64,000 bases of DNA from positions 124,001 through 188,000 of the forward strand of contig JAEYNP010000016.1 of NCBI GenBank assembly GCA_023412495.1, read 5' to 3'. The notes beneath the pieces are model-generated. The model ran no database searches and was not told the DNA's origin. It saw nothing but the letters and a program-made list of their open reading frames with translations. This document shows, piece by piece, positions 1 to 64,000 of this stretch. Both the position numbers and the translations under genes were made by a program. Source of the stretch: Pseudomonadota bacterium (GTDB taxonomy: Bacteria > Desulfobacterota > Desulfobulbia > Desulfobulbales > Desulfocapsaceae). Every line of letters begins with the position of its first letter. Within the stretch, counting starts at the first letter, position 1.

Positions 1-1193
1 ATTCCGTCCTGGCGGGCAATTGCTTTCACGAACTTCAGCTCATCGAGCAAGTGGGCAAGCCCAAGCCGTCCAATAATATTGATTCCATGGACGGCGAGAT
101 TGTCTATCTTTGAATAGACATCGCTATGGACCTCGACTAGCAGCCTCCCGGAGACGAGTGCGACCTTGACCGGCTGGTAAACCAGCCGAACCGTGGTGCC
201 GCTTGCGACGGTGGGAAAGAAGTCGGCAATGTCCTCAGGATACATTCGGATGCAGCCGCGGGTCACCAGCCTGCCCACCGACCAGGGGATATCTGTCCCG
301 TGAATCCCGTAATAAGTGCCGGCAAGGCCGATCCAGTAGTCGCCAAGAGGATTGTCCGGTCCCGGTGGAAATGTTGCCTGCTGATATTTCGCCCGCAGAG
401 ACGGCGGCACATGCCAGGTCGGATGGACGCTCTTGGCCCCGACGCGAAAGGTGCCGGTCGGCGTAGGAAAGTCGGTGTCGCCGATGCCGACGGGATAGGT
501 CCGGACCAGTAACTTGTCTTTGGCGCCTTGATAGGCAAAAAGCCGCATCTCCGTTATGTTGACGACGAGGCCTTCGAAAGGGGCCTCGGGCAGCAGCCAT
601 CTGCCGGGGATATCGAGCACCTTGCCGACCGGCGGCAGCCATGGATCGTACTCCGGGTGGAGGGCGACGATTTCATTGAAGCCGAGATGGTGGTGGCGGG
701 CGATGTCGAGAAAAGTCTCCTCTTTCTGAACCTTGTGGCGCTGTTTTTGCCCGATGAACCCACCCACACCTCGGGGGCCGCTCAGCAATGGCTGATGTCC
801 CGCCGAGGCAGGATTTTCGGCTTCTTCCGCGAGCAGTGAGATTATTTCCGCTCCCTCGGCGGCCTTCCTCCAGGTAACCTTCACAGTTTCGCCCACCACG
901 AAATCATGCAGGCCGACTGGCCGTTCCCCCCGTCGCAGATTGCTGTCCGCCACGACTTTGGCCAGGAGGAAGCTGCCAGTATCGCAATTGCGAAGATCGA
1001 CGACGATGGTAGGAGAATAGGGGGAGCGGACGGCCAGCCGGCCGGTTCGCCGGTGCACTTCGTCGGCTGCGCCTTTGGCCGCCCACGCCATAGCGCAGAG
1101 AATCAGCAGGAAAAGAATTGTCCTGAGTTCGGCCGGTCGGTCGCGGCTGCAGCGGAAAGCCGCACGGTGCCGGGTGAAAAGGGGAATCCCCAT
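1..1193 (-). CDS. L,D-transpeptidase (YkuD/ErfK type) with LysM domain, 3' end off the window
   Basis: Exported enzyme expected to make L,D-crosslinks in peptidoglycan or to attach a lipoprotein to it. The ATG at 1193 follows an AAGGAG site. About 397 codons are present and the frame is still open at base 1. A hydrophobic export segment lies near residues 24-35. A LysM-like stretch spans about 160-203 and the YkuD domain begins near residue 210. The catalytic signature is visible: GIHGT (H298) and RGCIRM (C314). The gene starts 16 nt after a Braun-lipoprotein-like gene on the same strand, so the two probably form an operon. Family assignment is firm; the substrate is inferred from the neighbour. 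Confidence 0.9.
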   Translation of the reverse strand, partial: MGIPLFTRHRAAFRCSRDRPAELRTILFLLILCAMAWAAKGAADEVHRRTGRLAVRSPYSPTIVVDLRNCDTGSFLLAKVVADSNLRRGERPVGLHDFVVGETVKVTWRKAAEGAEIISLLAEEAENPASAGHQPLLSGPRGVGGFIGQKQRHKVQKEETFLDIARHHHLGFNEIVALHPEYDPWLPPVGKVLDIPGRWLLPEAPFEGLVVNITEMRLFAYQGAKDKLLVRTYPVGIGDTDFPTPTGTFRVGAKSVHPTWHVPPSLRAKYQQATFPPGPDNPLGDYWIGLAGTYYGIHGTDIPWSVGRLVTRGCIRMYPEDIADFFPTVASGTTVRLVYQPVKVALVSGRLLVEVHSDVYSKIDNLAVHGINIIGRLGLAHLLDELKFVKAIARQDG

Positions 1194-1209
1194 GCGCTCC
1201 TTTGTGCCA

Positions 1210-1488
1210 TTACTTCTTCATTCTCTTGGTAAAGATCTGCTCGGCCTTTTGCGCAATCTTCAAAGCCTTGTCCGCCGCCTGCTCGGTCCGCTCGGCGGCC
1301 TGTTCCGCCCTTAGCGCGGCCTGTTCCGCTCTGGCCGCCGCCTGTTCGGCCCGCTGGGCCGATTGTTCCATTTGCTGACTCATCATCACCGATTTGTCCT
1401 CCGTCTTGGCCTTCGTCCCGCAGCCTCCCAACAAACCGAGCGTGGAAATCATTACAGCGATTGCGGCCGCTTGAATTTTGTTTGTCAT
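1210..1488 (-). CDS. Alanine-zipper lipoprotein, Braun Lpp-like
   Basis: A 92-aa outer-membrane lipoprotein candidate. The ATG at 1488 has GGAGGATAT upstream; an in-frame ATG further upstream lacks such a site. A signal peptide ends in a lipobox LGGC with C23. Residues 38-85 are an Ala/Glu-rich heptad coiled coil (repeated EQAA and RAEQAA units). The protein ends in TKRMKK, so the C-terminal residue is lysine. In E. coli Lpp the C-terminal lysine is linked to peptidoglycan by YkuD transpeptidases, and such an enzyme is encoded just downstream. The tether role is inferred from this match; sequence similarity to Lpp itself is only compositional. Confidence 0.75.
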   Translation of the reverse strand: MTNKIQAAAIAVMISTLGLLGGCGTKAKTEDKSVMMSQQMEQSAQRAEQAAARAEQAALRAEQAAERTEQAADKALKIAQKAEQIFTKRMKK

Positions 1489-1832
1489 GGCGATATCCTC
1501 CATTGTTGTTGAACATTCGGAAATCCATGTCATGGACCTCGGGGCCGACTCCGATTGAACCGTTTTCGATGTTTCAAGATCGCGGCGAATATGAGACGGA
1601 TTTGAATTTGCTCCATTTGTATGATAATTCAACGAAGCTGGTTAAAAAAGCAAAAGATTTGCCAGCCTCACGGACTCACGAGGAAAGATTCTAAAACTTC
1701 ATTGCTAATGATAATTATTCTTGACAAGAAGTTTTGCTTTTGGCAAGCTGTTGTCATCTTATTTTTTTAAAATTTAAAATTGAGCAGGGGATCCACCCAC
1801 TTGTATCGATCCCCTGTAACACAGGAGGAGCC
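1489..1832. other. Divergent intergenic region between lipoprotein and cytochrome bd genes
   Basis: This 344-bp AT-rich region must hold promoters for both directions. A perfect TTGACA lies at 1721-1726 on the plus strand, but no well-spaced -10 hexamer follows it. A run of A/T lies at 1760-1781. No gene is seen. Confidence 0.4.
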
Positions 1833-2084
1833 ATGGTGACTTCGCTGCCTGTGAAGGCCTACCGAATGTATCGGGATGGTTTCCGCCGCATGACCCTGGG
1901 GAGGACCCTGTGGAAAATAATCCTGATCAAGCTGATCATTATTTTTGCGGTTTTGAAACTGTTTTTTTTCCCGGATTTTTTACAGAGAAATTTTTCAAAT
2001 GATGAAATGAGGTCCGACCACGTGTTGCAGCAGCTGACGGGGTCGGGAGGAACAACTTACGAAGGGAGGTTGAGGTATGAATGA
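1833..2084 (+). CDS. DUF4492 small membrane protein, first gene of cytochrome bd operon
   Basis: An 83-aa protein with one central membrane segment (about residues 26-45, containing IILIKLIIIFAVLKLFFF) flanked by basic residues. The ATG at 1833 has AGGAGGAG upstream. The arrangement matches DUF4492 proteins, which are encoded immediately before cydA in several anaerobes. The stop overlaps the cydA start by 8 nt, so the two are probably translationally coupled. A role in oxidase assembly or stability is inferred from position only. Confidence 0.75.
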   Translation: MVTSLPVKAYRMYRDGFRRMTLGRTLWKIILIKLIIIFAVLKLFFFPDFLQRNFSNDEMRSDHVLQQLTGSGGTTYEGRLRYE

Positions 2085-3675
2085 AATAGATCTTGGCATG
2101 GTGAATTGGGCAAGGGCGCAGTTTACCTTGACAGCCATATATCACTGGCTGTTTGTCCCGATTACCCTGGGGCTGTCGTTTCTGTGCGCCTTTTTCGAAT
2201 CGATCTATGTGCGCACCGGCAACGAGGAGTGGAAGAAGCTGACCAAGTTCTGGATGACCCTTTTCGGGATCAACTTCTCCATCGGCGTCGCCACCGGCAT
2301 CATTCTCGAATTCCAGTTCGGCACCAACTGGTCGAACTATTCCTGGATGGTGGGCGATATCTTCGGGGCGCCGCTCGCCATCGAGGGCATCTTCGCCTTT
2401 TTCATCGAGGCTACCTTCTTCGCCGTCATGTTCTTCGGCTGGGATCGCGTTTCCAAAGGCTTTCACCTCTTTTCCACATGGATGGTGGCGATCGGCTCCA
2501 ACCTCTCCGCCCTGTGGATCCTCGTCGCCAACGGCTGGATGCAGTACCCGGTGGGGATGGCCTTCAACCCGGATACGGCGAGGTATGAGATGCAGAACAT
2601 CCTGGAGGTGATTTTTTCGCCGGTGGCGATATCGAAATTCACCCATGCGACCAGCTCCAGCTTCGTCGTCGGCGCACTCTTCGTGATCTCGATTTCCTCC
2701 TTTTACCTGCTCCGCAAGAAGCATGTCGAGATGGCGAAAAGATCCATCATCGTGGCCTCGGTTTTCGGTCTGCTGGCGAGCATCTTCACCGCCTTTACCG
2801 GCGACGAGTCGGCTTATGTCAATGCCTCCACACAACCAATGAAACTGGCGGCCTACGAGGGCCTGTACCAGGGGGCGAAGGGTGCCGATATCGTGGCCTT
2901 TGGCATCCTGAACGGAGGCTGGAGGGTGGAAGACGGCGGGGATCCCTTTGCCCTGCAGATCTCGATTCCCAAGGGGCTGTCCCTCATGGCCAACCGGGAT
3001 CTCGACGGCTTCGTTCCGGGCATGAAGGACCTGGTGTACGGCAACACGGAACAAGGCATCATGCCCGTTGCCGAGAAAATGGAGCGGGGCAAGGCCGCCA
3101 TCTCCGATTTGGCCGCCTATAAGGCGGCGGGTAAGGCCGGCGACGAAGCGGCGAAGGCCTCGGCGCTCGAGCGGTTCCGGGCCAATCAGGACTACCTGGG
3201 CTTCGGCTACCTCTCCAGGCCGGAAGAGGCGGTGCCGCCGGTGGCCACCACCTACTATTCCTTCCACTTCATGGTCTATGTCGGAACCTTTGTCATCCTT
3301 TTGCTGGCGCTGTTCCTGCGCTCGGGAATGAAGGACCGGCTGACGGAGAGCCCATGGCTGCTGCGGGTAGGCGTTATCTCCTTCTTCCTGGCATACCTTG
3401 CCTCGGCCCTTGGCTGGGTCGTGGCCGAGGTCGGCCGCCAGCCGTGGGCGATCCAGGATATGCTGCCGGTCAAAATGGCGGCCACCAATATCACCGCGGG
3501 CAGCGTGCAGACCACCTTCTTCATGTTCTTTGTGCTGTTCGCCATCCTGCTTCTGGCGGAAATCAAAATTATGCTCAAACAAATCAACATCGGGCCGGAG
3601 GGTGCGCTTCTCGATGCTCTTCGTGCTGTTCGCCAACCTGTTGCCGGCGAACAAGATCGAGCTCATATAAATTAA
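2077..3675 (+). CDS. cydA: Cytochrome bd ubiquinol oxidase subunit I
   Basis: Catalytic subunit of the high-affinity quinol oxidase that reduces O2 to water; 532 aa and multispanning. Visible landmarks are the N-terminal TAIYHWLFVPIT segment with the heme-ligand histidine, the two-glutamate motif AIEGIFAFFIEATFF, the Q-loop start (GDESAYV) and GRQPW near the C-terminal membrane segments. The last 23 or so residues, after the GPEG stretch, do not look like a CydA tail. They are translated from a shifted copy of the gene's own 3' end (see the repeat at 3523-3700). The gene sits between DUF4492 and cydB in a tight operon, consistent with O2 scavenging by an anaerobe. Confidence 0.95.
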   Translation: MNEIDLGMVNWARAQFTLTAIYHWLFVPITLGLSFLCAFFESIYVRTGNEEWKKLTKFWMTLFGINFSIGVATGIILEFQFGTNWSNYSWMVGDIFGAPLAIEGIFAFFIEATFFAVMFFGWDRVSKGFHLFSTWMVAIGSNLSALWILVANGWMQYPVGMAFNPDTARYEMQNILEVIFSPVAISKFTHATSSSFVVGALFVISISSFYLLRKKHVEMAKRSIIVASVFGLLASIFTAFTGDESAYVNASTQPMKLAAYEGLYQGAKGADIVAFGILNGGWRVEDGGDPFALQISIPKGLSLMANRDLDGFVPGMKDLVYGNTEQGIMPVAEKMERGKAAISDLAAYKAAGKAGDEAAKASALERFRANQDYLGFGYLSRPEEAVPPVATTYYSFHFMVYVGTFVILLLALFLRSGMKDRLTESPWLLRVGVISFFLAYLASALGWVVAEVGRQPWAIQDMLPVKMAATNITAGSVQTTFFMFFVLFAILLLAEIKIMLKQINIGPEGALLDALRAVRQPVAGEQDRAHIN

Positions 3676-3700
3676 CACGAACCGGAGGGTGCGTAATATG
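3523..3700 (+). repeat. Imperfect tandem duplication (about 91 bp) of the cydA 3' end
   Basis: Copy A starts at 3523 (atgttctttgtgctgttcgc) and copy B at 3614 (atgctcttcgtgctgttcgc). Both end in the same ccggagggtgcg, which in copy B is the cydB ribosome-binding region. The 91-nt offset shifts the frame by one, so CydA runs on through copy B out of frame. Within copy B, the original frame still spells a CydA-like tail ending in IELI and a stop at 3670. Confidence 0.7.
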
Positions 3701-4831
3701 ATCGGCAAACTTGACTTGACAACGCTGCAGCAGATCTGGTGGATCCTCTGCTCGGTAGTGGGATCGCTGTTTCTCTTCCTGACGTTTGTGCAGGGCGGTC
3801 AGACCCTGCTCTGGCAGGTGGCCAAGACAGACGACGAGAAATCGCTCATCATCAACTCTCTCGGCCGCAAATGGGAGTTGACTTTCACCACGCTGGTGCT
3901 TTTCGGCGGGGCGCTCTTCGCCGCCTTCCCGAAATTCTACGCCACCAGCTTCGGCGGAGCCTACTGGGTGTGGATCCTGATCCTCTTCACCTTCATCGTC
4001 CAGGCGGTGAGCTACGAGTATCGCAAAAAGCCGAACAACCTGCTCGGCGCGAAGACCTACGAGCTCTTTCTCCTGATCAACGGCTCGGTCGGCCTGCTGC
4101 TCATTGGGGCGGCCGTCGGCACCTTCTTCACCGGCTCCAATTTCACCCTGAACGAGTACAACCAGGTGACCTGGACCAATCCCCTGCGGGGGCTCGAGGC
4201 GGCCTTCTCCCTGTTCAATCTGTCTCTGGGGATGTTCCTGGTGCTGAATGCCCGGGTGCTGGGGGCCATGTACCTGGTCAACAATATCGACCGCAAATGC
4301 ATGCCGCAGATGGAGGCGCGGATCAGGCGAGCCTGTCTGACCAGCTTTCTCATGTCGCTGCCCTTTCTGCTCTATGTGGTGGTGAGCCTCGTGCTGATGG
4401 ATGGCTTCGGCACCGACGGCAACGGCGCGGTCGCGATCGTCGCTTATAAATATCTGCACAACCTGCTGGACATGCCCCTCGTCATCGTGCTGCTGTTGGC
4501 GGGCCTCTTCCTGGTCATTTTAGGCGTGACCCGGACGGGTCTCTCCAACGCCACCACCGGGATCTGGTTCGGCGGCCTGGGCACCGTGCTTGTGGGATTG
4601 GCGATCTTCAGCATCGCCGGCTTCAACGACACGCCCTTCTACCCGTCGAAGGCTGATTTGCAGTCAAGCCTTACCATCTATAATGCCTCCTCGAGCCATT
4701 ACACCCTGACCGCCATGACCTATGTGGCGCTGTTCATCCCCGGCGTTCTCGCCTACATCGCCTATGTGTGGCGGCAGATGGACGCCAGGAAGATCGGCGA
4801 GAGGGACCTGGCGGACGAGAAGGCCTATTAA
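3698..4831 (+). CDS. cydB: Cytochrome bd ubiquinol oxidase subunit II
   Basis: A 377-aa polytopic subunit that partners CydA in the bd oxidase. ATG 3698 is chosen over GTG 3689 because GGAGGG at 3684-3689 is correctly spaced from it. The sequence has the usual CydB pattern of about eight hydrophobic helices, starting LQQIWWILCSVVGSLF with an early FVQGGQ turn. Length is typical of the family. The gene follows cydA by 22 nt and precedes a 30-aa membrane peptide gene. Confidence 0.95.
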   Translation: MIGKLDLTTLQQIWWILCSVVGSLFLFLTFVQGGQTLLWQVAKTDDEKSLIINSLGRKWELTFTTLVLFGGALFAAFPKFYATSFGGAYWVWILILFTFIVQAVSYEYRKKPNNLLGAKTYELFLLINGSVGLLLIGAAVGTFFTGSNFTLNEYNQVTWTNPLRGLEAAFSLFNLSLGMFLVLNARVLGAMYLVNNIDRKCMPQMEARIRRACLTSFLMSLPFLLYVVVSLVLMDGFGTDGNGAVAIVAYKYLHNLLDMPLVIVLLLAGLFLVILGVTRTGLSNATTGIWFGGLGTVLVGLAIFSIAGFNDTPFYPSKADLQSSLTIYNASSSHYTLTAMTYVALFIPGVLAYIAYVWRQMDARKIGERDLADEKAY

Positions 4832-4869
4832 CACCATTATTAACACCATTATTTTGAGGAGAAAAGAAT

Positions 4870-4962
4870 ATGAACGCGATATTGATCATCGGCTGGATCG
4901 CCCTCATCGCCGTCTCTTATAAAGCGGCGGTGGCAGTCTTGGCGAAAACGGACAACTTGTAG
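4870..4962 (+). CDS. 30-aa single-span membrane peptide, CydX-like position
   Basis: The reading frame MNAILIIGWIALIAVSYKAA continues to ...KTDNL and a TAG at 4960. GAGGAG lies about 8 nt before the ATG. It is almost wholly one hydrophobic helix with a short polar tail. Small accessory subunits (CydX, CydH and similar) are often encoded right after cydB and are needed for stable bd oxidase. This peptide is a good candidate for such a subunit, but it is not clearly homologous to E. coli CydX. A short direct repeat (aacaccattatt) precedes it. Confidence 0.65.
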   Translation: MNAILIIGWIALIAVSYKAAVAVLAKTDNL

Positions 4963-4989
4963 CACTGAGAAACCAATTCCCGCACCCCT

Positions 4990-5013
4990 GGCGGGCGAGA
5001 TCCTCCGCCCGCC
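4990..5013 (+). terminator. Hairpin after cytochrome bd operon
   Basis: Perfect 8-bp stem GGCGGGCG (4990-4997) with CGCCCGCC (5006-5013) and an 8-nt loop. No U tract follows, so it may act as an RNA 3'-end stabiliser rather than a classical terminator. Confidence 0.45.
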
Positions 5014-5213
5014 TCCCTCCCGCAGTGCAACCCTTTCCCCGGCTGTGCTGCGGGCCTTTTCCGGCCCTTGCTCCCACCCTTACTTGTCGATTTTGCCTTT
5101 TGTCTTTAAAATAGATCTTCTGGGAGTAAACTTCCGTCTTAATTCCCGGCTGCCGGGCGACCGCTCCAGCAGTCAGTCATCACCCTTCTCATTGCACCAT
5201 CTAGGAGATGCAA

Positions 5214-6314
5214 ATGGTTCGAATGGCCGCGACGCTGATTGGCATTGTTTTCCTGTTATCCGGCTGTGCCGTGCAAGAATTCGGCAGCAACCTCAAGTAC
5301 AATATCAAAGGGGAGTATTACCTACAGGAAAAGAAATATGCCGGAGGCCGGCAGTCCTTCCAGGCGGCTCTGCAGGAGGATCCGACAAGCGCCCAGGCCA
5401 ATTATTATTATGCACGCTTCCTGCTTGCCGAAGGCGAGGCGAAGGCGGCCCTGCCTTATCTGCAAAAAGCTGTGCAATACAATCCGGGCGACAGCGATTA
5501 CCATTTCTGGCTGGGCACCGCCTACGGGGAAAACGACCTGTCGAAACAGGAAAGGGCGAGCTACCAGGCGGCCCTGCGGCTGGACCCGAAGCACGGGCAG
5601 GCGCTGACCGCCCTCGGCAACAACCTCCTCCGGGCCGGAGAACTCGACAAAAGCTTCAACCTCTACCAGAAGGCCCTGGATATTTGGCCGGATAATCCCC
5701 AGGCCATGTACAACCGGGCCGTCATCCTGCGAAAACTCGGTCGGGAACCGGAGGAGAAGGTGGCCTGGCGGGAATACCTCGATTCTTATCCGGCGGGCCG
5801 TTTTGCCATCATCGCCACCGACCGGCTGAACAGCCTGGGCGATTACGCCTACCGCAACTATCAGCTGGGGGCGAGGACAGTGACCCTCTCCGAAATAACC
5901 TTCGTGCCGCTCTCCGCCGAGCTGTCCGCCGCCTCCCACCCGTCCCTCGATTTGCTGGGGGCGGCGGTCGCCAATATGAAGAAAGGAAAACTCCACATCA
6001 TCGTCTACCAACAGAACAATGGGCAGCTCGCCAAAAAGCGCGCGATCGCCATCCGTCATTACCTGGAAAAGAAATTTCCCCAGCTGAGGACCCACAAGCG
6101 GATCAGCCTCAGCTGGTTCGATGTCCCGGAGGAGCGAACGGTGCTGGGGAAAAAGCTGGCTCTGAATGAATCCGTCGATCTCTTCCTCGCCGATGCGGCA
6201 AAAAGCCCCGCGGACGCAGGGACGGGTCGCATCGATCTCGGGAAGGTGAAGATGGAAAAAAAGCCGGTGGCGGAAAAAAAGCCTGCGCCCCAAAAAAAGA
6301 CGGTAAAAAAGTGA
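5214..6314 (+). CDS. TPR lipoprotein with C-terminal SWFDV domain
   Basis: A 366-aa lipoprotein. Lipobox LSGC gives an acylated Cys at residue 18. ATG 5214 is chosen because AGGAG at 5203-5207 is well placed; the ATG at 5208 abuts it. About four TPR repeats cover residues 30-190. A C-terminal domain (about 215-325) contains LHIIVYQQ, an OmpA-like KKRAIAIRHYL and then SWFDVPE at 300. The last 30 residues are Lys/Ala/Pro-rich. The C-terminal half is paralogous to the product of the gene at 6989. The two flank an ECF sigma factor, suggesting an envelope sensor or assembly role (inference). Confidence 0.75.
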   Translation: MVRMAATLIGIVFLLSGCAVQEFGSNLKYNIKGEYYLQEKKYAGGRQSFQAALQEDPTSAQANYYYARFLLAEGEAKAALPYLQKAVQYNPGDSDYHFWLGTAYGENDLSKQERASYQAALRLDPKHGQALTALGNNLLRAGELDKSFNLYQKALDIWPDNPQAMYNRAVILRKLGREPEEKVAWREYLDSYPAGRFAIIATDRLNSLGDYAYRNYQLGARTVTLSEITFVPLSAELSAASHPSLDLLGAAVANMKKGKLHIIVYQQNNGQLAKKRAIAIRHYLEKKFPQLRTHKRISLSWFDVPEERTVLGKKLALNESVDLFLADAAKSPADAGTGRIDLGKVKMEKKPVAEKKPAPQKKTVKK

Positions 6315-6441
6315 CTTTTTCCGTCCCCGGACGTATATCCGGGAAACAGCTCACATGGCTGAAGGTGATTTTTGCGCCTCTTCCTCAGTATGACGCAGAA
6401 AGCTTGTCCCGAAAAAATTGCAAAAGAGCGACCCGGTGCAG

Positions 6442-7008
6442 ATGAACCTTTCGGATGAAGATATTGTCGAGGGGGTTTTGGCCGGGGGGAAGGAACTGTT
6501 TACGGTGCTGGTGGACAGGTACCAGCGCCCCGTCTACAACCTGATGTACCGGTATTCACGCAATACGGAAGAGGCGGCCGATCTCACACAGGAAGTGTTC
6601 GTCCGTTCCTTCCACCGCCTGAAATCATTCCGGGCCGGCAACACCTTCTTCCCCTGGCTGTACGGCCTGGCGATCAATCAGGCCAACGATTGGAGCCGGA
6701 GCCGGGCCCGGCAGCGCGTCAAGCTGGAATCCTACGGAAAACATCTCAGGCAGGAGGCTCCCGGAGAGCAGCAGTCCATGATGGAGTCCCGTGAGACGGG
6801 GCGGGTCGTCGACCTGGCGCTGGCCCGGCTGCCCGAGGAAACCAGGGAGTTGCTGATTTTCCGTTATCGTCACGAGCGCTCCATCCGGGAAGCGGCCACG
6901 GTGTTCGATCTTTCGGAAAGTGCGGTGAAAATGCGGATCAAACGGGGACTCGACGCCTTGCAGGAAGTATTGCAGAGGATGGGATTCTATGAAAGCCAAG
7001 CGATTTGA
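6442..7008 (+). CDS. ECF-family RNA polymerase sigma factor
   Basis: A 188-aa sigma-70 family regulator. Region 2 runs from about residue 22 (LVDRYQRPVYNLMYRYSRN, then TQEVFVRSF and PWLYGLAINQANDW). Region 4 is near the C-terminus (LPEETRELLIFRYRHERSIR, then SESAVKMRIKRGLDAL). Start 6442 (MNLSDEDIV) fits the family N-terminus, but its upstream site is weak; a TTG at 6418 is possible. The stop overlaps the next gene by 20 nt, the usual arrangement for a sigma and anti-sigma pair. The regulon cannot be seen here. Confidence 0.9.
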   Translation: MNLSDEDIVEGVLAGGKELFTVLVDRYQRPVYNLMYRYSRNTEEAADLTQEVFVRSFHRLKSFRAGNTFFPWLYGLAINQANDWSRSRARQRVKLESYGKHLRQEAPGEQQSMMESRETGRVVDLALARLPEETRELLIFRYRHERSIREAATVFDLSESAVKMRIKRGLDALQEVLQRMGFYESQAI

Positions 7009-8110
7009 CTATGAGGAACTGGAAGAGCTCCTGGCCCGCAGCGAAGAAAGGGAGCCGCCGCCGTGGCTCCTGCCGAGGATCATGGCGGGGATCGAGGAGC
7101 GGGAGTCTTCGCCGATCGAGCGGCTGCGGCGCTGGTGGTTCCGTCCTCAGGCCGTGAGTTTTTCCCCGGCCCGGCTGGGCCTGACCGTGACAGTAACCCT
7201 CTGCGTTTTCTGGCTGGGGATCTTCGTCGGTCGGCTGCAGGCGCCTGAGGCGGGGGGAGAGGGGGCGCTCTTTGCCGACAACGGCGAGGCCAATTACCTG
7301 ATCGGCAGGGGACTGCTGGCGGCCGGCCGGGTTGACCAGGCTCTTCCCTACCTGCGGCAGGCGGTCCAGCAGGATCCGGCAAGCCCCGAGTTTGCCCACT
7401 GGCAGGGAGTGGCTTACGGAAAGTTGGGAGCAGCGGAAGAGGAGAGGGCGAGCTATTTTGCTTCGGTGCAGGATGAGCCCGACTATCTGCCTTCGCTGCT
7501 CAACCTCGGACACAACTATCTGGAATCAGGCCAGTATCAACAGGCCCTGGCCCAGTACGACAAGGTACTACAGGCAGACCCCGGGCAGCCGAACGCCCTG
7601 TACAACCGCGCCCTTGCCTACCAGATGCTGGACGATCCCGCCCGGGCGGAACTGGCCTATCTCACCTTCCTCGAACACAATCGGACGGGGAAGTGGGCTT
7701 CTCGAGCCCTCGGGCATCTACATAGGCTGGGTAACTTCACCTTCCGCAGCTACTGGATCGGGGCCGCCAATCTGATACTGAATGCGGAGGCCCTGCTTGA
7801 CCAGGATCCGGCCGGACGCAGGAAGGAGCTGCAGTATCTGGCGGCAGCCCTGGCGCGGACACCGGGGAGCGAGCTGCATCTTGTCGCCTACCATCAGGGC
7901 GATCGGAAGGCGGCCAAGGCGGCGGTCAATGCCCTGCAGGGGCAATTGACGAAATTACTGGGCAAGGAGCAGAGCGTCCCGGTCAGGGGCAGCTGGTTCG
8001 ATGTGGCGGAAAGCTTTGTCGACGCCAACGGGGCGGAACGGCAGCAAACCGCGGGCCTGCTCATCTTCACCAGATCGGAACACAACAATCATCGCAAAAA
8101 TTCCATATAA
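6989..8110 (+). CDS. Membrane-anchored TPR protein, candidate anti-sigma factor
   Basis: 373 aa. The cytoplasmic N-terminus (1-58; EELEELLARSEEREPPPWLL) resembles short anti-sigma segments. One membrane helix follows at about 62-82 (LGLTVTVTLCVFWLGIFVG). TPR repeats lie at about 95-215, then a domain ending in SWFDVAE at 335. It overlaps the sigma gene by 20 nt, which suggests coupled translation and direct control of the sigma factor. The extracytoplasmic part is paralogous to the lipoprotein at 5214. No zinc-binding anti-sigma motif is visible, so the anti-sigma role is inferred from context. Confidence 0.7.
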   Translation: MKAKRFDYEELEELLARSEEREPPPWLLPRIMAGIEERESSPIERLRRWWFRPQAVSFSPARLGLTVTVTLCVFWLGIFVGRLQAPEAGGEGALFADNGEANYLIGRGLLAAGRVDQALPYLRQAVQQDPASPEFAHWQGVAYGKLGAAEEERASYFASVQDEPDYLPSLLNLGHNYLESGQYQQALAQYDKVLQADPGQPNALYNRALAYQMLDDPARAELAYLTFLEHNRTGKWASRALGHLHRLGNFTFRSYWIGAANLILNAEALLDQDPAGRRKELQYLAAALARTPGSELHLVAYHQGDRKAAKAAVNALQGQLTKLLGKEQSVPVRGSWFDVAESFVDANGAERQQTAGLLIFTRSEHNNHRKNSI

Positions 8111-8130
8111 AAATCCATGGAGGCTCAAAC

Positions 8131-9063
8131 ATGCGGCTGAAGTCAGTTCTCTTTATTTTCGGCTTGATCGCGCTTCTGACCATCTTTCCGATGTCCATAG
8201 CTGTCGCAGCAGGAGGTACCGATCTGGGGACGTCAACCTCGGCCGACATCGGCGATACCGGCGACACTGGTGATGACGGAGATAACGGGGATACGGGAGA
8301 TATCGGTGATACGGGCGATATCGATACCGGCAGTTATTTTTCCAATCCCGCCCAGGCGGCCCATGCAGCCAATCTGGCGGCGGAGGTCGCGGCTGAATCC
8401 CAGGCTGTCAAGGATGCGTTGGCTGATGTCGACGCGGCCAAGGACGCTTTGGCAAGCGCCGAGACGGACGCAGAAAAGGAGGCAGCGGCCGCGGCTCTGG
8501 CCGCGGCGGAAACCGCATATGGCGCAGCGCTGGCTTCGGCAACGGGGGTCACTACCAGCGAAATCGGCGGGATGCGGGCCGCGGGGATGGGCTGGGGCGA
8601 GATAGCTCACGAACTCGGAGTACATCCCAGCGCACTGGGCCTGGGTCACAGCAAAGGTAAGAAAGGCTCCGCCGGAGAGGAGATGGCTGCATCGACAGTC
8701 ACTACTGTGGAATTGGCGGAAGCCACCGCACGCAGCACCAGAACCGGGAACGCCAAGGGACATGGCCTAGGCCTGGCGAGTGCGGAGGATACCTCTTTAG
8801 CCGGTTCCTCGAAAGGGAAATCCGGTAAGGGCAAGGGCGGCGATATTGCCGGGGCGACAGGTCTCAGCGGCGGAGGCAAAGGCAATTCTTCATCCGGCGG
8901 AGGTCATGGCGCTGGTTCTGGAAGCTCAAGCGGCGGCAAAGGCGGCGACAAAGGTGATGCCGGCAGCAGCAGCGGCGGAGGCAAAGGCGGCAACAGTGGC
9001 GGGGCAGGTGGCCAGGGCGGTGGTCAAGGCGGCGGCAACGGCGGCGGAGGCGGCCGGAAGTAG
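8131..9063 (+). CDS. Secreted Gly/Ala-rich low-complexity protein
   Basis: 310 aa, with GGAGG before the ATG and a clear signal peptide (about 1-27, ending AVAAGG). Four zones follow: an acidic Gly-Asp-Thr tract (about 36-68, repeated GDTGD/GDIGD), an Ala-rich coiled coil (75-140), a short conserved-looking motif MGWGEIAHELGVHPSALGLG (about 153-172), and a Gly/Ser/Lys-rich tail of GGGKGG-type repeats to the end. It follows the sigma/TPR genes by 20 nt and probably belongs to the same operon. It may be a surface or matrix protein, but no function is recognised. Confidence 0.7.
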   Translation: MRLKSVLFIFGLIALLTIFPMSIAVAAGGTDLGTSTSADIGDTGDTGDDGDNGDTGDIGDTGDIDTGSYFSNPAQAAHAANLAAEVAAESQAVKDALADVDAAKDALASAETDAEKEAAAAALAAAETAYGAALASATGVTTSEIGGMRAAGMGWGEIAHELGVHPSALGLGHSKGKKGSAGEEMAASTVTTVELAEATARSTRTGNAKGHGLGLASAEDTSLAGSSKGKSGKGKGGDIAGATGLSGGGKGNSSSGGGHGAGSGSSSGGKGGDKGDAGSSSGGGKGGNSGGAGGQGGGQGGGNGGGGGRK

Positions 9064-9076
9064 CTACTGAGAACAT

Positions 9077-9125
9077 GGGGGACAAAATTGATTTTTCGCG
9101 GCAAAGCAGCGCGAATTCTGTCCCC
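9077..9125. terminator. Long hairpin between convergent genes
   Basis: GGGGACA (9078-9084) pairs with TGTCCCC (9119-9125), extended by AATT/AATT after one mismatch, with an inner GC-rich stem. It lies between two converging genes and could terminate both. Confidence 0.5.
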
Positions 9126-9135
9126 GTATTTCTGC

Positions 9136-9597
9136 TTACAAAAATCGGCCGGTCGCTGCCCAGGTCAGCTGCAGGGAAATCCAGGCATAGATGCCGGCAA
9201 TGACGTCGTCCATCATGATCCCCGCTCCCCCGTGAATTCGCCGATCGAACCAGGACACCGGAAAAGGCTTGCCGATGTCGAATATGCGAAAATAGATGAG
9301 GCCGACGATCCAGGCCACAGGGTGATCGGGCGCGGCGGCGAGGGTGATGAAAATCCCCACGAATTCATCGATGACGATGCAGCGGGCATCCGGGCAGTCG
9401 ACGATCTTCTCGGCCGAGCCCGCCACAAAAAAACCCACAATGAACATGGCGCCGAGCAGGAGAAAATAGCTCGTCAGCGTGAGATCCTTTATCAGCATCC
9501 AGGGCAGGAGGGCGGCAATCGAGCCCCAGGTTCCTGGAGCCTTCGGCATTCTGCCGACATAAAAACCGGTGGCCAGCACCATGATCAGCCGGTTCAT
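9136..9597 (-). CDS. pgpA: Phosphatidylglycerophosphatase A
   Basis: A 153-aa membrane phosphatase converting phosphatidylglycerophosphate to phosphatidylglycerol. Motifs are GTWGSI near the N-terminus, DCPDARCIVIDEFVG, and RIFDIGKPFPVSWFD followed by HGGAGIMMDDVIAG, which together are the PgpA signature. ATG 9597 overlaps the larC stop as ATGA; a GTG at 9615 is an alternative. It is the last gene of a minus-strand run def-fmt-larC-pgpA. Confidence 0.92.
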   Translation of the reverse strand: MNRLIMVLATGFYVGRMPKAPGTWGSIAALLPWMLIKDLTLTSYFLLLGAMFIVGFFVAGSAEKIVDCPDARCIVIDEFVGIFITLAAAPDHPVAWIVGLIYFRIFDIGKPFPVSWFDRRIHGGAGIMMDDVIAGIYAWISLQLTWAATGRFL

Positions 9598-10781
9598 GGG
9601 ACGTTCCCGCGGCACCGAACTTCATGGTAGACTTCCGGCAGCGGAACCTGGAACCGGAGAGCGACTTCCCGGCAGGCCTCGTATTCCGGATAGATCACCG
9701 TTCCCGCCGGAGTCTCCACCCTTTTCGCGGCGATTTCCCCCCATCTGGTTGAGACCGTCACCTTCTCCCGGGGCAGGGTCCGCCGGCTCTCCCGCCGAAA
9801 GCGTAGGCCGATGGCGGTCGTTTCGGCGAGGATCGTCTCCTTCAAAGGGAGGGCGAAGGCAGGCGGACAGATCACCTGCAGGGTGAAGCCGGGTCTGCCC
9901 TTTTTCATAAGGATCGAGTGGAGCGTCACATCGAGGGCCCCTCGGGCAAAAAGCAGGTCGCTGAGGTGGGGGAAGCCTTCCGGGCTCCAGTCGTCGACAT
10001 TGGTCTCGATCACCTCGACAACCTGGCTTTCCTCAGCATCCTGGGACTCGCCGATGACGAGCCGCAACAGGTTCGGCTGGTTGTTGGCCAGCGTCCGGCT
10101 GCCCGCGCCGTAACCTGTGGCCCGGATGGTCATCGGCGGCAGGAGCCCGAAGCTGTCGGCAAGCGTTGCGATCAGCGCAGCCCCGGTGGGTGTCACCAGC
10201 TCTTCCTGCAGATCGACGCCGTAGGTAGGAATCCCGACGAGAAGCTCGCAGACGGCCGGCGCCGGCAGCGGCAGGAGTCCGTGGGCGCATTGCACGAAGC
10301 CGTGGCTCAGGGGCAGCGGCGAGCAGATCAGCCGGTCGACGCCCAGATGCTGCAGGCCGAGCACGGTTCCGACGATGTCGACAATGGTGTCGAGGGCCCC
10401 GACCTCGTGGAAATGCACCTGATCTTCCGGGATTCCGTGGACTTTCGCCTCCGCTTTGGCAAGCGTCCGGAAGACGGCTGCAGCCCGCGCGGCAACCGAG
10501 TCATCGAGCGAACTGCCTTCCAGCAGGCTCAGAATTGCCGGCAGGGTGCGGAGATCCTGGCGCCGATCGCTGTTGACATCGACCTTGATGCAGCCGATGC
10601 CGTTCCGCGTCCCTGGTTCGATCTTTACAGCCAGCCCGGGCAGGTTGAGTTTGGTGAGTTCTTCGGTCACGATTCGGGCGTCGAGGCCCGCATGGAGAAC
10701 GGCGCCGAGCAGCATATCACCGCTGACTCCGGAAAAGCAGTCGGCAAAGGCGATCCGCCCGCCTGGTGGAAATGTCGTCAT
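9594..10781 (-). CDS. larC: Nickel insertion protein LarC
   Basis: 395 aa, the full-length single-gene form. LarC inserts nickel into the pincer cofactor of lactate racemase and related enzymes. Landmarks are DCFSGVSGDMLLGAVL at the N-terminus, VHFHEVGALDTIVDIVG, the His-rich LSHGFVQCAHGLLPLPAPA and the C-terminal TNVDDWSPE region with MKKGRPG. In some Lactobacillus the gene is split by programmed frameshifting; here it is continuous. larA, larB and larE are not in the window, so the target enzyme is unknown. Confidence 0.9.
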   Translation of the reverse strand: MTTFPPGGRIAFADCFSGVSGDMLLGAVLHAGLDARIVTEELTKLNLPGLAVKIEPGTRNGIGCIKVDVNSDRRQDLRTLPAILSLLEGSSLDDSVAARAAAVFRTLAKAEAKVHGIPEDQVHFHEVGALDTIVDIVGTVLGLQHLGVDRLICSPLPLSHGFVQCAHGLLPLPAPAVCELLVGIPTYGVDLQEELVTPTGAALIATLADSFGLLPPMTIRATGYGAGSRTLANNQPNLLRLVIGESQDAEESQVVEVIETNVDDWSPEGFPHLSDLLFARGALDVTLHSILMKKGRPGFTLQVICPPAFALPLKETILAETTAIGLRFRRESRRTLPREKVTVSTRWGEIAAKRVETPAGTVIYPEYEACREVALRFQVPLPEVYHEVRCRGNVP

Positions 10782-10797
10782 GGGTTCTTGTGAGGAA

Positions 10798-11745
10798 TTA
10801 TCGGCCGAGGGTGGTTCCGGCGGCGAGTGGATGTCCGCAGAGGAAGGCTTCGACCGGCATGCGCTTTTTGCCCTCGGGCTGGATTTCCCGGATCAGCACC
10901 GCGCCCTTGCCGCAGGCGACCAGGATGCCCTGCCGGTCGGTCCGCAGGACCGTGCCGGGCTGCCCGCCACCGGGCAGGTCCATTACCTGCGGGCGGAACA
11001 GCCTAAGGCGGGTATCGCCCAGAAAACAATAGGCGGAAGGCCAGGGGTCCATCCCCCGGATGAAACGGTCGACGGCCGCCGCGTCCCTGGTCCAGTCGAC
11101 GAGGCCGTCATCCTTTTTCAGCATCGGGGCGGCCGTCGCATGGTAGTGGTCCTGGGGGACGGGGATGAGACTGCCTTCCTTGATCCCCTTGATCGCCTTG
11201 AGCACCGTGGCGCCGCCGAGGGCGGAGAGCTTCGTAAAGAGGCTGCCGGAGGTTTCCTCCGGATCCATAGGGATCTTCGCCTTGAGCAGCACGTCGCCGG
11301 TGTCCATGCCGGCATCCATCTGCAGAATGCTGATGCCGGTCTCGGTCTCCCCGTTGATGACCGCCCACTGGATCGGCGCAGCCCCACGGTATTTCGGCAG
11401 AATCGAACCGTGAACGTTGATTGCCCCCAGGGGGGGCAGGTCGAGGAGCGACTGCGGCAGGATCCGGCCGTAGGCGGCCACCACCACCAGATCCGGACGG
11501 TAGCTGAGCAGGCCGTTGCGGAATTCCTCGGTCTTGATCTTGACCGGCTGGAGCACCGGAATATCCATTGACTCGGCCAGCACCTTGACCGGCGGCGGCG
11601 TTACCTGCTTGCCACGCCCCTTGGCCTTGTCGGGCTGGGTGACCACTGCGACGACCTTGTCCGGGCCGCCCAGCAGCGACTTCAGGATTGTTGCGGCAAA
11701 ATCGGGCGTACCCATGAAGATGAGGCGAAGCGGTGCGGTCGTCAT
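10798..11745 (-). CDS. fmt: Methionyl-tRNA formyltransferase
   Basis: 315 aa. Formylates initiator Met-tRNA using 10-formyl-THF. Signatures are FMGTPDFAATIL at the N-terminus, VVAAYGRILP and the catalytic segment NVHGSILPKYRGAAPIQWA with MDAGMDTGD, followed by the C-terminal anticodon-proximal domain. It lies 12 nt downstream of def on the same strand, the standard pairing of formylation and deformylation. Confidence 0.97.
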   Translation of the reverse strand: MTTAPLRLIFMGTPDFAATILKSLLGGPDKVVAVVTQPDKAKGRGKQVTPPPVKVLAESMDIPVLQPVKIKTEEFRNGLLSYRPDLVVVAAYGRILPQSLLDLPPLGAINVHGSILPKYRGAAPIQWAVINGETETGISILQMDAGMDTGDVLLKAKIPMDPEETSGSLFTKLSALGGATVLKAIKGIKEGSLIPVPQDHYHATAAPMLKKDDGLVDWTRDAAAVDRFIRGMDPWPSAYCFLGDTRLRLFRPQVMDLPGGGQPGTVLRTDRQGILVACGKGAVLIREIQPEGKKRMPVEAFLCGHPLAAGTTLGR

Positions 11746-11757
11746 AAGAAGTGACTC

Positions 11758-12270
11758 CTATTTTTCAACTGCCAGCCATTTTTTTACTTTCTTCTTGTAC
11801 AGCGCCCTTTTCAGGGGACTCAGGTGATCGAGGAAGAGAATGCCGTTCAGGTGATCGATTTCGTGCTGGAGAACCACGGCGAAGCGGTTCTCGGTGGTCA
11901 GTTCCCGGGGCTGCCCCTGCAGGTTTTGGTAGGAAACGGTGATTTTTTGGAAACGCTGGACGGTGGAGGTGAGATCCGGGATGCTGAGGCACCCTTCCTC
12001 GTCGATCTGGGTGCCTTCGTGGGCGGTGATCTCCGGATTGACGAGGGCCATGTACTGCCGTTCGCCTCCCTTGTTCACGGTGGTATCGACCACGATCAGC
12101 TTGATCGATTCGCCGATCTGCGGGGCGGCGAGGCCGACCCCCGGGGCGTCGTACATGGTTTCCGCCATATCATCCGCCAGTTTCGCGAGATCCTCGTCGA
12201 AGGCGGTGATTTTTTCCGTCTTTTGGCGTAATACGGGATCGGGGTATTGGACTATTTTTTGAATACTCAT
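11758..12270 (-). CDS. def: Peptide deformylase
   Basis: 170 aa. Metal-dependent removal of the N-formyl group from nascent proteins. All three motifs are present: GVGLAAPQIG, EGCLSIP (metal Cys) and QHEIDHLNG (metal histidines and catalytic Glu). ATG 12270 (MSIQKIVQYPDPVLR) is the usual start; its ribosome-binding site is weak (AAGAATTC). First gene of the minus-strand group leading into fmt, larC and pgpA. Confidence 0.97.
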   Translation of the reverse strand: MSIQKIVQYPDPVLRQKTEKITAFDEDLAKLADDMAETMYDAPGVGLAAPQIGESIKLIVVDTTVNKGGERQYMALVNPEITAHEGTQIDEEGCLSIPDLTSTVQRFQKITVSYQNLQGQPRELTTENRFAVVLQHEIDHLNGILFLDHLSPLKRALYKKKVKKWLAVEK

Positions 12271-12602
12271 TTGAATTCTTGCAATTAAACAAAAAAGACG
12301 CACCACACGTCAGGCAACACTTCGGACACTGTACCATAGCGGTCGCCTTTTGGCTATGCTTAGAAGAGTAAGCACATTCCCTGGAAAAGTAATGATTATC
12401 CTGCAATAATGGAGGAAACTGCAGGTGGCCGCCGCATGTAGATCAGCGGGCAACCACGCTCCATCTCCACGGGGTGGAACACTTTTTACGGCTTTATCAA
12501 AGATGAAAGGTGCAAAAAAGGCTTGTGCGGCTCGCTCTTTCCACATATTTTCAGCGTACGCGGGGAATTTCGTTTCTTTCAACCTTTTTGCAGGGCTGCG
12601 CA
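12271..12602. other. Divergent intergenic region def / plsY
   Basis: 332 bp without a convincing gene. It should hold promoters for both directions. A 19-mer, cactttttacggctttatc (12480-12498), recurs exactly at 38447-38465. Confidence 0.4.
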
Positions 12603-13205
12603 ATGAATGTACTTTTTCCTGTTATCGGCTACTTGCTCGGGGCCGTTCCCTTCGGTCTCGTTATCGGCAGAATGGCCGGCATCGATATTCGGACTCAGGG
12701 GAGCCGTAATATAGGCGCCACCAATGTGGGCAGGGTGCTCGGCAGGAAGCTTGGAGCTCTCACCCTCCTCTGCGACTGTTTAAAGGGACTTCTGCCGATG
12801 GCGCTGGCGGCCTATTTCCTGCCGGAGGGCGAGGGGCGGGAACTGACAGTCGCCGTCACCGGCCTTTGTGCCGTCGTCGGCCATATGTTCCCCCTCTATT
12901 TGAAATTTCGGGGCGGCAAGGGCGTGGCCACCTCGCTTGGGGTGTTTCTTTTCCTCTCCCCGCTGTCCATCGCCATCAGCCTGGCGGTCTTTGTGGCCGC
13001 GGTGGCCGTTTCCGGATTTGTCTCCGTCGGCTCCCTCCTGAGCTCCGCACTCATGCCGCTGTGGCTCTATCTGCTGGGGGCTTCCAAGACCACCATTGCC
13101 GTCGCGGCGGCGGTGGGCCTGCTCATCTGGATCAAACACCACGAAAACATCGACCGGCTGCTCCACGGCCGGGAAAAGACCTGGAAGAAGGCGAAGACCG
13201 AGTGA
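12603..13205 (+). CDS. plsY: Glycerol-3-phosphate acyltransferase PlsY
   Basis: A 200-aa integral membrane enzyme that transfers the acyl group from acyl-phosphate to glycerol-3-phosphate. The three PlsY motifs are visible: GSRNIGATNVGRVLG, KFRGGKGVATSLGV and IWIKHHENIDRLL. Start 12603 (MNVLFPVIGYLLGAVPFG) gives a membrane helix at the N-terminus as in homologues; upstream in-frame codons encode a non-hydrophobic stretch and are excluded. Confidence 0.95.
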   Translation: MNVLFPVIGYLLGAVPFGLVIGRMAGIDIRTQGSRNIGATNVGRVLGRKLGALTLLCDCLKGLLPMALAAYFLPEGEGRELTVAVTGLCAVVGHMFPLYLKFRGGKGVATSLGVFLFLSPLSIAISLAVFVAAVAVSGFVSVGSLLSSALMPLWLYLLGASKTTIAVAAAVGLLIWIKHHENIDRLLHGREKTWKKAKTE

Positions 13206-13235
13206 GGCCTGGCAGACGGAGGGTTTTTGCCGTTT

Positions 13236-13637
13236 TCAGGCCACCTTCAGCTTCTCCGTAAGGTCGGTCAGCAGTTGTTCCGCCTCCTCCCTTGTCTTGA
13301 CGTATTGTGGTTTATAGCTGGTTTCGCTGGAGAGTCTGGCAATCTGCCGGAAGATGATGCTGGCCTGTCCGACAACCCGGATCACCGGGCCGACCTGCTT
13401 TTCCACCAGAAAATCGCTGATCTTGCGGAAGATGCCGATGGCCGTGAGATGTCCGAACCTCGCCTCGGTGAGATCGGTGATGACCACAAAACCGGGTTCG
13501 AGGTCGGAGGAGCAGAAACGGATATCAGTATAGATCCTTTCTGCCTCGCGCTTGGAGATTGCCCCGCGCAGGACTATATCCAATCTGTTGCGCTTGATGT
13601 TTGCCGAGACGGTGGATGTACTGATCTCCTTGTCCAT
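13236..13637 (-). CDS. STAS/SpoIIAA-like hypothetical protein
   Basis: 133 aa, soluble. Alternating strands and helices (LDIVLRGAISKREAERIYTD, FVVITDLTEARF, VGPVIRVVGQ) resemble STAS or SpoIIAA-like folds used in protein interaction switches; this is a fold-level guess. ATG 13637 is favoured because GGAG is about 5 nt away; the ATG at 13640 is too close. It is convergent with plsY and has a long leader upstream. Confidence 0.6.
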   Translation of the reverse strand: MDKEISTSTVSANIKRNRLDIVLRGAISKREAERIYTDIRFCSSDLEPGFVVITDLTEARFGHLTAIGIFRKISDFLVEKQVGPVIRVVGQASIIFRQIARLSSETSYKPQYVKTREEAEQLLTDLTEKLKVA

Positions 13638-14068
13638 CATCTCTCCAGTAATTCAGCTTATCTCTGATAATAGGTAATAGCCGAGAACTCGGCGCTCTGG
13701 GAATCGGCAAAGACGCTCCGTCGGCGGGAGATGATCCTGCCAACCTCCGCTCTTCGATTTTCGCGCGATGGCGTCAACATTGTCCACCGTAACATAGATC
13801 CCAGCAAATATGAAATCGATTATATCGTATCAAAAAGCGGATTATCCAGCCCTCGGCCAAGAAAAAATTCTCTTGGTCGGAATATTAAGACCACAGGCTG
13901 ATCAAGTATAGTTCGGGTTTGATCTGATAATCTTTATGTATATACTTTAACAACAGATTGTTTCGGAAACCCGCTAAGCCTCGGGTGGCGAGAGTCGGAA
14001 TCGGGTGGGAATGGCCTCCCTGGACATTTTGCGGGAGCCGATGTCGTTTATCATCGAATGGGGATCGT
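13638..14068. other. Intergenic region with possible decayed coding remnant
   Basis: About 430 bp. On the minus strand, 13690-13830 reads YVTVDNVDAIARKS, reminiscent of a VOC/glyoxalase strand, but no start or continuing domain is seen. On the plus strand, 13956-14068 is open but lacks a ribosome-binding site before ATG 14069. No gene is called. Confidence 0.3.
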
Positions 14069-15610
14069 ATGATTGAAGAAAAAGAGCCGGCACCGGCCGG
14101 GAAGCGTTTCCGCCTGCGGCTGCCGGTGCTGCCGAAACTCCCGCTGAGGCCCTTGCTCGCCGCCGGCGCCGCCGTTTTCGCATTCGTCTTCATCTGGTTT
14201 TTCTGCCGGATAGAACCGGGGCCCGGCGAGATTGCCGTCCTCATCCGTAAGACAGGGGAGAATCTTCCGCCGGGACAGGTGATCGCCCTGCAGGCGGGGC
14301 AGAAGGGCATCCAGCCGGAGGTGCTTTCCGAAGGCCGTTACTTCAAGAATCCCTACACCTGGGGCTGGAAGATCCATCGCATTCTGGACATTCCGGCCGG
14401 CAAGCTGGGTGTCATGACCCGGCTCTACGGCGAGGAACTTCCCCCGGGCAAGATCATCGCCGAGGACAACCAGCGCGGCATTATGCAGGAGATTCTCCGC
14501 CCCGGCAAGTACCGCATCAACCCCTACGCCTATCATGTGGCCCTCTTCGACGCCACGCACATCTCCCCGGGCAGCGTCGGCGTGTTGACCATGCTCACCG
14601 GCCGCGACGTGCTTGTCGACGACCTGGAGCCTGCGGAACGCAACACCTTCATGGTGGAGGAGGGCCTGAAAGGGGTGTCGCGGAGGCTGCTCGAGCCAGG
14701 CACCCACTACCTCAACCCGTACATGTACAACATCGTCGAGGTGAATATCCAGAGCCAGCGCTTCGAGATGTCCGGCGACGACGTCATCAACTTCCTCACC
14801 CTGGACGGCTTCGCCGTGACCGTGGAGGGCACCATCGAATTCAGCATTGAAGGGGAGGAGGCCGCCTTCCTCACCCACCGGATCGGCGACATGGATGACA
14901 TCATCAAGAAGCTGATACTGCCGCGGGCCCGGGGCTTTTCCCGCATAGAAGGCAGCAAGCATCCGGCGGTCAACTTCATCGTCGGCGAGACCCGCCAGAA
15001 ATTCCAGAGCGATCTGGAGAGCCATCTGCGCGCCAAGTCGAAGGGCTGGGGCGTCGACATCAAATCGGTGCTGGTCCGCAAGATCATCGTCCCCGACGAG
15101 ATCGCCTCCATCAACCGCGACCGCGAGCTGGCGGTGCAGGAGGCCGCTAAATACGAGCAGCAGATCGTCCAGGCCAAGTCCAAGGCCGAGCTAACCAAGC
15201 AGGAGATGCTGGCCATCCAGAGCAAGGAAAAGGTCGAGGCCGACACAAAGCTCATTAGGGCGGTGATCGACGCCGAGCAGAATCAGTCCGTCCGGCTCAT
15301 CGCCGCGCAGAAGGAGCTGGAGGTGGCGAAACTCGAGTACGAGGCGGCGATTTCCCAGGCAGAGGCCATCCTGCTGACCGCCGACGGGGAAAAGGATGCG
15401 ATCAGGGCGAAGAACGAGGCGGAGGCGGCGGTGCTGCAGAGTCGGGTGGTCTCCTTCGGCAGCGGCGAAAACTTTGCCCGTTATACGCTTTACGAAAAGA
15501 TCGGGCCGCAGGTGATGTCGGTTTTGAGCAGCGATTCCGAAGGCGGCCTGGGCGGCATCTTCGGCTCGTTTGTCCCCGCCCCGACTGCGGGCAAGGGAGG
15601 TGCGCGATGA
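14069..15610 (+). CDS. SPFH/band-7 domain membrane protein, first of a pair
   Basis: 513 aa. A short cytoplasmic N-terminus precedes one membrane helix (about 28-46). Three imperfect repeats of about 55-60 residues follow (about 47-215), each with a G-hydrophobic-VxT/R start, a KGI or KGV step and a pG.Y..NPY end. An SPFH domain follows (about 225-350; FAVTVEGTIEFSI, then ARGFSRIEGSKHPAVNFIVG), then an Ala/Glu/Lys coiled coil (350-470) and a Gly-rich tail. The stop overlaps the next start as ATGA. Such proteins form large membrane-associated cages or microdomains (HflK/C, flotillin); function here is inferred. Confidence 0.8.
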   Translation: MIEEKEPAPAGKRFRLRLPVLPKLPLRPLLAAGAAVFAFVFIWFFCRIEPGPGEIAVLIRKTGENLPPGQVIALQAGQKGIQPEVLSEGRYFKNPYTWGWKIHRILDIPAGKLGVMTRLYGEELPPGKIIAEDNQRGIMQEILRPGKYRINPYAYHVALFDATHISPGSVGVLTMLTGRDVLVDDLEPAERNTFMVEEGLKGVSRRLLEPGTHYLNPYMYNIVEVNIQSQRFEMSGDDVINFLTLDGFAVTVEGTIEFSIEGEEAAFLTHRIGDMDDIIKKLILPRARGFSRIEGSKHPAVNFIVGETRQKFQSDLESHLRAKSKGWGVDIKSVLVRKIIVPDEIASINRDRELAVQEAAKYEQQIVQAKSKAELTKQEMLAIQSKEKVEADTKLIRAVIDAEQNQSVRLIAAQKELEVAKLEYEAAISQAEAILLTADGEKDAIRAKNEAEAAVLQSRVVSFGSGENFARYTLYEKIGPQVMSVLSSDSEGGLGGIFGSFVPAPTAGKGGAR

Positions 15611-17331
15611 AAAATGTCATACGGGTGCTTGCGCTCATCGCCGTCGGCGCTCTCGCGGAATTCGTCTGGCTGTGGGGTTTCTGCCGGTTCTACGTCGAGC
15701 CCAACTATATGGCGATCGTCACCGCCAAAAGCGGCGATCCCCTGGAACCCGGTCAGATCCTCGCGAAGCCCGGTCAGAAGGGCATCCGGGAAGAGACTCT
15801 GGGCGAGGGCCGCCATTTCCTCAACCCGATCTTCCATGACTGGGAGATTGTCCCCATAACCATCGTCGATCCCGGCAAGGTGGCCGTCGTCACCTCCAAG
15901 GTCGGTCAAAAGCTCGAAGAAGGGGAGTTCATCGCAGAGCGCGGCGAGAAGGGCATCTGGCGCGGGGTCCTCGGCCCCGGCAAGTACCGGATGAATCCCT
16001 ACGGCTATACCATCGAGATCGTCGACGCGATTTCCATTCCCATCGGCTACGCCGGGGTAATCACCTCGCTCTCCGGTGAGCAGGCGGAAAGCGGACGGTT
16101 CGCCGAGGAAAAGCAGAAGGGCGTTCGCCGGGACGTGCTCCAGCCCGGACTTTATTTCGTCAACCCGAAAGAGTATAAAGTCGACGTCCTGGAGATCGGC
16201 ATCAATCAGGTCTCGCTGCTCGGGCGGAGCGGCGGCAAAGTGGTAACCAAGGCCAGGCAGCTCGGGACCAACGAGGCCCTGAACGTCCTGCAGTCGGCCG
16301 TTCTCGAGAAGCAGGAGGCCAAGCGCCAGGATTATCTCAGCAAGCGCTCCGCTGCCGTCCAGGACCAGAAATTCAAGACCGGCACGCGGGTCGATTTCGA
16401 GGCCGGCAGGATGCCCGCGGCGCCCGCCCCTCCTCCCCTCGAGGAAGGGGCGATGAGCCTGACCGAACTGGTGAGCTTTCCCTCGCGGGATGGTTTTCAG
16501 ATCAGTCTCGACATGACGGTCGAATTCGAGCTCTCCCCCGATGCCATCGCCGGGATCTTTCGGCGCTACGGCGACCTGCCGGCGGTGGTGGACAAGATCA
16601 TCATGCCGCAGATCACTTCGATCTCCCGCAACAAAGGCTCGGAGTACCGGGCCAAGGACTTCATCGTCGGCGAGGGCCGGGAAAAATTCCAGAACGACAT
16701 CACCGTGTCGCTGGAGCAGACGCTCGGGGCCAAGGGGATCAAGGTCTATAACGCCCTTATACGCCACGTCGAGGTGCCTGACGAGATTCGCGAGCCGATC
16801 CAGCAGGCAAGCATCGCCGTGGAGCAGGACCTCACCAACAAGGAACGGCAGAACACGGCCCGCAAGCAGGCCGAGCTGAACACCGAGCTGTCGCTGATCA
16901 AGCAGCGCGGCGAGCAGGTTTTGCAGGAGACGGAAAAAATCAAGGCGGAGATCGCCGCCGACCTCGGCAAGCAGGTGGCCGAGATCCAGGCCGCCACCCT
17001 GAAGAAGGAGGCGGAGATAAAAAAAGTCACCGCCGCCATTGCCGCGGACAAGGTCCGCGTGCTCGGCGAGGCGGAGGCCTCCGCCCTGAAGAAGGTGGAC
17101 GGCGAGAGGGCCAACGGTCTGAAAATGAAAACGGCGATTTTCAACGATCCGCTGGCCTATGCCAACTGGCGGTTCGCCGAAAATCTCAACCCGGCGATGA
17201 GGCTGAACGTCGTCCACGCGGGCGACGGTACCCTCTGGACCGATCTGGAAAAGGCCGGTTTCGCCGAACTGGGCGGGGCGAAGCAATTGCAGGAAAAAGA
17301 CAAAGGAAAAGCTGTGGTTGGCACGAGGTAA
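15607..17331 (+). CDS. SPFH/band-7 domain membrane protein, second of a pair
   Basis: 574 aa, paralogous to the upstream product and coupled to it by a 4-nt overlap. An N-terminal membrane helix (about 5-27) is followed by three repeats (about 30-200) with KGI/KGV steps and NPI/NPY/NPK ends. A linker at 210-285 contains an Ala-Pro-Pro run. The SPFH domain (about 290-410) has FPSRDGFQISLDMTVEFEL and SEYRAKDFIVGEGREKFQ; an Ala/Glu/Lys coiled coil follows (410-510). Two different SPFH subunits in one operon suggest a hetero-oligomer, as with HflK and HflC, but no FtsH or NfeD gene is adjacent. Confidence 0.8.
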   Translation: MKNVIRVLALIAVGALAEFVWLWGFCRFYVEPNYMAIVTAKSGDPLEPGQILAKPGQKGIREETLGEGRHFLNPIFHDWEIVPITIVDPGKVAVVTSKVGQKLEEGEFIAERGEKGIWRGVLGPGKYRMNPYGYTIEIVDAISIPIGYAGVITSLSGEQAESGRFAEEKQKGVRRDVLQPGLYFVNPKEYKVDVLEIGINQVSLLGRSGGKVVTKARQLGTNEALNVLQSAVLEKQEAKRQDYLSKRSAAVQDQKFKTGTRVDFEAGRMPAAPAPPPLEEGAMSLTELVSFPSRDGFQISLDMTVEFELSPDAIAGIFRRYGDLPAVVDKIIMPQITSISRNKGSEYRAKDFIVGEGREKFQNDITVSLEQTLGAKGIKVYNALIRHVEVPDEIREPIQQASIAVEQDLTNKERQNTARKQAELNTELSLIKQRGEQVLQETEKIKAEIAADLGKQVAEIQAATLKKEAEIKKVTAAIAADKVRVLGEAEASALKKVDGERANGLKMKTAIFNDPLAYANWRFAENLNPAMRLNVVHAGDGTLWTDLEKAGFAELGGAKQLQEKDKGKAVVGTR

Positions 17332-17398
17332 GGCCAGGATGTCCGGCAGGCTCTACGGCAAAAAAAATTGCAAAATTCGATGTGAAAGTATAGCCTAT

Positions 17399-17417
17399 CA
17401 ATGATTATGATTATAAT
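17399..17417 (+). promoter_or_regulatory. AT-rich candidate iron-box and -10 element before EncFtn
   Basis: The sequence caatgattatgattataat contains three hexamers (aatgat, tatgat, tataat) of the kind seen in Fur boxes, and TATAAT at 17412-17417 could be a -10. No good -35 is found. An iron-responsive promoter would fit the iron-storage genes downstream; the evidence is weak. Confidence 0.3.
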
Positions 17418-17502
17418 ATTTACCAGTTGGCGAAAGATTTAAGGAGGCAGAACCGACACCGTCCGGAGATTTTCCGGCGCTCATCAGAAAGGAGGAGAGA
17501 CA

Positions 17503-17997
17503 ATGCCTGAATTCGGAAACCCATTCTCGGGACTTGCCGCCGATCGCAAAGTGACGCATGCGGAACTCGTCCGGGCAATCCGCTTCATGATCGCAGCCGA
17601 GTACGAAGCGGTCCAGCTGTACATGCAACTGGCCGAGTCGACGGACAACCGACTCGCGCAGGAAGTGCTGAAGGACATCGCCGACGAGGAGATCGTCCAT
17701 GCCGGGGAATTCCTCAAACTGCTCAAGGAACTTGAGCCGACTGAAATTGCATTCTACAACGAGGGTGAAGCCGAAGTGATCGAGATCATGGAGAAGATCG
17801 CTGCCGGCGCACCGCCGGGGACAGCATCCGAACGGCGTCCTGTCGCCGGAGTGGAAGCCTCGCCGGAGGAAAAGGAAGACGAGGCTGCGAAAACGGTATC
17901 CGGATCGGAAGCTGGACCGGAACCTGGCCCCGAGACAGAGGCTAAACGGGAAACGGAACCGCGGCCTCCGTCGGTGGGGAGTCTTATCGGCAAATAA
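17503..17997 (+). CDS. Encapsulated ferritin-like protein (EncFtn), encapsulin cargo
   Basis: 164 aa. The N-terminal two-helix ferroxidase unit (about 17-95) contains ELVRAIRFMIAAEYEAVQLY and IADEEIVHAGEFLKLLKELE, with the Glu and His ligands typical of EncFtn. Residues 100-155 are an acidic, Pro-rich disordered linker. The C-terminus PPSVGSLIGK matches the encapsulin cargo-loading peptide pattern (SxGSLxG). AGGAGG precedes the ATG. The shell gene follows 11 nt downstream. Role: oxidises Fe(II) for storage inside the nanocompartment. Confidence 0.93.
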   Translation: MPEFGNPFSGLAADRKVTHAELVRAIRFMIAAEYEAVQLYMQLAESTDNRLAQEVLKDIADEEIVHAGEFLKLLKELEPTEIAFYNEGEAEVIEIMEKIAAGAPPGTASERRPVAGVEASPEEKEDEAAKTVSGSEAGPEPGPETEAKRETEPRPPSVGSLIGK

Positions 17998-18008
17998 AAG
18001 GAGGTATC

Positions 18009-18845
18009 ATGGACATATTGGACAGAAAATCTGCCCCCCTCACGGGGGAAGAGTGGAATCGCGTCGATGATGCAGTGGTGAAGACGGCCAGCAAGATGCT
18101 GGTCGGACGGAAGATGATCGAGGTTCTCGGCCCTCTCGGCCCAGGCGTTTATTCGCTTCCCTATACGATTTTCAGCGGTCGCAATCCCGCGGGCTTCGAT
18201 ATGACCGGCGACCGCGCGGACTTGACTGTCGAAGCGGACCGCCGCCAAACCGTGAATCTGCCGATTCTCTTCAAGGACTTCAAGGTATTCTGGCGTGATG
18301 TCGAGGCGGATCGGCACCTCGGCATACCGCTTGACGTGAGCATTGCCGCCGTCGCCGCCGCCGATGTGGCCATGCAGGAGGACGATCTCATCTTCAATGG
18401 CAGCCAGCAGCTCGGTGTCGAGGGGCTGCTCAATGCCGAAGGGCGTCTTACCGTGAGTCTCGGTGACTGGCAGCAGGGCGGAGGACCGCTGGCCGACGCC
18501 GTCAAGGCCCTCAATGCCCTCACCTCGGCCGGTAACTACGGTCCCTATGCGATGGCGGTCAGTCCCTATCTGTACGGGCAGACAGTGCGGGTCTACGGCA
18601 ACACCGGCATGCTCGAGCTCGACCAGCTCAAGGCCCTGCTGCGCGGCAACGTCTATCCCTGTGCCGCCCTGAAGAACAACAAGGCGGTAGTCATCGCCAC
18701 CGGAATCCAGAACCTCAATCTGGCCGTGGGGCAGGATCTGGTGACTTCCTACATGGCGTCGGAAAATATGAATCATATCTTCCGCGTATTCGAGACCCTT
18801 GCCCTCCTCATCCGCCGGGCCGATGCCATCTGCACCATCGAATAG
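18009..18845 (+). CDS. Encapsulin shell protein (family 1)
   Basis: 278 aa, the normal size for an HK97-fold encapsulin. Start MDILDRKSAPLTGEEWNRVD matches the conserved N-terminal arm that binds the cargo peptide. Further landmarks are LPYTIFSGRNPAGFDMTGD in the E-loop region, NLPILFKDFKVFWRD and a C-terminal TSYMASENMNHIFRVFET. AAGGAGG precedes the ATG. Together with the EncFtn gene it forms a complete iron-storage nanocompartment operon, closed by a strong terminator. Confidence 0.95.
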   Translation: MDILDRKSAPLTGEEWNRVDDAVVKTASKMLVGRKMIEVLGPLGPGVYSLPYTIFSGRNPAGFDMTGDRADLTVEADRRQTVNLPILFKDFKVFWRDVEADRHLGIPLDVSIAAVAAADVAMQEDDLIFNGSQQLGVEGLLNAEGRLTVSLGDWQQGGGPLADAVKALNALTSAGNYGPYAMAVSPYLYGQTVRVYGNTGMLELDQLKALLRGNVYPCAALKNNKAVVIATGIQNLNLAVGQDLVTSYMASENMNHIFRVFETLALLIRRADAICTIE

Positions 18846-18863
18846 CCCCCGCCCTCGCTCAAG

Positions 18864-18890
18864 AAGAGCCTTCCCGTCGGAAGGCTCTTT
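18864..18890 (+). terminator. Terminator of the encapsulin operon
   Basis: Perfect 11-bp stem AAGAGCCTTCC (18864-18874) and GGAAGGCTCTT (18879-18889) around CGTC, followed by only a short T run. Confidence 0.8.
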
Positions 18891-18956
18891 CACACGTCAG
18901 CGTGTCATTCCCTCCCCAGAAAACCTGAGAGTCTTGGTAAAAATGCATCGAGGCAT

Positions 18957-19059
18957 TGACAATCGGCATATAAGGTAAGAAATTGTCAGGATCGCATTTT
19001 GTTATGCGAACGTAACGAAATTTCCGCATATGTTTTCGTATCATCGGTTCATAACCGAT
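18957..19059. promoter_or_regulatory. Inverted repeats upstream of hemerythrin gene
   Basis: Two dyads lie in the 279-bp region before the hemerythrin gene: TGACAAT (18957-18963) with ATTGTCA (18982-18988), and ATCGGTT (19043-19049) with AACCGAT (19053-19059). A TTGACA at 18956-18961 overlaps the first. They are candidate operators or leader hairpins. Confidence 0.35.
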
Positions 19060-19169
19060 CCGCATTATACCGAGCATATTTTCTTTCACCGCCAGTACTG
19101 GTGATTATTCCTGAGCCTGCTTGTCAAAGCCAGCACGAATCGGTGCGAAATCAAACAAAGGAGGGAATT

Positions 19170-19622
19170 ATGAAAGAATTTTTCGAAGAATTGAAAAAAG
19201 ACCACAACGAGGTGAAAGATATTCTGGAAAAGTTGAAGGAGAGTTCGAAAACCGCGGAAAAAACCCGCGAAAAATTGTTCAGCCAGCTTAAGGAAGAATT
19301 AGTGCCGCACATGAAGGCGGAAGAATCAACATTCTATCAGGCATTGATGGCGGGCAAGAACGGCAAACAGCATGCTCTGGAGGCCAAGGAGGAGCATGAC
19401 CTTACGGCGCTGGTGTGCACGCAGCTGGATGGAATGTCAGTCAAGGAGGATGTCTGGACGGCAAAACTGAAGGTGCTGAAAGATTTGGTTGAACACCACA
19501 TCGAGGAGGAGGAAGAAGAAATTTTCGACATTGCGCAAGAGGAAATAAAGCCGGAAGAATTTCAGAAGATCATGCAAAATTTCCGGAAAGAGAAAGAAAG
19601 GATCAAGAATGAAATCTCCTGA
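19170..19622 (+). CDS. Hemerythrin HHE-domain protein
   Basis: 150 aa, all helical, with AAAGGAGGG before the ATG. The pattern H-x(n)-E fits an HHE cation-binding domain: LKKDHNEVKDIL, VPHMKAEESTFYQAL, KEEHDLTALV and VEHHIEEEEEEIFDIA supply His and Glu ligands for a di-iron site. Likely role is O2 or NO binding, or iron handling, in the cytoplasm. It stands with other iron and copper proteins between 17.5 and 22 kb. Confidence 0.85.
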   Translation: MKEFFEELKKDHNEVKDILEKLKESSKTAEKTREKLFSQLKEELVPHMKAEESTFYQALMAGKNGKQHALEAKEEHDLTALVCTQLDGMSVKEDVWTAKLKVLKDLVEHHIEEEEEEIFDIAQEEIKPEEFQKIMQNFRKEKERIKNEIS

Positions 19623-19666
19623 ACGAGTGAACCTGCTTCTTATTATCCTCAACCCAAGGAGGTAAT

Positions 19667-20905
19667 ATGGCTAAGTCGTCTGCATTCAATCCTCTTCAGG
19701 AAAAAGGCATGCCGCTGGACAAGCAAACGCGCAGCTGGCGCGATCTCACGGCGTTTCAGTATAAGAAACAGGAAGTCCATCCCTACACCCGCACGCGCAT
19801 TATAGCAATGAACGGCATCGAGGTCGATGCAGCGATCTTCAAGCACATGATGGCCAGGATGACCCCGAACGACGAGTTGAAAAGGGCTCTGGCTGCTACC
19901 CGGCGCATTGAGCAACAGCAGCAGAAGGCAGTCAGCGGGACCGTTCCCGGCAACGAAACAACCCTCGAAAACACCATCGGCTACGAACAGGTGGCGGTCG
20001 ATCTCACAGCCTGGTGTGCCCGGAACGAACCCGACGCCTACATGCGGAAGGCCTATGAGTTCGCCCTGCTCGAAGACTTCGACCATCTCTACCGCTACGC
20101 CAACGTGCTCGACATGCAGCCCGGCACTATGAAAGCCGAAAACATCGTGGGCAAACTGACCGAGATCATGCCGGGCCGGCCGACCGTGGCCGAACACCGC
20201 CATCCCATTGATTCAATTCGAAAACCCATGGATATGAAGACTGCCGCGCCGATCACCATGATGAACGTCATGACTCTGGTGGCCGCCGAACAGCAGACCA
20301 TGAACTTCTATATGAATGTGGCCAACCGGTATGAGGACCCGACACTCCGTGGCCTCTATACCGAGATCGGCATGGTGGAGGAGCAGCACGTCTCCCATTA
20401 CGAGTCGCTGATGGATCCCACCTGCACCTGGATGATGTGCATGGTCATGCATGAATTCCATGAATGCTGGCTTTACCACGCCTTCATGGAACAGGAAGTG
20501 GAGCCGCGCGTGAAAAAGATGTGGGAGATCCATCTCGATATGGAAGTCGGTCACCTGCAGACCGCGGTGGAACTCTACAAGAAATTCGCCAAGGAGGATC
20601 CCGCGGGATTTCTGCCCAAAGAATTGCCGGCTCCGCTGACCTTCGAATCGAACATCGAGTATATCCGGAAGGTCCTCGAACAGCAGGTACAACTGACAGA
20701 GGACGGTGCCGATTTCGTTCCGGTCGACTCCCTGCCCAAGGATCATCGTTATCACACCTACCAGGCCCAGGTGAATGCGGCGATGGTGCCCAGCCAGGAA
20801 GTGGTCAAGAAACGTATCGGCCAGAAAGGCGAAGACTATCGCTTTGTCACAGCGCCTCACCCTGTCCAGCGCTTCCAGGACCGCAAGGCCGTGCCGGAAT
20901 ACTGA
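19667..20905 (+). CDS. Large two-part ferritin-like protein
   Basis: 412 aa with CAAGGAGG before the ATG. Two helical modules carry Glu/His pairs typical of ferritin-like di-iron sites. Module one is near 105-150 (GYEQVAVDLTAWC, then FALLEDFDHLYRY). Module two is near 199-310 (NVMTLVAAEQQTMNFYMN, IGMVEEQHVSHYESL, HEFHECWLYHAFMEQE, DMEVGHLQTAVELYKKF). It is much longer than ferritin or rubrerythrin and has no rubredoxin Cys pairs. I do not recognise a named family; a redox or storage role is inferred from the motifs and neighbours. Confidence 0.7.
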   Translation: MAKSSAFNPLQEKGMPLDKQTRSWRDLTAFQYKKQEVHPYTRTRIIAMNGIEVDAAIFKHMMARMTPNDELKRALAATRRIEQQQQKAVSGTVPGNETTLENTIGYEQVAVDLTAWCARNEPDAYMRKAYEFALLEDFDHLYRYANVLDMQPGTMKAENIVGKLTEIMPGRPTVAEHRHPIDSIRKPMDMKTAAPITMMNVMTLVAAEQQTMNFYMNVANRYEDPTLRGLYTEIGMVEEQHVSHYESLMDPTCTWMMCMVMHEFHECWLYHAFMEQEVEPRVKKMWEIHLDMEVGHLQTAVELYKKFAKEDPAGFLPKELPAPLTFESNIEYIRKVLEQQVQLTEDGADFVPVDSLPKDHRYHTYQAQVNAAMVPSQEVVKKRIGQKGEDYRFVTAPHPVQRFQDRKAVPEY

Positions 20906-20950
20906 TGCGAGCAGGAAGTACTCAAGGAATACAAAATGCAGGAGGTTATT

Positions 20951-21391
20951 ATGGAGAACAAGGAAATAGTGAAAAGGCTGACTTCACTTGTCCAACTCGA
21001 TATCGATGCCGTACATGCCTATAAGGAGGCAATGGAAAAGATCGAGAACTTGCAGATCCGGGAACACCTGGCTATGTTTCGCCAGGACCATGAACGCCAT
21101 ATCGCCGATTTCTCAACCTGGATCCGCCAACTTGGCGGCACACCTCCGGAATTCTCCCTCGATTTCAAAGGGTATCTGATTAAAAGTTTTACCTCCCTGC
21201 GCAGCGTAACAGGCACAAAAGGTGCATTGAATGCCATGCATACCAACGAGAAGCTGACGAGTAAGGAATATGAGGCTGCCGAGAGCTGGGATCTGCCCCC
21301 GGACTTGAAGCAGACGATAGCCCTGGCCCGTGAGGATGAGCGGCGCCATCTCGAATATATCGAAAGGGCATTGCAGGAAAAGGCCCCATAA
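20951..21391 (+). CDS. DUF2383/PA2169-type ferritin-like protein
   Basis: 146 aa; GGAGG sits correctly before ATG 20951, whereas ATG 20936 has none. Helices with ligands are LDIDAVHAYKEAMEKIE, FRQDHERHIADFSTWI, and the C-terminal LAREDERRHLEYIERAL. This is the four-helix pattern of DUF2383 proteins. It follows the large ferritin-like gene by 45 nt and is probably co-transcribed. Confidence 0.75.
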   Translation: MENKEIVKRLTSLVQLDIDAVHAYKEAMEKIENLQIREHLAMFRQDHERHIADFSTWIRQLGGTPPEFSLDFKGYLIKSFTSLRSVTGTKGALNAMHTNEKLTSKEYEAAESWDLPPDLKQTIALAREDERRHLEYIERALQEKAP

Positions 21392-21450
21392 GGGGCTGTA
21401 GTTTGTACCTCGGAAATAATTTTTCTGCACGTTTTTGGCAGAGAATTATT

Positions 21451-21530
21451 TCGTGAAGGTACTTATCCCCTCTGTCCTCTGCTGTGGGAGGGGGTAATAA
21501 CCTTGTGGTTGCGGGTGTCAGCCCGCATTA
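21451..21530 (+). repeat. Dispersed palindromic repeat, copy 1
   Basis: A twin-hairpin element: AAGGTACTTATCCCC, an inverted CCCCTC/GAGGGG part, then TGCGGGT (21510-21516) pairing with GCCCGCA (21521-21527). It shares blocks with copies near 36.3, 38.4, 39.0, 44.6, 53.3 and 54.4 kb. Confidence 0.7.
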
Positions 21531-21544
21531 GAAGGAGAAGCACA

Positions 21545-21949
21545 ATGAAAACAACACGTGAAATGATCAGAACCCATCCGCTTGAACCGATATGCGACAG
21601 CGACAAGCTCGCGGCGGCGATCGCCGAACTCAACGTCTGCGCCCAGGCCTGCACCGCCTGCGCCGACGCCTGTCTTGGCGAGAAGGACATTACTCCGCTG
21701 ATTGGCTGCATTCGCACCAATCAGGACTGTGCGGATATCTGTTACGCTACCAGTTCCGTTCTGTCGCGCATGACCCAACCTTCGCGGGAGGTGATCAGGG
21801 CATTGCTCCAGGCCTGCGCCACGGCGTGCAGCACCTGCGCAGCAGAATGTCAAAAACATGCAAGCATGCATAGTCACTGCAAACTTTGCGGTGCGGCCTG
21901 CTTCAGTTGCGAAAAGGAATGCCGGAATCTCCTGGAGGTAATCCGGTAG
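21545..21949 (+). CDS. Cys-rich four-helix copper-storage-type protein (Csp, DUF326)
   Basis: 134 aa with 17 cysteines, many spaced CxxxC or CxxC along helices (NVCAQACTACADAC, QDCADIC, QACATACSTCAAEC, HCKLCGAACFSCEKEC). This is the pattern of the four-helix-bundle copper storage proteins, which line the bundle core with Cys thiolates and bind many Cu(I) ions. There is no signal peptide, so it is probably the cytosolic (Csp3-like) type. AAGGAG precedes the ATG. It closes the metal and oxygen-stress island. Confidence 0.85.
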   Translation: MKTTREMIRTHPLEPICDSDKLAAAIAELNVCAQACTACADACLGEKDITPLIGCIRTNQDCADICYATSSVLSRMTQPSREVIRALLQACATACSTCAAECQKHASMHSHCKLCGAACFSCEKECRNLLEVIR

Positions 21950-22434
21950 TCGATACCTATCTGCCGTCAGGCACGAAGAAGCTGCCTGGCGGCATCCCAA
22001 AAAGGAAGATGTCCGATCGAACCAGACGTTCTCCCCGCGCATCGCGTCTCTTTTCTTCTACTCTGCTGCCCCCTGACCCTCCCCTCGAAGACAGCCCCAA
22101 AATGTTTGCCTGTGTAATTGATGAGGTATGAGAAATTTACCTCCGACTTATTTCCGCGCCCGGAATGCGGGAGTATTGCAGTATTGCCGCCTTCCTTCTC
22201 GGTGATGGCCAAGACAGTGAAATATCGAACTAATTTTTTTCTTCACCAAAAAAGATCGATAACCTCTGCCATATCCCGAGGTTAAGCCGAAAGCAGGACA
22301 TCCGGCGGTACGGCGATGGTAAAAAGTACTCGTTCCAACATTGACGGGGGGCGGGAGCTATGCTAGTGTGACAGCTATGTGAGAATCGTTTTTAGTACTT
22401 TGTGCTCACCGCATGTTGGTACAAAAAAACTACT
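21950..22434. other. Intergenic region before riboswitch
   Basis: About 485 bp without a gene. It should include the promoter of the riboswitch-controlled transcript; no -35/-10 pair is convincing. Confidence 0.3.
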
Positions 22435-22516
22435 ATCTGAAAAAGGCAACCTCACCGAAAGATGAGGACGCAAAATCACCGGTCTAAAGGGATTTCCTAG
22501 GACAGCGGGATTGCCA
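22435..22516 (+). promoter_or_regulatory. GEMM (cyclic-di-GMP-I type) riboswitch
   Basis: The core AAGGCAACCTCACCGAAAGA (22442-22461), a GAAA tetraloop, then TGAGGACGCAAAATC, GGTCTAAAGGG and a closing GCGGGATTGCC match the GEMM-I aptamer layout: P2 capped by GAAA, the GACGCAAA junction, and P3/P1 closure. It ends about 70 nt before the next start codon. The ligand would be c-di-GMP, or possibly 3',3'-cGAMP as in some Geobacter GEMM-Ib members. Confidence 0.85.
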
Positions 22517-22588
22517 GATATGCACTCGACATATTCTGTATATCTTTTGCTGGCCGAGACATGGAACGGTGCCACAGGAATCTGAGAT

Positions 22589-23560
22589 ATGCAGGATTAT
22601 TGTTGTTCGTTGTTCGAAAAGTTTCTTCAAGCCCCATTTCCTTCCCGTTCAGGCAGATCCTCCCGCAAACCGTTCCTTTTGTTATTTTTCCTGCCCTTCC
22701 TGTTGTGGCTTCTGCCGGTGATGCTCCCGGTAACGGCATCGGCGAGTACCCCCCCGGCCGCCTTGTTCGCCGACATGCCTCTCGAATACGGCAGGGTCAT
22801 TTACCGGATCAACGAGAACAGTCCCAAGCAGCTCTATATCATAGGGATAAGCCATCGGAACGCCGAAACCGGGCGCAACGGCAACAACACCATCCAGACC
22901 CAGACGGATATTTTTCGCATCGGTGAATGGCTGCACCAGAACAGGGAGATGCAGCTGCTGCTGCCGGAGGGATATTTCACCACGGGCGAAACATGTCCTC
23001 CCACACTGACGGCAGGTGCGCCGCACCAATTGGACAGCATCCTCCTGCGGCAGAAGCTGGCCGATGAGAGCCGGTTCGTCAATGCCGAGATGCTTCTCAG
23101 GGAGAATTGCAATATCCGCGTTTCTCAAGTCGAGGACCGGGATCTTTACAATGCCGTTTATCGCAGTCTGATGAGCCTGAAGGGGAGCGGCGAATCCTCC
23201 CCGCAGGAGCGGCTGGCTCGGCTGCAATATCTGCAGGAGGTCAGGACGGCCATGCTGCTGCAAAAGATTCCCGGAATCATCGACAATGAACTGAGCAGCG
23301 GCAGAATTCATAAAGAATCCGCCATGTTCACTATCGGGCTCAACCACATTCAGGATATCGTCCGCTACTTCCGTAACAACGCGATCCAGATCAACCCGCA
23401 AGTGGCCGCCCGGACCCAGCCGGCAAATTATACCACGGAGTTGAATCTACTCAAGACGGGCTACGGGGTGACCATCATCATTCCCCGGACTCTGGCAAAT
23501 GACCAGAGATTGCTGCAGATGACCAATCTCGACCGGATTTTGGTAGCCTATGGCCGGTGA
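22589..23560 (+). CDS. Exported TIKI/TraB-superfamily-like protein under riboswitch control
   Basis: 323 aa with an N-terminal basic region and a membrane/signal segment (about 28-52, LLLFFLPFLLWLLPVM). The mature part has a GxSH motif (IIGISHRN), LLLPEGYF, and a second GxNH motif near the C-terminus (TIGLNHIQDIVRYF). This spacing of two GxxH-type motifs is typical of the TIKI/TraB/ChaN hydrolase-like superfamily; the assignment is tentative. Control by a second-messenger riboswitch suggests a role in surface life or biofilm behaviour. Confidence 0.6.
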   Translation: MQDYCCSLFEKFLQAPFPSRSGRSSRKPFLLLFFLPFLLWLLPVMLPVTASASTPPAALFADMPLEYGRVIYRINENSPKQLYIIGISHRNAETGRNGNNTIQTQTDIFRIGEWLHQNREMQLLLPEGYFTTGETCPPTLTAGAPHQLDSILLRQKLADESRFVNAEMLLRENCNIRVSQVEDRDLYNAVYRSLMSLKGSGESSPQERLARLQYLQEVRTAMLLQKIPGIIDNELSSGRIHKESAMFTIGLNHIQDIVRYFRNNAIQINPQVAARTQPANYTTELNLLKTGYGVTIIIPRTLANDQRLLQMTNLDRILVAYGR

Positions 23561-23764
23561 AATCTGATGAATAACGAATGAATCGACCTCCACGCTCCTT
23601 TACCCACCCTTTTTTCACTGCTCGTCCTTTGTGACAGGAACGAATCCGGTAACACCGGAATGGTTCCTCTTGAAGGCCCCAGGGTTTCTCCTGAAGGTCT
23701 CAGTATTACAAGAAGAATCCAATATTGCCTTGATCTTGAAGGCCCCATTTTCCTTTTCTTTCTT
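23561..23764. other. Intergenic region before first PRC-barrel promoter
   Basis: About 200 bp with no gene. A 12-mer cttgaaggcccc occurs twice (near 23671 and 23738). Confidence 0.3.
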
Positions 23765-23780
23765 TGGCATGGAACTTGCT
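23765..23780 (+). promoter_or_regulatory. Sigma-54-type -24/-12 promoter
   Basis: TGGCATGGAACTTGCT matches the consensus TGGCAC-N5-TTGCW at all key positions except C6, with exact GG-to-GC spacing. It lies about 95 nt before the PRC-barrel start codon. A similar element precedes the second PRC-barrel gene. Confidence 0.6.
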
Positions 23781-23875
23781 CATTGAAGGATATCGTGGAT
23801 AGGATCATTCTCTCGAACGGTCTTGTCCAACTTGAAAGGCAAGTAGAATTGCATTCAAAGAACAGGAGGATGAAC

Positions 23876-24430
23876 ATGAAAAAAATCACTGTATCCATAG
23901 TAACCATGTTGGCAGCAATGGCATTGACTGCCCCGGGATTTGCAGCAGGTGAATATAAAGGTGCATCTGGAGCAAAAACCGAGGCCGGAGCCAGTGGACA
24001 GCAAACGCAACAAATGTCGCAGCGGGGACAGTCGCAGTCGGCCGAGGAAATCCTCGGGATGTCCGTAGTTTCTCGGGACGGCGAAAATCTCGGTGAGATT
24101 CAGGATATCAAGATCGATACCCGCAACGGCAGAATCAGTTATTTAACTGTACAGAAAGGCGGAGTGATGGGTATCGGTGGCGAGGAGGGCATCCCTGTGC
24201 CGCTGGAGGCCTTCCAGTTCACCCAGGATAATGCCCAGCTGACGGTCGACAAGAGCAAGATGGACAACGCTCCGAAGCAGTCAGGCATGTCGGATCAAGA
24301 ATTTCAGCGTGATCTGCATAGTCACTACGGCGTGTCGCCGGCATGGCAGCAAGGTGGAATGCAGCAGCAGACATCTCCACAAATGCAGATGGAGCAAGAG
24401 CGGCAGCAGAAACAGCAAAAAACTCAGTAA
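23876..24430 (+). CDS. Exported PRC-barrel domain protein 1
   Basis: 184 aa. Start 23876 has AGGAGG six nt upstream. The signal peptide (about 1-22) ends GFAAGE. A Gln/Ser-rich spacer follows, then a PRC-barrel (about 60-135) with SVVSRDGENLGEIQDIKIDT, GRISYLTVQKGGVMG and VPLEAFQF. The tail is Gln/Met-rich. The closest relative in the window is the product at 24823, which shares HYGVSPAW against HYGVAPTW. PRC barrels are adaptor modules; the periplasmic role is unknown. Confidence 0.8.
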   Translation: MKKITVSIVTMLAAMALTAPGFAAGEYKGASGAKTEAGASGQQTQQMSQRGQSQSAEEILGMSVVSRDGENLGEIQDIKIDTRNGRISYLTVQKGGVMGIGGEEGIPVPLEAFQFTQDNAQLTVDKSKMDNAPKQSGMSDQEFQRDLHSHYGVSPAWQQGGMQQQTSPQMQMEQERQQKQQKTQ

Positions 24431-24436
24431 GGTCGC

Positions 24437-24465
24437 AATGGTCCTGTTGCGAAAACAGGACCATT
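24437..24465 (+). terminator. Terminator after PRC-barrel gene 1
   Basis: Perfect 12-bp stem AATGGTCCTGTT (24437-24448) and AACAGGACCATT (24454-24465), followed by CGTTTG. Confidence 0.75.
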
Positions 24466-24499
24466 CGTTTGTCATACAACTTGCATACTTGCCTGATAT

Positions 24500-24576
24500 A
24501 AGCGTCAAGTGACGCTTCGGGGGAATTGGAACATCCCCTGGAACTGCTGGAGCAGCTTGACTGCTCCGGCAGTTCC
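24500..24576 (+). repeat. Two further strong hairpins between the PRC-barrel genes
   Basis: AAGCGTCA (24500-24507) pairs with TGACGCTT (24510-24517). A 16-bp stem with one G-T wobble spans 24540-24555 and 24561-24576 around a 5-nt loop. With the preceding terminator this makes three hairpins in 140 bp. Confidence 0.6.
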
Positions 24577-24704
24577 TCTTACACCCTCTTCCTAAACCCA
24601 AAAAACTGCCGAGCGCAACCTGGCACGCAAAGTTTTCTATCTAGGGCCACCCGAAGTTCAGGCGGATTCCTTTTTTTCTGTTTTTTCGTGCCGTTATTTA
24701 GATG

Positions 24705-24720
24705 TGGCAGGGATATTGCA
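24705..24720 (+). promoter_or_regulatory. Sigma-54-type -24/-12 promoter
   Basis: TGGCAGGGATATTGCA fits TGGCAC-N5-TTGCW with correct spacing and one deviation at C6. It is about 100 nt before the second PRC-barrel start codon. A small hairpin GACAAG/CTTGTC (24761-24777) lies in the leader. Confidence 0.6.
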
Positions 24721-24822
24721 TTGTATAGGATGGGTTTGGATGAGAACCAGTTCCTTGCAAGACAAGGGACTCTTGTCCATTGAAACGCAATCCAATTTAC
24801 GTCAGATGTAAGGAGGTTTAAA

Positions 24823-25377
24823 ATGAGAAGAATTATCAATTCTCTACTGACTGTGCTGGCATCGATCGCCTTGGTTAGCCCGCTGTATGCTGCGTCGGAA
24901 TTCAGCCAGCAGGCCAGAGGAACCACATTCTATCAAAATCCCGAACTTTCGCATGGGAATACCGATGAAATCAGTCAGCAAACGCGGATTGGCCTGGCAG
25001 CCAACGAGTCGGCATATCAACTGATGGGCAAATCGATTGTTTCCCAGGATGGGGAAAACCTCGGTAAGGTCAGGGATCTGAAAGTTGATACCAGTACCGG
25101 TCGAATCGACTATGTGATATTGGAGAGAGAGGATGCTATGGGCGTCGGGGAATCGGTTTTTGTCCCTGTTCCGCTTGCAGCCCTTTCTTTCACCGGGCAG
25201 GACGGCAGGCTGTTGGTCGATAGATCCAGACTCCAGAATGTACCCAGTCCCGGGACCATGCCGGATCAACAATTCCAGCAAGACCTTCACACCCATTACG
25301 GTGTAGCCCCGACCTGGCAAATAGAAAGGAGAACGATTCAGCAGGAGGAAAGAAAGGTCATTACGCCTTCACCTTGA
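24823..25377 (+). CDS. Exported PRC-barrel domain protein 2
   Basis: 184 aa, same length and plan as the product at 23876. It has a signal peptide (1-23, SPLYAAS), a spacer, and a PRC-barrel (about 65-140; SIVSQDGENLGKVRDLKVDT, GRIDYVILEREDAMGVG, VPLAALSF). The C-terminal QQFQQDLHTHYGVAPTW is conserved with the paralogue. TAAGGAGG precedes the ATG. Both genes have sigma-54-type promoters and separate terminators, so they are probably independent but co-regulated transcripts. Confidence 0.8.
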   Translation: MRRIINSLLTVLASIALVSPLYAASEFSQQARGTTFYQNPELSHGNTDEISQQTRIGLAANESAYQLMGKSIVSQDGENLGKVRDLKVDTSTGRIDYVILEREDAMGVGESVFVPVPLAALSFTGQDGRLLVDRSRLQNVPSPGTMPDQQFQQDLHTHYGVAPTWQIERRTIQQEERKVITPSP

Positions 25378-25465
25378 GTGGCGCGACCGTTAATTTGTAG
25401 TTGGTCCATGGAAGGCACCTCCAGGAAAATCTGAGACTGGGCATGATACTAGTCCAACGGGGCAG

Positions 25466-25492
25466 GATGCGTCCTGTGTGTCAGGACGCATC
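25466..25492 (+). terminator. Terminator after PRC-barrel gene 2
   Basis: Perfect 11-bp stem GATGCGTCCTG (25466-25476) and CAGGACGCATC (25482-25492) with a 5-nt loop, followed by TGCCTTTCC. Confidence 0.75.
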
Positions 25493-25551
25493 TGCCTTTC
25501 CATGTCTTCCGACAAGCGGGGTTGTCAAATAGGCCCTCGCAAAGAAAAAAT

Positions 25552-26349
25552 CTACATTTCTTCGAAGAGCGCTTCTATCTTTCTCCGGCTGTCGGCCAGT
25601 AGTTGCCGGTCCTTTTCGAACACCTCGAGGGTGATGGTATCGTCGTAGCCGATCGCCTTCAGGCGGCGGACGAGTTCAGCAAAGTCCACGGTGCCGCGGC
25701 CGACGGCCAGATGGTCGTCCCGCTTGCCGTGGTTGTCGGAGAAATGCAGGTGGCCTAGCCGCCGGCCGAACCGTTCCACCAGCTGCAACAGACGGCTGTT
25801 TCCTTCGCTGTCGATATTTGCGTGGCCGGTATCGAGGGTGAGGCGCAGGGACGGGAAGGCCGTGAAGATCTCGTCGAGGTCCTCGGGCGTCACCCCTATC
25901 CGGTAGCGGGGAAACATGTTTTCAAAACAGAGAGGTATCTGCATCTCTTCCGCGGCTGAGGTTATTTCCACTAGGAAATCAAAGGCGTGTCTCTTTACCG
26001 TCTCCGGCACGAAGGCTCCGAGGCCGACGGCCGCGCTGGGATGGACGACTGCCTTTTTCGCCCCCAGTTCGAGCGCCACCTCGAGCGACCGGCGCATTTC
26101 CATGATCGAAGCCTGCCGCAGGCTGGCTGTGAGGTCGGCGGTGGAGACGAAGGTGGGGAGATGGCAGATCAGGCCGAGACCGCAAGAGGCGAGGATCCCG
26201 GAAATCTCCTTCCGATCGGCGGCAAGAAGACTGTAGTGGGCCATGGGCGGGTCCATGGCCAGTTCCACATAATCGAAGCCCAGCCGGGCGATATCCTCGA
26301 TTTGCTCCAGGACCGGCATAACCGGAAAATTCATGGCACCGTACTGCAT
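25552..26349 (-). CDS. Sugar phosphate isomerase/epimerase family TIM-barrel protein
   Basis: 265 aa. The TIM-barrel pattern of the AP-endonuclease-2-like family is visible: FDYVELAMDPP, LICHLPTF, AVVHPSAAVG, CFENMFPR (metal Glu), LTLDTGHANID, HLHFSDNHGKRDDHLAVGRG and TITLEVFEK. These supply the metal ligands typical of xylose-isomerase-like enzymes. ATG 26349 has GGAAGAAG upstream. The substrate cannot be deduced. Confidence 0.8.
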   Translation of the reverse strand: MQYGAMNFPVMPVLEQIEDIARLGFDYVELAMDPPMAHYSLLAADRKEISGILASCGLGLICHLPTFVSTADLTASLRQASIMEMRRSLEVALELGAKKAVVHPSAAVGLGAFVPETVKRHAFDFLVEITSAAEEMQIPLCFENMFPRYRIGVTPEDLDEIFTAFPSLRLTLDTGHANIDSEGNSRLLQLVERFGRRLGHLHFSDNHGKRDDHLAVGRGTVDFAELVRRLKAIGYDDTITLEVFEKDRQLLADSRRKIEALFEEM

Positions 26350-26513
26350 ATGTCTTCTTCCTTCATGTTGCTGTGAAGCATTTTTTGGTGTGGACCGATT
26401 GGACAGAGCAGACCGAGTAGTCGCCTGGCAGCCGGCGCCACACAATCCACAACGTCTCCACGTAGGTCACCCTGTCCACCCGCTCTTCCGGAGAAATGAT
26501 TAAGCCAGCTCTT

Positions 26514-28091
26514 CTAGAGCCTGTCCCGCTCCGGATATTCCTTGACGAATCGGAGCCATGTCTTTTCGATAGGCGTGTCGGGGGCCTCCTCGCCTCGACA
26601 GACCTGCAGGAAGTGGTGATGGTAGTCTTCGGTGGGCGATATGCTCCCGGCTGCCAGGGCGTCCAGCCAGTGGCCGAAGTTGCGGATGGCATATTTCCCC
26701 CAGGCATCGTAGCCATCACCCAACACCACGTCGTATCCCCCTTTCATGAATTCCCTCATGTGATCCTCGGGAAACGGCGCCTTGACCGTCTCGATAATGC
26801 CGACCAGCCTTTTGATCGCCTCCGGGTTGCCGAGAATGCCGGTATGAGTGTCGTTAAAGCCGTACTGGGCCGTCGATTCGTCCTGGGCCCGGCTGCAGAG
26901 CTGGCTGGAAAGCGGCACAACGCCGTCGCTGTTCTCGCCGAGCTTGACCGTCTTTTCATTCCCGTAGGCATAAATAAGGTGATATTCAAGGCCCTCGGGC
27001 AGTTTTTTGCGCCACATGCCCCGCAGGAAGTCGCTGTCCGGGTCGACGTCCCGCCAGGAGGGGAGGACTATCGGCCCCTGGGAAGACATGGCGGCGGCCG
27101 GATGACCGCCCAAGGGGCTGGCGATGGTGACGAGGCGGGCAACCCTGTTCTCAACTTTTTTCCCGGACAGGCGGTTCATGGCGTCCCGCACTACCAGGCC
27201 ACCCATGCTGTGGGCGACGATCACCATCGGCATCTCGCCGAGAGGCATGGTCTTGCCGGAGAGGAAGATCTTGTAGAACAGCTCGCTCAACTGGCCGAGG
27301 TCCTCACCCGAGGGATAATGAAAAAACCAGGGGCAGTAGCGGCTGCGGTCGAGGGCGGCGACAATCCCTTCGAAATCCCTGGCGCTGCCGTCGATGCCGT
27401 GGACGAAGACCACCGGCACCTTGTAGCCAAGGTTCTCCTCCAGGGCGTAAAACATCATCGGGGCCTCCTCGAGAAAGGCGGCCGGCTGATACATGCCGAG
27501 CGTCGCCATGCGCCGGCTGAAGATCTCGTCGTCGAGGCTCCGGATCGAACCTTTGGGGAAAACAAGCGACTCGGTCAGGGCGGAAGACTTCCGGGTGTCC
27601 AACTGCAGGGTGACGGGGGCGGGGAGGGCGAGGGGGACATCGAGGTCGAGATCGAAATCACTCACGACCTTATCCGGCATGGCGGCAGGATCAAGCGTTA
27701 TCCGCCGACCGCCCACCACCTCCTTTTCACCGTAAAAACCATCGCGATCCAGATCGCTGACCACCAGCAGCCGGTATTCCCCGGCCGGGAGGTTCATTCC
27801 GTAAAAGGAGCTGATCCGGGAGAACTGGCAGACATCCACCACCTCGTTTGTCCGGTACAGGTCGGAAACGGCGACCACCGCCGTCGCCTCCTCATTGAGG
27901 TTGTCGCCGTTTTTCACCTTGCCGAAGACGAAGAAATTCTCGGCCGTGAGCATGTGCTTGTAGACCCGCTGGGCGGGATCCTGGCGGTGGCGCACGGAGA
28001 GTCCGGCCTGCCTGGCAGCATTGCCGAGGTAAGAGCAGCCGCTCAGGGAAAATATCAAGGCGAAGACAACGGCCAGTTTGCCGTTTATCAT
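26514..28091 (-). CDS. Lipase-like alpha/beta-hydrolase lipoprotein
   Basis: 525 aa from ATG 28091, which puts a lipobox SLSGC at residue 19; ATG 28112 is also possible. The N-terminal half (about 40-240) is a beta-rich domain with no recognised family. The C-terminal half is an alpha/beta hydrolase: VPVVFVHGIDGSARDFEG (oxyanion region), the nucleophile elbow VIVAHSMGGLVVRD, IASPLGGHP, and late Asp/His candidates (NSDGVVPLSS, NDTHTGILGN). It probably acts on lipids or esters in the envelope. It follows the yceH-like gene on the same strand. Confidence 0.75.
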   Translation of the reverse strand: MINGKLAVVFALIFSLSGCSYLGNAARQAGLSVRHRQDPAQRVYKHMLTAENFFVFGKVKNGDNLNEEATAVVAVSDLYRTNEVVDVCQFSRISSFYGMNLPAGEYRLLVVSDLDRDGFYGEKEVVGGRRITLDPAAMPDKVVSDFDLDLDVPLALPAPVTLQLDTRKSSALTESLVFPKGSIRSLDDEIFSRRMATLGMYQPAAFLEEAPMMFYALEENLGYKVPVVFVHGIDGSARDFEGIVAALDRSRYCPWFFHYPSGEDLGQLSELFYKIFLSGKTMPLGEMPMVIVAHSMGGLVVRDAMNRLSGKKVENRVARLVTIASPLGGHPAAAMSSQGPIVLPSWRDVDPDSDFLRGMWRKKLPEGLEYHLIYAYGNEKTVKLGENSDGVVPLSSQLCSRAQDESTAQYGFNDTHTGILGNPEAIKRLVGIIETVKAPFPEDHMREFMKGGYDVVLGDGYDAWGKYAIRNFGHWLDALAAGSISPTEDYHHHFLQVCRGEEAPDTPIEKTWLRFVKEYPERDRL

Positions 28092-28156
28092 GGTCGAGGT
28101 TTCCGGTTTCATATCCCGGGCTGCCGAAGCACACAGGGTGCGGCGATATCGAAACA

Positions 28157-28801
28157 TTATTCGAATTCCTTCCTGAACAGCAAAAACTCGTTTTTCAGCA
28201 ATTCGATCTCTTCCTGCAGTCGGGCCACTGTTTTTTCAAGTTCGCCGAGACGGTCCTCGTTCGGTGTGGGGCAACCCGCAGCAAACTCATGAAGGGCTGC
28301 GGCCTGATCGGCGCCCTCGGGTTCACCTGACAGCAAGTGGGTGAAACGCTGCTCCTTCCGGCCGGGCTGCAGCGGCAGCTTGGCCACCAGGCCGACGGCC
28401 GAGAGATTATCCAGGTATTGATTGACCTCTTCGAGATTTTCGAAGGAGCAGAGACGTTCCGACCGACCGCGCAACTCGCCGGCCGTCTGCGGTCCGCGCA
28501 GGAGAAGGATGCAGAGCAGGGCCTCCTCGCATCTGATCAGGTTGTTCTGCTTACCGTAATTATGCCAGTATTTCGGCACGCGGCCGACGTCGCTCTGAAA
28601 AACGACATGCCTGGCCTTCAGCGACAGCAGGGCGGCCTGCACCTCTTTCTCATCCAGGGTCATGACCGGATCCCGATTGGTCTTCTGGTTGCAGGCGTTG
28701 ACCAGTCCGTTGAGCGAGAGGGGGTAGTATTCGGGAGTGGCCAGTTCCTTCTCCATCAGACTGCCTAGTACCCGAACTTCAATTGCGTTGAGCATGTCCA
28801 T
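28157..28801 (-). CDS. YceH family (DUF480) protein
   Basis: 214 aa from ATG 28801, which has GGGAG at good spacing; upstream in-frame ATGs do not. N-terminal IEVRVLGSLMEKELATPEYY, SLNGLVNACNQKTNRDPVM and KYWHNYG are characteristic of YceH/DUF480, a winged-helix-like fold of unknown function. The C-terminal 30 residues form a coiled coil (LEKTVARLQEEIELLKNEF), commonly seen in the family. Confidence 0.9.
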   Translation of the reverse strand: MDMLNAIEVRVLGSLMEKELATPEYYPLSLNGLVNACNQKTNRDPVMTLDEKEVQAALLSLKARHVVFQSDVGRVPKYWHNYGKQNNLIRCEEALLCILLLRGPQTAGELRGRSERLCSFENLEEVNQYLDNLSAVGLVAKLPLQPGRKEQRFTHLLSGEPEGADQAAALHEFAAGCPTPNEDRLGELEKTVARLQEEIELLKNEFLLFRKEFE

Positions 28802-29049
28802 GCGTGTTCTCCCGAGGTTCATCGATGACGGTCGGAGTGTGAAGCTACCTGCAGGATAGCGAAACATCCAGATTTCCGCCAGAATTTCGTTATCGATTTT
28901 TCAAGGGGTCTTTCACCATCATTTTCATGCCTCTCCTTTTTTTCCGATTATGAACCCCATTGGATGTATATAGTGGAAAGGAAACGAGGGGATTTCAGAG
29001 AAGTAATCCTCCTCACCGAACCATTGCCACTTCACCCTATCATTTTTCT

Positions 29050-30147
29050 ATGTCATCGCTCACCGACCTTACGCCCTTCATAGCCGATATTCAGCACAAC
29101 TGCGATATCTCCGATGCCCGGGATCACGGCATCTACTCGATGTGCACCATGGTGCTGAAACTACGCAACCATTACAAATGGGAAAAGGGGCTGCAGCCTT
29201 GGGAAGAACCGGAGGCGGCAGACCTCCTCGGCTGGATAGAGGAGAAAGAGAACTACTGGGCAACGATTGCGGAAGAATCATATCGCCCTCTCTCGGCAGG
29301 AGGGAAACGGCTCGAGCCTCTCGATCTCGAGGAGATCAACGGAGCCCTGCAGGACGAAAAGCTGCTGTACGGTGCCGGGTATGGACGGTCGATGAAGGCG
29401 GTCTTCTTTCTCGCCGAGAAAATCGCGGAACGGCGTCAAGAGGGATGTCCGATCACCGTCCTCGGCAAGGAGCGGGCGCGGGAAATGGCCAGCCCCTTCG
29501 CCATGGCCCAGGATAACCGGATCATCATCCGCCGGGAGGCGCTCCGCTTCTTTTTGTGGGACCAGCTCCAGGAGGTGCGCTCCTCATGCCGCAGGTCCCT
29601 CGTTTTCGCTCTGCAGGATTACGGTGTCGTCCGGGAGGGAAGCATCGACCGGGACCTGCTGCGGGCCAGGCTCGACGACATGGTCGACGGGGAGATGAAC
29701 CTCTTTGTCTATCATGAAGTGGGAGAGATCCTCCAGAGCACCCTGAGGTCGGCGACCCTCCAGGCGCTGGTCGGCCATTTTCCCGGATCCGTGATCGAAT
29801 TCGTCGGCCGGGCGATCAAGGACATCCTGGCCGACACCCACCCCCGCGGCCTCCTGGCCTACGTGGTCAGGGAAAGGCGGGAATCCTCCCTTGGCCTCTA
29901 TCTCACCTTCCTCGACGGTCTGCGCGGCAAGCTCTTTCCGGAGATAACGGACGCCTGGCGGATGTTCGTCGCCGACCGGGACTGGAGCCGCATCGAGGCG
30001 GCCCGCGAGGCATGCTGGACGAGAAACGACGGGCTCGCCCGGACAATGACGGCGATTGCGGAGAGGATCGGCAGGGATTCGGACGAGCGGGTCTTGGGCC
30101 GCTTCAAGCGTGAAATCCTTGACCCGTTGGGCCTCTCGACGCCATGA
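29050..30147 (+). CDS. Sfum_1244 family conserved protein
   Basis: 365 aa from ATG 29050 (MSSLTDLTPFIADIQHNCDI). It matches my recollection of the Sfum_1244 family, found mainly in Desulfobacterota: IYSMCTMVLKLRNHYKWEKG near residue 30, WEEKENYW-like residues, and FVYHEVGEILQSTLRSATLQ near 230. It is soluble and probably all-helical. No function is known. The ribosome-binding site is weak. It is convergent with the glutamine amidotransferase-like gene, with a long inverted repeat between them. Confidence 0.75.
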   Translation: MSSLTDLTPFIADIQHNCDISDARDHGIYSMCTMVLKLRNHYKWEKGLQPWEEPEAADLLGWIEEKENYWATIAEESYRPLSAGGKRLEPLDLEEINGALQDEKLLYGAGYGRSMKAVFFLAEKIAERRQEGCPITVLGKERAREMASPFAMAQDNRIIIRREALRFFLWDQLQEVRSSCRRSLVFALQDYGVVREGSIDRDLLRARLDDMVDGEMNLFVYHEVGEILQSTLRSATLQALVGHFPGSVIEFVGRAIKDILADTHPRGLLAYVVRERRESSLGLYLTFLDGLRGKLFPEITDAWRMFVADRDWSRIEAAREACWTRNDGLARTMTAIAERIGRDSDERVLGRFKREILDPLGLSTP

Positions 30148-30154
30148 GTTCAAG

Positions 30155-30242
30155 TCAGAATCCAGAAACCAGAAGCCAGCTTATAATGGCGCCTTCGGCG
30201 CATTAATTTCTGACTTTCTGGATTCTGGTTTCTGGATTCTGA
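30155..30242. repeat. 20-bp perfect inverted repeat between convergent genes
   Basis: TCAGAATCCAGAAACCAGAA (30155-30174) is perfectly inverted at 30223-30242, with a smaller imperfect GC hairpin in the spacer. The right arm lies inside the 3' end of the minus-strand gene. It could be a bidirectional terminator or a mobile dyad. Confidence 0.6.
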
Positions 30243-30982
30243 TCAGCCTGGTCGACAAAAAAGCTGAAGAGGCTGCGGTGTTCCATGTACCGCTCTGTCA
30301 TCATTTCCGGATGCCACTGCACCCCGAAGACACTCGCGGCGGTGCGGTGCTGGAGGCCTTCGATCAAGCCCTCCCGGCTCACAGCGGCGGGGATGAGATC
30401 CGGGGCGAGCGTGGCCACGCCCTGATGGTGCAGGCTGTTCACCCAGAGGGTTTCGGTGCCGTAACAGGCCCGCAGGAAGGAACCTTCGGCAAGCGTTACC
30501 TCGTGGACCAGAGCTTCTCGGCCCAGGCAGGAGCTGAAGTGGGGGAGCTCGGCGCTGAAGTGAGTGGCGAGATCCTGGTGAAGGGTGCCGCCGAAGTAGA
30601 CGTTCAGCAGCTGGAAACCCCGGCAGATGCCGAAAACCGGGATCCCCCTGGAGAGCGCCGCCGCAAGCAGCTCCCATTCAAACCGGTCGCGCCGCTCGAC
30701 GACCTTCCCCAGGCCCGGCTGCGGCTCCTGCCCGAATAGCGCCGGGGCCAGATCCTCGCCGCCTGCGAGTAAAAGACCATCCAGCCGCTCGACCAGTTCC
30801 GCGGCCGCCTCCGGCCCCGCAAGCGTCGGCAGGGCCACGGGAATGCCTCCAGCCTCGTAGACACTCCGGGAGTAGTCGAGGTTGGACATCAGCATGTCCT
30901 GCCCCGCCGTGCCTCGCACCCGGCGGCCGTCGAGTTCATGGTCTGCGACAAAATAGGTGGTGATACCGATCAGGGGTTTCAT
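30203..30982 (-). CDS. Gamma-glutamyl-gamma-aminobutyrate hydrolase family (peptidase C26)
   Basis: 259 aa class-I glutamine amidotransferase fold, PuuD-like. Motifs are PLIGITTYF at the start, LLLAGGEDLAPALFG, the nucleophile GICRGFQLLNVYFGGTLHQD, and the C-terminal VFGVQWHPEM with the catalytic His and Glu. Related enzymes hydrolyse gamma-glutamyl amides. The last 10 or so residues are encoded by the inverted-repeat arm (NPETRIQKVRN) and are not expected to be conserved. Confidence 0.88.
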   Translation of the reverse strand: MKPLIGITTYFVADHELDGRRVRGTAGQDMLMSNLDYSRSVYEAGGIPVALPTLAGPEAAAELVERLDGLLLAGGEDLAPALFGQEPQPGLGKVVERRDRFEWELLAAALSRGIPVFGICRGFQLLNVYFGGTLHQDLATHFSAELPHFSSCLGREALVHEVTLAEGSFLRACYGTETLWVNSLHHQGVATLAPDLIPAAVSREGLIEGLQHRTAASVFGVQWHPEMMTERYMEHRSLFSFFVDQADQNPETRIQKVRN

Positions 30983-31246
30983 ATCATTCCGCGGTTTCGA
31001 TCAATCCAGTTGGCTCTCAGCTATTAGAACAGCTGAAATGGATTATCTCATTCCTGCTAAAGTCTTTCAGGTCGTCGCCTGTTAATGAAGGTGATTTGGC
31101 CGAACGCTGATAGCTGAATGTGTTGCTACTTGATACCGGTTATAGCCGTTTTTCCCAGCCAAGCGTAGACAAAAAAAGGCGGCGCTCACTGCGACCCCTT
31201 CGTCTGACCAGGGCACGCGACGAAAAAGATGGATGTTGACCGATAG

Positions 31247-33748
31247 TTGCGGTACATAACAAGCTTGGCCCGCGTCCGGGCCACCGGCAACAATCGGTTT
31301 TCCCTCGTCCTGCACCGGGACTGGGAGTCGCTGGTCAAGACCGTGGGGGTGCGGCAGCAGGCCGCCTCCATCGCCCTCCGGGTCATCCTCGGCCGGTTGC
31401 CCGCCGAGGCAGGACCAGGAGCCGGCCTCCTGGTCGAGTTCACCCTGGAGGCGATCGTCGCCGGGCTGAAGGGCGACCTGCTCCTGCTGCCCCAGCTGAA
31501 GGATCCCCTCGCCGCTGCCGAACGGGCGCTGACCTTCATGCACGAGCAGGGTGTGATCGATCTGCAGCAGGGCCTGGCGGTCTTCCGGCAGGCCATGACG
31601 CTGAGACTCTACCCGGAGGCGAAGGGTCGGCGCTACTCCCAGGCCGACTTCGCCCCGCTCGAGACCCACTATACCGAGCGCAATTTCCAGATCCATGTCA
31701 TGAACGAGTACGCCCGGCGGGCGCTGGATAAGCTCGGCGCGGCCATGGGTCTCGTAGCCTCCTACTTCAACGACGAGAAGGAGGACTTCATCCGCCGCTT
31801 CTTCGCCGGGCGGACCAAAATGCTGAAAAGGGCGACCAGCGAGCAGTCCTACCAACGTATCGTCGACGACCTGAAGAACGACGGCCAGGAGCGGATCGTC
31901 AGCGAAAACGTCGAGCAGAACATGCTGATCCTGGCCGGACCCGGGGCGGGCAAGACCCGGGTGGTTGCCCACCGGGTGGCCTTTCTGCTCCGGGTAAAGA
32001 GGGTGAAGCCCCAGGCGATTCTCGTGCTCTGCTTCAACCGCGGCGCCATCCTCGGCCTGCGCCGCCGGCTGCGCGAGCTGGTCGGCGAAGATATGAACGG
32101 GGTGACAACCCTCACCTTCCACGGCATGGCTTTGCGGCTCACCGGCAGGTCGCTGGCCGATTCGGGTGCGGCGAAATCTGGCGAGGTCGATTTTGGTGGG
32201 CTGATTCGCGAGGCGGTGGCCCTGCTGAAGGGGGAAAAGGAGGTGCTGGGGCTTGGCGAGATGCCCGCGCGGGATCTTCTCATCGGCAGATTCAGCCATA
32301 TCCTGGTCGACGAGTACCAGGACATCGACGGCGAGCAGTACGAGATGGTATCCCTTCTCGCCGGCAAAAATCTCGAGGAAGGCGAGCGGAAGCTGGCTAT
32401 TCTTGCAGTAGGGGACGACGACCAGAACATCTACCGCTTCAGGGGGGCCAATGTCGGCTATATCAGGAAGTTTGCTGAGGATTACCGGGCGGTGCCCCAT
32501 TACCTTGTGGAAAACTACCGGTCGACCGGCCATATCATCGCCGCCGCCAACTGCCTGATCGCCAACAATCTCGACCGGATGAAGACCGACCGGCCGATCC
32601 AAATCAACGCGGCGCGAAGCGGAATGCCGCCAGGCGGCAACTGGCAGAGCAGGGATCCGGTCATTGGCGGCCGTGTTCAGCAGTTGCTTACGGCGGACGG
32701 AGGCGAGCAGGCCTCGGTGCTCCTGGAGGAACTGCGGCGGCTCATGCGTCTGGACAGCGGCTTCGACCTCAACAGCTGCGCGGTGCTCGCCCGGGAATGG
32801 AAGGACCTCGACCGCATCCGGACGGTGTTCGAGCGGGCGGAAATCCCGGTCAGCTTCAGCTGGGGGCGGAGCGAGGCCTTTCCCAGGCTGACCCGGATCC
32901 GCGAAAACGCAATCGTGCTTGAATACTTGCGGGACAACCGGACGGCAATGCTGACCGTGGGTTCTCTCATTGCCTTCCTGCCGAAAAATGGTGCGGCCGA
33001 TTCGCTCTGGCAGGCCAACCTGCGGCGGCTGCTCGAGGATTTCCGGGAAGAGACGGGGGATGGCCCCCAGCCGGTTCCGGCCATCGAGGAGTACCTCCAC
33101 GAATCGCTCTCCGATCAGGGCCGGGCGAAAAATCTCGGCCGCGGGGTCTTCCTGTCTACCGTCCATTCCGTCAAAGGGCTGGAATTCGACCATGTCTTCA
33201 TGTTGGGCGACAGCTGGCCCGAGAGGCAGGGGCAGGAGGCCGAGGAGGAGCGGCGGCTCTATTACGTGGGCATGTCGCGGGCCCGGCAGACCCTTGTGCT
33301 GTATACCCTTGATAATCAGGCAAATCCCCATACCCGCCTCTTGCAAGGGGATTTTCAGGCAGTGCGTCGGCCTCGTCCGGCGGATCGGTACGAGCCGACC
33401 GACCGGAGGTACACCTTGCTCGGCCTCGAGGATCTGTTTCTCGATTATGCAGGAATGCGGGAAGAAAACCACCCTGTCCGAAGGGCCTTGACAAGACTTC
33501 TAACCGGGGATGTTCTCGGAGCGGAAATTCGCGGCGGTCATATCGAACTGGTCGATGCCCGCGGCCTGGCGGTCGCCCGCCTGTCAAAGGCGGCGCGGGA
33601 GAAATGGCTGGGGCGGCTGGAGCGGATTTCGGCCGTTCGCGTCGTTGCCATGGTGCGCCGCCACCGGGCGGATATCACCGATAAGGAGTACGGCGCGAGG
33701 TGCCATGGAATGCTCTGGGAGGTGCCGTTGGTGGAGATCCTCTGGTGA
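31247..33748 (+). CDS. UvrD-family helicase, apparently 5'-truncated RecQ-UvrD giant
   Basis: 833 codons. The UvrD part is intact: Walker A AGPGAGKTRV (about 230), DEYQDIDGEQYEM, GDDDQNIYRFRGAN, TVHSVKGLEFDHVFMLGD and RRLYYVGMSRAR. Residues 60-225 (ERALTFMHEQGVIDL, HYTERNFQIHVMNEYA, SYQRIVDDL) resemble the segment joining RecQ to UvrD in very large bacterial RecQ-UvrD fusions. Here the frame opens just after a TAG at 31244 with only TTG starts and no ribosome-binding site, so the RecQ half is missing. It may be a remnant or a shortened functional gene. Confidence 0.7.
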   Translation: MRYITSLARVRATGNNRFSLVLHRDWESLVKTVGVRQQAASIALRVILGRLPAEAGPGAGLLVEFTLEAIVAGLKGDLLLLPQLKDPLAAAERALTFMHEQGVIDLQQGLAVFRQAMTLRLYPEAKGRRYSQADFAPLETHYTERNFQIHVMNEYARRALDKLGAAMGLVASYFNDEKEDFIRRFFAGRTKMLKRATSEQSYQRIVDDLKNDGQERIVSENVEQNMLILAGPGAGKTRVVAHRVAFLLRVKRVKPQAILVLCFNRGAILGLRRRLRELVGEDMNGVTTLTFHGMALRLTGRSLADSGAAKSGEVDFGGLIREAVALLKGEKEVLGLGEMPARDLLIGRFSHILVDEYQDIDGEQYEMVSLLAGKNLEEGERKLAILAVGDDDQNIYRFRGANVGYIRKFAEDYRAVPHYLVENYRSTGHIIAAANCLIANNLDRMKTDRPIQINAARSGMPPGGNWQSRDPVIGGRVQQLLTADGGEQASVLLEELRRLMRLDSGFDLNSCAVLAREWKDLDRIRTVFERAEIPVSFSWGRSEAFPRLTRIRENAIVLEYLRDNRTAMLTVGSLIAFLPKNGAADSLWQANLRRLLEDFREETGDGPQPVPAIEEYLHESLSDQGRAKNLGRGVFLSTVHSVKGLEFDHVFMLGDSWPERQGQEAEEERRLYYVGMSRARQTLVLYTLDNQANPHTRLLQGDFQAVRRPRPADRYEPTDRRYTLLGLEDLFLDYAGMREENHPVRRALTRLLTGDVLGAEIRGGHIELVDARGLAVARLSKAAREKWLGRLERISAVRVVAMVRRHRADITDKEYGARCHGMLWEVPLVEILW

Positions 33749-33879
33749 GGGAGGGCACTCTCCAATGTCATTATCTTAGCCAGTTCGGAGTTTTCTTAGG
33801 GTGCATTCCATGCACCTGGTGCGTGGAACGCACCCTACCCTTCGCCCCTTGCCCAAGCTCCAGATCAAAGCTATCGAAG

Positions 33880-34359
33880 CTATTCGCCGGGATCCTCGCC
33901 GCTCAGTATGGCGTCGATCAGGGCTTTGCGCTTGTCGTCGGTGATGTAGGGCCGCATCCGGACTTCGAGGATTTTCGCCGCCCGTTCCCGCCGCCGGCTG
34001 GCCGCCTCCTCGATGATGGCGGTGAGGTCCTCGATCTTGCAGGGCTTCGCCAGATAGTTGTAGGCCCCGAGCTTGATCGATTCCACCGCGGTATGTACCG
34101 TGCTCTGACCGGTCAGCATGACGACTTCCAACACGGGGTTGACCCTTTTCATGGCCTTGAGCGTCTGGATGCCGTCCATTCCCGGCATGGCGATGTCGAG
34201 CACCGCCACCTCGATGTCATGGTCGTCATCCACCTCTTTGACCGCCGTCAAGCCATCCGCGGCGGTTTTCACGAGAAAGCCGCGCTTGCCCAGACGCCGG
34301 GCCAGGACTTCGGTAAAGGCCTCTTCGTCATCGACGAGAAGGAGTGAAATCGGCTGCAT
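33880..34359 (-). CDS. Single-domain response regulator
   Basis: 159 aa. A CheY-like receiver fills residues 1-120: acidic pair VDDEE, phospho-acceptor VAVLDIAMPGMDG, switch Thr in VVMLTGQS and the lysine in NYLAKP. A 40-residue basic/helical tail follows with no DNA-binding domain. No histidine kinase is adjacent. ATG 34359 is chosen; GTG 34368 is an alternative. Confidence 0.9.
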   Translation of the reverse strand: MQPISLLLVDDEEAFTEVLARRLGKRGFLVKTAADGLTAVKEVDDDHDIEVAVLDIAMPGMDGIQTLKAMKRVNPVLEVVMLTGQSTVHTAVESIKLGAYNYLAKPCKIEDLTAIIEEAASRRRERAAKILEVRMRPYITDDKRKALIDAILSGEDPGE

Positions 34360-34398
34360 GAGAGTCACCGTCCGGCGTTTGAATTTCAGTCGTAGAAT

Positions 34399-34920
34399 TT
34401 ACCTGGCCAAAAGCCCGCTGACCTTCTCGAGGGCCCTCCGGTTCAAAGTCTGGGCGCAGTAGGTGCCGCCTCTGCTCGAACCCACCCCGTCATGCCACTC
34501 GGAGAGCAGAGCGCCGTTTTCATCGAGCAGCTTATAGCCGAGATCGAGCGAAGCAGCTCCCGCTCCGTAACCCACAAAGGCCCTGGCGGCGCGATTGCCG
34601 GCATTGAAACGCTCGACATCGATCACCAGAAGCTTGCCCATCTCAGGTCGATAGTTGCGCATATCCTTGATCAGCGACGGCTGGAAACCGGCATTGGTCA
34701 TGATCTTCACGATATCTCGGTCCATCCACTGCATTACCATGTCCAGTTCCCTGGCCTGGTCGGCTGTCTGACCCGGCAGATCGCCGTCAAGGGTGAGCAC
34801 CGCGAGTTTGATGCCTCCCTGCGGCTTTATATCGGCCGCCGTTTTCGTGTCGTTTTGCGTACAGCTGACGGTCAATCCAACCAGCAGGACAAGGGAAAGT
34901 ACCAGGACGAGTCGCTTCAT
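34399..34920 (-). CDS. DUF4410-like lipoprotein
   Basis: 173 aa with AAGGAGC before the ATG and lipobox TVSC (C20). The mature part (LAVLTLDGDLPG, VIDVERFNAGNRAARAFVGY, GAGAASLDLGYKLLDENG) resembles DUF4410 outer-membrane-associated proteins, in which a G-rich segment follows an RxxR region. Cellular role unknown. Confidence 0.65.
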   Translation of the reverse strand: MKRLVLVLSLVLLVGLTVSCTQNDTKTAADIKPQGGIKLAVLTLDGDLPGQTADQARELDMVMQWMDRDIVKIMTNAGFQPSLIKDMRNYRPEMGKLLVIDVERFNAGNRAARAFVGYGAGAASLDLGYKLLDENGALLSEWHDGVGSSRGGTYCAQTLNRRALEKVSGLLAR

Positions 34921-35113
34921 TTCTGCTCCTTTTCAGTTTGCGCACATCCGCTTTTAAAAAATGTATATCATGATTATACCAAAGGAAAAACGCATTATAC
35001 CTGAATGCCGGCCAATTTCATTGGAGATATTTGTCTTCGTTGATCGGAAAAGTGAGAGGGGCGCTCCTTTGACGGATTATATTGGCCATACTCACCTGAA
35101 TCGGTAATAGTGG

Positions 35114-35131
35114 GAAATTGTATACAATTTC
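35114..35131. promoter_or_regulatory. 18-bp perfect palindrome before M24 peptidase gene
   Basis: GAAATTGTATACAATTTC is a perfect palindrome, 10 nt before the start codon and just upstream of the AGGGGG ribosome-binding site. It is a candidate operator. Confidence 0.5.
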
Positions 35132-35141
35132 AGGGGGCACC

Positions 35142-36245
35142 ATGACTGATACACGATTATCCAGATTGGCAACGCAACTGCAGGAAACGAGATTCGCCGC
35201 CCTGGCCGTGAATGCCGGGCCGACGCTCACTTATCTGACCGGGTTGCGTTTCCATCTGATGGAGCGTCCGGTGGTCATGGTCTTTGCCGCGGGCCATGAA
35301 CCGGTCATCATCCTGCCGGAGTTGGAGCAGGCCAAGCTCGATCGGCTGCCGTTTCCGGCGAGGGTCTACACCTACGGGGAGAATCCGCAGGCCTGGGGGA
35401 AGATCTTCGGCGAGGCTCTGGCCGGCCTCGGGCTTGCCGGCCGGAAGGTGGCGGTGGAGCCCCGCCAGTTGCGGCTGCTGGAATACGACTACCTGCGGGC
35501 GGCCTGCAGCGGGATGGAATTTGGCGATGGCTCAACCATCGTGGCCGCGCTCAGGGCGAGAAAGGATGCGGAAGAGATAACCTGCATGCGCCGGGCGGTG
35601 CGCATCGCCGAGGACGCTCTCATGGCCACTCTGCCGCGGATAAAGACCGGTGTTACCGAAAAAGAGATCGCCGAGGAACTTTTTCTCCAGCTGATCCGCC
35701 ACGGCTCGGAAACCACCCTGCCTTTTGCCCCGATCGTCGCCGCCGGGCCGAACGGCGCCAATCCCCATGCCCAGCCCTCGGACAGGCGGCTTGCCCCGGG
35801 CGACCTGCTTATCGTCGACTGGGGAGCGAGCCATGACGGATATGCCGCCGATCTGACCCGGACCTTTGCGGTGGGCAGGATCGACGCCGAAGCGGAGAGA
35901 ATCCATAAGCTGGTCCAAAAGGCCAACGAGGCCGGGCGGGCGGCGGGCGGTCCGGGCGTCCACTGCGCCGCGGTCGATGCGGCGGCGCGCCGGGTCATCG
36001 CCGAAGCGGGCTACGGGTCGTACTTCACCCACCGCACCGGCCACGGCATCGGCATGGAGTGCCACGAGGAGCCCTATATCCGCGGCGATAACGAGCAGCT
36101 TCTGGAAATCGGCATGGCCTATACGGTCGAGCCGGGCATCTACCTGCCCGGCAAAAACGGCGTCCGCATAGAGGACGACGTGGTGGTCACGGCAGACGGC
36201 TGCGAAACCCTCAGCAACATGATTCGGGAAATTCGCTTTGTGTAA
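35142..36245 (+). CDS. M24 family metallopeptidase (Xaa-Pro aminopeptidase type)
   Basis: 367 aa. The N-terminal creatinase-like domain (1-125) includes LTYLTGLRFHLMERPVV. The pita-bread catalytic domain carries the metal ligands: LLIVDWGASHDGYAADLTRT (two Asp), HRTGHGIGMECHEEP (His), YTVEPGIY (Glu) and VRIEDDVVV (Glu). ATG 35142 follows AGGGGG. It releases N-terminal residues preceding proline (family knowledge). A terminator follows. Confidence 0.92.
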   Translation: MTDTRLSRLATQLQETRFAALAVNAGPTLTYLTGLRFHLMERPVVMVFAAGHEPVIILPELEQAKLDRLPFPARVYTYGENPQAWGKIFGEALAGLGLAGRKVAVEPRQLRLLEYDYLRAACSGMEFGDGSTIVAALRARKDAEEITCMRRAVRIAEDALMATLPRIKTGVTEKEIAEELFLQLIRHGSETTLPFAPIVAAGPNGANPHAQPSDRRLAPGDLLIVDWGASHDGYAADLTRTFAVGRIDAEAERIHKLVQKANEAGRAAGGPGVHCAAVDAAARRVIAEAGYGSYFTHRTGHGIGMECHEEPYIRGDNEQLLEIGMAYTVEPGIYLPGKNGVRIEDDVVVTADGCETLSNMIREIRFV

Positions 36246-36260
36246 CACGGGATTTAAAAG

Positions 36261-36295
36261 AAGGGCTATCTCGCGGCGCGGGAAGCCCTTTTTTT
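36261..36295 (+). terminator. Rho-independent terminator of the M24 peptidase gene
   Basis: AAGGGCT (36261-36267) pairs with AGCCCTT (36284-36290), with GC pairing possible inside, followed by a run of T to 36295. Confidence 0.8.
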
Positions 36296-36309
36296 CTTGA
36301 ACGAATTTT

Positions 36310-36381
36310 GTGAAGGTACTTTCCCCCCTGCTTTGGGAGGGGATGACAGCCCCTGGGTTGCGGCGTTCAGCCCGCAGCATG
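36310..36381 (+). repeat. Dispersed palindromic repeat, copy 2
   Basis: Starts GTGAAGGTACTTTCCCCCC, contains GGGAGGGGATGACAGCCC, and ends with GGGTTGCGGCGTTCAGCCCGC. Same order of blocks as copy 1. Confidence 0.7.
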
Positions 36382-36457
36382 TACGTGGGGAAACTTGCTT
36401 TTGCACTTCATTACCGATTGATTCCGAGGAATCGGAGCGAGCGAGGCATTGGCCGAG

Positions 36458-37639
<1,182 letters not shown>

Positions 37640-37836
37640 ATCTTATTCCTCCATATAGTTGCTAGATATAGTGACTCTAAGGCTGTATGGCGGTGATGCA
37701 ACCACATTTGGATCGGAGGCGGGAAAAGGTATCCCTTTTCAGGCCAGCCGCAACCTGCACCGGTGCAGATTGCATCCGCTAGTTGGGCGAGCGGCAAGGG
37801 AACGGCCAGTGTTTCTTCAATCGCTTCTTTCAGATG

Positions 37837-38340
37837 CTATTCTCGCGGAAGTTTTTCCCTCGACAGTTTGTCGACGGTCTTGAGAAGGGTTGGCAGGCGG
37901 TACTTTCCGTGCATCGACTGGATCAGGCGTCCGGCCTGCTCGGCCTCGAGCCCGTGCGAGGTGACATAGAGCGGTCTTCTGCTTGCGCCTCTCACAACCT
38001 TGACCGGCCTGCTGCCTGCGAAGGAGCCCTTTGCTACACCGATGACCGCGATGCTCGGAGCTATCGAACGGTGTAGATGCTCTCCCAGGCCGGGCTGGTC
38101 CCCAAGCGATACATAACCGTCGATAATGATGACCTCGATCCTCTCCTCGATCTCGGCAAGAAGTCCGAGGATACAGGGTAGCTCTCTGAGATAGAACGAA
38201 CCGGACACGTAATCCGCCATGTCGGCGAACTTCTTCCGATACACCCGGCAGGGTCTTGCGTCTTGGAAGGTCTCGAAAAGCACGGCGGCCGCCAGGGCAC
38301 TGCCGTCATCCGCATAGCTGACATCGAAGGCCGCGATCAT
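37837..38340 (-). CDS. Divergent short endonuclease V-like protein
   Basis: 167 aa against about 220 for E. coli Nfi. The alignable blocks are the N-terminal AAFDVSYADD (first catalytic Asp), YVSGSFYLRELPCIL, IIIDGYVSLGDQPG, IAVIGVAKGSFAG, PLYVTSHGLEAEQA and GKYRLPTLLKTVDKLSR. The usual DGxGxxHPR motif is altered: the HPR is lost. The enzyme cleaves near deaminated bases in DNA or RNA, so the changed motif may mean altered activity. The ribosome-binding site is weak. Confidence 0.75.
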   Translation of the reverse strand: MIAAFDVSYADDGSALAAAVLFETFQDARPCRVYRKKFADMADYVSGSFYLRELPCILGLLAEIEERIEVIIIDGYVSLGDQPGLGEHLHRSIAPSIAVIGVAKGSFAGSRPVKVVRGASRRPLYVTSHGLEAEQAGRLIQSMHGKYRLPTLLKTVDKLSREKLPRE

Positions 38341-38404
38341 GCTCGGAAAGAAAGAATCGGAGAAATGCCCCGTCCGGAAGGAGATCTTAGAGAGCGGTTC
38401 GATC

Positions 38405-38465
38405 TAATGCGGACTGATGCCCGCAACCCAGGGGTCATTATCCCCTCACTTTTTACGGCTTTATC
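38405..38465 (-). repeat. Dispersed palindromic repeat, copy 3, plus shared 19-mer
   Basis: Reverse orientation: TAATGCGGACTGATGCCCGC, then AACCCAGGGGTCATTATCCC. The adjoining 19-mer cactttttacggctttatc (38447-38465) is identical to 12480-12498. Confidence 0.65.
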
Positions 38466-38499
38466 TTCTTTTCTCTTTAAAAACAATTAATTCTAAGGC

Positions 38500-38979
38500 C
38501 TAAAATACATAGGCGAGAATGAAAATTCCCACCATGGCGAAGGCGAGCGTCAATTTGGCTGCCATGCCGAGGACGAACCCGATCCAGGTGCCAACACCCA
38601 CCCGGCCTGCAATTCCTAGGTTGCGGCCGACAATGAACTCGCCGACCACCGCGCCGACGAAGGGACCTAAAAATACGCCGAAGAAGCCGAAGAAGATACC
38701 GATCAAAGCTCCGAGAGCTGCCCCGATCACCGCCTCCCGGCTGGCGCCCAATCGTTTGGCACCCAGGATGCCCGAGACGAAATCGATGGCAAGGGCGAGA
38801 ATCGTCAAAACTGCCAGCACGACCATCGTCCCTATGCTCACATTTTGAAAGCCCTCGATCCAGGCGGCCAGCAGCAGGCCGCAGAAGATCAGGGGAGTGC
38901 CGGGGAGTCCGGGAAGAAGAATGCCGGCAATGCCGACGCCGACCAAAAGAAAGCTTGCTATCCAAAGCAATGGTGTCAT
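38500..38979 (-). CDS. DUF456 family membrane protein
   Basis: 159 aa, four or five membrane helices. LPGLPGTPLIFCGLLLAAWI near residue 25 and the Gly-rich FFGFFGVFLGPFVGAVVGEF near 95 are characteristic of DUF456. ATG 38979 (MTPLLWIASF) has AAGGACC upstream. Function unknown. Confidence 0.85.
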   Translation of the reverse strand: MTPLLWIASFLLVGVGIAGILLPGLPGTPLIFCGLLLAAWIEGFQNVSIGTMVVLAVLTILALAIDFVSGILGAKRLGASREAVIGAALGALIGIFFGFFGVFLGPFVGAVVGEFIVGRNLGIAGRVGVGTWIGFVLGMAAKLTLAFAMVGIFILAYVF

Positions 38980-38991
38980 GGAGGTCCTTCC

Positions 38992-39026
38992 TGATGCGGG
39001 CTGACGCTTGCAACCCAAGGGTTAAC
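38992..39026 (-). repeat. Dispersed palindromic repeat, copy 4 (partial)
   Basis: Reverse orientation: TGATGCGGGCTGACGCTTGC followed by AACCCAAGGGTTAAC; an aaggtact block lies at 39041. Same blocks as the other copies but shortened. Confidence 0.55.
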
Positions 39027-39052
39027 AAGAGATGAATCTTAAGGTACTGAAA

Positions 39053-39286
39053 TTATAGGGACTCGGTTGAAAAATTGAGCATATCCTTATGCCTGGCCAC
39101 ATAGGTCGCGAGCCCTCGACCTGCCTCGGCAAGGGATTTCATCTCGTCGACATGATGCTTGCCCGTTACGGAGTAGCTGTAGACGTAGGTCCTGCGATCG
39201 TCTCTGAATCTGATTTTGATGGAGTCTAGAAGGGGCAAGTACTCGGACACACCCGAGTTGCCGTGGAGGTTTTCATATTTTTTCAT
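39053..39286 (-). CDS. Small KTSC-like hypothetical protein
   Basis: 77 aa from ATG 39286 (MKKYENLHGNSGVSEY), with GAGGA six nt upstream. YVYSYSVTGKHHVDEMKSLA and GRGLATYVARH are suggestive of the small KTSC-type fold found in phage and bacterial proteins; this is tentative. It starts 9 nt after the GNAT gene stop on the same strand. Confidence 0.55.
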   Translation of the reverse strand: MKKYENLHGNSGVSEYLPLLDSIKIRFRDDRRTYVYSYSVTGKHHVDEMKSLAEAGRGLATYVARHKDMLNFSTESL

Positions 39287-39295
39287 ACTCATTCC

Positions 39296-39793
39296 TCATT
39301 TTCCTTCGACTCGACCCCGGCAGTCACATGATGATGAGGGTTTAAGCTCTTTGTCGGTGATTCTGTCAAAAACGTCCTGTACTTTTTCCAGGGCAAAGCC
39401 CAGGCTGCCGTAGAATGTCCGGGCTTCATCCCTGTCGGAACGCATACGGACGCGAAGCCTGCCTGCACCGCAGCCGACCGACCACTCTTCCGCAGCCGTG
39501 ACAAGGCGACGGCCGATTCCACACCGGCGATGCGGTTCCGCCACCACCATACCGCCGAGTTCGGCGAAGGGCTCGGACTCGATCCGTCGGGCGAGAAAAA
39601 CATGGAGCCAGCCAACTATCTGGCTGTCGAGACGAGCGACAAACAGTGTATGGCCCTGCGATCCGAGTATCGCCTCCAACCTTCTTTCGGCTTGACTGAC
39701 CGAGGTGAGGTATCCGAGTTGGCATGAGAGCTCTGCGATTGCCGGTGCGTCTGCCGGGCCGGCTTTCCTGATGCTTATTTCGAGGAGTTTCAT
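39296..39793 (-). CDS. GNAT family N-acetyltransferase
   Basis: 165 aa. The acetyl-CoA binding signature is GMVVAEPHRRCGIGRRLV (R-x-x-G-x-G), preceded by VGWLHVFLAR and followed by ARTFYGSLGF. The N-terminal IRKAGPADAPAIAELSCQLG is typical of this fold. The acceptor substrate is unknown. Confidence 0.88.
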   Translation of the reverse strand: MKLLEISIRKAGPADAPAIAELSCQLGYLTSVSQAERRLEAILGSQGHTLFVARLDSQIVGWLHVFLARRIESEPFAELGGMVVAEPHRRCGIGRRLVTAAEEWSVGCGAGRLRVRMRSDRDEARTFYGSLGFALEKVQDVFDRITDKELKPSSSCDCRGRVEGK

Positions 39794-39805
39794 GGGTCTC
39801 GATTT

Positions 39806-40276
39806 TTACTCACGGGGAAATCTGCTTCGCTTTTCTGCACCGTCCGGGAAGCTCACGGTTATAAAGATTTCATGGTCTGAGAGTTGAAAGGTGATCTGTT
39901 CAAGGGAATCGTCGGCTTGCCGGGGATCATCTTTTTTCGCCAAGAGAATTTTTTTCCCTTCAATCTTGCATTGGTATTGCCGTAAGGCGTCGTCGGTCGG
40001 CCGCAAGGAAAGATACATCATGCCTTTTTCGATGCTGTCGACAGTGATACTCGAGGTTGGTTCATTGAACAGGGTCGAGATGCCGGCTGTGCAAATATTC
40101 TGCATGTCCTTGTTGCTTATTCCGGTTTTTTCAGACGGGGCAATCCTGATATTTTTTATAACCGGCACCTGGGCCGCACAGTCGAAACCGGATATACCGG
40201 TAATCGGACACGTCGTCACAATCAAAGAGAAGAAAAAGAGGCGGAAACCACTTCGATATTCAGTAAAAGCGTTCAT
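39806..40276 (-). CDS. Exported hypothetical protein
   Basis: 156 aa from ATG 40276, which has GGAGGGAA upstream. A hydrophobic signal-like segment occupies about 12-30 (FRLFFFSLIVTTCPITGISG). The mature part contains two cysteines (MQNICTAG and YQCKIEG) that could pair. It is 13 nt upstream of the GNAT gene and probably co-transcribed. Not recognised. Confidence 0.6.
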   Translation of the reverse strand: MNAFTEYRSGFRLFFFSLIVTTCPITGISGFDCAAQVPVIKNIRIAPSEKTGISNKDMQNICTAGISTLFNEPTSSITVDSIEKGMMYLSLRPTDDALRQYQCKIEGKKILLAKKDDPRQADDSLEQITFQLSDHEIFITVSFPDGAEKRSRFPRE

Positions 40277-40514
40277 TTTCCCTCCGATCGGACATTTTCG
40301 GATTGCGACTCGGGCAGCGGACTCGATCCATCTCACTGTTCCATTACCATAAGCGCAATGCGTTAGGGCTTCAATCCCATTCGAAGGCCCTGGTCCCAAG
40401 ACTGCAGCCTCGTGCATGGGCTAGTTTCCAGCGCCTTGAAGGGTTATTCACGATCCATTTCAAAAAAACACGAAATGAATTTCTTCAAGCACAAAGGGGA
40501 AGGAGGATATGGTC

Positions 40515-42986
40515 TCAGGATGCTTTTGGCGCTTTATGGCAGGCAAGAACGAGTCTGATCTCGTTGTAGGAGCAGGCATCGCCGAGCGTTTCCTTGATCT
40601 CGCCGTAGCGTTTATCCTGCAGCGGCAGGATGAGGGGTTCGAGGGTTTCGCGACGTTCCGGGGAGAGGAGGTGGTCGATGGTCACTTCTCCGCGTTCCGC
40701 GCACTCGACCAGATGACTTTCGACAGTGGAAGGGGCGAGTCCGCGGCGTTCGGCTATCTGGGTGATAACGAGCCCCTGATTGAGGAGTTCCAGGCTGAGG
40801 AGGCGGGTGGGGATTTTCGGACCTTTCTCTTGAGGTTGTGCTGGCTCTTCCGGGTCTTTGGAGGCTTCGGTCGGGGTGGGAAGGACGACCTCTTTGATAT
40901 CGTTTTTCACGCGGTATTCCGAAACGAGCGAAACCAACTCCTCACCGTACTTCTTCGCGAGCTTTTTGCCGATGCCCTTGATTTTGATCAGCGACTCCAG
41001 GGTGTCGGGCAGGTTGACGGCGACCTGGACGAGGGTCTTCTGGTGCAGGACCTGGAAGTGGGCGACGTTTTCTTCCTTCGCCTTCCCGGCTCGCCACTCC
41101 TTCAGGGCCTGGAAAAGCTCGGAGTGGCCGACGTCGGCCTCGGTATAGGTGGCAGGCTGTTTTTCTTTTCGGGATTTGACCTCGATGCCGGCGCCGGCGA
41201 TGGCCTTCAGGTAGTCGGAGGTGGAGAAGCCCGATTCGCAGGATTGGACGGCGGAAAACTTCACCGCCGTCTCTTCCTGGAGCCGCTTGCAGAGGTCTTT
41301 CACCTTCTTGCGGATCTCCTTGTTGTCGGTCTCGACCTGCAGGAGCGAAGCCGCCTCGCCCAGCCCCGCGGCAAACTTCTCCTGAAAGTAGGCGGAGGCC
41401 TTCCGCAGTCGTTCGAGGATCGCCGCATCTGATGCCGGCGGGACGCCCTCGGCAAACATCCCGGCAAGCTGCCTCTTGAAGTTTACCCCGACGTTGCAGA
41501 TCTCGTTCACGGTCTTCATCTGCAATTCCCGCAGGTTCCCGGCTCCCGTCACCCGCACCGAACCGGCGTTGCGCTCGACGATCATGACCAGCCGGGCAAG
41601 CAGGCCCTGCAGCCGCTGGAAGTCGAAGCAGTCCAGGAGAAGCTGCTGCTGGTAGCGGATCTTCGCCGTCTCAAGCATTTCCCGGGTCGGCAGATTCGCT
41701 CCGGCCTCCTCGCCGAAACGGCGCACGGTGGGGTCGGTCTTCACCGCCTTCGGGGAAAGCGGCGAGCTGAGGACCAACCCTTCCAGGGTCCGGCAGCGGG
41801 AGAGCGCCACGTAGACCTGACCGTGGGCAAAGGCCGCCTGGGCGTCAATGACGGCCCGATCAAAGGTGAGGCCCTGGCTCTTGTGGATGGTGATGGCCCA
41901 GGCCAGCTTCAGCGGGTACTGGACGAAGGCGCCGATCTTATTCTCGGTTATTTCGAGCGTCTCCTCGTTGAGCGAATATTCGATATTCTCCCAGGTCGCA
42001 GGCTCGACCACGATCTCCTCCTCGTCGCCCTCGCACATAATCCAGATCAGGTCGTCCCGGATGCGGGTGATCTTGCCGATCTTGCCGTTGAAGAAGCGTT
42101 TGTCGGGGGAGGGGTCGTTTTTCATGAACATCACTTGGGCGCCGGTCTTCAGCTCCAGGGTCGAGGCGGTGGGGAAGGCATGCTCGGGGAAGTCGCCCTC
42201 GATTTCGGCGTTGAAACGGTGGGTTTTTCCCACCAGTTTTGCGAGCCTTGCCTGGTTTATGGCGTCCGCACGGCTGTTATGGGTGCAGAGGGTGATATAG
42301 CCGAGGTTCCCGTCGTCGGTGAACCCTTCGATATGACGTTTGTTCAGCTCGGCCAGGCTCGCGGGGTCGAGCCGGTTGTCGCGGACCCGGTTGAGCAGGT
42401 CGATGAAATGTCCGTCCGCCTGGCGGTAGATGTGCTGCAGCTCTATTGCGATCAGCTCGGTCTTTCTGAGGCTCTGGCTGCTGAAGAAATAGGGGGAGTC
42501 GTAGTGGGGGGCAAGCAGGCGCCAGTCGGCGTCCTTTACCACCGGCGGCAGCTGGTGCAGGTCGCCGATCAAGAGCAGCTGGACGCCGCCGAAGGGCAGC
42601 TGGCTGCGGCGCAGGCGGCGGAGCACACTGTCGACGCCGTCCAGGAGGTCGGCCCGGACCATGCTGATCTCGTCGATCACCAGGAGGTCGAGGCTCTTGA
42701 TGAGATTCACCTTCTCGCGGCTGAACTTATGGCGCTCCTCCCCCTCGCCGCCCGGTACGAAAAGGCCGAAGGGCATCTGGAACAGGGAGTGCAGCGTCAC
42801 CCCGCCGGCATTGATCGCCGCTACGCCCGTGGGCGCGGTGACCACCATCCGCTTCGGACTCTCTATTCTCAGATTGTGGAGGAAGGTGGTCTTACCGGAG
42901 CCGGCCTTGCCGGTCAGGAATATATTGCAGCCGGTGTCGCGGACATACTCCTCGGCGAGCGCAAGCAGCGGGTTGGGTGTTGTCAT
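40515..42986 (-). CDS. Pif1-like superfamily 1B helicase with HRDC and C-terminal HTH
   Basis: 823 aa. The N-terminal helicase has Walker A LTGKAGSGKTTFL, TAPTGVAAINAGG, Walker B LLVIDEISMVRADLLD, GDLHQLPPV and the late SF1 motif TIHKSQGLTFDRAVIDA with YVALSRC. A middle region (about 440-600) is unassigned. An HRDC-like domain follows near 610-700 (FQALKEWRAGKAKEENV, IKGIGKKLAKKYGEEL), then a C-terminal helix-turn-helix (about 735-823, GLVITQIAERRGLAPSTVES). It probably unwinds structured DNA. It is 10 nt downstream of the next gene. Confidence 0.9.
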   Translation of the reverse strand: MTTPNPLLALAEEYVRDTGCNIFLTGKAGSGKTTFLHNLRIESPKRMVVTAPTGVAAINAGGVTLHSLFQMPFGLFVPGGEGEERHKFSREKVNLIKSLDLLVIDEISMVRADLLDGVDSVLRRLRRSQLPFGGVQLLLIGDLHQLPPVVKDADWRLLAPHYDSPYFFSSQSLRKTELIAIELQHIYRQADGHFIDLLNRVRDNRLDPASLAELNKRHIEGFTDDGNLGYITLCTHNSRADAINQARLAKLVGKTHRFNAEIEGDFPEHAFPTASTLELKTGAQVMFMKNDPSPDKRFFNGKIGKITRIRDDLIWIMCEGDEEEIVVEPATWENIEYSLNEETLEITENKIGAFVQYPLKLAWAITIHKSQGLTFDRAVIDAQAAFAHGQVYVALSRCRTLEGLVLSSPLSPKAVKTDPTVRRFGEEAGANLPTREMLETAKIRYQQQLLLDCFDFQRLQGLLARLVMIVERNAGSVRVTGAGNLRELQMKTVNEICNVGVNFKRQLAGMFAEGVPPASDAAILERLRKASAYFQEKFAAGLGEAASLLQVETDNKEIRKKVKDLCKRLQEETAVKFSAVQSCESGFSTSDYLKAIAGAGIEVKSRKEKQPATYTEADVGHSELFQALKEWRAGKAKEENVAHFQVLHQKTLVQVAVNLPDTLESLIKIKGIGKKLAKKYGEELVSLVSEYRVKNDIKEVVLPTPTEASKDPEEPAQPQEKGPKIPTRLLSLELLNQGLVITQIAERRGLAPSTVESHLVECAERGEVTIDHLLSPERRETLEPLILPLQDKRYGEIKETLGDACSYNEIRLVLACHKAPKAS

Positions 42987-42996
42987 CGGTTTCCCC

Positions 42997-44400
42997 TTAC
43001 GAATAGATGTCCTCCAGCACCATGTTGATCAGGCTGATCTCTTCCTTGCCGAAACGGTCGGGGTCGAAATCTTCGCCCAGCCAGTCTCTGTGTTCGCGAT
43101 ATTCCGCGCTGTCCGGATCGGCCAGGATTTCAAGAAGATGATGATAGCCATGAATGCCGCCGATATCCTCCGGCGGGCAGGCGCGCCTGCCGGCGACGAG
43201 GACCGGAAATGGCTTGCCCTGGCCCGGCTCGTGCACCTTTTCCACCGTTATCCGATGCAGCCAGTCGTCGCCGAAATCATAGATATACTGGAACCCGCCG
43301 CGGGTCTTTGCGTCCAGGGCCTGCAGGGTGAACTTCGCCTCGTTCTTTGGTTTCTTCGGGAGCAGGAGATCGTCCTCATCGGGCAGGCTGTACATGGTGC
43401 GGTCGATCAGGAACTGGTGGAGGTGGCTGTCGGTCCAGCCCATGCACAGTTGGATGACCTTGTGCAGCTGGGAGAGGTTGAGGTCGCCCGGAACGAGGAT
43501 GCGCCGCCAGATGGGCGGCCTGGCCCCCTCCAGGGTAACCTTGAGCTGATAGGTGGGGACCTTCTGCCTGGCCTTTTTCTTGTGCTGGGGAAAATCGACC
43601 TTGATGACATTTGATTTTTTTATGTCGGCTTTTTTTTTGTCGGCGCCGGACTCGCAGCAGGAGTTGGGCTGCCCTGCGCTGCCGCAGCCGCCGCACGAGG
43701 AGGGATCCGGCCGCCGCGCCGCCGGTTTGAGCAGCGAAAGCTGCACGGGTTTATCGCCGCCCCGTCTCTTTTTTTCGATGGTACGGGCATGATCCTGCAG
43801 GGTCCGGATCGCCAGCGGCAGGGTGGCGAGCAGGAAAATCTGGACCTGCATGTCCCGATCCATGGATTCGGCACCCAAACCGGGCAAAGTCTCCTGCAGA
43901 AATTCGTCCGGCAGCCGTTCGAAGAAATCCATGACCTGATCCGGCTCGACCAGTCCCTCGATGATCATCAGGCTGAAATAAAGTTCTTCCTTTCTGGTCT
44001 TGTTCAGTCTGGGGAAAAATTCCGGCTCCCACAGCGGCGCACGCAGGGTCAGGGCCTCGTCGAGGCCGGAGACCCACTCGTAGACGGTGATGAGCCTATC
44101 CTCCCCGAGACTGCCGATGTCAATCGGGAACTCTAGTTTTCTGGCGCGGAAGGATTCGACCTGGCGGCTGTAAATGCGGGCGAGGCAGTCGGAAACTTCC
44201 GCCGCCTGCTTTGCCGATCGAAAAGCCGGTTCCTTACCGCCGAAGATGCAGGGTAGCCATTCCTCGAAGGGGACGGCCTCGGGGGTCATTGCCAGGCCGA
44301 AGAGAAAACCGAGCAGCTCGTCGTAGGTGAAGGTCTCTTCGGGATTTTTTGCCAAGGCAAGGAACTCTTTGAGTAATTTTTCTTCTTCGGCGGGCAGCAT
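42997..44400 (-). CDS. UPF0149 (YecA-like) / pRiA4b ORF-3-like fusion protein
   Basis: 467 aa from ATG 44400 (MLPAEEEKLLKEFLALA); ATG 44460 is possible. Residues 1-190 resemble UPF0149/YecA (LLGFLFGLAMTPEAVPFEEW). A Cys cluster follows (SSCGGCGSAGQPNSCC, about 245-260) with a Lys-rich linker. Residues 285-467 match the plasmid pRiA4b ORF-3 domain (YQLKVTLEGARPPIWRRILV, SHLHQFLID, YDFGDDWLHRITVE). Function unknown. It is the first gene of a two-gene unit with the Pif1-like helicase. Confidence 0.8.
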   Translation of the reverse strand: MLPAEEEKLLKEFLALAKNPEETFTYDELLGFLFGLAMTPEAVPFEEWLPCIFGGKEPAFRSAKQAAEVSDCLARIYSRQVESFRARKLEFPIDIGSLGEDRLITVYEWVSGLDEALTLRAPLWEPEFFPRLNKTRKEELYFSLMIIEGLVEPDQVMDFFERLPDEFLQETLPGLGAESMDRDMQVQIFLLATLPLAIRTLQDHARTIEKKRRGGDKPVQLSLLKPAARRPDPSSCGGCGSAGQPNSCCESGADKKKADIKKSNVIKVDFPQHKKKARQKVPTYQLKVTLEGARPPIWRRILVPGDLNLSQLHKVIQLCMGWTDSHLHQFLIDRTMYSLPDEDDLLLPKKPKNEAKFTLQALDAKTRGGFQYIYDFGDDWLHRITVEKVHEPGQGKPFPVLVAGRRACPPEDIGGIHGYHHLLEILADPDSAEYREHRDWLGEDFDPDRFGKEEISLINMVLEDIYS

Positions 44401-44782
44401 GGAAAGGTCGATCCTGTTTCTGGGTTCGTGGGTTCGGGATGGGACGTCGATCCCTACCATTAGCGAAAAAGGGGGTGAAAGGAAAGGAAAAACTGGTTCA
44501 GGGAGAAATCCTGCGTCTTCTCTCCGTTGTCCGGTTTGTGCGGGATGTTTGCTATTGTCAGGAAACTGAATTATGTCATAATGCGGGCTGAAGCAACCCA
44601 AGGGTTGTTATTCCCTCCCACAGCAGAGGGGACTCTTTTCAGTACCCCCTTGAGGGGTAGTACTTTCACAAAATCATTCTCAAAGAAACAGTAAATGAAT
44701 TTCTAAGGTACTAAAGGGTGAAGGTCGGCACAGGGTGCCGCCACAGGGAGGAAACGTTCCTGTGATCCGTGATGGGGGAGCC
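44401..44782. other. Divergent intergenic region with repeat and leader hairpins
   Basis: Contains repeat copy 5. Two hairpins just upstream of the phosphoesterase gene are CGGCAC (44726-44731) with GTGCCG (44735-44740), and CACAGG (44742-44747) with CCTGTG (44759-44764). No gene is seen. Confidence 0.5.
44579..44672 (-). repeat. Dispersed palindromic repeat, copy 5 (longest)
   Basis: Reverse orientation: TAATGCGGGCTGAAGCAACC, CTCCCACAGCAGAGGGGAC, then CAGTACCCCCTTGAGGGGTA and GTACTTTCACAAAATC. It combines blocks found separately in the copies at 53.3 and 54.4 kb. Confidence 0.7.
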
Positions 44783-45517
44783 ATGAGAATTGCCGTCTTT
44801 TCCGATGTCCATGCCAACCTGGAGGCGCTCGAAGCGGTTCTCAACCACGCCGCCCGGCGCCGGACAGACCGGTACATCTGCCTCGGCGACGTGGTCGGTT
44901 ACGGTGCCAATCCCAACGAATGCATCAAGATGCTGCAGGCCCTCCCCGACTGCCCCTGCCTGCTCGGCAACCACGACGCGGCGGTGCTCGGCATCCCCAT
45001 CAACATGAAGGCCGAGGCCCGAAAGGCGATTAATTGGACGCGAAAGGTGATCACCCCCGCCTCCATGTGGTTTCTCCGCGAGATGGAGGACCTGATCACC
45101 TGGGGGGACATCTCCTTCTGCCACTCCAACCCCTATCGGCCACGCAACTGGTATTATGTGACTGAAAAGACGTATATCTCCAGCTCGTTTGCCCGTTCCA
45201 AAGCCAAGATCCTCTTCGTCGGCCACACCCACGTGCCGATCGCGATCACCCGCAAAAACTTCTTCTGCATCTATATCCGCTCCCCCCAGCACCGGATGGT
45301 GGTGCCGGCGGCCGAACTCAACCGCCAGATCTTCAACTGCGGCAGCGTCGGCCAGCCGCGGGACGGCGACCCCCGGGCCTCCTATCTCATCTATGACGAT
45401 CGGGAAAAGGAGATCGAGTTCTACCGGGTCACCTATGACCGGCTGCAAGCGGCGAAGAAAATCCTGGCGGCGGGACTGCCGAAGGTTTTTGCCCAGCGGT
45501 TGATGGAAGGATTGTAG
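44783..45517 (+). CDS. Calcineurin-like metallophosphoesterase (YfcE/MJ0936-like)
   Basis: 244 aa from ATG 44783, preceded by GGGGGAG. Metal-binding motifs are in order: FSDVHANLEAL (DxH), CLGDVVGYGANPNEC (GDxxG), LLGNHDAAVLG (GNH), CHSNPYR and VGHTHVPI (GHxH). The DGDPRASYLIYDD C-terminal region is typical of the family. The substrate is unknown; relatives hydrolyse phosphodiesters. Confidence 0.9.
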   Translation: MRIAVFSDVHANLEALEAVLNHAARRRTDRYICLGDVVGYGANPNECIKMLQALPDCPCLLGNHDAAVLGIPINMKAEARKAINWTRKVITPASMWFLREMEDLITWGDISFCHSNPYRPRNWYYVTEKTYISSSFARSKAKILFVGHTHVPIAITRKNFFCIYIRSPQHRMVVPAAELNRQIFNCGSVGQPRDGDPRASYLIYDDREKEIEFYRVTYDRLQAAKKILAAGLPKVFAQRLMEGL

Positions 45518-45827
45518 TTCTCGGGAAGACTTCGGACACCAATCCCTTGCATTTACCAGCATCCGAAAAAGAAGCCTCAAGGGCCGCGGTAGGCTCTGTC
45601 AAGAATAAAGATTTGACCCCTCTCCAGGGCTGTACAATGCGGTTATTGTTTGTGGCGAACGATCAAGACCCCCCTCTCCCACGGTGGGGGAGGGGGGGTG
45701 ATATGGAAGCAAGAGAATCCCGGCATGATATGCATCTCAAGGCAACGGCTGATGCCGGCTTCCTAGTTCCTGGAGAGATCGCGGCCCATCGGATGAAGGA
45801 TGAAGCTATCCGGCTGATTGTTGCTTT
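45518..45827. other. Intergenic region with G/C hairpin
   Basis: 310 bp. A long C-run/G-run inverted repeat (cccccctctcccac with gtgggggagggggg, about 45669-45700) resembles the CCCCTC/GAGGGG part of the dispersed repeats. The plus-strand open frame over 45547-45834 shows no domain or ribosome-binding site. Confidence 0.45.
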
Positions 45828-46655
45828 TCAGTAGCTCTGTACTCCGAGTTTACCACCTTTTCCTAGGCCTCCCTGGATGTTCTGGGCCTGGTAATTGCGC
45901 AGGGAGCGAACCATTTGGTTATAGGAGTCGACGAATGCTGCCGTAATCACCTTACCTTCAGGCGTATTGGTAAAACCGCCACCAACGCCGGCGCCTAGTC
46001 CGCCGAAAGCGCCACCGAAAAGGCTGAAATCGAAATTCTTGGCGCTGCCAACTGAGGCGGAAACCTGTACTCCCGAGCGGTTGTCTACGAGCAGTAAAGT
46101 GGTCGCCGCTTCGTTGGCTTTGAGCCCACCGGCTATTGCACCGACTGCGAGACCGCCGATGCCGGGGAGAAGCCCACCCACTGCTCCACCCATCCCGCTT
46201 GTTCCCTTCTCAGAAAATTGAATGCTGGGATCGAGTGTATAGTCCGCGGCAACCATCTGCCCTTTGCCAAAATTGCTTCCCTGTCGCATTTCGCCACTTT
46301 TTTGCAGGTCTCTTTCCTGCATCATGTTGTGCATGCTGCGGCCACGCTCGATCACAACAAAGCAATTGGATTGTTGGATCATCAGCCGTAAAACGGGGAT
46401 AGTGCTTCCCAGTTTCGGATAGTGGCTGTGATAGTAGCGCCACCACTCTGCGTTGGTATCTTCGTAGACAGTAAGCGTTCCCAGCGGTTCGTTGCAATGC
46501 TCCAGCTGACTGTTTGCATTTTGAGAGGTTGCCCCTCCAGCGGCACCGGTCACCGTTTGGCCAGAAACTCCTCCGAGTTGTGGAGTTGTGCCCGCGCAGT
46601 TCGCCAGCATCAGGACGGTGGTGCCAACAACAATTGTGTAGATAGCCTTTTTCAT
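45828..46655 (-). CDS. CsgG/HfaB family outer-membrane lipoprotein
   Basis: 275 aa with lipobox LANC (C20) and AAGGATAT before the ATG. The region VLRLMIQQSNCFVVIERGRS, the AADYTLDPSIQF strand and the Gly-rich membrane-like stretch (about 155-185) fit CsgG/HfaB proteins, which form or support outer-membrane export channels (curli, holdfast). No curli subunit gene is adjacent, so the cargo is unknown. Confidence 0.75.
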   Translation of the reverse strand: MKKAIYTIVVGTTVLMLANCAGTTPQLGGVSGQTVTGAAGGATSQNANSQLEHCNEPLGTLTVYEDTNAEWWRYYHSHYPKLGSTIPVLRLMIQQSNCFVVIERGRSMHNMMQERDLQKSGEMRQGSNFGKGQMVAADYTLDPSIQFSEKGTSGMGGAVGGLLPGIGGLAVGAIAGGLKANEAATTLLLVDNRSGVQVSASVGSAKNFDFSLFGGAFGGLGAGVGGGFTNTPEGKVITAAFVDSYNQMVRSLRNYQAQNIQGGLGKGGKLGVQSY

Positions 46656-46795
46656 GATTATATCCTTGTATTGAGTAATCAGAGTGATTTTTGAGATAGC
46701 GAATTGGTCGGCTTTATTTTCTGCGATACATCAACGTATGTGCAGGCAATGAAATCGTTTCTGGCGAGTGTGCCTTGGAAGCCGCTGAATCGGAA

Positions 46796-47131
46796 TTAGC
46801 TGTTGATTGGATACCATATTTCCTTCGATTTTCTACAGGCGGTACCTTTTACCTCACGCCCGGCTTCAGATTCGGAATAATCAATCAAAAGAAAATCACG
46901 ACAAGATCTTCCTTCGGTTTCTTTTGTAAGCAAGGCTGAAACCTCAAGCAAAACTTTTCCATTAAGCAGGTACTGTGCCGGATGATGAGATTTCTCGTAT
47001 TCAAGGGTCTTACCCAGGAGATTTGCGAAAATTACCGCTCGCTCCTGAGCGTCGGGTAAGCGTTCTTCGGCCTTGGCGTTCATTGTATGTAAGCAGAAAA
47101 GGACGGTAATTGTAAGTATAAGACTTTTCAT
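46796..47131 (-). CDS. Small exported protein with surface-antigen-like C-terminus
   Basis: 111 aa; AGGAGGAAG precedes the ATG and a signal peptide covers about 1-21. The C-terminal GRSCRDFLLIDY and VKGTACRKSKEIWYPI resemble the conserved CRxY...GTACR...W pattern of 17-kDa-type surface antigens (RT0821/Lpp0805-like). Likely periplasmic or outer-membrane; role unknown. Confidence 0.6.
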   Translation of the reverse strand: MKSLILTITVLFCLHTMNAKAEERLPDAQERAVIFANLLGKTLEYEKSHHPAQYLLNGKVLLEVSALLTKETEGRSCRDFLLIDYSESEAGREVKGTACRKSKEIWYPINS

Positions 47132-47429
47132 TAGTGCTTCCTCCTGAGGCGATTATTTTCCTTCCAATCCAGTTTCGTCCGATCCGTACTAAACACTACC
47201 GCGTTCCGAGTGGCTTGCTCAGCTAGTTTACCGTGATACCTTTTCAACGAGGAGTGTAGCTAGCAATCTTTTATTAGAACATAATCCTAATTTATTATTA
47301 AACTTACGTCCAATAAAATAATGGTTGAACTAAACCGCTAACGCTAAAAGCCCTCCCGCCATCCCTTCCCTGACCAGCCGATAAAACTACGGTATACTGC
47401 CCCTGGATTTCAGGGTCTTCCGGATTGAG
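47132..47429. other. AT-rich non-coding region
   Basis: About 300 bp with lower GC than its surroundings and no gene. It precedes the transposase remnant. Confidence 0.4.
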
Positions 47430-47830
47430 CGAAGGAGTGAAAAGTAAATAGAAAAGAATTACTGACCAGAAGATCTTGGCCTTGATGCAGCTTCAACGTT
47501 TCTGGGAGGAAAGAGCATTTGAAGACGCCAAAATTGAATGGTGGCATGGCCGACTACCAGGTACGGAAATGGAACGCCTGGCATCATCACATGGCATTGG
47601 TGATGATGGGATGCTTTTCATGCTCTGCGAGAGAATGCAACAACAGGATACTTATCCACTCTGTCTTGTTCAGATATCGAAGAGCTACTGCCGGAGTTTC
47701 TTTCCCGGCGCGATGTAGACCAGCAGGAAGTTTATCCGACAGTTTGAGCACTGCCACCGGAGGAGATTGTCGGCCATCGAATCCCATTGCGATGCAAGGC
47801 GGCCCCGCTACCGGAGGAGCCTGATTGGCA
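47430..47830 (+). pseudogene. Decayed IS701-like (DDE) transposase C-terminal remnant
   Basis: Pieces of one protein are spread over three frames. The first is FWEERAFEDAKIE; after a shift comes MADYQVRKWNAWHHHMALVM; after another, GMLFMLCERMQQQ, then SDIEELLPEFLSRRDVDQQE, ending at a stop near 47750 with readable residues beyond. The AFxDAK and YQVRxWxxWHHHMAL blocks are typical of IS701-family transposase C-termini. No inverted repeats were located. Confidence 0.6.
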
Positions 47831-48105
47831 GTATAAAGTTGAATTTAAATTAGGTTCGTCCTTTTGGTCATCAAGTGGAATCCAAACTGTTTTAAGGTTG
47901 ATCCAAGGTGATCTCCGACAGAATTGAATATCGCGCTGAATCAGAGAATTATTTAAAATCGTTTCTGGCTAGGTCCCTAAACTAAAAGGATTTTCAAGCT
48001 TTTTTTTGATTCTGAACAATGTATGGCGAAGATGCCCGTTCTCATCATGCTGTCGGCTTTCAGCATGTAAACGAATGGTGCTCGGTGCTGGAAGCTGAAA
48101 GCTGA
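47831..48105. other. Non-coding region after transposase remnant
   Basis: About 275 bp with no gene. A short dyad near 48055-48105 (gctttcagc with gctgaaagc) could serve as a terminator for the minus-strand kinase gene. Confidence 0.35.
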
Positions 48106-49446
48106 TCAATCGGGCAGAATCCGCCCCATCCCAAACTGCGGGAAGCTTGCCCTGAGGTCGTTCTCCAACTCGGTGGCATTGGGATAGCGCCTGCCCAGAT
48201 TCTTCTGCAGGCAGCGCATGATGATCCGGTCGAGCCGTTCGTCGAGACTGGGGTTGATGAGGCGGGGGGCCCGGCTCTCCACCTCCACCTGGATGTCCTC
48301 CGGATAGGCGTCGTTTGCCTGGCTATAGGGCACGGCGTTGGTGGCGAAGATGTAGAGGATGACGCCGAGGGCCCAGACGTCGCTGGCTATGCAGCTTTTC
48401 CCCAGAAACTGCTCCGGCGGCATATAGTTGACGGTGCCGGCGGAACTCCCTTCGGCCGTCTGCCAGGTGAGGTCGCGGGCGATGCCGAAGTCGAGCAGTT
48501 TCAGACGCCCCCTCGGGGTGATGATGACGTTTTCAGGCTTGATGTCCCGGTGGATGATCTTGTGTTTATGGGCGTAGGAGATGACCGAGAGGAGCTGGAG
48601 AAAATAACTCTCCTTGTCGAGCGCCGAAATGCCCTGCTCGAGCAGTTGCTGCAGGGTTGGGCCTTCGGCGTATTCCTGGACGAGGATGAACTTGCCCTGG
48701 TTCTTTATCACCTCGATGAGGTGGACGACATTGGGGTGGTGAACCAGTCGCTTGAGGATGGCGGCAGAGCGGAGGACGCTGATATTGAGGGCCGGCGAGT
48801 GGGGCGTCTTGGCCACGGCGATACGCCCGGTACCGATTTCCTGGACCAGCCACACCGTGCCGAAGCCGCCGACGCCGAGCCGCCGCAGCTGTCGCCAGCG
48901 GTCGGAGATGTTTTCCGGCCGGGTCCGCCTGATCAAGGATTTGGGAGCGAAATAGCTGATCCCTTCCTGGATGTAGTCGACGATCCTGCTCCATCCTTCC
49001 CGCTCCGCCGGGATGTCTTGCTCGCGTTCGGACGGTGGCGGCACACGGTACCGGGGCAGGGCCTGACCCATCTCCAGGAGGATGAGAAAACTGATGGAGA
49101 AGCGGTCCTCGTTCAGCGGCAGCTCGACAAAGTCGTCGGCGCCGGCATCCAGCAGCTTCTTCAGCTCTCGCTTGTTTTCCGGGGGGACGAGGATCAGGAA
49201 GGGCACGGTCTCGCCGACGAAGTCGCGGATCAGCTGGATGACCCGGTCCTGTTTTTCGTGGTCGGGATTGACGTGATAGACGACCAGGTCGATCTTCTTG
49301 GCAGGGTTGTTCTTGACGAAGTTGCGGACGGTGGCGATGGTCAGCGCCGCCGTCTCGATCTCGAAAGAGGAAACCAGCCGGTCCACCAGCGCCGTCTCGG
49401 CGGGTGACAGGCCGAAAGTCAGTATGATTTCGTTTGGCGTGTGCAC
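48106..49446 (-). CDS. Receiver-like domain fused to Ser/Thr protein kinase
   Basis: 446 aa from GTG 49446, preceded by GGGGGGAAT. Residues 1-125 look like a response-regulator receiver, but the phospho-acceptor region is degenerate (LVVYHVNPDHEKQD). A linker leads to a eukaryotic-type kinase (about 185-446): Gly loop RLGVGGFGTVW, VAKTPHS lysine, catalytic HRDIKPENVI, LLDFGIARD, and YMPPEQFLG with SDVWALGVILY. Cytosolic signalling protein; targets unknown. Confidence 0.9.
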   Translation of the reverse strand: MHTPNEIILTFGLSPAETALVDRLVSSFEIETAALTIATVRNFVKNNPAKKIDLVVYHVNPDHEKQDRVIQLIRDFVGETVPFLILVPPENKRELKKLLDAGADDFVELPLNEDRFSISFLILLEMGQALPRYRVPPPSEREQDIPAEREGWSRIVDYIQEGISYFAPKSLIRRTRPENISDRWRQLRRLGVGGFGTVWLVQEIGTGRIAVAKTPHSPALNISVLRSAAILKRLVHHPNVVHLIEVIKNQGKFILVQEYAEGPTLQQLLEQGISALDKESYFLQLLSVISYAHKHKIIHRDIKPENVIITPRGRLKLLDFGIARDLTWQTAEGSSAGTVNYMPPEQFLGKSCIASDVWALGVILYIFATNAVPYSQANDAYPEDIQVEVESRAPRLINPSLDERLDRIIMRCLQKNLGRRYPNATELENDLRASFPQFGMGRILPD

Positions 49447-49670
49447 AGGATTCCCCCCTGGCTGGCTTGCCCTTCGTCTCCCTCCGCGCCTTCCCGGCCG
49501 TAAGTGTGTATCCTGACTCAGCCTATCAGATAAGCCGCTTTCCGGGCAAATGTTTTCTGTCAAGATGGCGGCTGCATTCCCGTGCTTGCCAAAAAGGCGG
49601 AGAACCAATAGTATTTGCCAGCGTCAACGCCGCGAGGATGGTGAAAAGAACACTTCAGCCGGAGATTGTC

Positions 49671-51566
49671 ATGACAAGGGACAAGGGGTACTGGGCGGAT
49701 AACTATCAGAGGAATAAATTGACGGTCGAAAAGGCCATCGCCAAAATCCAGTCCGGGCAGCGGATCTTCATCGGCTCCTCCTGCGGTGAGCCGCAGCGGC
49801 TGGTCAAAGGGCTGGCGGACGCCAGCCGAAACTATACCGATCTCGAGATCGTGCGGATGTTTTCCGGCGAGTCCACCTCGCTCTCCCGGATTGCCGAGAA
49901 GTCGAAATCCCAGAATGTCAATATCCGCTCCTTCTATCTGGGCTCCGCCAACTCCAAGAGCTTCAAGGGTGATCTGCGCTTCATCACCCCGATCAACCTC
50001 TCCGCCGTCCATAAGCTCATCAAGTCGCGACTGCTGCCCATCCAGGTGGCCCTCATTCAGGTCACGCCACCGGACGACTTCGGCTGGATGAGCCTCGGCA
50101 TCTCCGTCGACGTCACGGCTTCCGCAGCGGCCGCCGCCGACCTGGTCATCGCCCAGGTCAACCGGAGGATGCCGCGGGTGCTGGGCCGCAGCTATATCCA
50201 TGTCAACGATATCGACTACTTCGTCGAGCACGACGAGGAGCTGATCGAGATAGGCACCTACCCGGACGTGGCCGTCGCCGGCAAGATCGCCCGCTACGTC
50301 TCACGCCTGGTTGAGGACGGCTCCACCATGCAGATGTCTCTGGGCGCGACGGCCGACGCCAATATCGAGGCCCTGATGGAGAAGAACGACCTGGGCATCC
50401 ACACCCAGTACGTGACCAAAACCATTATGAAGCTGATGGCCATGGGGGTGGTCACCAACCGCAGGAAGGGCTTCAACACCGGCAAGGTCATCTGCAGCAA
50501 TGCCATCGGCGATCGGAATCTCTACGACCTGCTCGACAACAACCCGGCGGTGGAGTTCCACCCTAGCAAATACGTCAACGATCCCAGAAAGATCGCCAAG
50601 AACAACAGGATGGTGGCGATGAACATCTGCCGGGAGATCGATCTGACAGGGCAGGTGGCGGCCGACGCCCTGCCGTTCAACAACTTTTCCGGGGTGACCG
50701 GGATCCTCGATTTCTTCAGGGGGGCCTCGCTCTCCAAGGGCGGCAAGTCGATCCTCATGCTCACCTCCACCCACAACGGCGGCCAAAACAGCCGCATCGT
50801 GCCGATGCTGCAGAACGCCGCGGTGGTGGTGCCGCGCAGCGAGGTGCAGTATGTGGTGACGGAATTTGGCTCGGTCAACCTGTTCGGCAAGTCGATCCAG
50901 GAGCGGGCGGTGGCCCTCGTCAGCATCGCCCATCCGGATTTCCGCGACTGGCTGTTCGAGGAGGCGAAGGACTTGGGGCTCCTGGGGCCCGAGAGGTCGC
51001 TGCGGGAGGAGATGAATTCGATCTATCCCCTCGGCCTCGAGGAGACGCGGGAGATCGACCGGAAAACGATCACCTTCCGGCCGGTGAAGCCGACGGACGA
51101 ACGGATCATCCAGGAGCATTACTACGGCCTCGACACCGTCGATGTGATTTCCCGGTTTTTCCACGAGAAGAAGAGCTTTGTGCGCAAGCAGATCGAGCAT
51201 ACCTACATGATCGATTATGTCAAGGACCTGACCATCGTGGCCGTCGAGGGCCCGCCCGGCTTCGAGCGGGTGCTGGCCCTGGGCGAATATTATCTCAACC
51301 CGGAGACGATGATGGCCGAGATCGCCTTCTCCGTGGTGAAGAAGTGGCAGGGCAGGGGCATCTCGTCCATCGTCATCAAGAAGCTCTCCGAGGCCGCCAA
51401 GAGTCATGGCATCAAGGGCTTCACCGCCTATACATCCAAGGAAAACAAGCGGATGATCAAGCTCTTCCACAGTCTGGATCACGAGGTGAAGACAGTCGGC
51501 CAGGGGGAGATGATTTACCTGGAGGCCGCCTTCGCCCGGGAGAAGGACGGGGAAGAAGCGGAGTAG
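49671..51566 (+). CDS. Acetyl-CoA hydrolase/transferase with C-terminal GNAT domain
   Basis: 631 aa from ATG 49671, which has GGAG at good spacing; ATG 49638 is an alternative. The N-terminal part (about 1-460) is a class I CoA-transferase-like enzyme: RIFIGSSCGEPQRLVKGLAD, ALIQVTPPDDFGWMSLGISV, VVTEFGSVNLFGKSIQERA. The C-terminal part (about 475-620) is a GNAT acetyltransferase (AFSVVKKWQGRGISSIVIKK). This fusion is known in bacteria; it may make and use an acyl-CoA in one chain (inference). Confidence 0.85.
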   Translation: MTRDKGYWADNYQRNKLTVEKAIAKIQSGQRIFIGSSCGEPQRLVKGLADASRNYTDLEIVRMFSGESTSLSRIAEKSKSQNVNIRSFYLGSANSKSFKGDLRFITPINLSAVHKLIKSRLLPIQVALIQVTPPDDFGWMSLGISVDVTASAAAAADLVIAQVNRRMPRVLGRSYIHVNDIDYFVEHDEELIEIGTYPDVAVAGKIARYVSRLVEDGSTMQMSLGATADANIEALMEKNDLGIHTQYVTKTIMKLMAMGVVTNRRKGFNTGKVICSNAIGDRNLYDLLDNNPAVEFHPSKYVNDPRKIAKNNRMVAMNICREIDLTGQVAADALPFNNFSGVTGILDFFRGASLSKGGKSILMLTSTHNGGQNSRIVPMLQNAAVVVPRSEVQYVVTEFGSVNLFGKSIQERAVALVSIAHPDFRDWLFEEAKDLGLLGPERSLREEMNSIYPLGLEETREIDRKTITFRPVKPTDERIIQEHYYGLDTVDVISRFFHEKKSFVRKQIEHTYMIDYVKDLTIVAVEGPPGFERVLALGEYYLNPETMMAEIAFSVVKKWQGRGISSIVIKKLSEAAKSHGIKGFTAYTSKENKRMIKLFHSLDHEVKTVGQGEMIYLEAAFAREKDGEEAE

Positions 51567-51916
51567 CCTCGCCTGTTCGAATATGTATTTCCTTTCCTGA
51601 CAGGAGTATAAAATCAATAAACCTTGTTGTTTAGAAATGGATTTTCGTGGAAGGTTCTTATCCAGCTCACTCGGGTTAGTCGAAAAATAATATAGCGATT
51701 GAGTGAAAAGGAAAAAAGTACTAACATACTTTAATATTTTTCGGCAGGCATCCACCGGCCGGACGCGGTCCCGAGTCCTCTTCGGGTAACGTGCCAAGGC
51801 CGTCGTAATTTGATGGTGTGTATTGGGCGTCAGGGAATTCTCCTCTTCGGTGATTTCACCATGGCGCCTGTCCCGCAACCCTGCGGGGAGCAAATTTCTA
51901 CCAACAAGGAGGTGCC
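51567..51916. other. Intergenic region before selenocytochrome gene
   Basis: 350 bp, AT-rich at 51600-51750, with no gene. A small hairpin CCCGCA (51872-51877) with TGCGGG (51882-51887) lies just upstream of the ribosome-binding site AAGGAGG. Confidence 0.35.
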
Positions 51917-53260
51917 ATGAAAAGAGTTCTCGGTATGGGGCTGCTCTGCTGCTCCTTCATCCTGCTGGCGGCCGTTCAAGGTCTCGGGGCCGGGGGGCCG
52001 AAGCCGTCGCCGCCGCCCAAGGCGAAGACCATCAAGGAGCTGGCGGCCCGCTACGATTCAAGCAAGTGCATGGAGTGCCATGAGGAAGCCCACGAACAGT
52101 GGTCGAATTCACTGCATTCCCGCTCGATCCTCGGCACGCCGCGCACGGCGCCGACCATCATCACGGCCATCGACATGGGCCTGAAGAATTTCGAATTTTC
52201 CGGGGTCAAGGATGACAAGGACCTCAAGGTCGAGCATCTGATGCTCTGTGCCAAGTGCCATTTGCCTCAGTTGGACGAGGCCACCGACGATGTCGCCAGG
52301 GAGATAGTCACCACTATCCGTGCCTGGCAGAAGGCCCAGAAGGACGGGGACGAGGAGAAAACCGAGAAGCTGGAGGAGACCATCGCCAGCCTGAACATCG
52401 GCTGCATGGTCTGCCACAACAAGGTTGCCCTTATTCACAAATACGCCGACGGCTATCCCCAGCCCGATACCGTCTACGGCAGCAAAGACGGCGACCATGA
52501 GGCCGAGGGCCAGCCGAAGATGGCGGTCGCGCCGGCCATGAGCGAATCGATCCTCTGCGGCCAGTGCCACGGCCAGGGGCCGAATTTCGAGTTCGACCAT
52601 CCCTCCCAGTGCGCCACCCTCTACGGCAGCTATCTCTTCTCCTACGTGGCTCACGGCGGCAGCGAATCCTGCCAGGAGTGCCACATGAAGAAGTCCGGCC
52701 TGGGTCATGACATCCAGGCCTACAAGGACGAGAAGATGATCGCCATGGCGATGGACGTCAAGGTTGAAGGCCGGTCGCTCTTCTGGCGCAAAAACAAGGA
52801 GGCAGGCGTAGTTCCCATCGGCGTGATCGACGTCGAGATGATCAACAAGGCCGGCCACGTCATTCCCGACGGCTGACCCACCCCGAATCGGCTGGTCCTG
52901 GAAGTGACCGCGACGACCAAGGATGGGGAGCAAGTATACAAGCAACAGAAAATTTACATGCCTTTCCCCGGCAGGATGGGCAAGGGCAAGGAAATGGGTC
53001 GCGGCCCGTATGAGAAGAGTGGGCTGCTGCGGGAGACGAGTCTCTCTCCCGGCGCCCGCGTTCATGAAACCTTCGAGATGTCCTATCCGGTAATTGATGT
53101 CAAAAAAGGAGAGAAGACCCAGCGCGAGCTGGCCAAGGACGAATTGAAGGTGGCCGTGAAACTTTGGTACCTGCCCTTCGGCGAGTTCGACGGCCATGAG
53201 GTGGCCTGGTTCGAGGAGGAGAAGAACCTCGACCTGAAAACCGAATGGGTCTGGCATTGA
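51917..53260 (+). CDS. Pentaheme c-type cytochrome, selenoprotein (in-frame TGA 52874-52876)
   Basis: 447 residues if TGA is read as Sec at 320. Signal peptide about 1-25. Five CxxCH sites are at 51, 111, 163, 214 and 252 (CMECH, CAKCH, CMVCH, CGQCH, CQECH). The C-terminal beta domain contains NKAGHVIPDG-U-PTPNRLVLEV and continues in the same frame for 127 codons to a TGA at 53258. The GHxxP...R..L.V segment crosses the TGA, as in other multiheme cytochromes with this domain. A GGTC/GACC hairpin follows at 52894-52909. Probably periplasmic or surface electron transfer; start has AAGGAGG. Confidence 0.85.
52894..52909 (+). promoter_or_regulatory. Candidate SECIS hairpin, cytochrome
   Basis: GGTC (52894-52897), loop CTGGAAGT, GACC (52906-52909), starting 18 nt after the TGA. 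It is the weakest of the SECIS candidates here (4-bp stem). Confidence 0.4.
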
Positions 53261-53300
53261 TCGCTCGCATGAATCAAGCCGCCCGCCGGTGATTAATTCG

Positions 53301-53350
53301 TTCTGCTGTGGGAGGGGATGACACCCTAAGGTTGCGGGCGTCAGCCGCAT
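53301..53350 (+). repeat. Dispersed palindromic repeat, copy 6
   Basis: CTGCTGTGGGAGGGGATGAC, ACCCTAAGGTTGCGGGCG and TCAGCCGCAT: the same block order as copies 1 and 2. Confidence 0.7.
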
Positions 53351-53357
53351 GAGATCA

Positions 53358-53391
53358 AAGAAAGGGAGCGCCTTATGGCGCTCCCTTTCTT
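53358..53391. terminator. Bidirectional terminator between cytochrome and trxB
   Basis: Perfect 15-bp stem AAGAAAGGGAGCGCC (53358-53372) and GGCGCTCCCTTTCTT (53377-53391) with loop TTAT; A-rich on one side and T-rich on the other, so it can serve both converging genes. Confidence 0.85.
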
Positions 53392-53404
53392 GTTTCAGAC
53401 TCAC

Positions 53405-54349
53405 TCAAGAAGCTGAGCTTTTCCGTGTCTCCACATAATGAGCCGCGGCCAGCGCCGCAGTGCAGCCGTCTGCGGCGGCCAGCACGATCTGGTTGGCATA
53501 CTTCTGCCTGAGGTCTCCCACCGCGAAGATGCCGGGGATGTCCGTTTCGCACTTCTCGTCGGTGATGACATAGCCGTTGGTGCTTCTTTTGACGCCGGCC
53601 GGAACGATCTGGTTGTTCGGGGCAAAGCCGACAAAGATGAAAACCCCTTCCACATCCAGCTTCCTGTTTTCCTGGGTCTTGACATTTTTAACGGACAGGC
53701 CCGTTACCCCGCTCGCATCGCTGTCGATAGAGGAAACAATCGTATCATAGAGGATTTCGATCTTCGGTTCGGCGAAGACCCGCTGCTGCAGGATTCGGCT
53801 GCCCCGGAAGGCGTCCCGCCGGTGGATAAGATAAACTTTGTTCGTTATCTTGGCGAGATAGAGGGCATCTTCCAGTGCGGTATCGCCGCCGCCGACCACT
53901 GCCACTTTCTTGCCCCGAAAAAAGAAGCCGTCGCAGGTGGCGCAGTAGGAGACCCCCTTGCCGAAATTTTCATGCTCTCCCGGCGCCTGCAGCTTCTTGG
54001 CCGAGCCGCCGGCGGCCAGAATTATCGCGTGGGCCTTCAGTTCCGAACCGTCGGCAAGACGAACCGCATGATAGTCGAGCCCCGGCTCGGTGGCCACCAC
54101 TTCCTTTTCCTGGATCTCGATATCATAGGCCTTGGCGTGTTGCAGGTACTTGTCGCACAGCTCGAAGCCGCCGATCTCGATGAAGCCGGGATAGTTTTCC
54201 ACCCCCTTGGTGATCGCCACCTGGCCGCCGAAGACGCCCTTTTCGATCAGTACGGTTTTGAGGGCGGCGCGCATGGCATAGATCCCGGCGGTAAGTCCCG
54301 CCGGGCCTCCGCCGACTATGATCACATCGTAAATTTCGTTATTGGTCAT
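53405..54349 (-). CDS. trxB: Thioredoxin reductase
   Basis: 314 aa flavoenzyme passing electrons from NAD(P)H to thioredoxin-like proteins. FAD site GGGPAGLTAGIYAMRA, redox-active CATCDG, nucleotide site VAVVGGGDTALEDAL and C-terminal IFAVGDLRQK are all present. It is the last gene of the selenoprotein operon, 89 nt after the U16 protein gene with a dispersed repeat in the gap. That makes it a likely electron source for the selenoproteins upstream (inference). Confidence 0.93.
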   Translation of the reverse strand: MTNNEIYDVIIVGGGPAGLTAGIYAMRAALKTVLIEKGVFGGQVAITKGVENYPGFIEIGGFELCDKYLQHAKAYDIEIQEKEVVATEPGLDYHAVRLADGSELKAHAIILAAGGSAKKLQAPGEHENFGKGVSYCATCDGFFFRGKKVAVVGGGDTALEDALYLAKITNKVYLIHRRDAFRGSRILQQRVFAEPKIEILYDTIVSSIDSDASGVTGLSVKNVKTQENRKLDVEGVFIFVGFAPNNQIVPAGVKRSTNGYVITDEKCETDIPGIFAVGDLRQKYANQIVLAAADGCTAALAAAHYVETRKSSAS

Positions 54350-54360
54350 GTAAGTCTCCA

Positions 54361-54418
54361 GGTACTTATACCCCTCACGGGGGTGCTGAAAAGAGTCCCC
54401 CTTGAGAGGGGGTTAGGC
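54361..54418 (-). repeat. Dispersed palindromic repeat, copy 7 (other half)
   Basis: GGTACTTATACCCCTCACGG, GGGTGCTGAAAAGAGTCCCC, CTTGAGAGGGGGTTAGGC. It matches the part of copy 5 not found in copies 1, 2 and 6, and sits between trxB and the U16 selenoprotein gene. Confidence 0.65.
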
Positions 54419-54438
54419 TTTTTTTTCTTTCAAAGCAG

Positions 54439-54750
54439 CTACTTATTCAGAAGACGGTCGAGCAGGCCTTTCTTCTCGGGGGAGGGCAGTCCTAGATGAC
54501 GGCAGATGCAGGCCTCCAGCGCATGGTCGTCGATATCGGTCCCTTCCGCCAGTATCTCATCCCCGACCATGACCGCCGGCGCCACCGGCAGATCGAGGGT
54601 GAAGTACTCGTCGGTCTCGTATTGGGCTTTGGGTTTTGAGGTGATTTCTATTTCGATTGCATATTTTTCGCCCAGCCTGGGCATGATCCTGGTGAAATGT
54701 TTTCAGGGCTTGCCGTTGGGTTCGTTCAAAAAAAATCTGACCTTGAGCAT
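54439..54750 (-). CDS. 103-aa selenoprotein (U16), thioredoxin-like candidate
   Basis: The frame from ATG 54750 (AAAGGAG upstream) reads MLKVRFFLNEPNGKP, then TGA at 54705-54703, then KHFTRIMPRLGEKYA and on to a stop at 54439. U16 follows the first beta strand (VRFFLNEPNGKP-U), where thioredoxin- and glutaredoxin-fold proteins carry their redox Cys. Later residues LDLPVAPAVMVGDEILAEG resemble the cis-Pro strand of that fold (VAPAV). A second Cys pair lies near the C-terminus (ACICRH). Only 10 nt separate it from the rhodanese-DsbD gene. No named family is recognised. Confidence 0.85.
54670..54682 (-). promoter_or_regulatory. Candidate SECIS hairpin, U16 protein
   Basis: GCCCAGGCTGGGC: a perfect 5-bp stem with loop GGC, beginning 21 nt after the TGA, comparable in place to the E. 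coli fdhF SECIS apical stem. Confidence 0.65.
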
Positions 54751-54760
54751 GATTTCTCCT

Positions 54761-56509
54761 TTAATAATCTTCCTTTCCGGCTTTCGCCATATGTTCCGCA
54801 AATTTATCCGGCGGGATGTAGTCGACGAGCCGGAGTTTGTTTCTCTCCCGGCCGTCCCGGTCCAGGAACACGATGGTCGGCACCCCTTTGACCGCGTACT
54901 GCGCCAGCAGCCGTTCATGGATCGGGTCGCCGCCCTTGGTGACATCGACCTTGATCATGATAAAATCATTTTCCGCGAGTTTGACAATAGCCGGATCGTG
55001 AAAAACCACATCTTCCAACTCCCGGCAGGGCGTGCACCAGGTCGCGTAGAAATCGATGATGACGGGTTTTTTCTGCAGCTTGGCCTCCTCGAGGGTCGCT
55101 TCGGCATACGGCTGCCAGCCGACCCCCGGCCCGCGCAGCACAAGCGGCGCGACCAGAAGAATGGCGATGACAAGGCCCAGGGTGCCGATGAGACCCTTGA
55201 CCAGAGGGAAAAGGCGGAAGCCACCCTGCGTGCTGTCGATCCAGCCCAAATGCAGCCCGGCCGCGAGGGCCACAACGGCGGTGAGTATGGTTCCCCCCGC
55301 CCCGGGCAACAGCGGCCTGAGAAAATGGGCGGCCATACCGATAAGGACCCAGCCCATAAGCTTTCGCACCCAGATCATCCAGCCGCCGGAGCGGGGCAGT
55401 TTTTTCAGTTGTCCGGAAAAGATGGCAAGCAGGAAGAGCGGCAGCCCGAGCCCCAGGCTCAGGGTGAAAAAGACCACGAATCCCAGCCAGGGGCTGCCCA
55501 TGCCGGCCACCCAGGTGAGCAGTCCCAGCACGAAGGGACCGATGCAGGGGGCGGCTACCACGCCCAGGGTGAGTCCCATGAAGAGGCTGCCGAAATAGCC
55601 GGTGTAGGATCTGGCCGCCGCCCGGGTAAGTCCGCTTGGCAGGCGCATCTCCCATAGACCGAAGAGGCTGGTGGCGAAAAAGACCAGAATGGCGGCGACT
55701 CCTAGCAGGACTGCAGGGTTCTGCAGCAAGGCGCCCATAAGTCCGCCGGTGAGCGAGGCGGCGACGCCCAGCAGGGAGTTGGTGGCGGCGAGGCCCAGCA
55801 TGTAGCACAGGCCGTGGGTGACGAGGCGCCCCCGGCCTTCCCCGTTCCTGGTAGCCTGGCCGCCGAAGTAGGAGACGGTGATGGGAATGAGGGGGTAGAC
55901 GCAGGGGGTGAGGTTGAGGGCGATGCCGCCGGCGAAGATGCCCAGGAGGGTCCAGATCATCGCCCAGCCGTGGAGCGGTCCCGGCACCTCGGGAGCCTCG
56001 CCTGCTGTATGAGAGGAGGGCACGCTCGCCACCGGCAATCCTCTGGCCTGCCATTCTGGGAAGCCGTACGGGTCTCGGAAGACATTTTTGTAACCAAGTT
56101 TGACGGCCACCCGGGCCGCCGAGTCGCTGCGGACTCAGGTGAGGCCCGCTCAGTAGAAGACCAGGGCGCGATCCTTGTCGGGTCCGAGGAATTTCTCGAG
56201 CGCCGCGGCCTTGCGCCATTCGGCCCAGGTGGTGGGCTCCATGGGGAAATTCTCCGCCCCCTGAAGATGCCCGGCCTGATATTCCCAGGACTGGCGCGTG
56301 TCGACGAGCAGCAGGCTGCCGATTTCCCGCCGGTACAGTTCCGCCAGCTCGTCGGTGGTGATGAGCCGGTAGCCTCCCGCCTTGCCCTCCGCCACCACAT
56401 TCTCCCAGGTGGCCTGTGTGGGGGTGACGACCCGGTTGGTGAGCCAGAGAGCGACGACGGTGATGACTATCGCCGCGAGAGCGGTCAAGGTTGTTCCTTT
56501 ATTCTGCAT
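54761..56509 (-). CDS. Membrane rhodanese-DsbD-thioredoxin fusion with two Sec residues (U120, U125)
   Basis: 582 residues if two TGAs (56152-56150 and 56137-56135) are read as Sec. An N-terminal membrane anchor (about 8-26) precedes a rhodanese domain (45-155; LLLVDTRQSWEYQAGHLQGA). Its active-site loop reads LVFY-U-AGLT-U-VRSDSAARVA, where relatives have CxxxxC. Next is a DsbD/CcdA core with about eight helices, TPCVYPLIP (C203) and APCIGPF (C322), then a thioredoxin domain with WCTPC (492-495). Electrons may flow from cytoplasmic thioredoxin through DsbD to the extracytoplasmic domains (inference). The start lies 21 nt after the U59 gene. Confidence 0.88.
56104..56148 (-). promoter_or_regulatory. 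Candidate overlapping SECIS hairpins for U120 and U125
   Basis: First: CGGGCC (56148-56143) with GGCCCG (56117-56112), enclosing GAGTC/GACTC with loop CGCAGC. Second: CGGCC (56118-56114) with GGCCG (56108-56104), loop CGGGT, 16 nt after the second TGA. They share bases, so only one can form at a time. Confidence 0.65.
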
Positions 56510-56530
56510 GCCTCTACCTCGTTCGTCCGC

Positions 56531-56980
56531 TTAGGAAATCTTGCCTTCCCTCTTGAGCTTCGACAGCAGAAAGGTCGCGCCCCGCAGGGAGAGGCCGATC
56601 CTCCTGGCAAGTTCTTCGGCCGTGAGCGGACTGCCGCCGGCAAGATCCACGATTTCGTCCTCCAACTCCTCAAACCAGTCCTCGAACAGCACAAGCAGAT
56701 CCGGATCGGTAATGGCCATCAGCTGCTTCGATTGTGCAACCTTGTCCACCAGGCTCTGGCACATCTGCGTCGGGTCGACACCTTCGCCCATGCATTCGGC
56801 CAGTCAGAGGTGAACCATGCTGGAGACTTTGTCCTCGCCGGTTTCGCCCAGAAGGTCCATGATGAATCGGGTTCGGCCTTCCTCGCCGAGTAGGGGGAGA
56901 AGCTTTTTCAGGGCGACGGCCGCCTGGCTTGCCGCCTCTTCCGGATCGAGACTGTCGATAGCTTTTTCTATGTCGTTCAT
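56531..56980 (-). CDS. 149-aa selenoprotein (U59) with C-terminal helix-turn-helix
   Basis: From ATG 56980 (GGGAGGG upstream) the frame runs MNDIEKAIDSLDPEEAASQA ... SSMVHL, then TGA at 56806-56804, then LAECMGEGVDP and on to a stop at 56531. Sec59 and C63 form a U-x3-C motif, with a further Cys in PTQMCQSL. Residues 118-146 read LTAEELARRIGLSLRGATFL, a helix-turn-helix-like pattern. It lies between the ArsR-type gene (26 nt) and the rhodanese-DsbD gene (21 nt). It could be a redox-sensing DNA-binding protein; no family is recognised. Splitting it into two proteins would leave the second part without a ribosome-binding site. Confidence 0.75.
56772..56789 (-). promoter_or_regulatory. Candidate SECIS hairpin, U59 protein
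   Basis: GGGCGA (56789-56784), loop AGGTG, TCG, a bulged A and CCC (to 56772), starting 15 nt after the TGA. A GGU-containing apical loop is the hallmark recognised by SelB in E. coli. Confidence 0.7.
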
Positions 56981-57006
56981 GGGCACATTCCCTCCCGATA
57001 TGGCTC

Positions 57007-57363
57007 TTAAAAGGTTGTTCGCGCCGCCAGCAGATCCCGGGCGATTGCGCTCAGGCTGCGGATCGCCGAAAGAATGGCCGGGTCGGCCAGCTCGTAATAG
57101 ATGAAGGGTCCGCTGCGTTCGATTTTGACCAGGAGGGACCTTTTCAGTTCCTTGAGGTGATGGGAAACGAGCGGCTGCGAAAGGCCGAGTTCCTCGACGA
57201 TGCTGCCCACCGCCTTTTTCCCCCGGCTGATGCTGAGGAGGATCTTGAGGCGATTCTCGTCGGAGAGGCACTTGGCGAGAAACGCCACCGACTGCAGCTC
57301 GCCGCCCTGCAGATCGATTTCCTCGCAGACAGGCGCGAAGATCTGATTTCCATCGTCATGCAT
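57007..57363 (-). CDS. ArsR/SmtB-family transcriptional repressor
   Basis: 118 aa from ATG 57363 (GGAGAAAC upstream). Winged-helix landmarks are LAKCLSDENRLKILLSISRG, VGSIVEELGLSQPLVSHHLK (recognition helix) and the wing RSGPFIYYELADP. Cysteines are few (C13 and one in LAKCL), so it could sense metalloids, sulfur species or redox state. It is the first gene of the selenoprotein operon, directly downstream of a 36-bp palindrome, so autoregulation is likely. Confidence 0.9.
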   Translation of the reverse strand: MHDDGNQIFAPVCEEIDLQGGELQSVAFLAKCLSDENRLKILLSISRGKKAVGSIVEELGLSQPLVSHHLKELKRSLLVKIERSGPFIYYELADPAILSAIRSLSAIARDLLAARTTF

Positions 57364-57384
57364 GGGGTTTCTCCAGGAGTCGTG

Positions 57385-57420
57385 ATTGATAAACAAATAA
57401 ACGTTTATTTATATATCAAT
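57385..57420 (-). promoter_or_regulatory. 36-bp near-perfect palindrome, ArsR-type operator
   Basis: Half-sites of 18 bp meet between 57402 and 57403 (core AATAAACGTTTATT, outer ATTGAT/ATCAAT) with only two mismatched pairs. It overlaps the -10 element of the promoter below and ends 21 nt before the start codon. Confidence 0.75.
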
Positions 57421-57444
57421 ATTAAAAAGCCGCACTCCTGTCAA
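57416..57444 (-). promoter_or_regulatory. Promoter of the selenoprotein operon
   Basis: Minus-strand TTGACA (57444-57439), a 17-nt spacer and TATTGA (57421-57416). Perfect -35 and a moderate -10, the latter covered by the palindrome. Confidence 0.6.
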
Positions 57445-57514
57445 GGATATTCGAAATGACGCAGCGGAAGTGCAGGGGCTTCGATTGTGAAAGAAGCGAG
57501 TGTCTGCTCTCAGA

Positions 57515-58489
57515 TCAATCGAAAAACTCATGCAGGAACTTGTCCCGGTATTCCCGCGGAGAGAGCTTGGTTTGGCTTTTGAACAGCCGGCGGAAGGTGC
57601 TGCTGTCCTCGTAGCCGATCTGCCGGGTTATTTCCTCGATCGACTCAAGGGTCGATTCCAGTTTCTGTTTGGCGACTTCTATCCGGACCATCTGCAGATA
57701 ACTGATGGGCGAGCAGCCGGTGGCGTTCTGAAACCTCCTTTTGAAATGGCGGGGACTGAGCCGGACATGGTTCGCCACCTCGTCGATCCTGATGTTCCTG
57801 TCATAGTTCTCTTCGAAATAGCGCTGGGCCTTGAGCATCTCGGCATCGTGGTGGTCTTCCCGGCGATGCATGAAGTAGGGGGTTTGGCTGTCACGCCGAG
57901 GATCTATCAGCAAGGCCTTGGCGCAGATTGCCGCAAGCTCTTTCGATCCATATCTGCCGATGATCCGGAGTCCGAGGTTATACTGGGCGGTGGCGGCGCC
58001 GGCGCAGAGCAGCCCGTCTTCTTCTGTGATCAGCCGGTCGATATCGAGACGGACCTTCGGGAAACTCCGCCGGAATTTCCGCGCGAAGTGCCAGTTGGTG
58101 GTAGCCGTCCTGCCATTGAGCAGCCCTGTTTCCGCCAGGAGAAAGGCGCCGGTGCAGAGGGCGGCGATGGGCGTTTTTTTCTCGTGCCGGGCGACGAGCC
58201 AGTTTTGCAGGGGCTTGTTTACCGCTTTCGAGTCGGGCAGGGGGATGAAGGGCGGGATGATGACGAAAGCGGTATCGGTGGCCTCAGTCAAACTCCGGTG
58301 GGGAAGCAGTTGGATGCAGCCGCTGCTGAGCATGGGCCTGCCATCCGCCGAGACGATCTCGGTCGCAAAGAGCGGTTCGCTGCCGCCGGAAAGCGATGCC
58401 TGCCACATGTTGGCGATGGCAAACATGTCGAGAAGTCCCGCAATACCGGAAGCCAGGCAGTTTTCCGCGGCGATGAAGGTGATTTTCAT
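57515..58489 (-). CDS. GlxA-family AraC-type transcriptional regulator
   Basis: 324 aa. The N-terminal DJ-1/PfpI-like domain (1-190) has the nucleophile-elbow-like AALCTGAFLLAETGLLNGR. The C-terminal AraC domain carries two HTH motifs: IRIDEVANHVRLSPRHFKRR and SIEEITRQIGYEDSSTFRRL with KLSPREYR. CTGGAG precedes the ATG. It is divergent from the molybdopterin oxidoreductase (146 bp between starts), so it is the likely regulator of that gene. Confidence 0.92.
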   Translation of the reverse strand: MKITFIAAENCLASGIAGLLDMFAIANMWQASLSGGSEPLFATEIVSADGRPMLSSGCIQLLPHRSLTEATDTAFVIIPPFIPLPDSKAVNKPLQNWLVARHEKKTPIAALCTGAFLLAETGLLNGRTATTNWHFARKFRRSFPKVRLDIDRLITEEDGLLCAGAATAQYNLGLRIIGRYGSKELAAICAKALLIDPRRDSQTPYFMHRREDHHDAEMLKAQRYFEENYDRNIRIDEVANHVRLSPRHFKRRFQNATGCSPISYLQMVRIEVAKQKLESTLESIEEITRQIGYEDSSTFRRLFKSQTKLSPREYRDKFLHEFFD

Positions 58490-58635
58490 ACTCTACTCCA
58501 GGGATAATCAGGCAATGGCCGTTATCGCACGGTTTTTGGCATTTATGCCTCTTTTCCGTTGCCGGTGCAAGGAGTAAATATGAAGCTGATCCAGATGGCT
58601 GTATTTTCGAACCAAGATCCCAGGGAGGTAAAATT

Positions 58636-60879
58636 ATGCACGATTGGCGAAAGACCGGATGTGTGTTGTGTGCGCAGAACTGCGGCCTGGAGATCCTCGT
58701 GGAGGGCGGCAGGATGGTGAAGGTGCGGCCGGACCGTGACAACCCGAGGAGCATAGGCTACGCCTGCCGCAAGGGCATGAATATCCTTAACTATCAGTAC
58801 CCGGCGGGGCGCTTGACCACGCCGCTCAAGCGGGTGGGGGAGGGATTCGTGGCCATCTCCTGGGAGCAGGCGCTTTCGGAAATCGCAGCGAGACTCCGCA
58901 GCCTCGTCGATACTCACGGCCCGCGCTGTCTGGCTTATATGGGCGCGAGTTCCCAGGGCGGACACTTCGAAGCCGCCTTCGGCCTCACCCTCCTCCGTGC
59001 CATGGGCTCGCAGTATCTTTACTCTTCCACCGGGCAGGAATTCAGCGGCGCCTGGTGGGTGGCCGGCCGGATGCTCGGCCGACAGTACAACGTCACCATC
59101 CCCGACGAGCAGGAAACGGAGATGCTGGTCGGCTGGGGCTGGAACGGCATGGAAAGCCATCAGATGCCCCGGGCCCCGAAGGTCTTGACCGAGATCGCCA
59201 GTGATCCGCGGAGGCTGTTGGTGATCATCGATCCGCGGGAAAGCGAGACTGCCCGAATCGCCGACCTCCATCTGCCGGTGCGGCCGGGGACCGATGCCCT
59301 GCTGATGAAGGCGATGATCGCCATCATCCTGGAGAAGAACTGGGAGAACAAAAAATATCTGGCCGAGCATGTCGAAGGCTTCGATCGGATCCGGCCGTGG
59401 TTCACCGGCATCGACACCGAGGCGGCTCTCGCCGTCTGCGATCTCGATCCGCGCCAGGTCGTCGAACTCTGCCGGCTGATGACCGAAAAACGCTGGTGTG
59501 TCCATCCCGATCTCGGCATCTACATGGGCCGCCACAGCGTCCTCAACTCCTACCTGATGCATATCCTCGGGGCGGTTTGCGGGATCTACGGGGTGCGGGG
59601 CGGCAACATCATCCCCGGCATGGTCATGCCGCTCGGCTTTCATGCCGACGAACGAAACCGCAAAGTTTGGCGGACGGTTACGGCCGACATGCCCCCGGCT
59701 GCGGCCGGGTCCTTTCCGCCCGCGGTGGTGCCGGAGGAGATCATGAGCGGCCATCCCGAGCGGCTGCGGGCGATCCTCGTCAACGGCTGCAATCCCCTGC
59801 GTTCCTACCCGGACACCTCCGCCTACGAGAAGGCCTTCGCCCAGGGGCTCGACCTCCTCGTCGCCTGCGACATCGTCATGAGCGAGACGGCGCGCCTGGC
59901 CCATTACGTTCTGCCCTGCCGCAACGGCTATGAATCCTGGGACGGCACCTTCTTTCCCTGGAGCTACCCCGGCGTCTATTTCCAGATGCGGCAACCTCTG
60001 GTCGAGCCCCCCGGCGACTGCCGGGAGGCGGCGGAGATCTTCACCAGCCTGGCGGAGAAACTCGGGCTGGTGCCGCCGATCCCCGAGGAGGTCCGGCAGG
60101 CGGCCCGAGGGCCCCGCCTGCTCTTCGGGACCAAGCTTATGGAATGGGCGGCGCGGGAGCCGGTAATCCGCGCCAGCATGCCCTTTATTCTGGCGAAAAC
60201 GCTGGGCGAGGAGTGGGGCAGCGCCAACAAGGCCGCTCTCTGGGGAATGCTGATGACCGCCCCGAAAACCTTCCGGGAGAATGCCGCCCGTGCCGGGTTC
60301 AAACCGGGGATGGATCAGGGGGATCGGCTGTTCGACGCGATCCTGGCCTCACCCCAGGGGCTGTGGGTCGGGGAAGCAGATATACAAAACCCCATGGCCG
60401 GGATCGCAACCGCCTCGGGAAAGATCGAGGTTTATGTCCCCGAGTTGGAGGAGATGACCCAATCGCTCGATGCCGCCTCGGAGGCGGCGGCCCTGCAGCT
60501 GCCCTCCAAATTTCCGCTCATCCTGAGCGCCGGCAGGCATATGCGCTGCAATGCCAACACTCTCATGCGCAATCCGGCCTGGAACGAGGGCAGGAGAGCC
60601 TGCACCGTGGCCATGCACCCGGACGACGTCCTGGAGTTCGGTTTGCGGGACGGGCAGCAGGTCCGGGTCACCACCGAGGCCGGGACCGAGGCGGGTGAAC
60701 TGGAGGCAGATAGCTCAGTCCGTCGGGGAACGGTTCTCATTCCGCACGGCTTCGGCCTGCTCTACGAGGGGAAGGTCTACGGCATGAATGTCAACCGGCT
60801 CACCTCGAACCGCAACCGGGACATGCTCGGTACGCCCCTGCACCGATTCGTGCCTTGTCGGGTTGAGGCGGAGCGCTAG
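58636..60879 (+). CDS. Molybdopterin-dependent oxidoreductase with [4Fe-4S] site
   Basis: 747 aa of the DMSO reductase superfamily; GGGAGG precedes the ATG. The cluster ligands CVLCAQNC plus a later C in IGYACRKGMN are at the N-terminus. The cofactor-binding body includes SSTGQEFSGAWW, VIIDPRESETARIADLHL, GCNPLRSYPDTSAYEKA and the C-terminal beta barrel (ADSSVRRGTVLIPHGF, MNVNRLTSNRNRDMLGTPLH). There is no Tat signal and no partner electron-transfer subunit adjacent, so it is probably cytoplasmic. The substrate is unknown; acetylene hydratase-like and oxidoreductase activities are both possible. Confidence 0.9.
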   Translation: MHDWRKTGCVLCAQNCGLEILVEGGRMVKVRPDRDNPRSIGYACRKGMNILNYQYPAGRLTTPLKRVGEGFVAISWEQALSEIAARLRSLVDTHGPRCLAYMGASSQGGHFEAAFGLTLLRAMGSQYLYSSTGQEFSGAWWVAGRMLGRQYNVTIPDEQETEMLVGWGWNGMESHQMPRAPKVLTEIASDPRRLLVIIDPRESETARIADLHLPVRPGTDALLMKAMIAIILEKNWENKKYLAEHVEGFDRIRPWFTGIDTEAALAVCDLDPRQVVELCRLMTEKRWCVHPDLGIYMGRHSVLNSYLMHILGAVCGIYGVRGGNIIPGMVMPLGFHADERNRKVWRTVTADMPPAAAGSFPPAVVPEEIMSGHPERLRAILVNGCNPLRSYPDTSAYEKAFAQGLDLLVACDIVMSETARLAHYVLPCRNGYESWDGTFFPWSYPGVYFQMRQPLVEPPGDCREAAEIFTSLAEKLGLVPPIPEEVRQAARGPRLLFGTKLMEWAAREPVIRASMPFILAKTLGEEWGSANKAALWGMLMTAPKTFRENAARAGFKPGMDQGDRLFDAILASPQGLWVGEADIQNPMAGIATASGKIEVYVPELEEMTQSLDAASEAAALQLPSKFPLILSAGRHMRCNANTLMRNPAWNEGRRACTVAMHPDDVLEFGLRDGQQVRVTTEAGTEAGELEADSSVRRGTVLIPHGFGLLYEGKVYGMNVNRLTSNRNRDMLGTPLHRFVPCRVEAER

Positions 60880-60883
60880 GACG

Positions 60884-61858
60884 TCAGCACTGCCACTGTC
60901 CGCCTTCGTTGATGTGCAGCAGGCCCCGCAGCTGCTGCGCATGCTTTTCGGCTTCCTGTAATCGTTCGCCGTACAGACGCCCGGAAGTCTCTTTATGGAG
61001 CTTCCTGAGCATCCGGACCCGCTCCTCCATGGATCGCAGCGCGGCAAAGAGGGCCTGCTCCTCCGTTTCCATCAGGCCCTGAATGAGGGTTCTCCCGGTA
61101 AAAGCGTGACCGATGTGGCACCTGTAACGGCGAACTTCTCCATCCATCTCCACGAGAGGTCCGCCGCAGGCGGGGCAGCCCACGGGCACGAGTTTGCCGT
61201 TGTCTTCAAAGATTTCCAAACTCTTGTCGGTTCCCATCAGCATGGCCAGTTCCTTCCTGATATTCTCGGAATTCTGGAAATCCGCCGGGACGGTTTCCTT
61301 CACCAGGCCGTTCAACAGGGCGCCAATGTCGCCTGCAGACAGGGTATAGTCGACGGCGATATTCTCTGCGGCGCTCCGCGGCATGGAAGGTGCGGCGGCG
61401 GTGTCCGGATCCTGGACGATGGCCAAGCCGCCGCATTTCTTGATGGCGTGGAGGCCGGCGGTGCCGTCGTCGAGTTCTCCCGACAGGACAATGCCGATGA
61501 CCCTCGGACCGAAGGTCGCCGCGGCGGATCGGAAGAGGGGATCGATCGCAGGCCGGCACAGGTTTTCGCGCGGTCCTTCGCTGAGATACGTCTGGGTGGC
61601 ATTGACGAGCAGATGAAAATTGGCCGGGGCGATATGAACGGTGTTTCTGCGGATGTCCTCGCAGTGGCCGGCGGCAATGACCTGCAGCGTGGTGTGCTTG
61701 GCGAGTATATCAACCAGGTAGTTATAGGCCTCCGGCGTGATATGGCGGACGATGAAGATTGAGGCACGCAGATCTTCGGACAATTTTTGGATGATCTGTA
61801 TTAACGGCTCCATGCCGCCATGGGACAATCCTATGACAATGATATCTCGGTTTGGCAT
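60884..61858 (-). CDS. CheB-type protein-glutamate methylesterase with zinc ribbon
   Basis: 324 aa from ATG 61858 (GGAGGCG upstream). The methylesterase triad is visible: GLSHGGMEPL (Ser), VRHITPEAYNYL (His) and LSGELDDGTAGL (Asp). No receiver domain precedes it. A C-terminal ribbon CPACGGPL...YRCHIGHAFT (about 235-265) and a helical tail follow. Such stand-alone CheB proteins occur in alternative chemosensory systems; no che genes are nearby. Confidence 0.88.
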   Translation of the reverse strand: MPNRDIIVIGLSHGGMEPLIQIIQKLSEDLRASIFIVRHITPEAYNYLVDILAKHTTLQVIAAGHCEDIRRNTVHIAPANFHLLVNATQTYLSEGPRENLCRPAIDPLFRSAAATFGPRVIGIVLSGELDDGTAGLHAIKKCGGLAIVQDPDTAAAPSMPRSAAENIAVDYTLSAGDIGALLNGLVKETVPADFQNSENIRKELAMLMGTDKSLEIFEDNGKLVPVGCPACGGPLVEMDGEVRRYRCHIGHAFTGRTLIQGLMETEEQALFAALRSMEERVRMLRKLHKETSGRLYGERLQEAEKHAQQLRGLLHINEGGQWQC

Positions 61859-62228
61859 AACAGCGCCTCCATAAAGAGCCTCTCGCAAAAGAGTCTTTTC
61901 GCCCAATCGCCTGCGGCAAAATTTTTCGCATGCCTTGATCTTGAACGACCATCATTTTGCAAAAGGCTCTAAATGAGAGCAATAAGACCTTTCTTCGAAA
62001 GATCATCGGTCCTTTTCTTTTGATCCCCTTTTTGTCAGGAACGCCGACCTCGACGGGAAGCCTGCCATACCGCATCCAACTTTGATGATTATGAGGCTAG
62101 CCCGATGAGGCCGGCCTCAAACGGTCTTTCAGGGGCTCTTCGACCTTGTGCTTTCTGCCAATATGTCTATTATAGAATTCGGTATCGGCTGGAGATACTG
62201 AAATTACAGTATGAAATATGGGTAAGGT
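61859..62228. other. Divergent intergenic region
   Basis: 370 bp without a gene. An imperfect inverted repeat links agagcctctcgcaaaag (61876-61892) with ttttgcaaaaggctct (about 61955-61970). Promoters for the CheB and PilZ genes must lie here. Confidence 0.4.
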
Positions 62229-62660
62229 ATGGAGAGGAAGAAATCGAGCTGGGATGATATTCCCTCGCTCGATGGTTTGGAAGTGGACTGGGAGTACGAG
62301 CCGGAAAATCCTTTGGGTAGACGAGCCTGGGCGAGAATGGCGAACAAGGATCTCTTTTTTCTTTTTTCTGTAAAAGGTATCCCTGTCAAGGTGGTTTCGA
62401 AGAATTACGACAAGACTGGACACTTGCTCGACATATCTAGAAAAGGCCTGGCTGTCCTGCTGCCGGCCCGGCTCCATAGGGAGCAGCCGGTGAAGATAGG
62501 CTTGTTTTTGGGCAACAAAAAGGTGACGTCCCGCGCCCTGGTCCGCAATACCAGCGAGGTGGAGGGCAAATACCGGACCGGCCTGGAGTTCGTCGATCTG
62601 GAAAAGAATCTGGAGGACTACATCGTCGGGCTGAGTGCGGCGAAGGGTTTTCAAAAATAG
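62229..62660 (+). CDS. PilZ domain protein, candidate c-di-GMP receptor
   Basis: 143 aa. The PilZ signature is present though spread: basic RRAWAR (about 31-36) as the RxxxR arm and HLLDISRKGLAVLLP (about 65-79) as the D/NxSxxG strand, then TGLEFVDLE in the last strand. It probably binds c-di-GMP in the cytoplasm. With the GEMM riboswitch at 22.4 kb it is the second sign of c-di-GMP signalling in the window. Confidence 0.85.
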   Translation: MERKKSSWDDIPSLDGLEVDWEYEPENPLGRRAWARMANKDLFFLFSVKGIPVKVVSKNYDKTGHLLDISRKGLAVLLPARLHREQPVKIGLFLGNKKVTSRALVRNTSEVEGKYRTGLEFVDLEKNLEDYIVGLSAAKGFQK

Positions 62661-62740
62661 CTTGAAGCTCTTGAAAAAAAGCTCGATGAAAGGCAATATG
62701 ATTGAAGAAATCGATGAGTCGAACGAGGCGGGAGCAGAAG

Positions 62741-63298
62741 ATGACCATACGAAAATATCTTGCCAGGATTCCTGTCGGCGCCGAGCGAGAACTCGTCTTC
62801 AGCGGCGAATGCCCGGGCTGCGGACAGCCGGCGGATGTGAACCACGACTTCGGCTGCCGGTATGAGGAGTGCCCCAAGTGTCGCCGCATTCTCATCGGCT
62901 GCAATTGCAGCTGCCTGTCCCCCTATGACTCGGCGAGTCTCATCAAGGCCCTGCACGGACAGTTCACAAGCCTCGCCGACGCGGTGGAGGTAGTCTCGGC
63001 GGCGGAGGCCGGGCGGGGCGGGGAGGAGTCGTACCTGGTCCATGCGGCCATGCAGTACCTCTACGAGAATATCCCCGAGACGGCGAGGATCGGCCTCAAT
63101 CGCCTTTTCCGGCAGAACCATCCCGGCTTGATCCCGCAGCTGCAGGATGACGAGGGTTATGGATACTACACGGCCGAACAGCTCTCGGTCGCCCTGCGTA
63201 TTCCGCTTGCCGAGGTGAACGAAAAGATCGAGGCCATGGTCGCCGCGGGCCAGGGCATCCGCTTCGGCGACGGAATTCGCCTGCATCGGGTGAATTGA
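62741..63298 (+). CDS. Zinc-ribbon hypothetical protein
   Basis: 185 aa from ATG 62741 (GGGAGCAG upstream). The N-terminal 60 residues hold a Cys-rich metal site: ECPGCGQPADVNHDFGC, then ECPKCRRILIGCNCSC. The remainder is helical (LSVALRIPLAEVNEKIEAMV near the end is HTH-like). It is 9 nt upstream of the recD2-like gene and probably co-transcribed. Not recognised. Confidence 0.65.
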   Translation: MTIRKYLARIPVGAERELVFSGECPGCGQPADVNHDFGCRYEECPKCRRILIGCNCSCLSPYDSASLIKALHGQFTSLADAVEVVSAAEAGRGGEESYLVHAAMQYLYENIPETARIGLNRLFRQNHPGLIPQLQDDEGYGYYTAEQLSVALRIPLAEVNEKIEAMVAAGQGIRFGDGIRLHRVN

Positions 63299-63307
63299 CC
63301 ACCCACT

Positions 63308-64000
63308 ATGGCGATCCTTGCGGAGACACTGAAAGGCATCGTCCAGCGGGTCACCTACCACAACGCCGACACCGGCTGGTCCGTTCTTAAAATCACCCCC
63401 TTCGACAGTCCCGGCTCCCTGGAAACGGTGACCGTTCACCAGACCCAGGTCTTCGCCGGGGCCACCATGGAATTCCACGGTGCCTGGACAATCCATCCCC
63501 AGTTCGGCCGCCAGTTCAGGGCGGACAAGGCCGTCGAGAAGAAGCCGGCTACGGCGGCGGCCCTGGAAAAATACCTGGGCTCGGGCCTCATACACGGGGT
63601 AGGCCCCAAGACCGCCGCCAGTATCGTCCGCCACTTCCGGGAGAAGACCCTCGAGGTTTTCGAGCAGGATATCGGTCGGCTCACCGAGGTGCCGGGGATC
63701 GCCCGAAAAAAACTCGAAATGATCGAGGAGGCCTGGCGCGAGCACCGCATGGTCCGGGAGGTGATGATGTTTCTGCAGGGCCATGGCATCTCCACCCTCT
63801 TTGCCGTGCGGATCTACAAAAAATACGGCGAGGAGGCGATCGAGATCGTCAGCCGCGACCCCTACCGCCTCGCCGCCGATTTCTACGGGATCGGCTTCTT
63901 CTCCGCCGACCGGGTGGCGCTCTCCGTCGGCTTTGCCGAGGACAGCGACGAGCGGATCACCGCCGCGATCCGCCATGTGCTGGCGGCCGGCCGCGAGCAG
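63308..64000 (+). CDS. RecD2-type (RecD/TraA) helicase, 5' part; runs off the window
   Basis: 231 codons are present from ATG 63308. The N-terminal OB-fold region (MAILAETLKGIVQRVTYHNA, then TGWSVLKITP, FGRQFRADKA) and the helix-hairpin-helix array (GSGLIHGVGPKTAASIVRHF, VPGIARKKLEMIEEAW, ISRDPYRLAADFYGIGF-like segment) are typical of RecD2, a 5'-3' DNA helicase without RecBC. Walker motifs would lie beyond the edge. Confidence 0.9.
   Translation, partial: MAILAETLKGIVQRVTYHNADTGWSVLKITPFDSPGSLETVTVHQTQVFAGATMEFHGAWTIHPQFGRQFRADKAVEKKPATAAALEKYLGSGLIHGVGPKTAASIVRHFREKTLEVFEQDIGRLTEVPGIARKKLEMIEEAWREHRMVREVMMFLQGHGISTLFAVRIYKKYGEEAIEIVSRDPYRLAADFYGIGFFSADRVALSVGFAEDSDERITAAIRHVLAAGREQ

Follow-up and report, generated by a model that had tools for sequence, protein, structure and literature searches.

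Identification and layout of the Tso operon

The window, the whole 64 kb stretch of DNA analysed here, carries on its minus strand a unit that, judged by its protein families, is a Tso (three selenoprotein operon) system. The system is of an already known kind; what is newly added here is a putative control circuit, in which a palindrome conserved among relatives is probably the DNA switch controlling the operon. The unit (53405-57363, minus strand) consists of five genes, separated by 26, 21, 10 and 89 nt, and contains four in-frame TGA codons. When the coordinates were recomputed, this was exactly the arrangement given in the preliminary description. The tsoR gene (57007..57363) codes for an ArsR/SmtB-type repressor (NF045707, 154 bits, cut-off 115; PF01022), and tsoA (56531..56980) for an LULAxC selenoprotein with a winged-helix-like C-terminus (NF045695, 218 bits, cut-off 170). 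The rhodanese-DsbD-thioredoxin fusion is encoded by tsoB (54761..56509; NF045694, 980 bits, cut-off 805; PF00581, PF02683, PF13899), followed by tsoC (54439..54750), a NEPxGxxU selenoprotein with a predicted thioredoxin-like fold (NCBIfam, 148 bits, cut-off 45), and by the thioredoxin reductase gene trxB (53405..54349; TIGR01292, 358 bits, cut-off 343) at the 3' end of the unit. The cluster is not supported as something new, since all four Tso proteins scored above the NCBIfam cut-offs of the named system. Tso appears by name in a 2026 review (PMC13188914), with Haft and Tolstoy 2025 as its source. This review alone, among the literature found, deals with Tso, and no function of Tso was met there; Haft and Tolstoy 2025 might describe an operator.

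Of 134 confirmed matches, the best 80 served as the relatives; one genome may supply two loci (for example, L006 and L007). Rows were accepted at score limits of 100 for TsoR and TsoA, 350 for TsoB, 60 for TsoC and 300 for TrxB, and lower matches were left out; no TsoR was found in L014, L024, L026 (contig ends), L064 and L068. A second draw consisted of 247 genomes of the phylum and may overlap with the 80 relatives (G001 does overlap). The order tsoR-tsoA was kept in relatives, often together with tsoB and tsoC. A near-full trxB was present within the unit in seven of the best 80 relatives, five of which carried it 5' of tsoR behind the operator, and trxB is a loose member of the Tso unit. 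The convergent ExtKL multiheme cytochrome gene (51917..53260, plus strand; NF040886, 581 bits, cut-off 250), which has an in-frame TGA at residue 320 (52874-52876, plus strand), had been counted with the cluster. It does not belong there, as ExtKL adjoined tso in 0 of the 80 stretches fetched from relatives (best 80 of 134).

Conservation of the selenocysteine codons

The four in-frame TGA codons of the unit, all on the minus strand, correspond to residue 59 of tsoA (56804-56806), residues 120 (56150-56152) and 125 (56135-56137) of tsoB and residue 16 of tsoC (54703-54705). Among the best 80 of 134 relatives, the TsoA codon was kept in 79 of 80 (Arg in the remaining row), both TsoB codons in 44 of 44 readable rows and the TsoC codon in 67 of 68 rows (Cys in the remaining row). 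Over the three proteins together, the TGA position was unchanged in 190 of 192 readable rows, and the homology extended to either side of it. The 247-genome draw gave exactly one TGA in 23 of 26 TsoA matches and two TGA in all 12 TsoB matches above the cut-off. A bSECIS hairpin model fitted all five window sites, but also 134 of 195 control codons. The reading of these codons as true stops that leave gene fragments would agree with automatic gene calls, which end at TGA, and with the short TsoA homologues: of 120 listed out of 1478 found, most are 85-88 aa long. This reading is hardly credible in view of the same-codon conservation, of the 9 among 28 metagenomic TsoC rows that have Cys at the Sec position, and of selB, which scored above its cut-off in all 30 other tso genomes examined. 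On this comparison, the four TGA codons of the unit are neither chance nor sequencing errors, and their earlier assignment as real Sec codons is supported.

TsoR and its candidate operator

A candidate TsoR operator, ATATATAAATAAACGTTTATTTGT in the minus-strand reading, was located at 57393..57416 on the minus strand with two mismatches to ACATATAAAYNNNNRTTTATATGT; the consensus conserved among relatives is the palindrome ACATATAAAY-N4-RTTTATATGT. At three or fewer mismatches it was the only match in the 64 kb, and 100 shuffles gave none. The operator matrix was built from 51 of 74 upstream regions including that of the window, whose PWM score of 26.0 is thus that of a training site. Among loci whose upstream DNA was long enough, the window included, the site preceded tsoR in 75 of 75 (L032 was left out since its upstream DNA was too short). 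In the cultured carrier Desulfoprunum benzoelyticum DSM 28570 (L005) the operator scored 31.4. In all 23 upstream regions outside the training set a site of at least 15 bits was found further upstream, and likewise in L074. The matrix gave 79 matches of at least 15 bits in 81 stretches, compared to 0-6 for each of 40 column-permuted matrices, and 0 matches in 3.58 Mb of simulated DNA. The exact core was present in 8 of 23 TsoA-bearing genomes versus 1 of 224 others in the 247-genome draw (p=1.4e-8). The preliminary description did not include the operator in its account of the window.

The tsoR ATG lies 29 nt downstream of the operator, which together with the conserved gene order supports the single ArsR-headed unit proposed before; short gaps, one operator and conserved order would be compatible with expression as one transcript. 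Operators were also found off the operon, adjoining a DsbD-TlpA pair in L091, CopG-like, DsrE and SQR genes at two loci, and a VTT gene, and, in L109, ahead of genes for a Met-rich protein and an ABC transporter.

Metal sites are formed by Cys in ArsR/CadC and by His/Asp on alpha 5 in SmtB/CzrA. Across 76 TsoR rows no Cys was conserved, the best column reaching 42% (position 44) and the next seen 17% (position 32), and at positions 94-118, covered for alpha 5, His never ranked in the top three residues. TsoR thus shows neither the ArsR/CadC Cys site nor the SmtB/CzrA alpha-5 site, but may have a metal site of another type, and the two conserved cysteines of the sulfane-sulfur ArsR repressors (SqrR/BigR/SoxR/sHdrR) are not conserved across these 76 rows. 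Arsenic, listed earlier as a possible substrate or signal, is not supported as a thiol-bound ArsR signal, since TsoR lacks a conserved cysteine and a common alpha-5 histidine.

TsoA as the putative sensing partner

TsoA keeps Sec59 (79 of the best 80 of 134 relatives) together with Cys63 and Cys74. In the 247-genome draw, a TsoR-type gene lay within 360 nt of 25 of 26 TsoA matches and one gene away from the 26th; conversely, 19 of 20 TsoR matches above the cut-off adjoined TsoA, the exception being interrupted by TAA. TsoA is therefore likely to be the sensor for TsoR, since a TsoR-type gene is nearly always adjacent and TsoA retains Sec59, Cys63 and Cys74. The winged-helix-like end of this U59 protein was missing from the preliminary description; this end and the operator make TsoA a candidate regulator rather than an enzyme. 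In divergent TsoR/TsoA pairs the TsoA-like partners were Met-rich, and one such pair (L108) adjoined an ArsM-like gene. As the partners in these pairs are Met-rich and Sec-free, ArsR sensors made of two genes may be a broader class.

Redox proteins and exchange of effector modules

In the TsoB relatives, the DsbD membrane cysteine pair (C203 in 45/45 rows, C322 in 45/46), the CxxC of the Trx domain (C492 and C495, 42/42 rows) and both Sec of the rhodanese domain (44/44) were kept. TsoC, with its predicted beta-alpha-beta...beta-beta-alpha thioredoxin-like fold, has neither CxxC nor UxxC in the window but a single Sec16 followed by KHF; position 83 is the only other frequent Cys (45/69 rows). 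The redox chain from TrxB through DsbD to the rhodanese, proposed in the preliminary description, is supported by these conserved residues as plausible chemistry, and a putative route from TrxB to the U16 protein (TsoC) and on to DsbD is plausible.

TsoB is exchanged for other genes in part of the relatives. DsrE-type and/or SQR (sulfide:quinone reductase) genes occurred in 28 of 32 TsoB-less loci versus 2 of 44 loci with TsoB, where the TsoB-less count requires at least 783 nt downstream (L031, L037, L065 and L068 left out), a limit chosen after the data were seen. Any neighbour-family match of at least 35 bits was counted; the DsrE genes of L056 accordingly lie upstream, and the match of L061 lies 4.6 kb downstream. 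The exchange recurs, with at least nine label changes forced by well-supported branches (71 rows, at least 1400 nt downstream).

Proposed mechanism and alternative readings

The best reading of these data is that Tso and the off-operon operators would form a Sec-based regulon for sulfane sulfur or a selenium analogue. From the genes, the Sec conservation, the operator and the operator-linked genes, which are seen in the sequence, we infer repression, TsoA sensing, the substrate, the topology and the direction of electron flow. TsoR would bind the single palindromic operator before the unit and keep the unit off, with TsoA (Sec59, Cys63, Cys74 and winged-helix-like end) as its sensing partner. 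Sulfane sulfur (polysulfide, persulfide) or a selenium analogue may oxidise or load the TsoA Sec and thereby lift repression. TsoB would be a DsbD whose acceptor domain is swapped for a rhodanese, with electrons passing from NADPH to TrxB, thioredoxin (perhaps TsoC), the DsbD membrane cysteines, the Trx domain and finally the Sec120/Sec125 rhodanese, which may reduce or relay captured sulfane sulfur outside the membrane. We give this autoregulated scheme roughly even chances. More tentatively, and with the balance leaning against it, Tso might be a split ArsR system, in which a repressor without a sensing residue is gated by an obligate-Sec TsoA. As TsoA is completed only when selenium is available, such a circuit would respond jointly to reactive sulfur (or metalloid) and to the supply of selenium, and would switch interchangeable effector modules (rhodanese-DsbD, DsrE, SQR, ArsM-like).

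Three other functions were weighed against the sulfane-sulfur reading. The unit could handle selenium, capturing and reducing Se0, selenite or selenodithiols or supplying selenide for Sec synthesis, its own Sec need tying it to selenium supply. SelD lies within the unit of L043 and L080, in L049 the operator is separated from tsoR by a NifS-like class V aminotransferase gene and trxB, a DsrE of L060 matches YedF, although far below the cut-off (22 of 110 bits), and a VTT-domain protein is encoded on the same strand in 21 of the 80 loci (best 80 of 134); a link to selenite uptake exists for some VTT/DedA proteins. We nevertheless consider this rather unlikely: SelD occurs in just these 2 of the best 80 loci, precedent places SQR and DsrE among the sulfur proteins, and a Sec-dependent selenium-supply system would fail when needed most.

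A role in detoxifying arsenic or other soft metal(loid)s, in which TsoR/TsoA would sense the metalloid and the rhodanese/DsbD would carry out thiol chemistry, would suit the ArsR family of TsoR, the Met-rich partners of the divergent pairs, the ArsM-like neighbour of L108 and the L109 operator. Of the best 80 of 134 loci, 6 have ArsM-like methyltransferase genes close to tso, which score below NCBIfam cut-offs and, in those looked at, contain an in-frame TGA. These genes are rarer than DsrE/SQR, however, the gene clusters common to at least five loci, judged by leading residues, revealed neither an efflux pump nor an arsenate reductase, and TsoR lacks conserved Cys and the common alpha-5 His, which makes this function quite improbable. 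Ordinary extracytoplasmic disulfide reduction or cytochrome maturation of CcdA/DsbD type, the rhodanese being an ornamented acceptor, is very unlikely. The conserved cysteines of the DsbD membrane and Trx domains, the operator by the DsbD-TlpA pair of L091 and the multiheme cytochrome adjoining the unit in the window fit such a role, but TsoB alternates with DsrE and SQR and, among the neighbours read, not with Ccm-type genes, and ExtKL is not conserved beside tso. The alternation of TsoB with DsrE/SQR and the off-operon sites by DsbD-TlpA point to one testable chemistry. For Tso, the candidate operator can be used in a binding assay, as a reporter and to mark the regulon across whole genomes.

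Comparison with known systems

The window copy holds all four signature proteins of Tso (NF045707, NF045695, NF045694 and NF045708) above cut-off in a single unit with the expected Sec residues; no difference from Tso was found, and its trxB occupies the 3' end, a position shared with 2 of the 80 relatives. The DsbD order begins with an N-terminal alpha acceptor domain. Like the DsbD/CcdA relay (PF02683), TsoB conserves the membrane cysteine pair and a C-terminal Trx CxxC, whereas the alpha domain is absent and a two-Sec rhodanese (PF00581) takes its position. The SAO (Sec-assisted organometallic) operon, which the review (PMC13188914) names alongside Tso, is also a large multi-selenoprotein operon. 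The sulfane-sulfur ArsR repressors (SqrR, BigR, SoxR, sHdrR, YgaV, HlyU) are, like TsoR, of ArsR type and linked to sulfur-transfer/SQR genes; TsoR differs in being without their two conserved cysteines and in having a separate Sec protein nearly always adjacent. According to PMC12423496, the characterised members share these cysteines, and many ArsR-type regulators near sulfur genes are without them, for which other modes of action are supposed. If true, sensing by TsoA would be one answer to how such regulators work, and it would be unusual for a transcription switch to have a selenoprotein as its sensing half.

Identity of the operon

The tso (three selenoprotein operon) unit of the window, tsoR-tsoA-tsoB-tsoC-trxB, lies on the minus strand at 53405–57363 and, with TGA read as Sec, its five genes have the positions and gaps of the preliminary description. 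TsoR (NF045707), TsoA (NF045695), TsoB (NF045694), TsoC (NF045708) and the thioredoxin reductase (TIGR01292) all scored above their NCBIfam cut-offs. In the part consulted of a 2026 review (PMC13188914), Tso receives one sentence and a table, citing Haft & Tolstoy 2025, with no function stated. Because these families matched and Tso is named there, the window operon adds a new copy to a known, published kind. As far as could be checked, the operator, the genes linked to it, and a TsoR without conserved cysteines paired with TsoA are new. The convergent cytochrome ExtKL (51917–53260, plus strand, NF040886, in-frame TGA at residue 320), facing trxB, had been counted in the system, which was not supported. 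On the other side, at 57518–60876, lie two divergent genes, one for an AraC/DJ-1 regulator and one for a formate-dehydrogenase-like, TGA-free molybdopterin oxidoreductase.

Conservation of Sec codons and the TsoR–TsoA pair

Relatives were collected with a TsoA profile as the best 80 of 134 confirmed loci; 78 of these 80 were titled as Desulfobacterota ('delta') lineages. Same-site conservation among them upheld the reading of the TGAs as Sec codons: the TGA was kept in 79/80 rows of TsoA, at both sites in 44/44 readable rows of TsoB, and in 67/68 rows of TsoC. Cys63 and Cys74 of TsoA were present in 81/81 rows, window included, and TsoB retained C203 (45/45), C322 (45/46), and C492 and C495 (42/42). 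A second sample of 247 genomes drawn from the phylum, which may overlap with the 80, held TsoA in 23 genomes at 26 places, 23 of them with exactly one TGA; two of the three places listed as TGA-free are Sec-free Met-rich relatives, and in the third the TGA lies ahead of the matched part. TsoB exceeded its cut-off in 12/247 genomes, with two TGA in each. In metagenomic rows, where W at the Sec site was presumed to be TGA under code 4, Cys occupied the site in 9/28 rows of TsoC and 0/17 of TsoA. The selB gene was found in 30/30 tso genomes tested.

TsoR and TsoA belong together. In 75 of the relatives (best 80 of 134), TsoR precedes TsoA by ≤400 nt; of the remaining five, three are at contig ends, and L064 and L068 have no detectable TsoR. 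The tsoR–tsoA gap was 12–29 nt in 70/76 cases, window included. In the 247 genomes, 25/26 TsoA places had a TsoR-type gene ≤360 nt away (one gene away in the 26th), and 19/20 TsoR places over cut-off adjoin TsoA; the twentieth is broken by TAA, and its genome has no TsoA match.

Several related arrangements were observed. A divergent second set at L043:7927–9335 (minus strand) comprises TsoR-like, TlpA-like (WUKKC) and TsoA-like (HUIKEC) genes. At L104:1456–2262 and L105:1163–1936, the gene after the TsoR-like one encodes a TsoA-like protein with a Met-rich N-terminus and no Sec, possibly a metal sensor. L108:594–4001 groups TsoR-like, VTT-like, TsoA-like (one in-frame TGA) and ArsM-like genes, named by eye. 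At L066:1248–3199 (minus strand), two ArsR-rhodanese fusion genes adjoin a TsoC paralogue, judged by eye and weak TsoR/TsoB matches.

A putative TsoR operator

The recognition helix of TsoR is nearly invariant (SQPLVSHHLKELKR), and a palindrome upstream of tsoR, ACATATAAAY-N4-RTTTATATGT, is its putative operator; the window has a single site at 57393–57416, 29 nt from the tsoR ATG. The matrix was built from 51/74 upstream regions (window included) with a site ≤260 nt from TsoR codon 27. A whole-locus scan located a site ≥15 bits further upstream in 23/23 regions outside the matrix, and one ≥15 bits in L074. The extra room between operator and tsoR is filled by trxB in L045, L057, L066 and L069, and by a NifS-like gene plus trxB in L049; apparent trxB remnants were seen by eye in L019, L022 and L027. 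In L039, L047, L065 and L071, the gene between operator and tsoR encodes a protein of 95 aa that is CopG-like, scoring under the Pfam cut-off.

The matrix gave 79 matches in 81 stretches versus 0–6 for 40 column-permuted palindromic matrices, and 3.58 Mb of sequence simulated on the model of whole loci contained no match. Among 3700 simulated upstream regions, the 99.9% level was 11.7 bits and the highest score 17.5; the two weakest sites (17.1 and 18.3 bits) are therefore not secure by themselves. The exact core occurred ten times in the 247 genomes, in 8/23 TsoA-bearing versus 1/224 other genomes (Fisher p = 1.4e-8). Seven of the sites precede tsoR and one falls in the tsoA–tsoB interval; the reversed-pattern control occurred in 4/247, none with TsoA.

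Exchangeable modules

TsoB was present in 44 of the 80 relatives (best 80 of 134). DsrE-type and/or SQR genes occurred in 28/32 TsoB-less loci with ≥783 nt downstream (the exceptions being L021, L026, L062 and L064) and in 2/44 TsoB loci (L046, L058), there behind a second operator. The SQR-like L047 protein resembles sulfide:quinone reductases of solved structure (E 8e-90) but scores well short of the type III cut-off of NCBIfam. VTT-domain genes, searched with queries picked from near tso, lay ≤5 kb away on the same strand in 21 loci and none further out. In the TsoA tree, built on the 71 rows having ≥1400 nt of downstream DNA, well-supported branches require at least nine changes of the TsoB label and at least two of the SQR label; both labels are clustered, 0/500 shuffles being as low for both.

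Operators were also found away from the operon. The L060 tso unit lacks TsoB, and elsewhere in that genome (L091) a double site (27.5 + 19.8) lies between divergent DsbD-TlpA and Fe-S-type genes; the L002 unit lacks VTT, and in its genome (L097) a VTT gene and an ArsR-type gene diverge from either side of a site (26.6). Off-operon operators lie beside CopG-like, DsrE and SQR genes in L046 and L058, and beside a CopG-like gene in L006; these CopG-like proteins resemble the 95-aa protein preceding tsoR elsewhere. In G077, at a contig end, a strong site (27.6; L109:1535–1558) precedes genes for an exported Met-rich protein and an ABC transporter at a distance of ~200 nt.

Proposed function and comparison with known systems

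The substrate and signal of Tso are inferences. That DsrE and SQR occupy the TsoB slot fits sulfur chemistry. Selenium may be the target instead: SelD genes with in-frame TGA lie inside two tso units (L080:10736–11785 and L043:11321–12418). Arsenic may be another, with ArsM-like methyltransferase genes in six loci; those at L013:5311–6144, L028:10590–11414 and L033:10628–11467 lie 3' of tsoA and have an in-frame TGA (SWAGU). As a signal, which had been suggested earlier, arsenic was not supported, since the TsoR alignment has no conserved Cys (maximum 42% in any column) and no common His in the alpha-5 region. Characterised sulfane-sulfur ArsR sensors, in the part consulted of PMC12423496, share two cysteines, which are absent from TsoR. 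Because TsoR lacks such residues, while TsoA combines the conserved Sec/Cys set with a weakly supported winged-helix-like C-terminal domain, TsoA is the probable sensing half of the pair.

For sulfur as the substrate, electrons would pass from NADPH via TrxB to a thioredoxin, a role that TsoC (predicted thioredoxin-like fold, single Sec) may fill, and on to the TsoB rhodanese, which would capture sulfane sulfur on Sec and then release reduced sulfur or hand it on. As trxB is inside the unit in just 7/80 relatives (best 80 of 134), thioredoxin reductase from elsewhere would serve the other genomes. TsoB shares the domain order of DsbD, except that the place of DsbD alpha is taken by its rhodanese, which carries Sec at two positions of the active loop.
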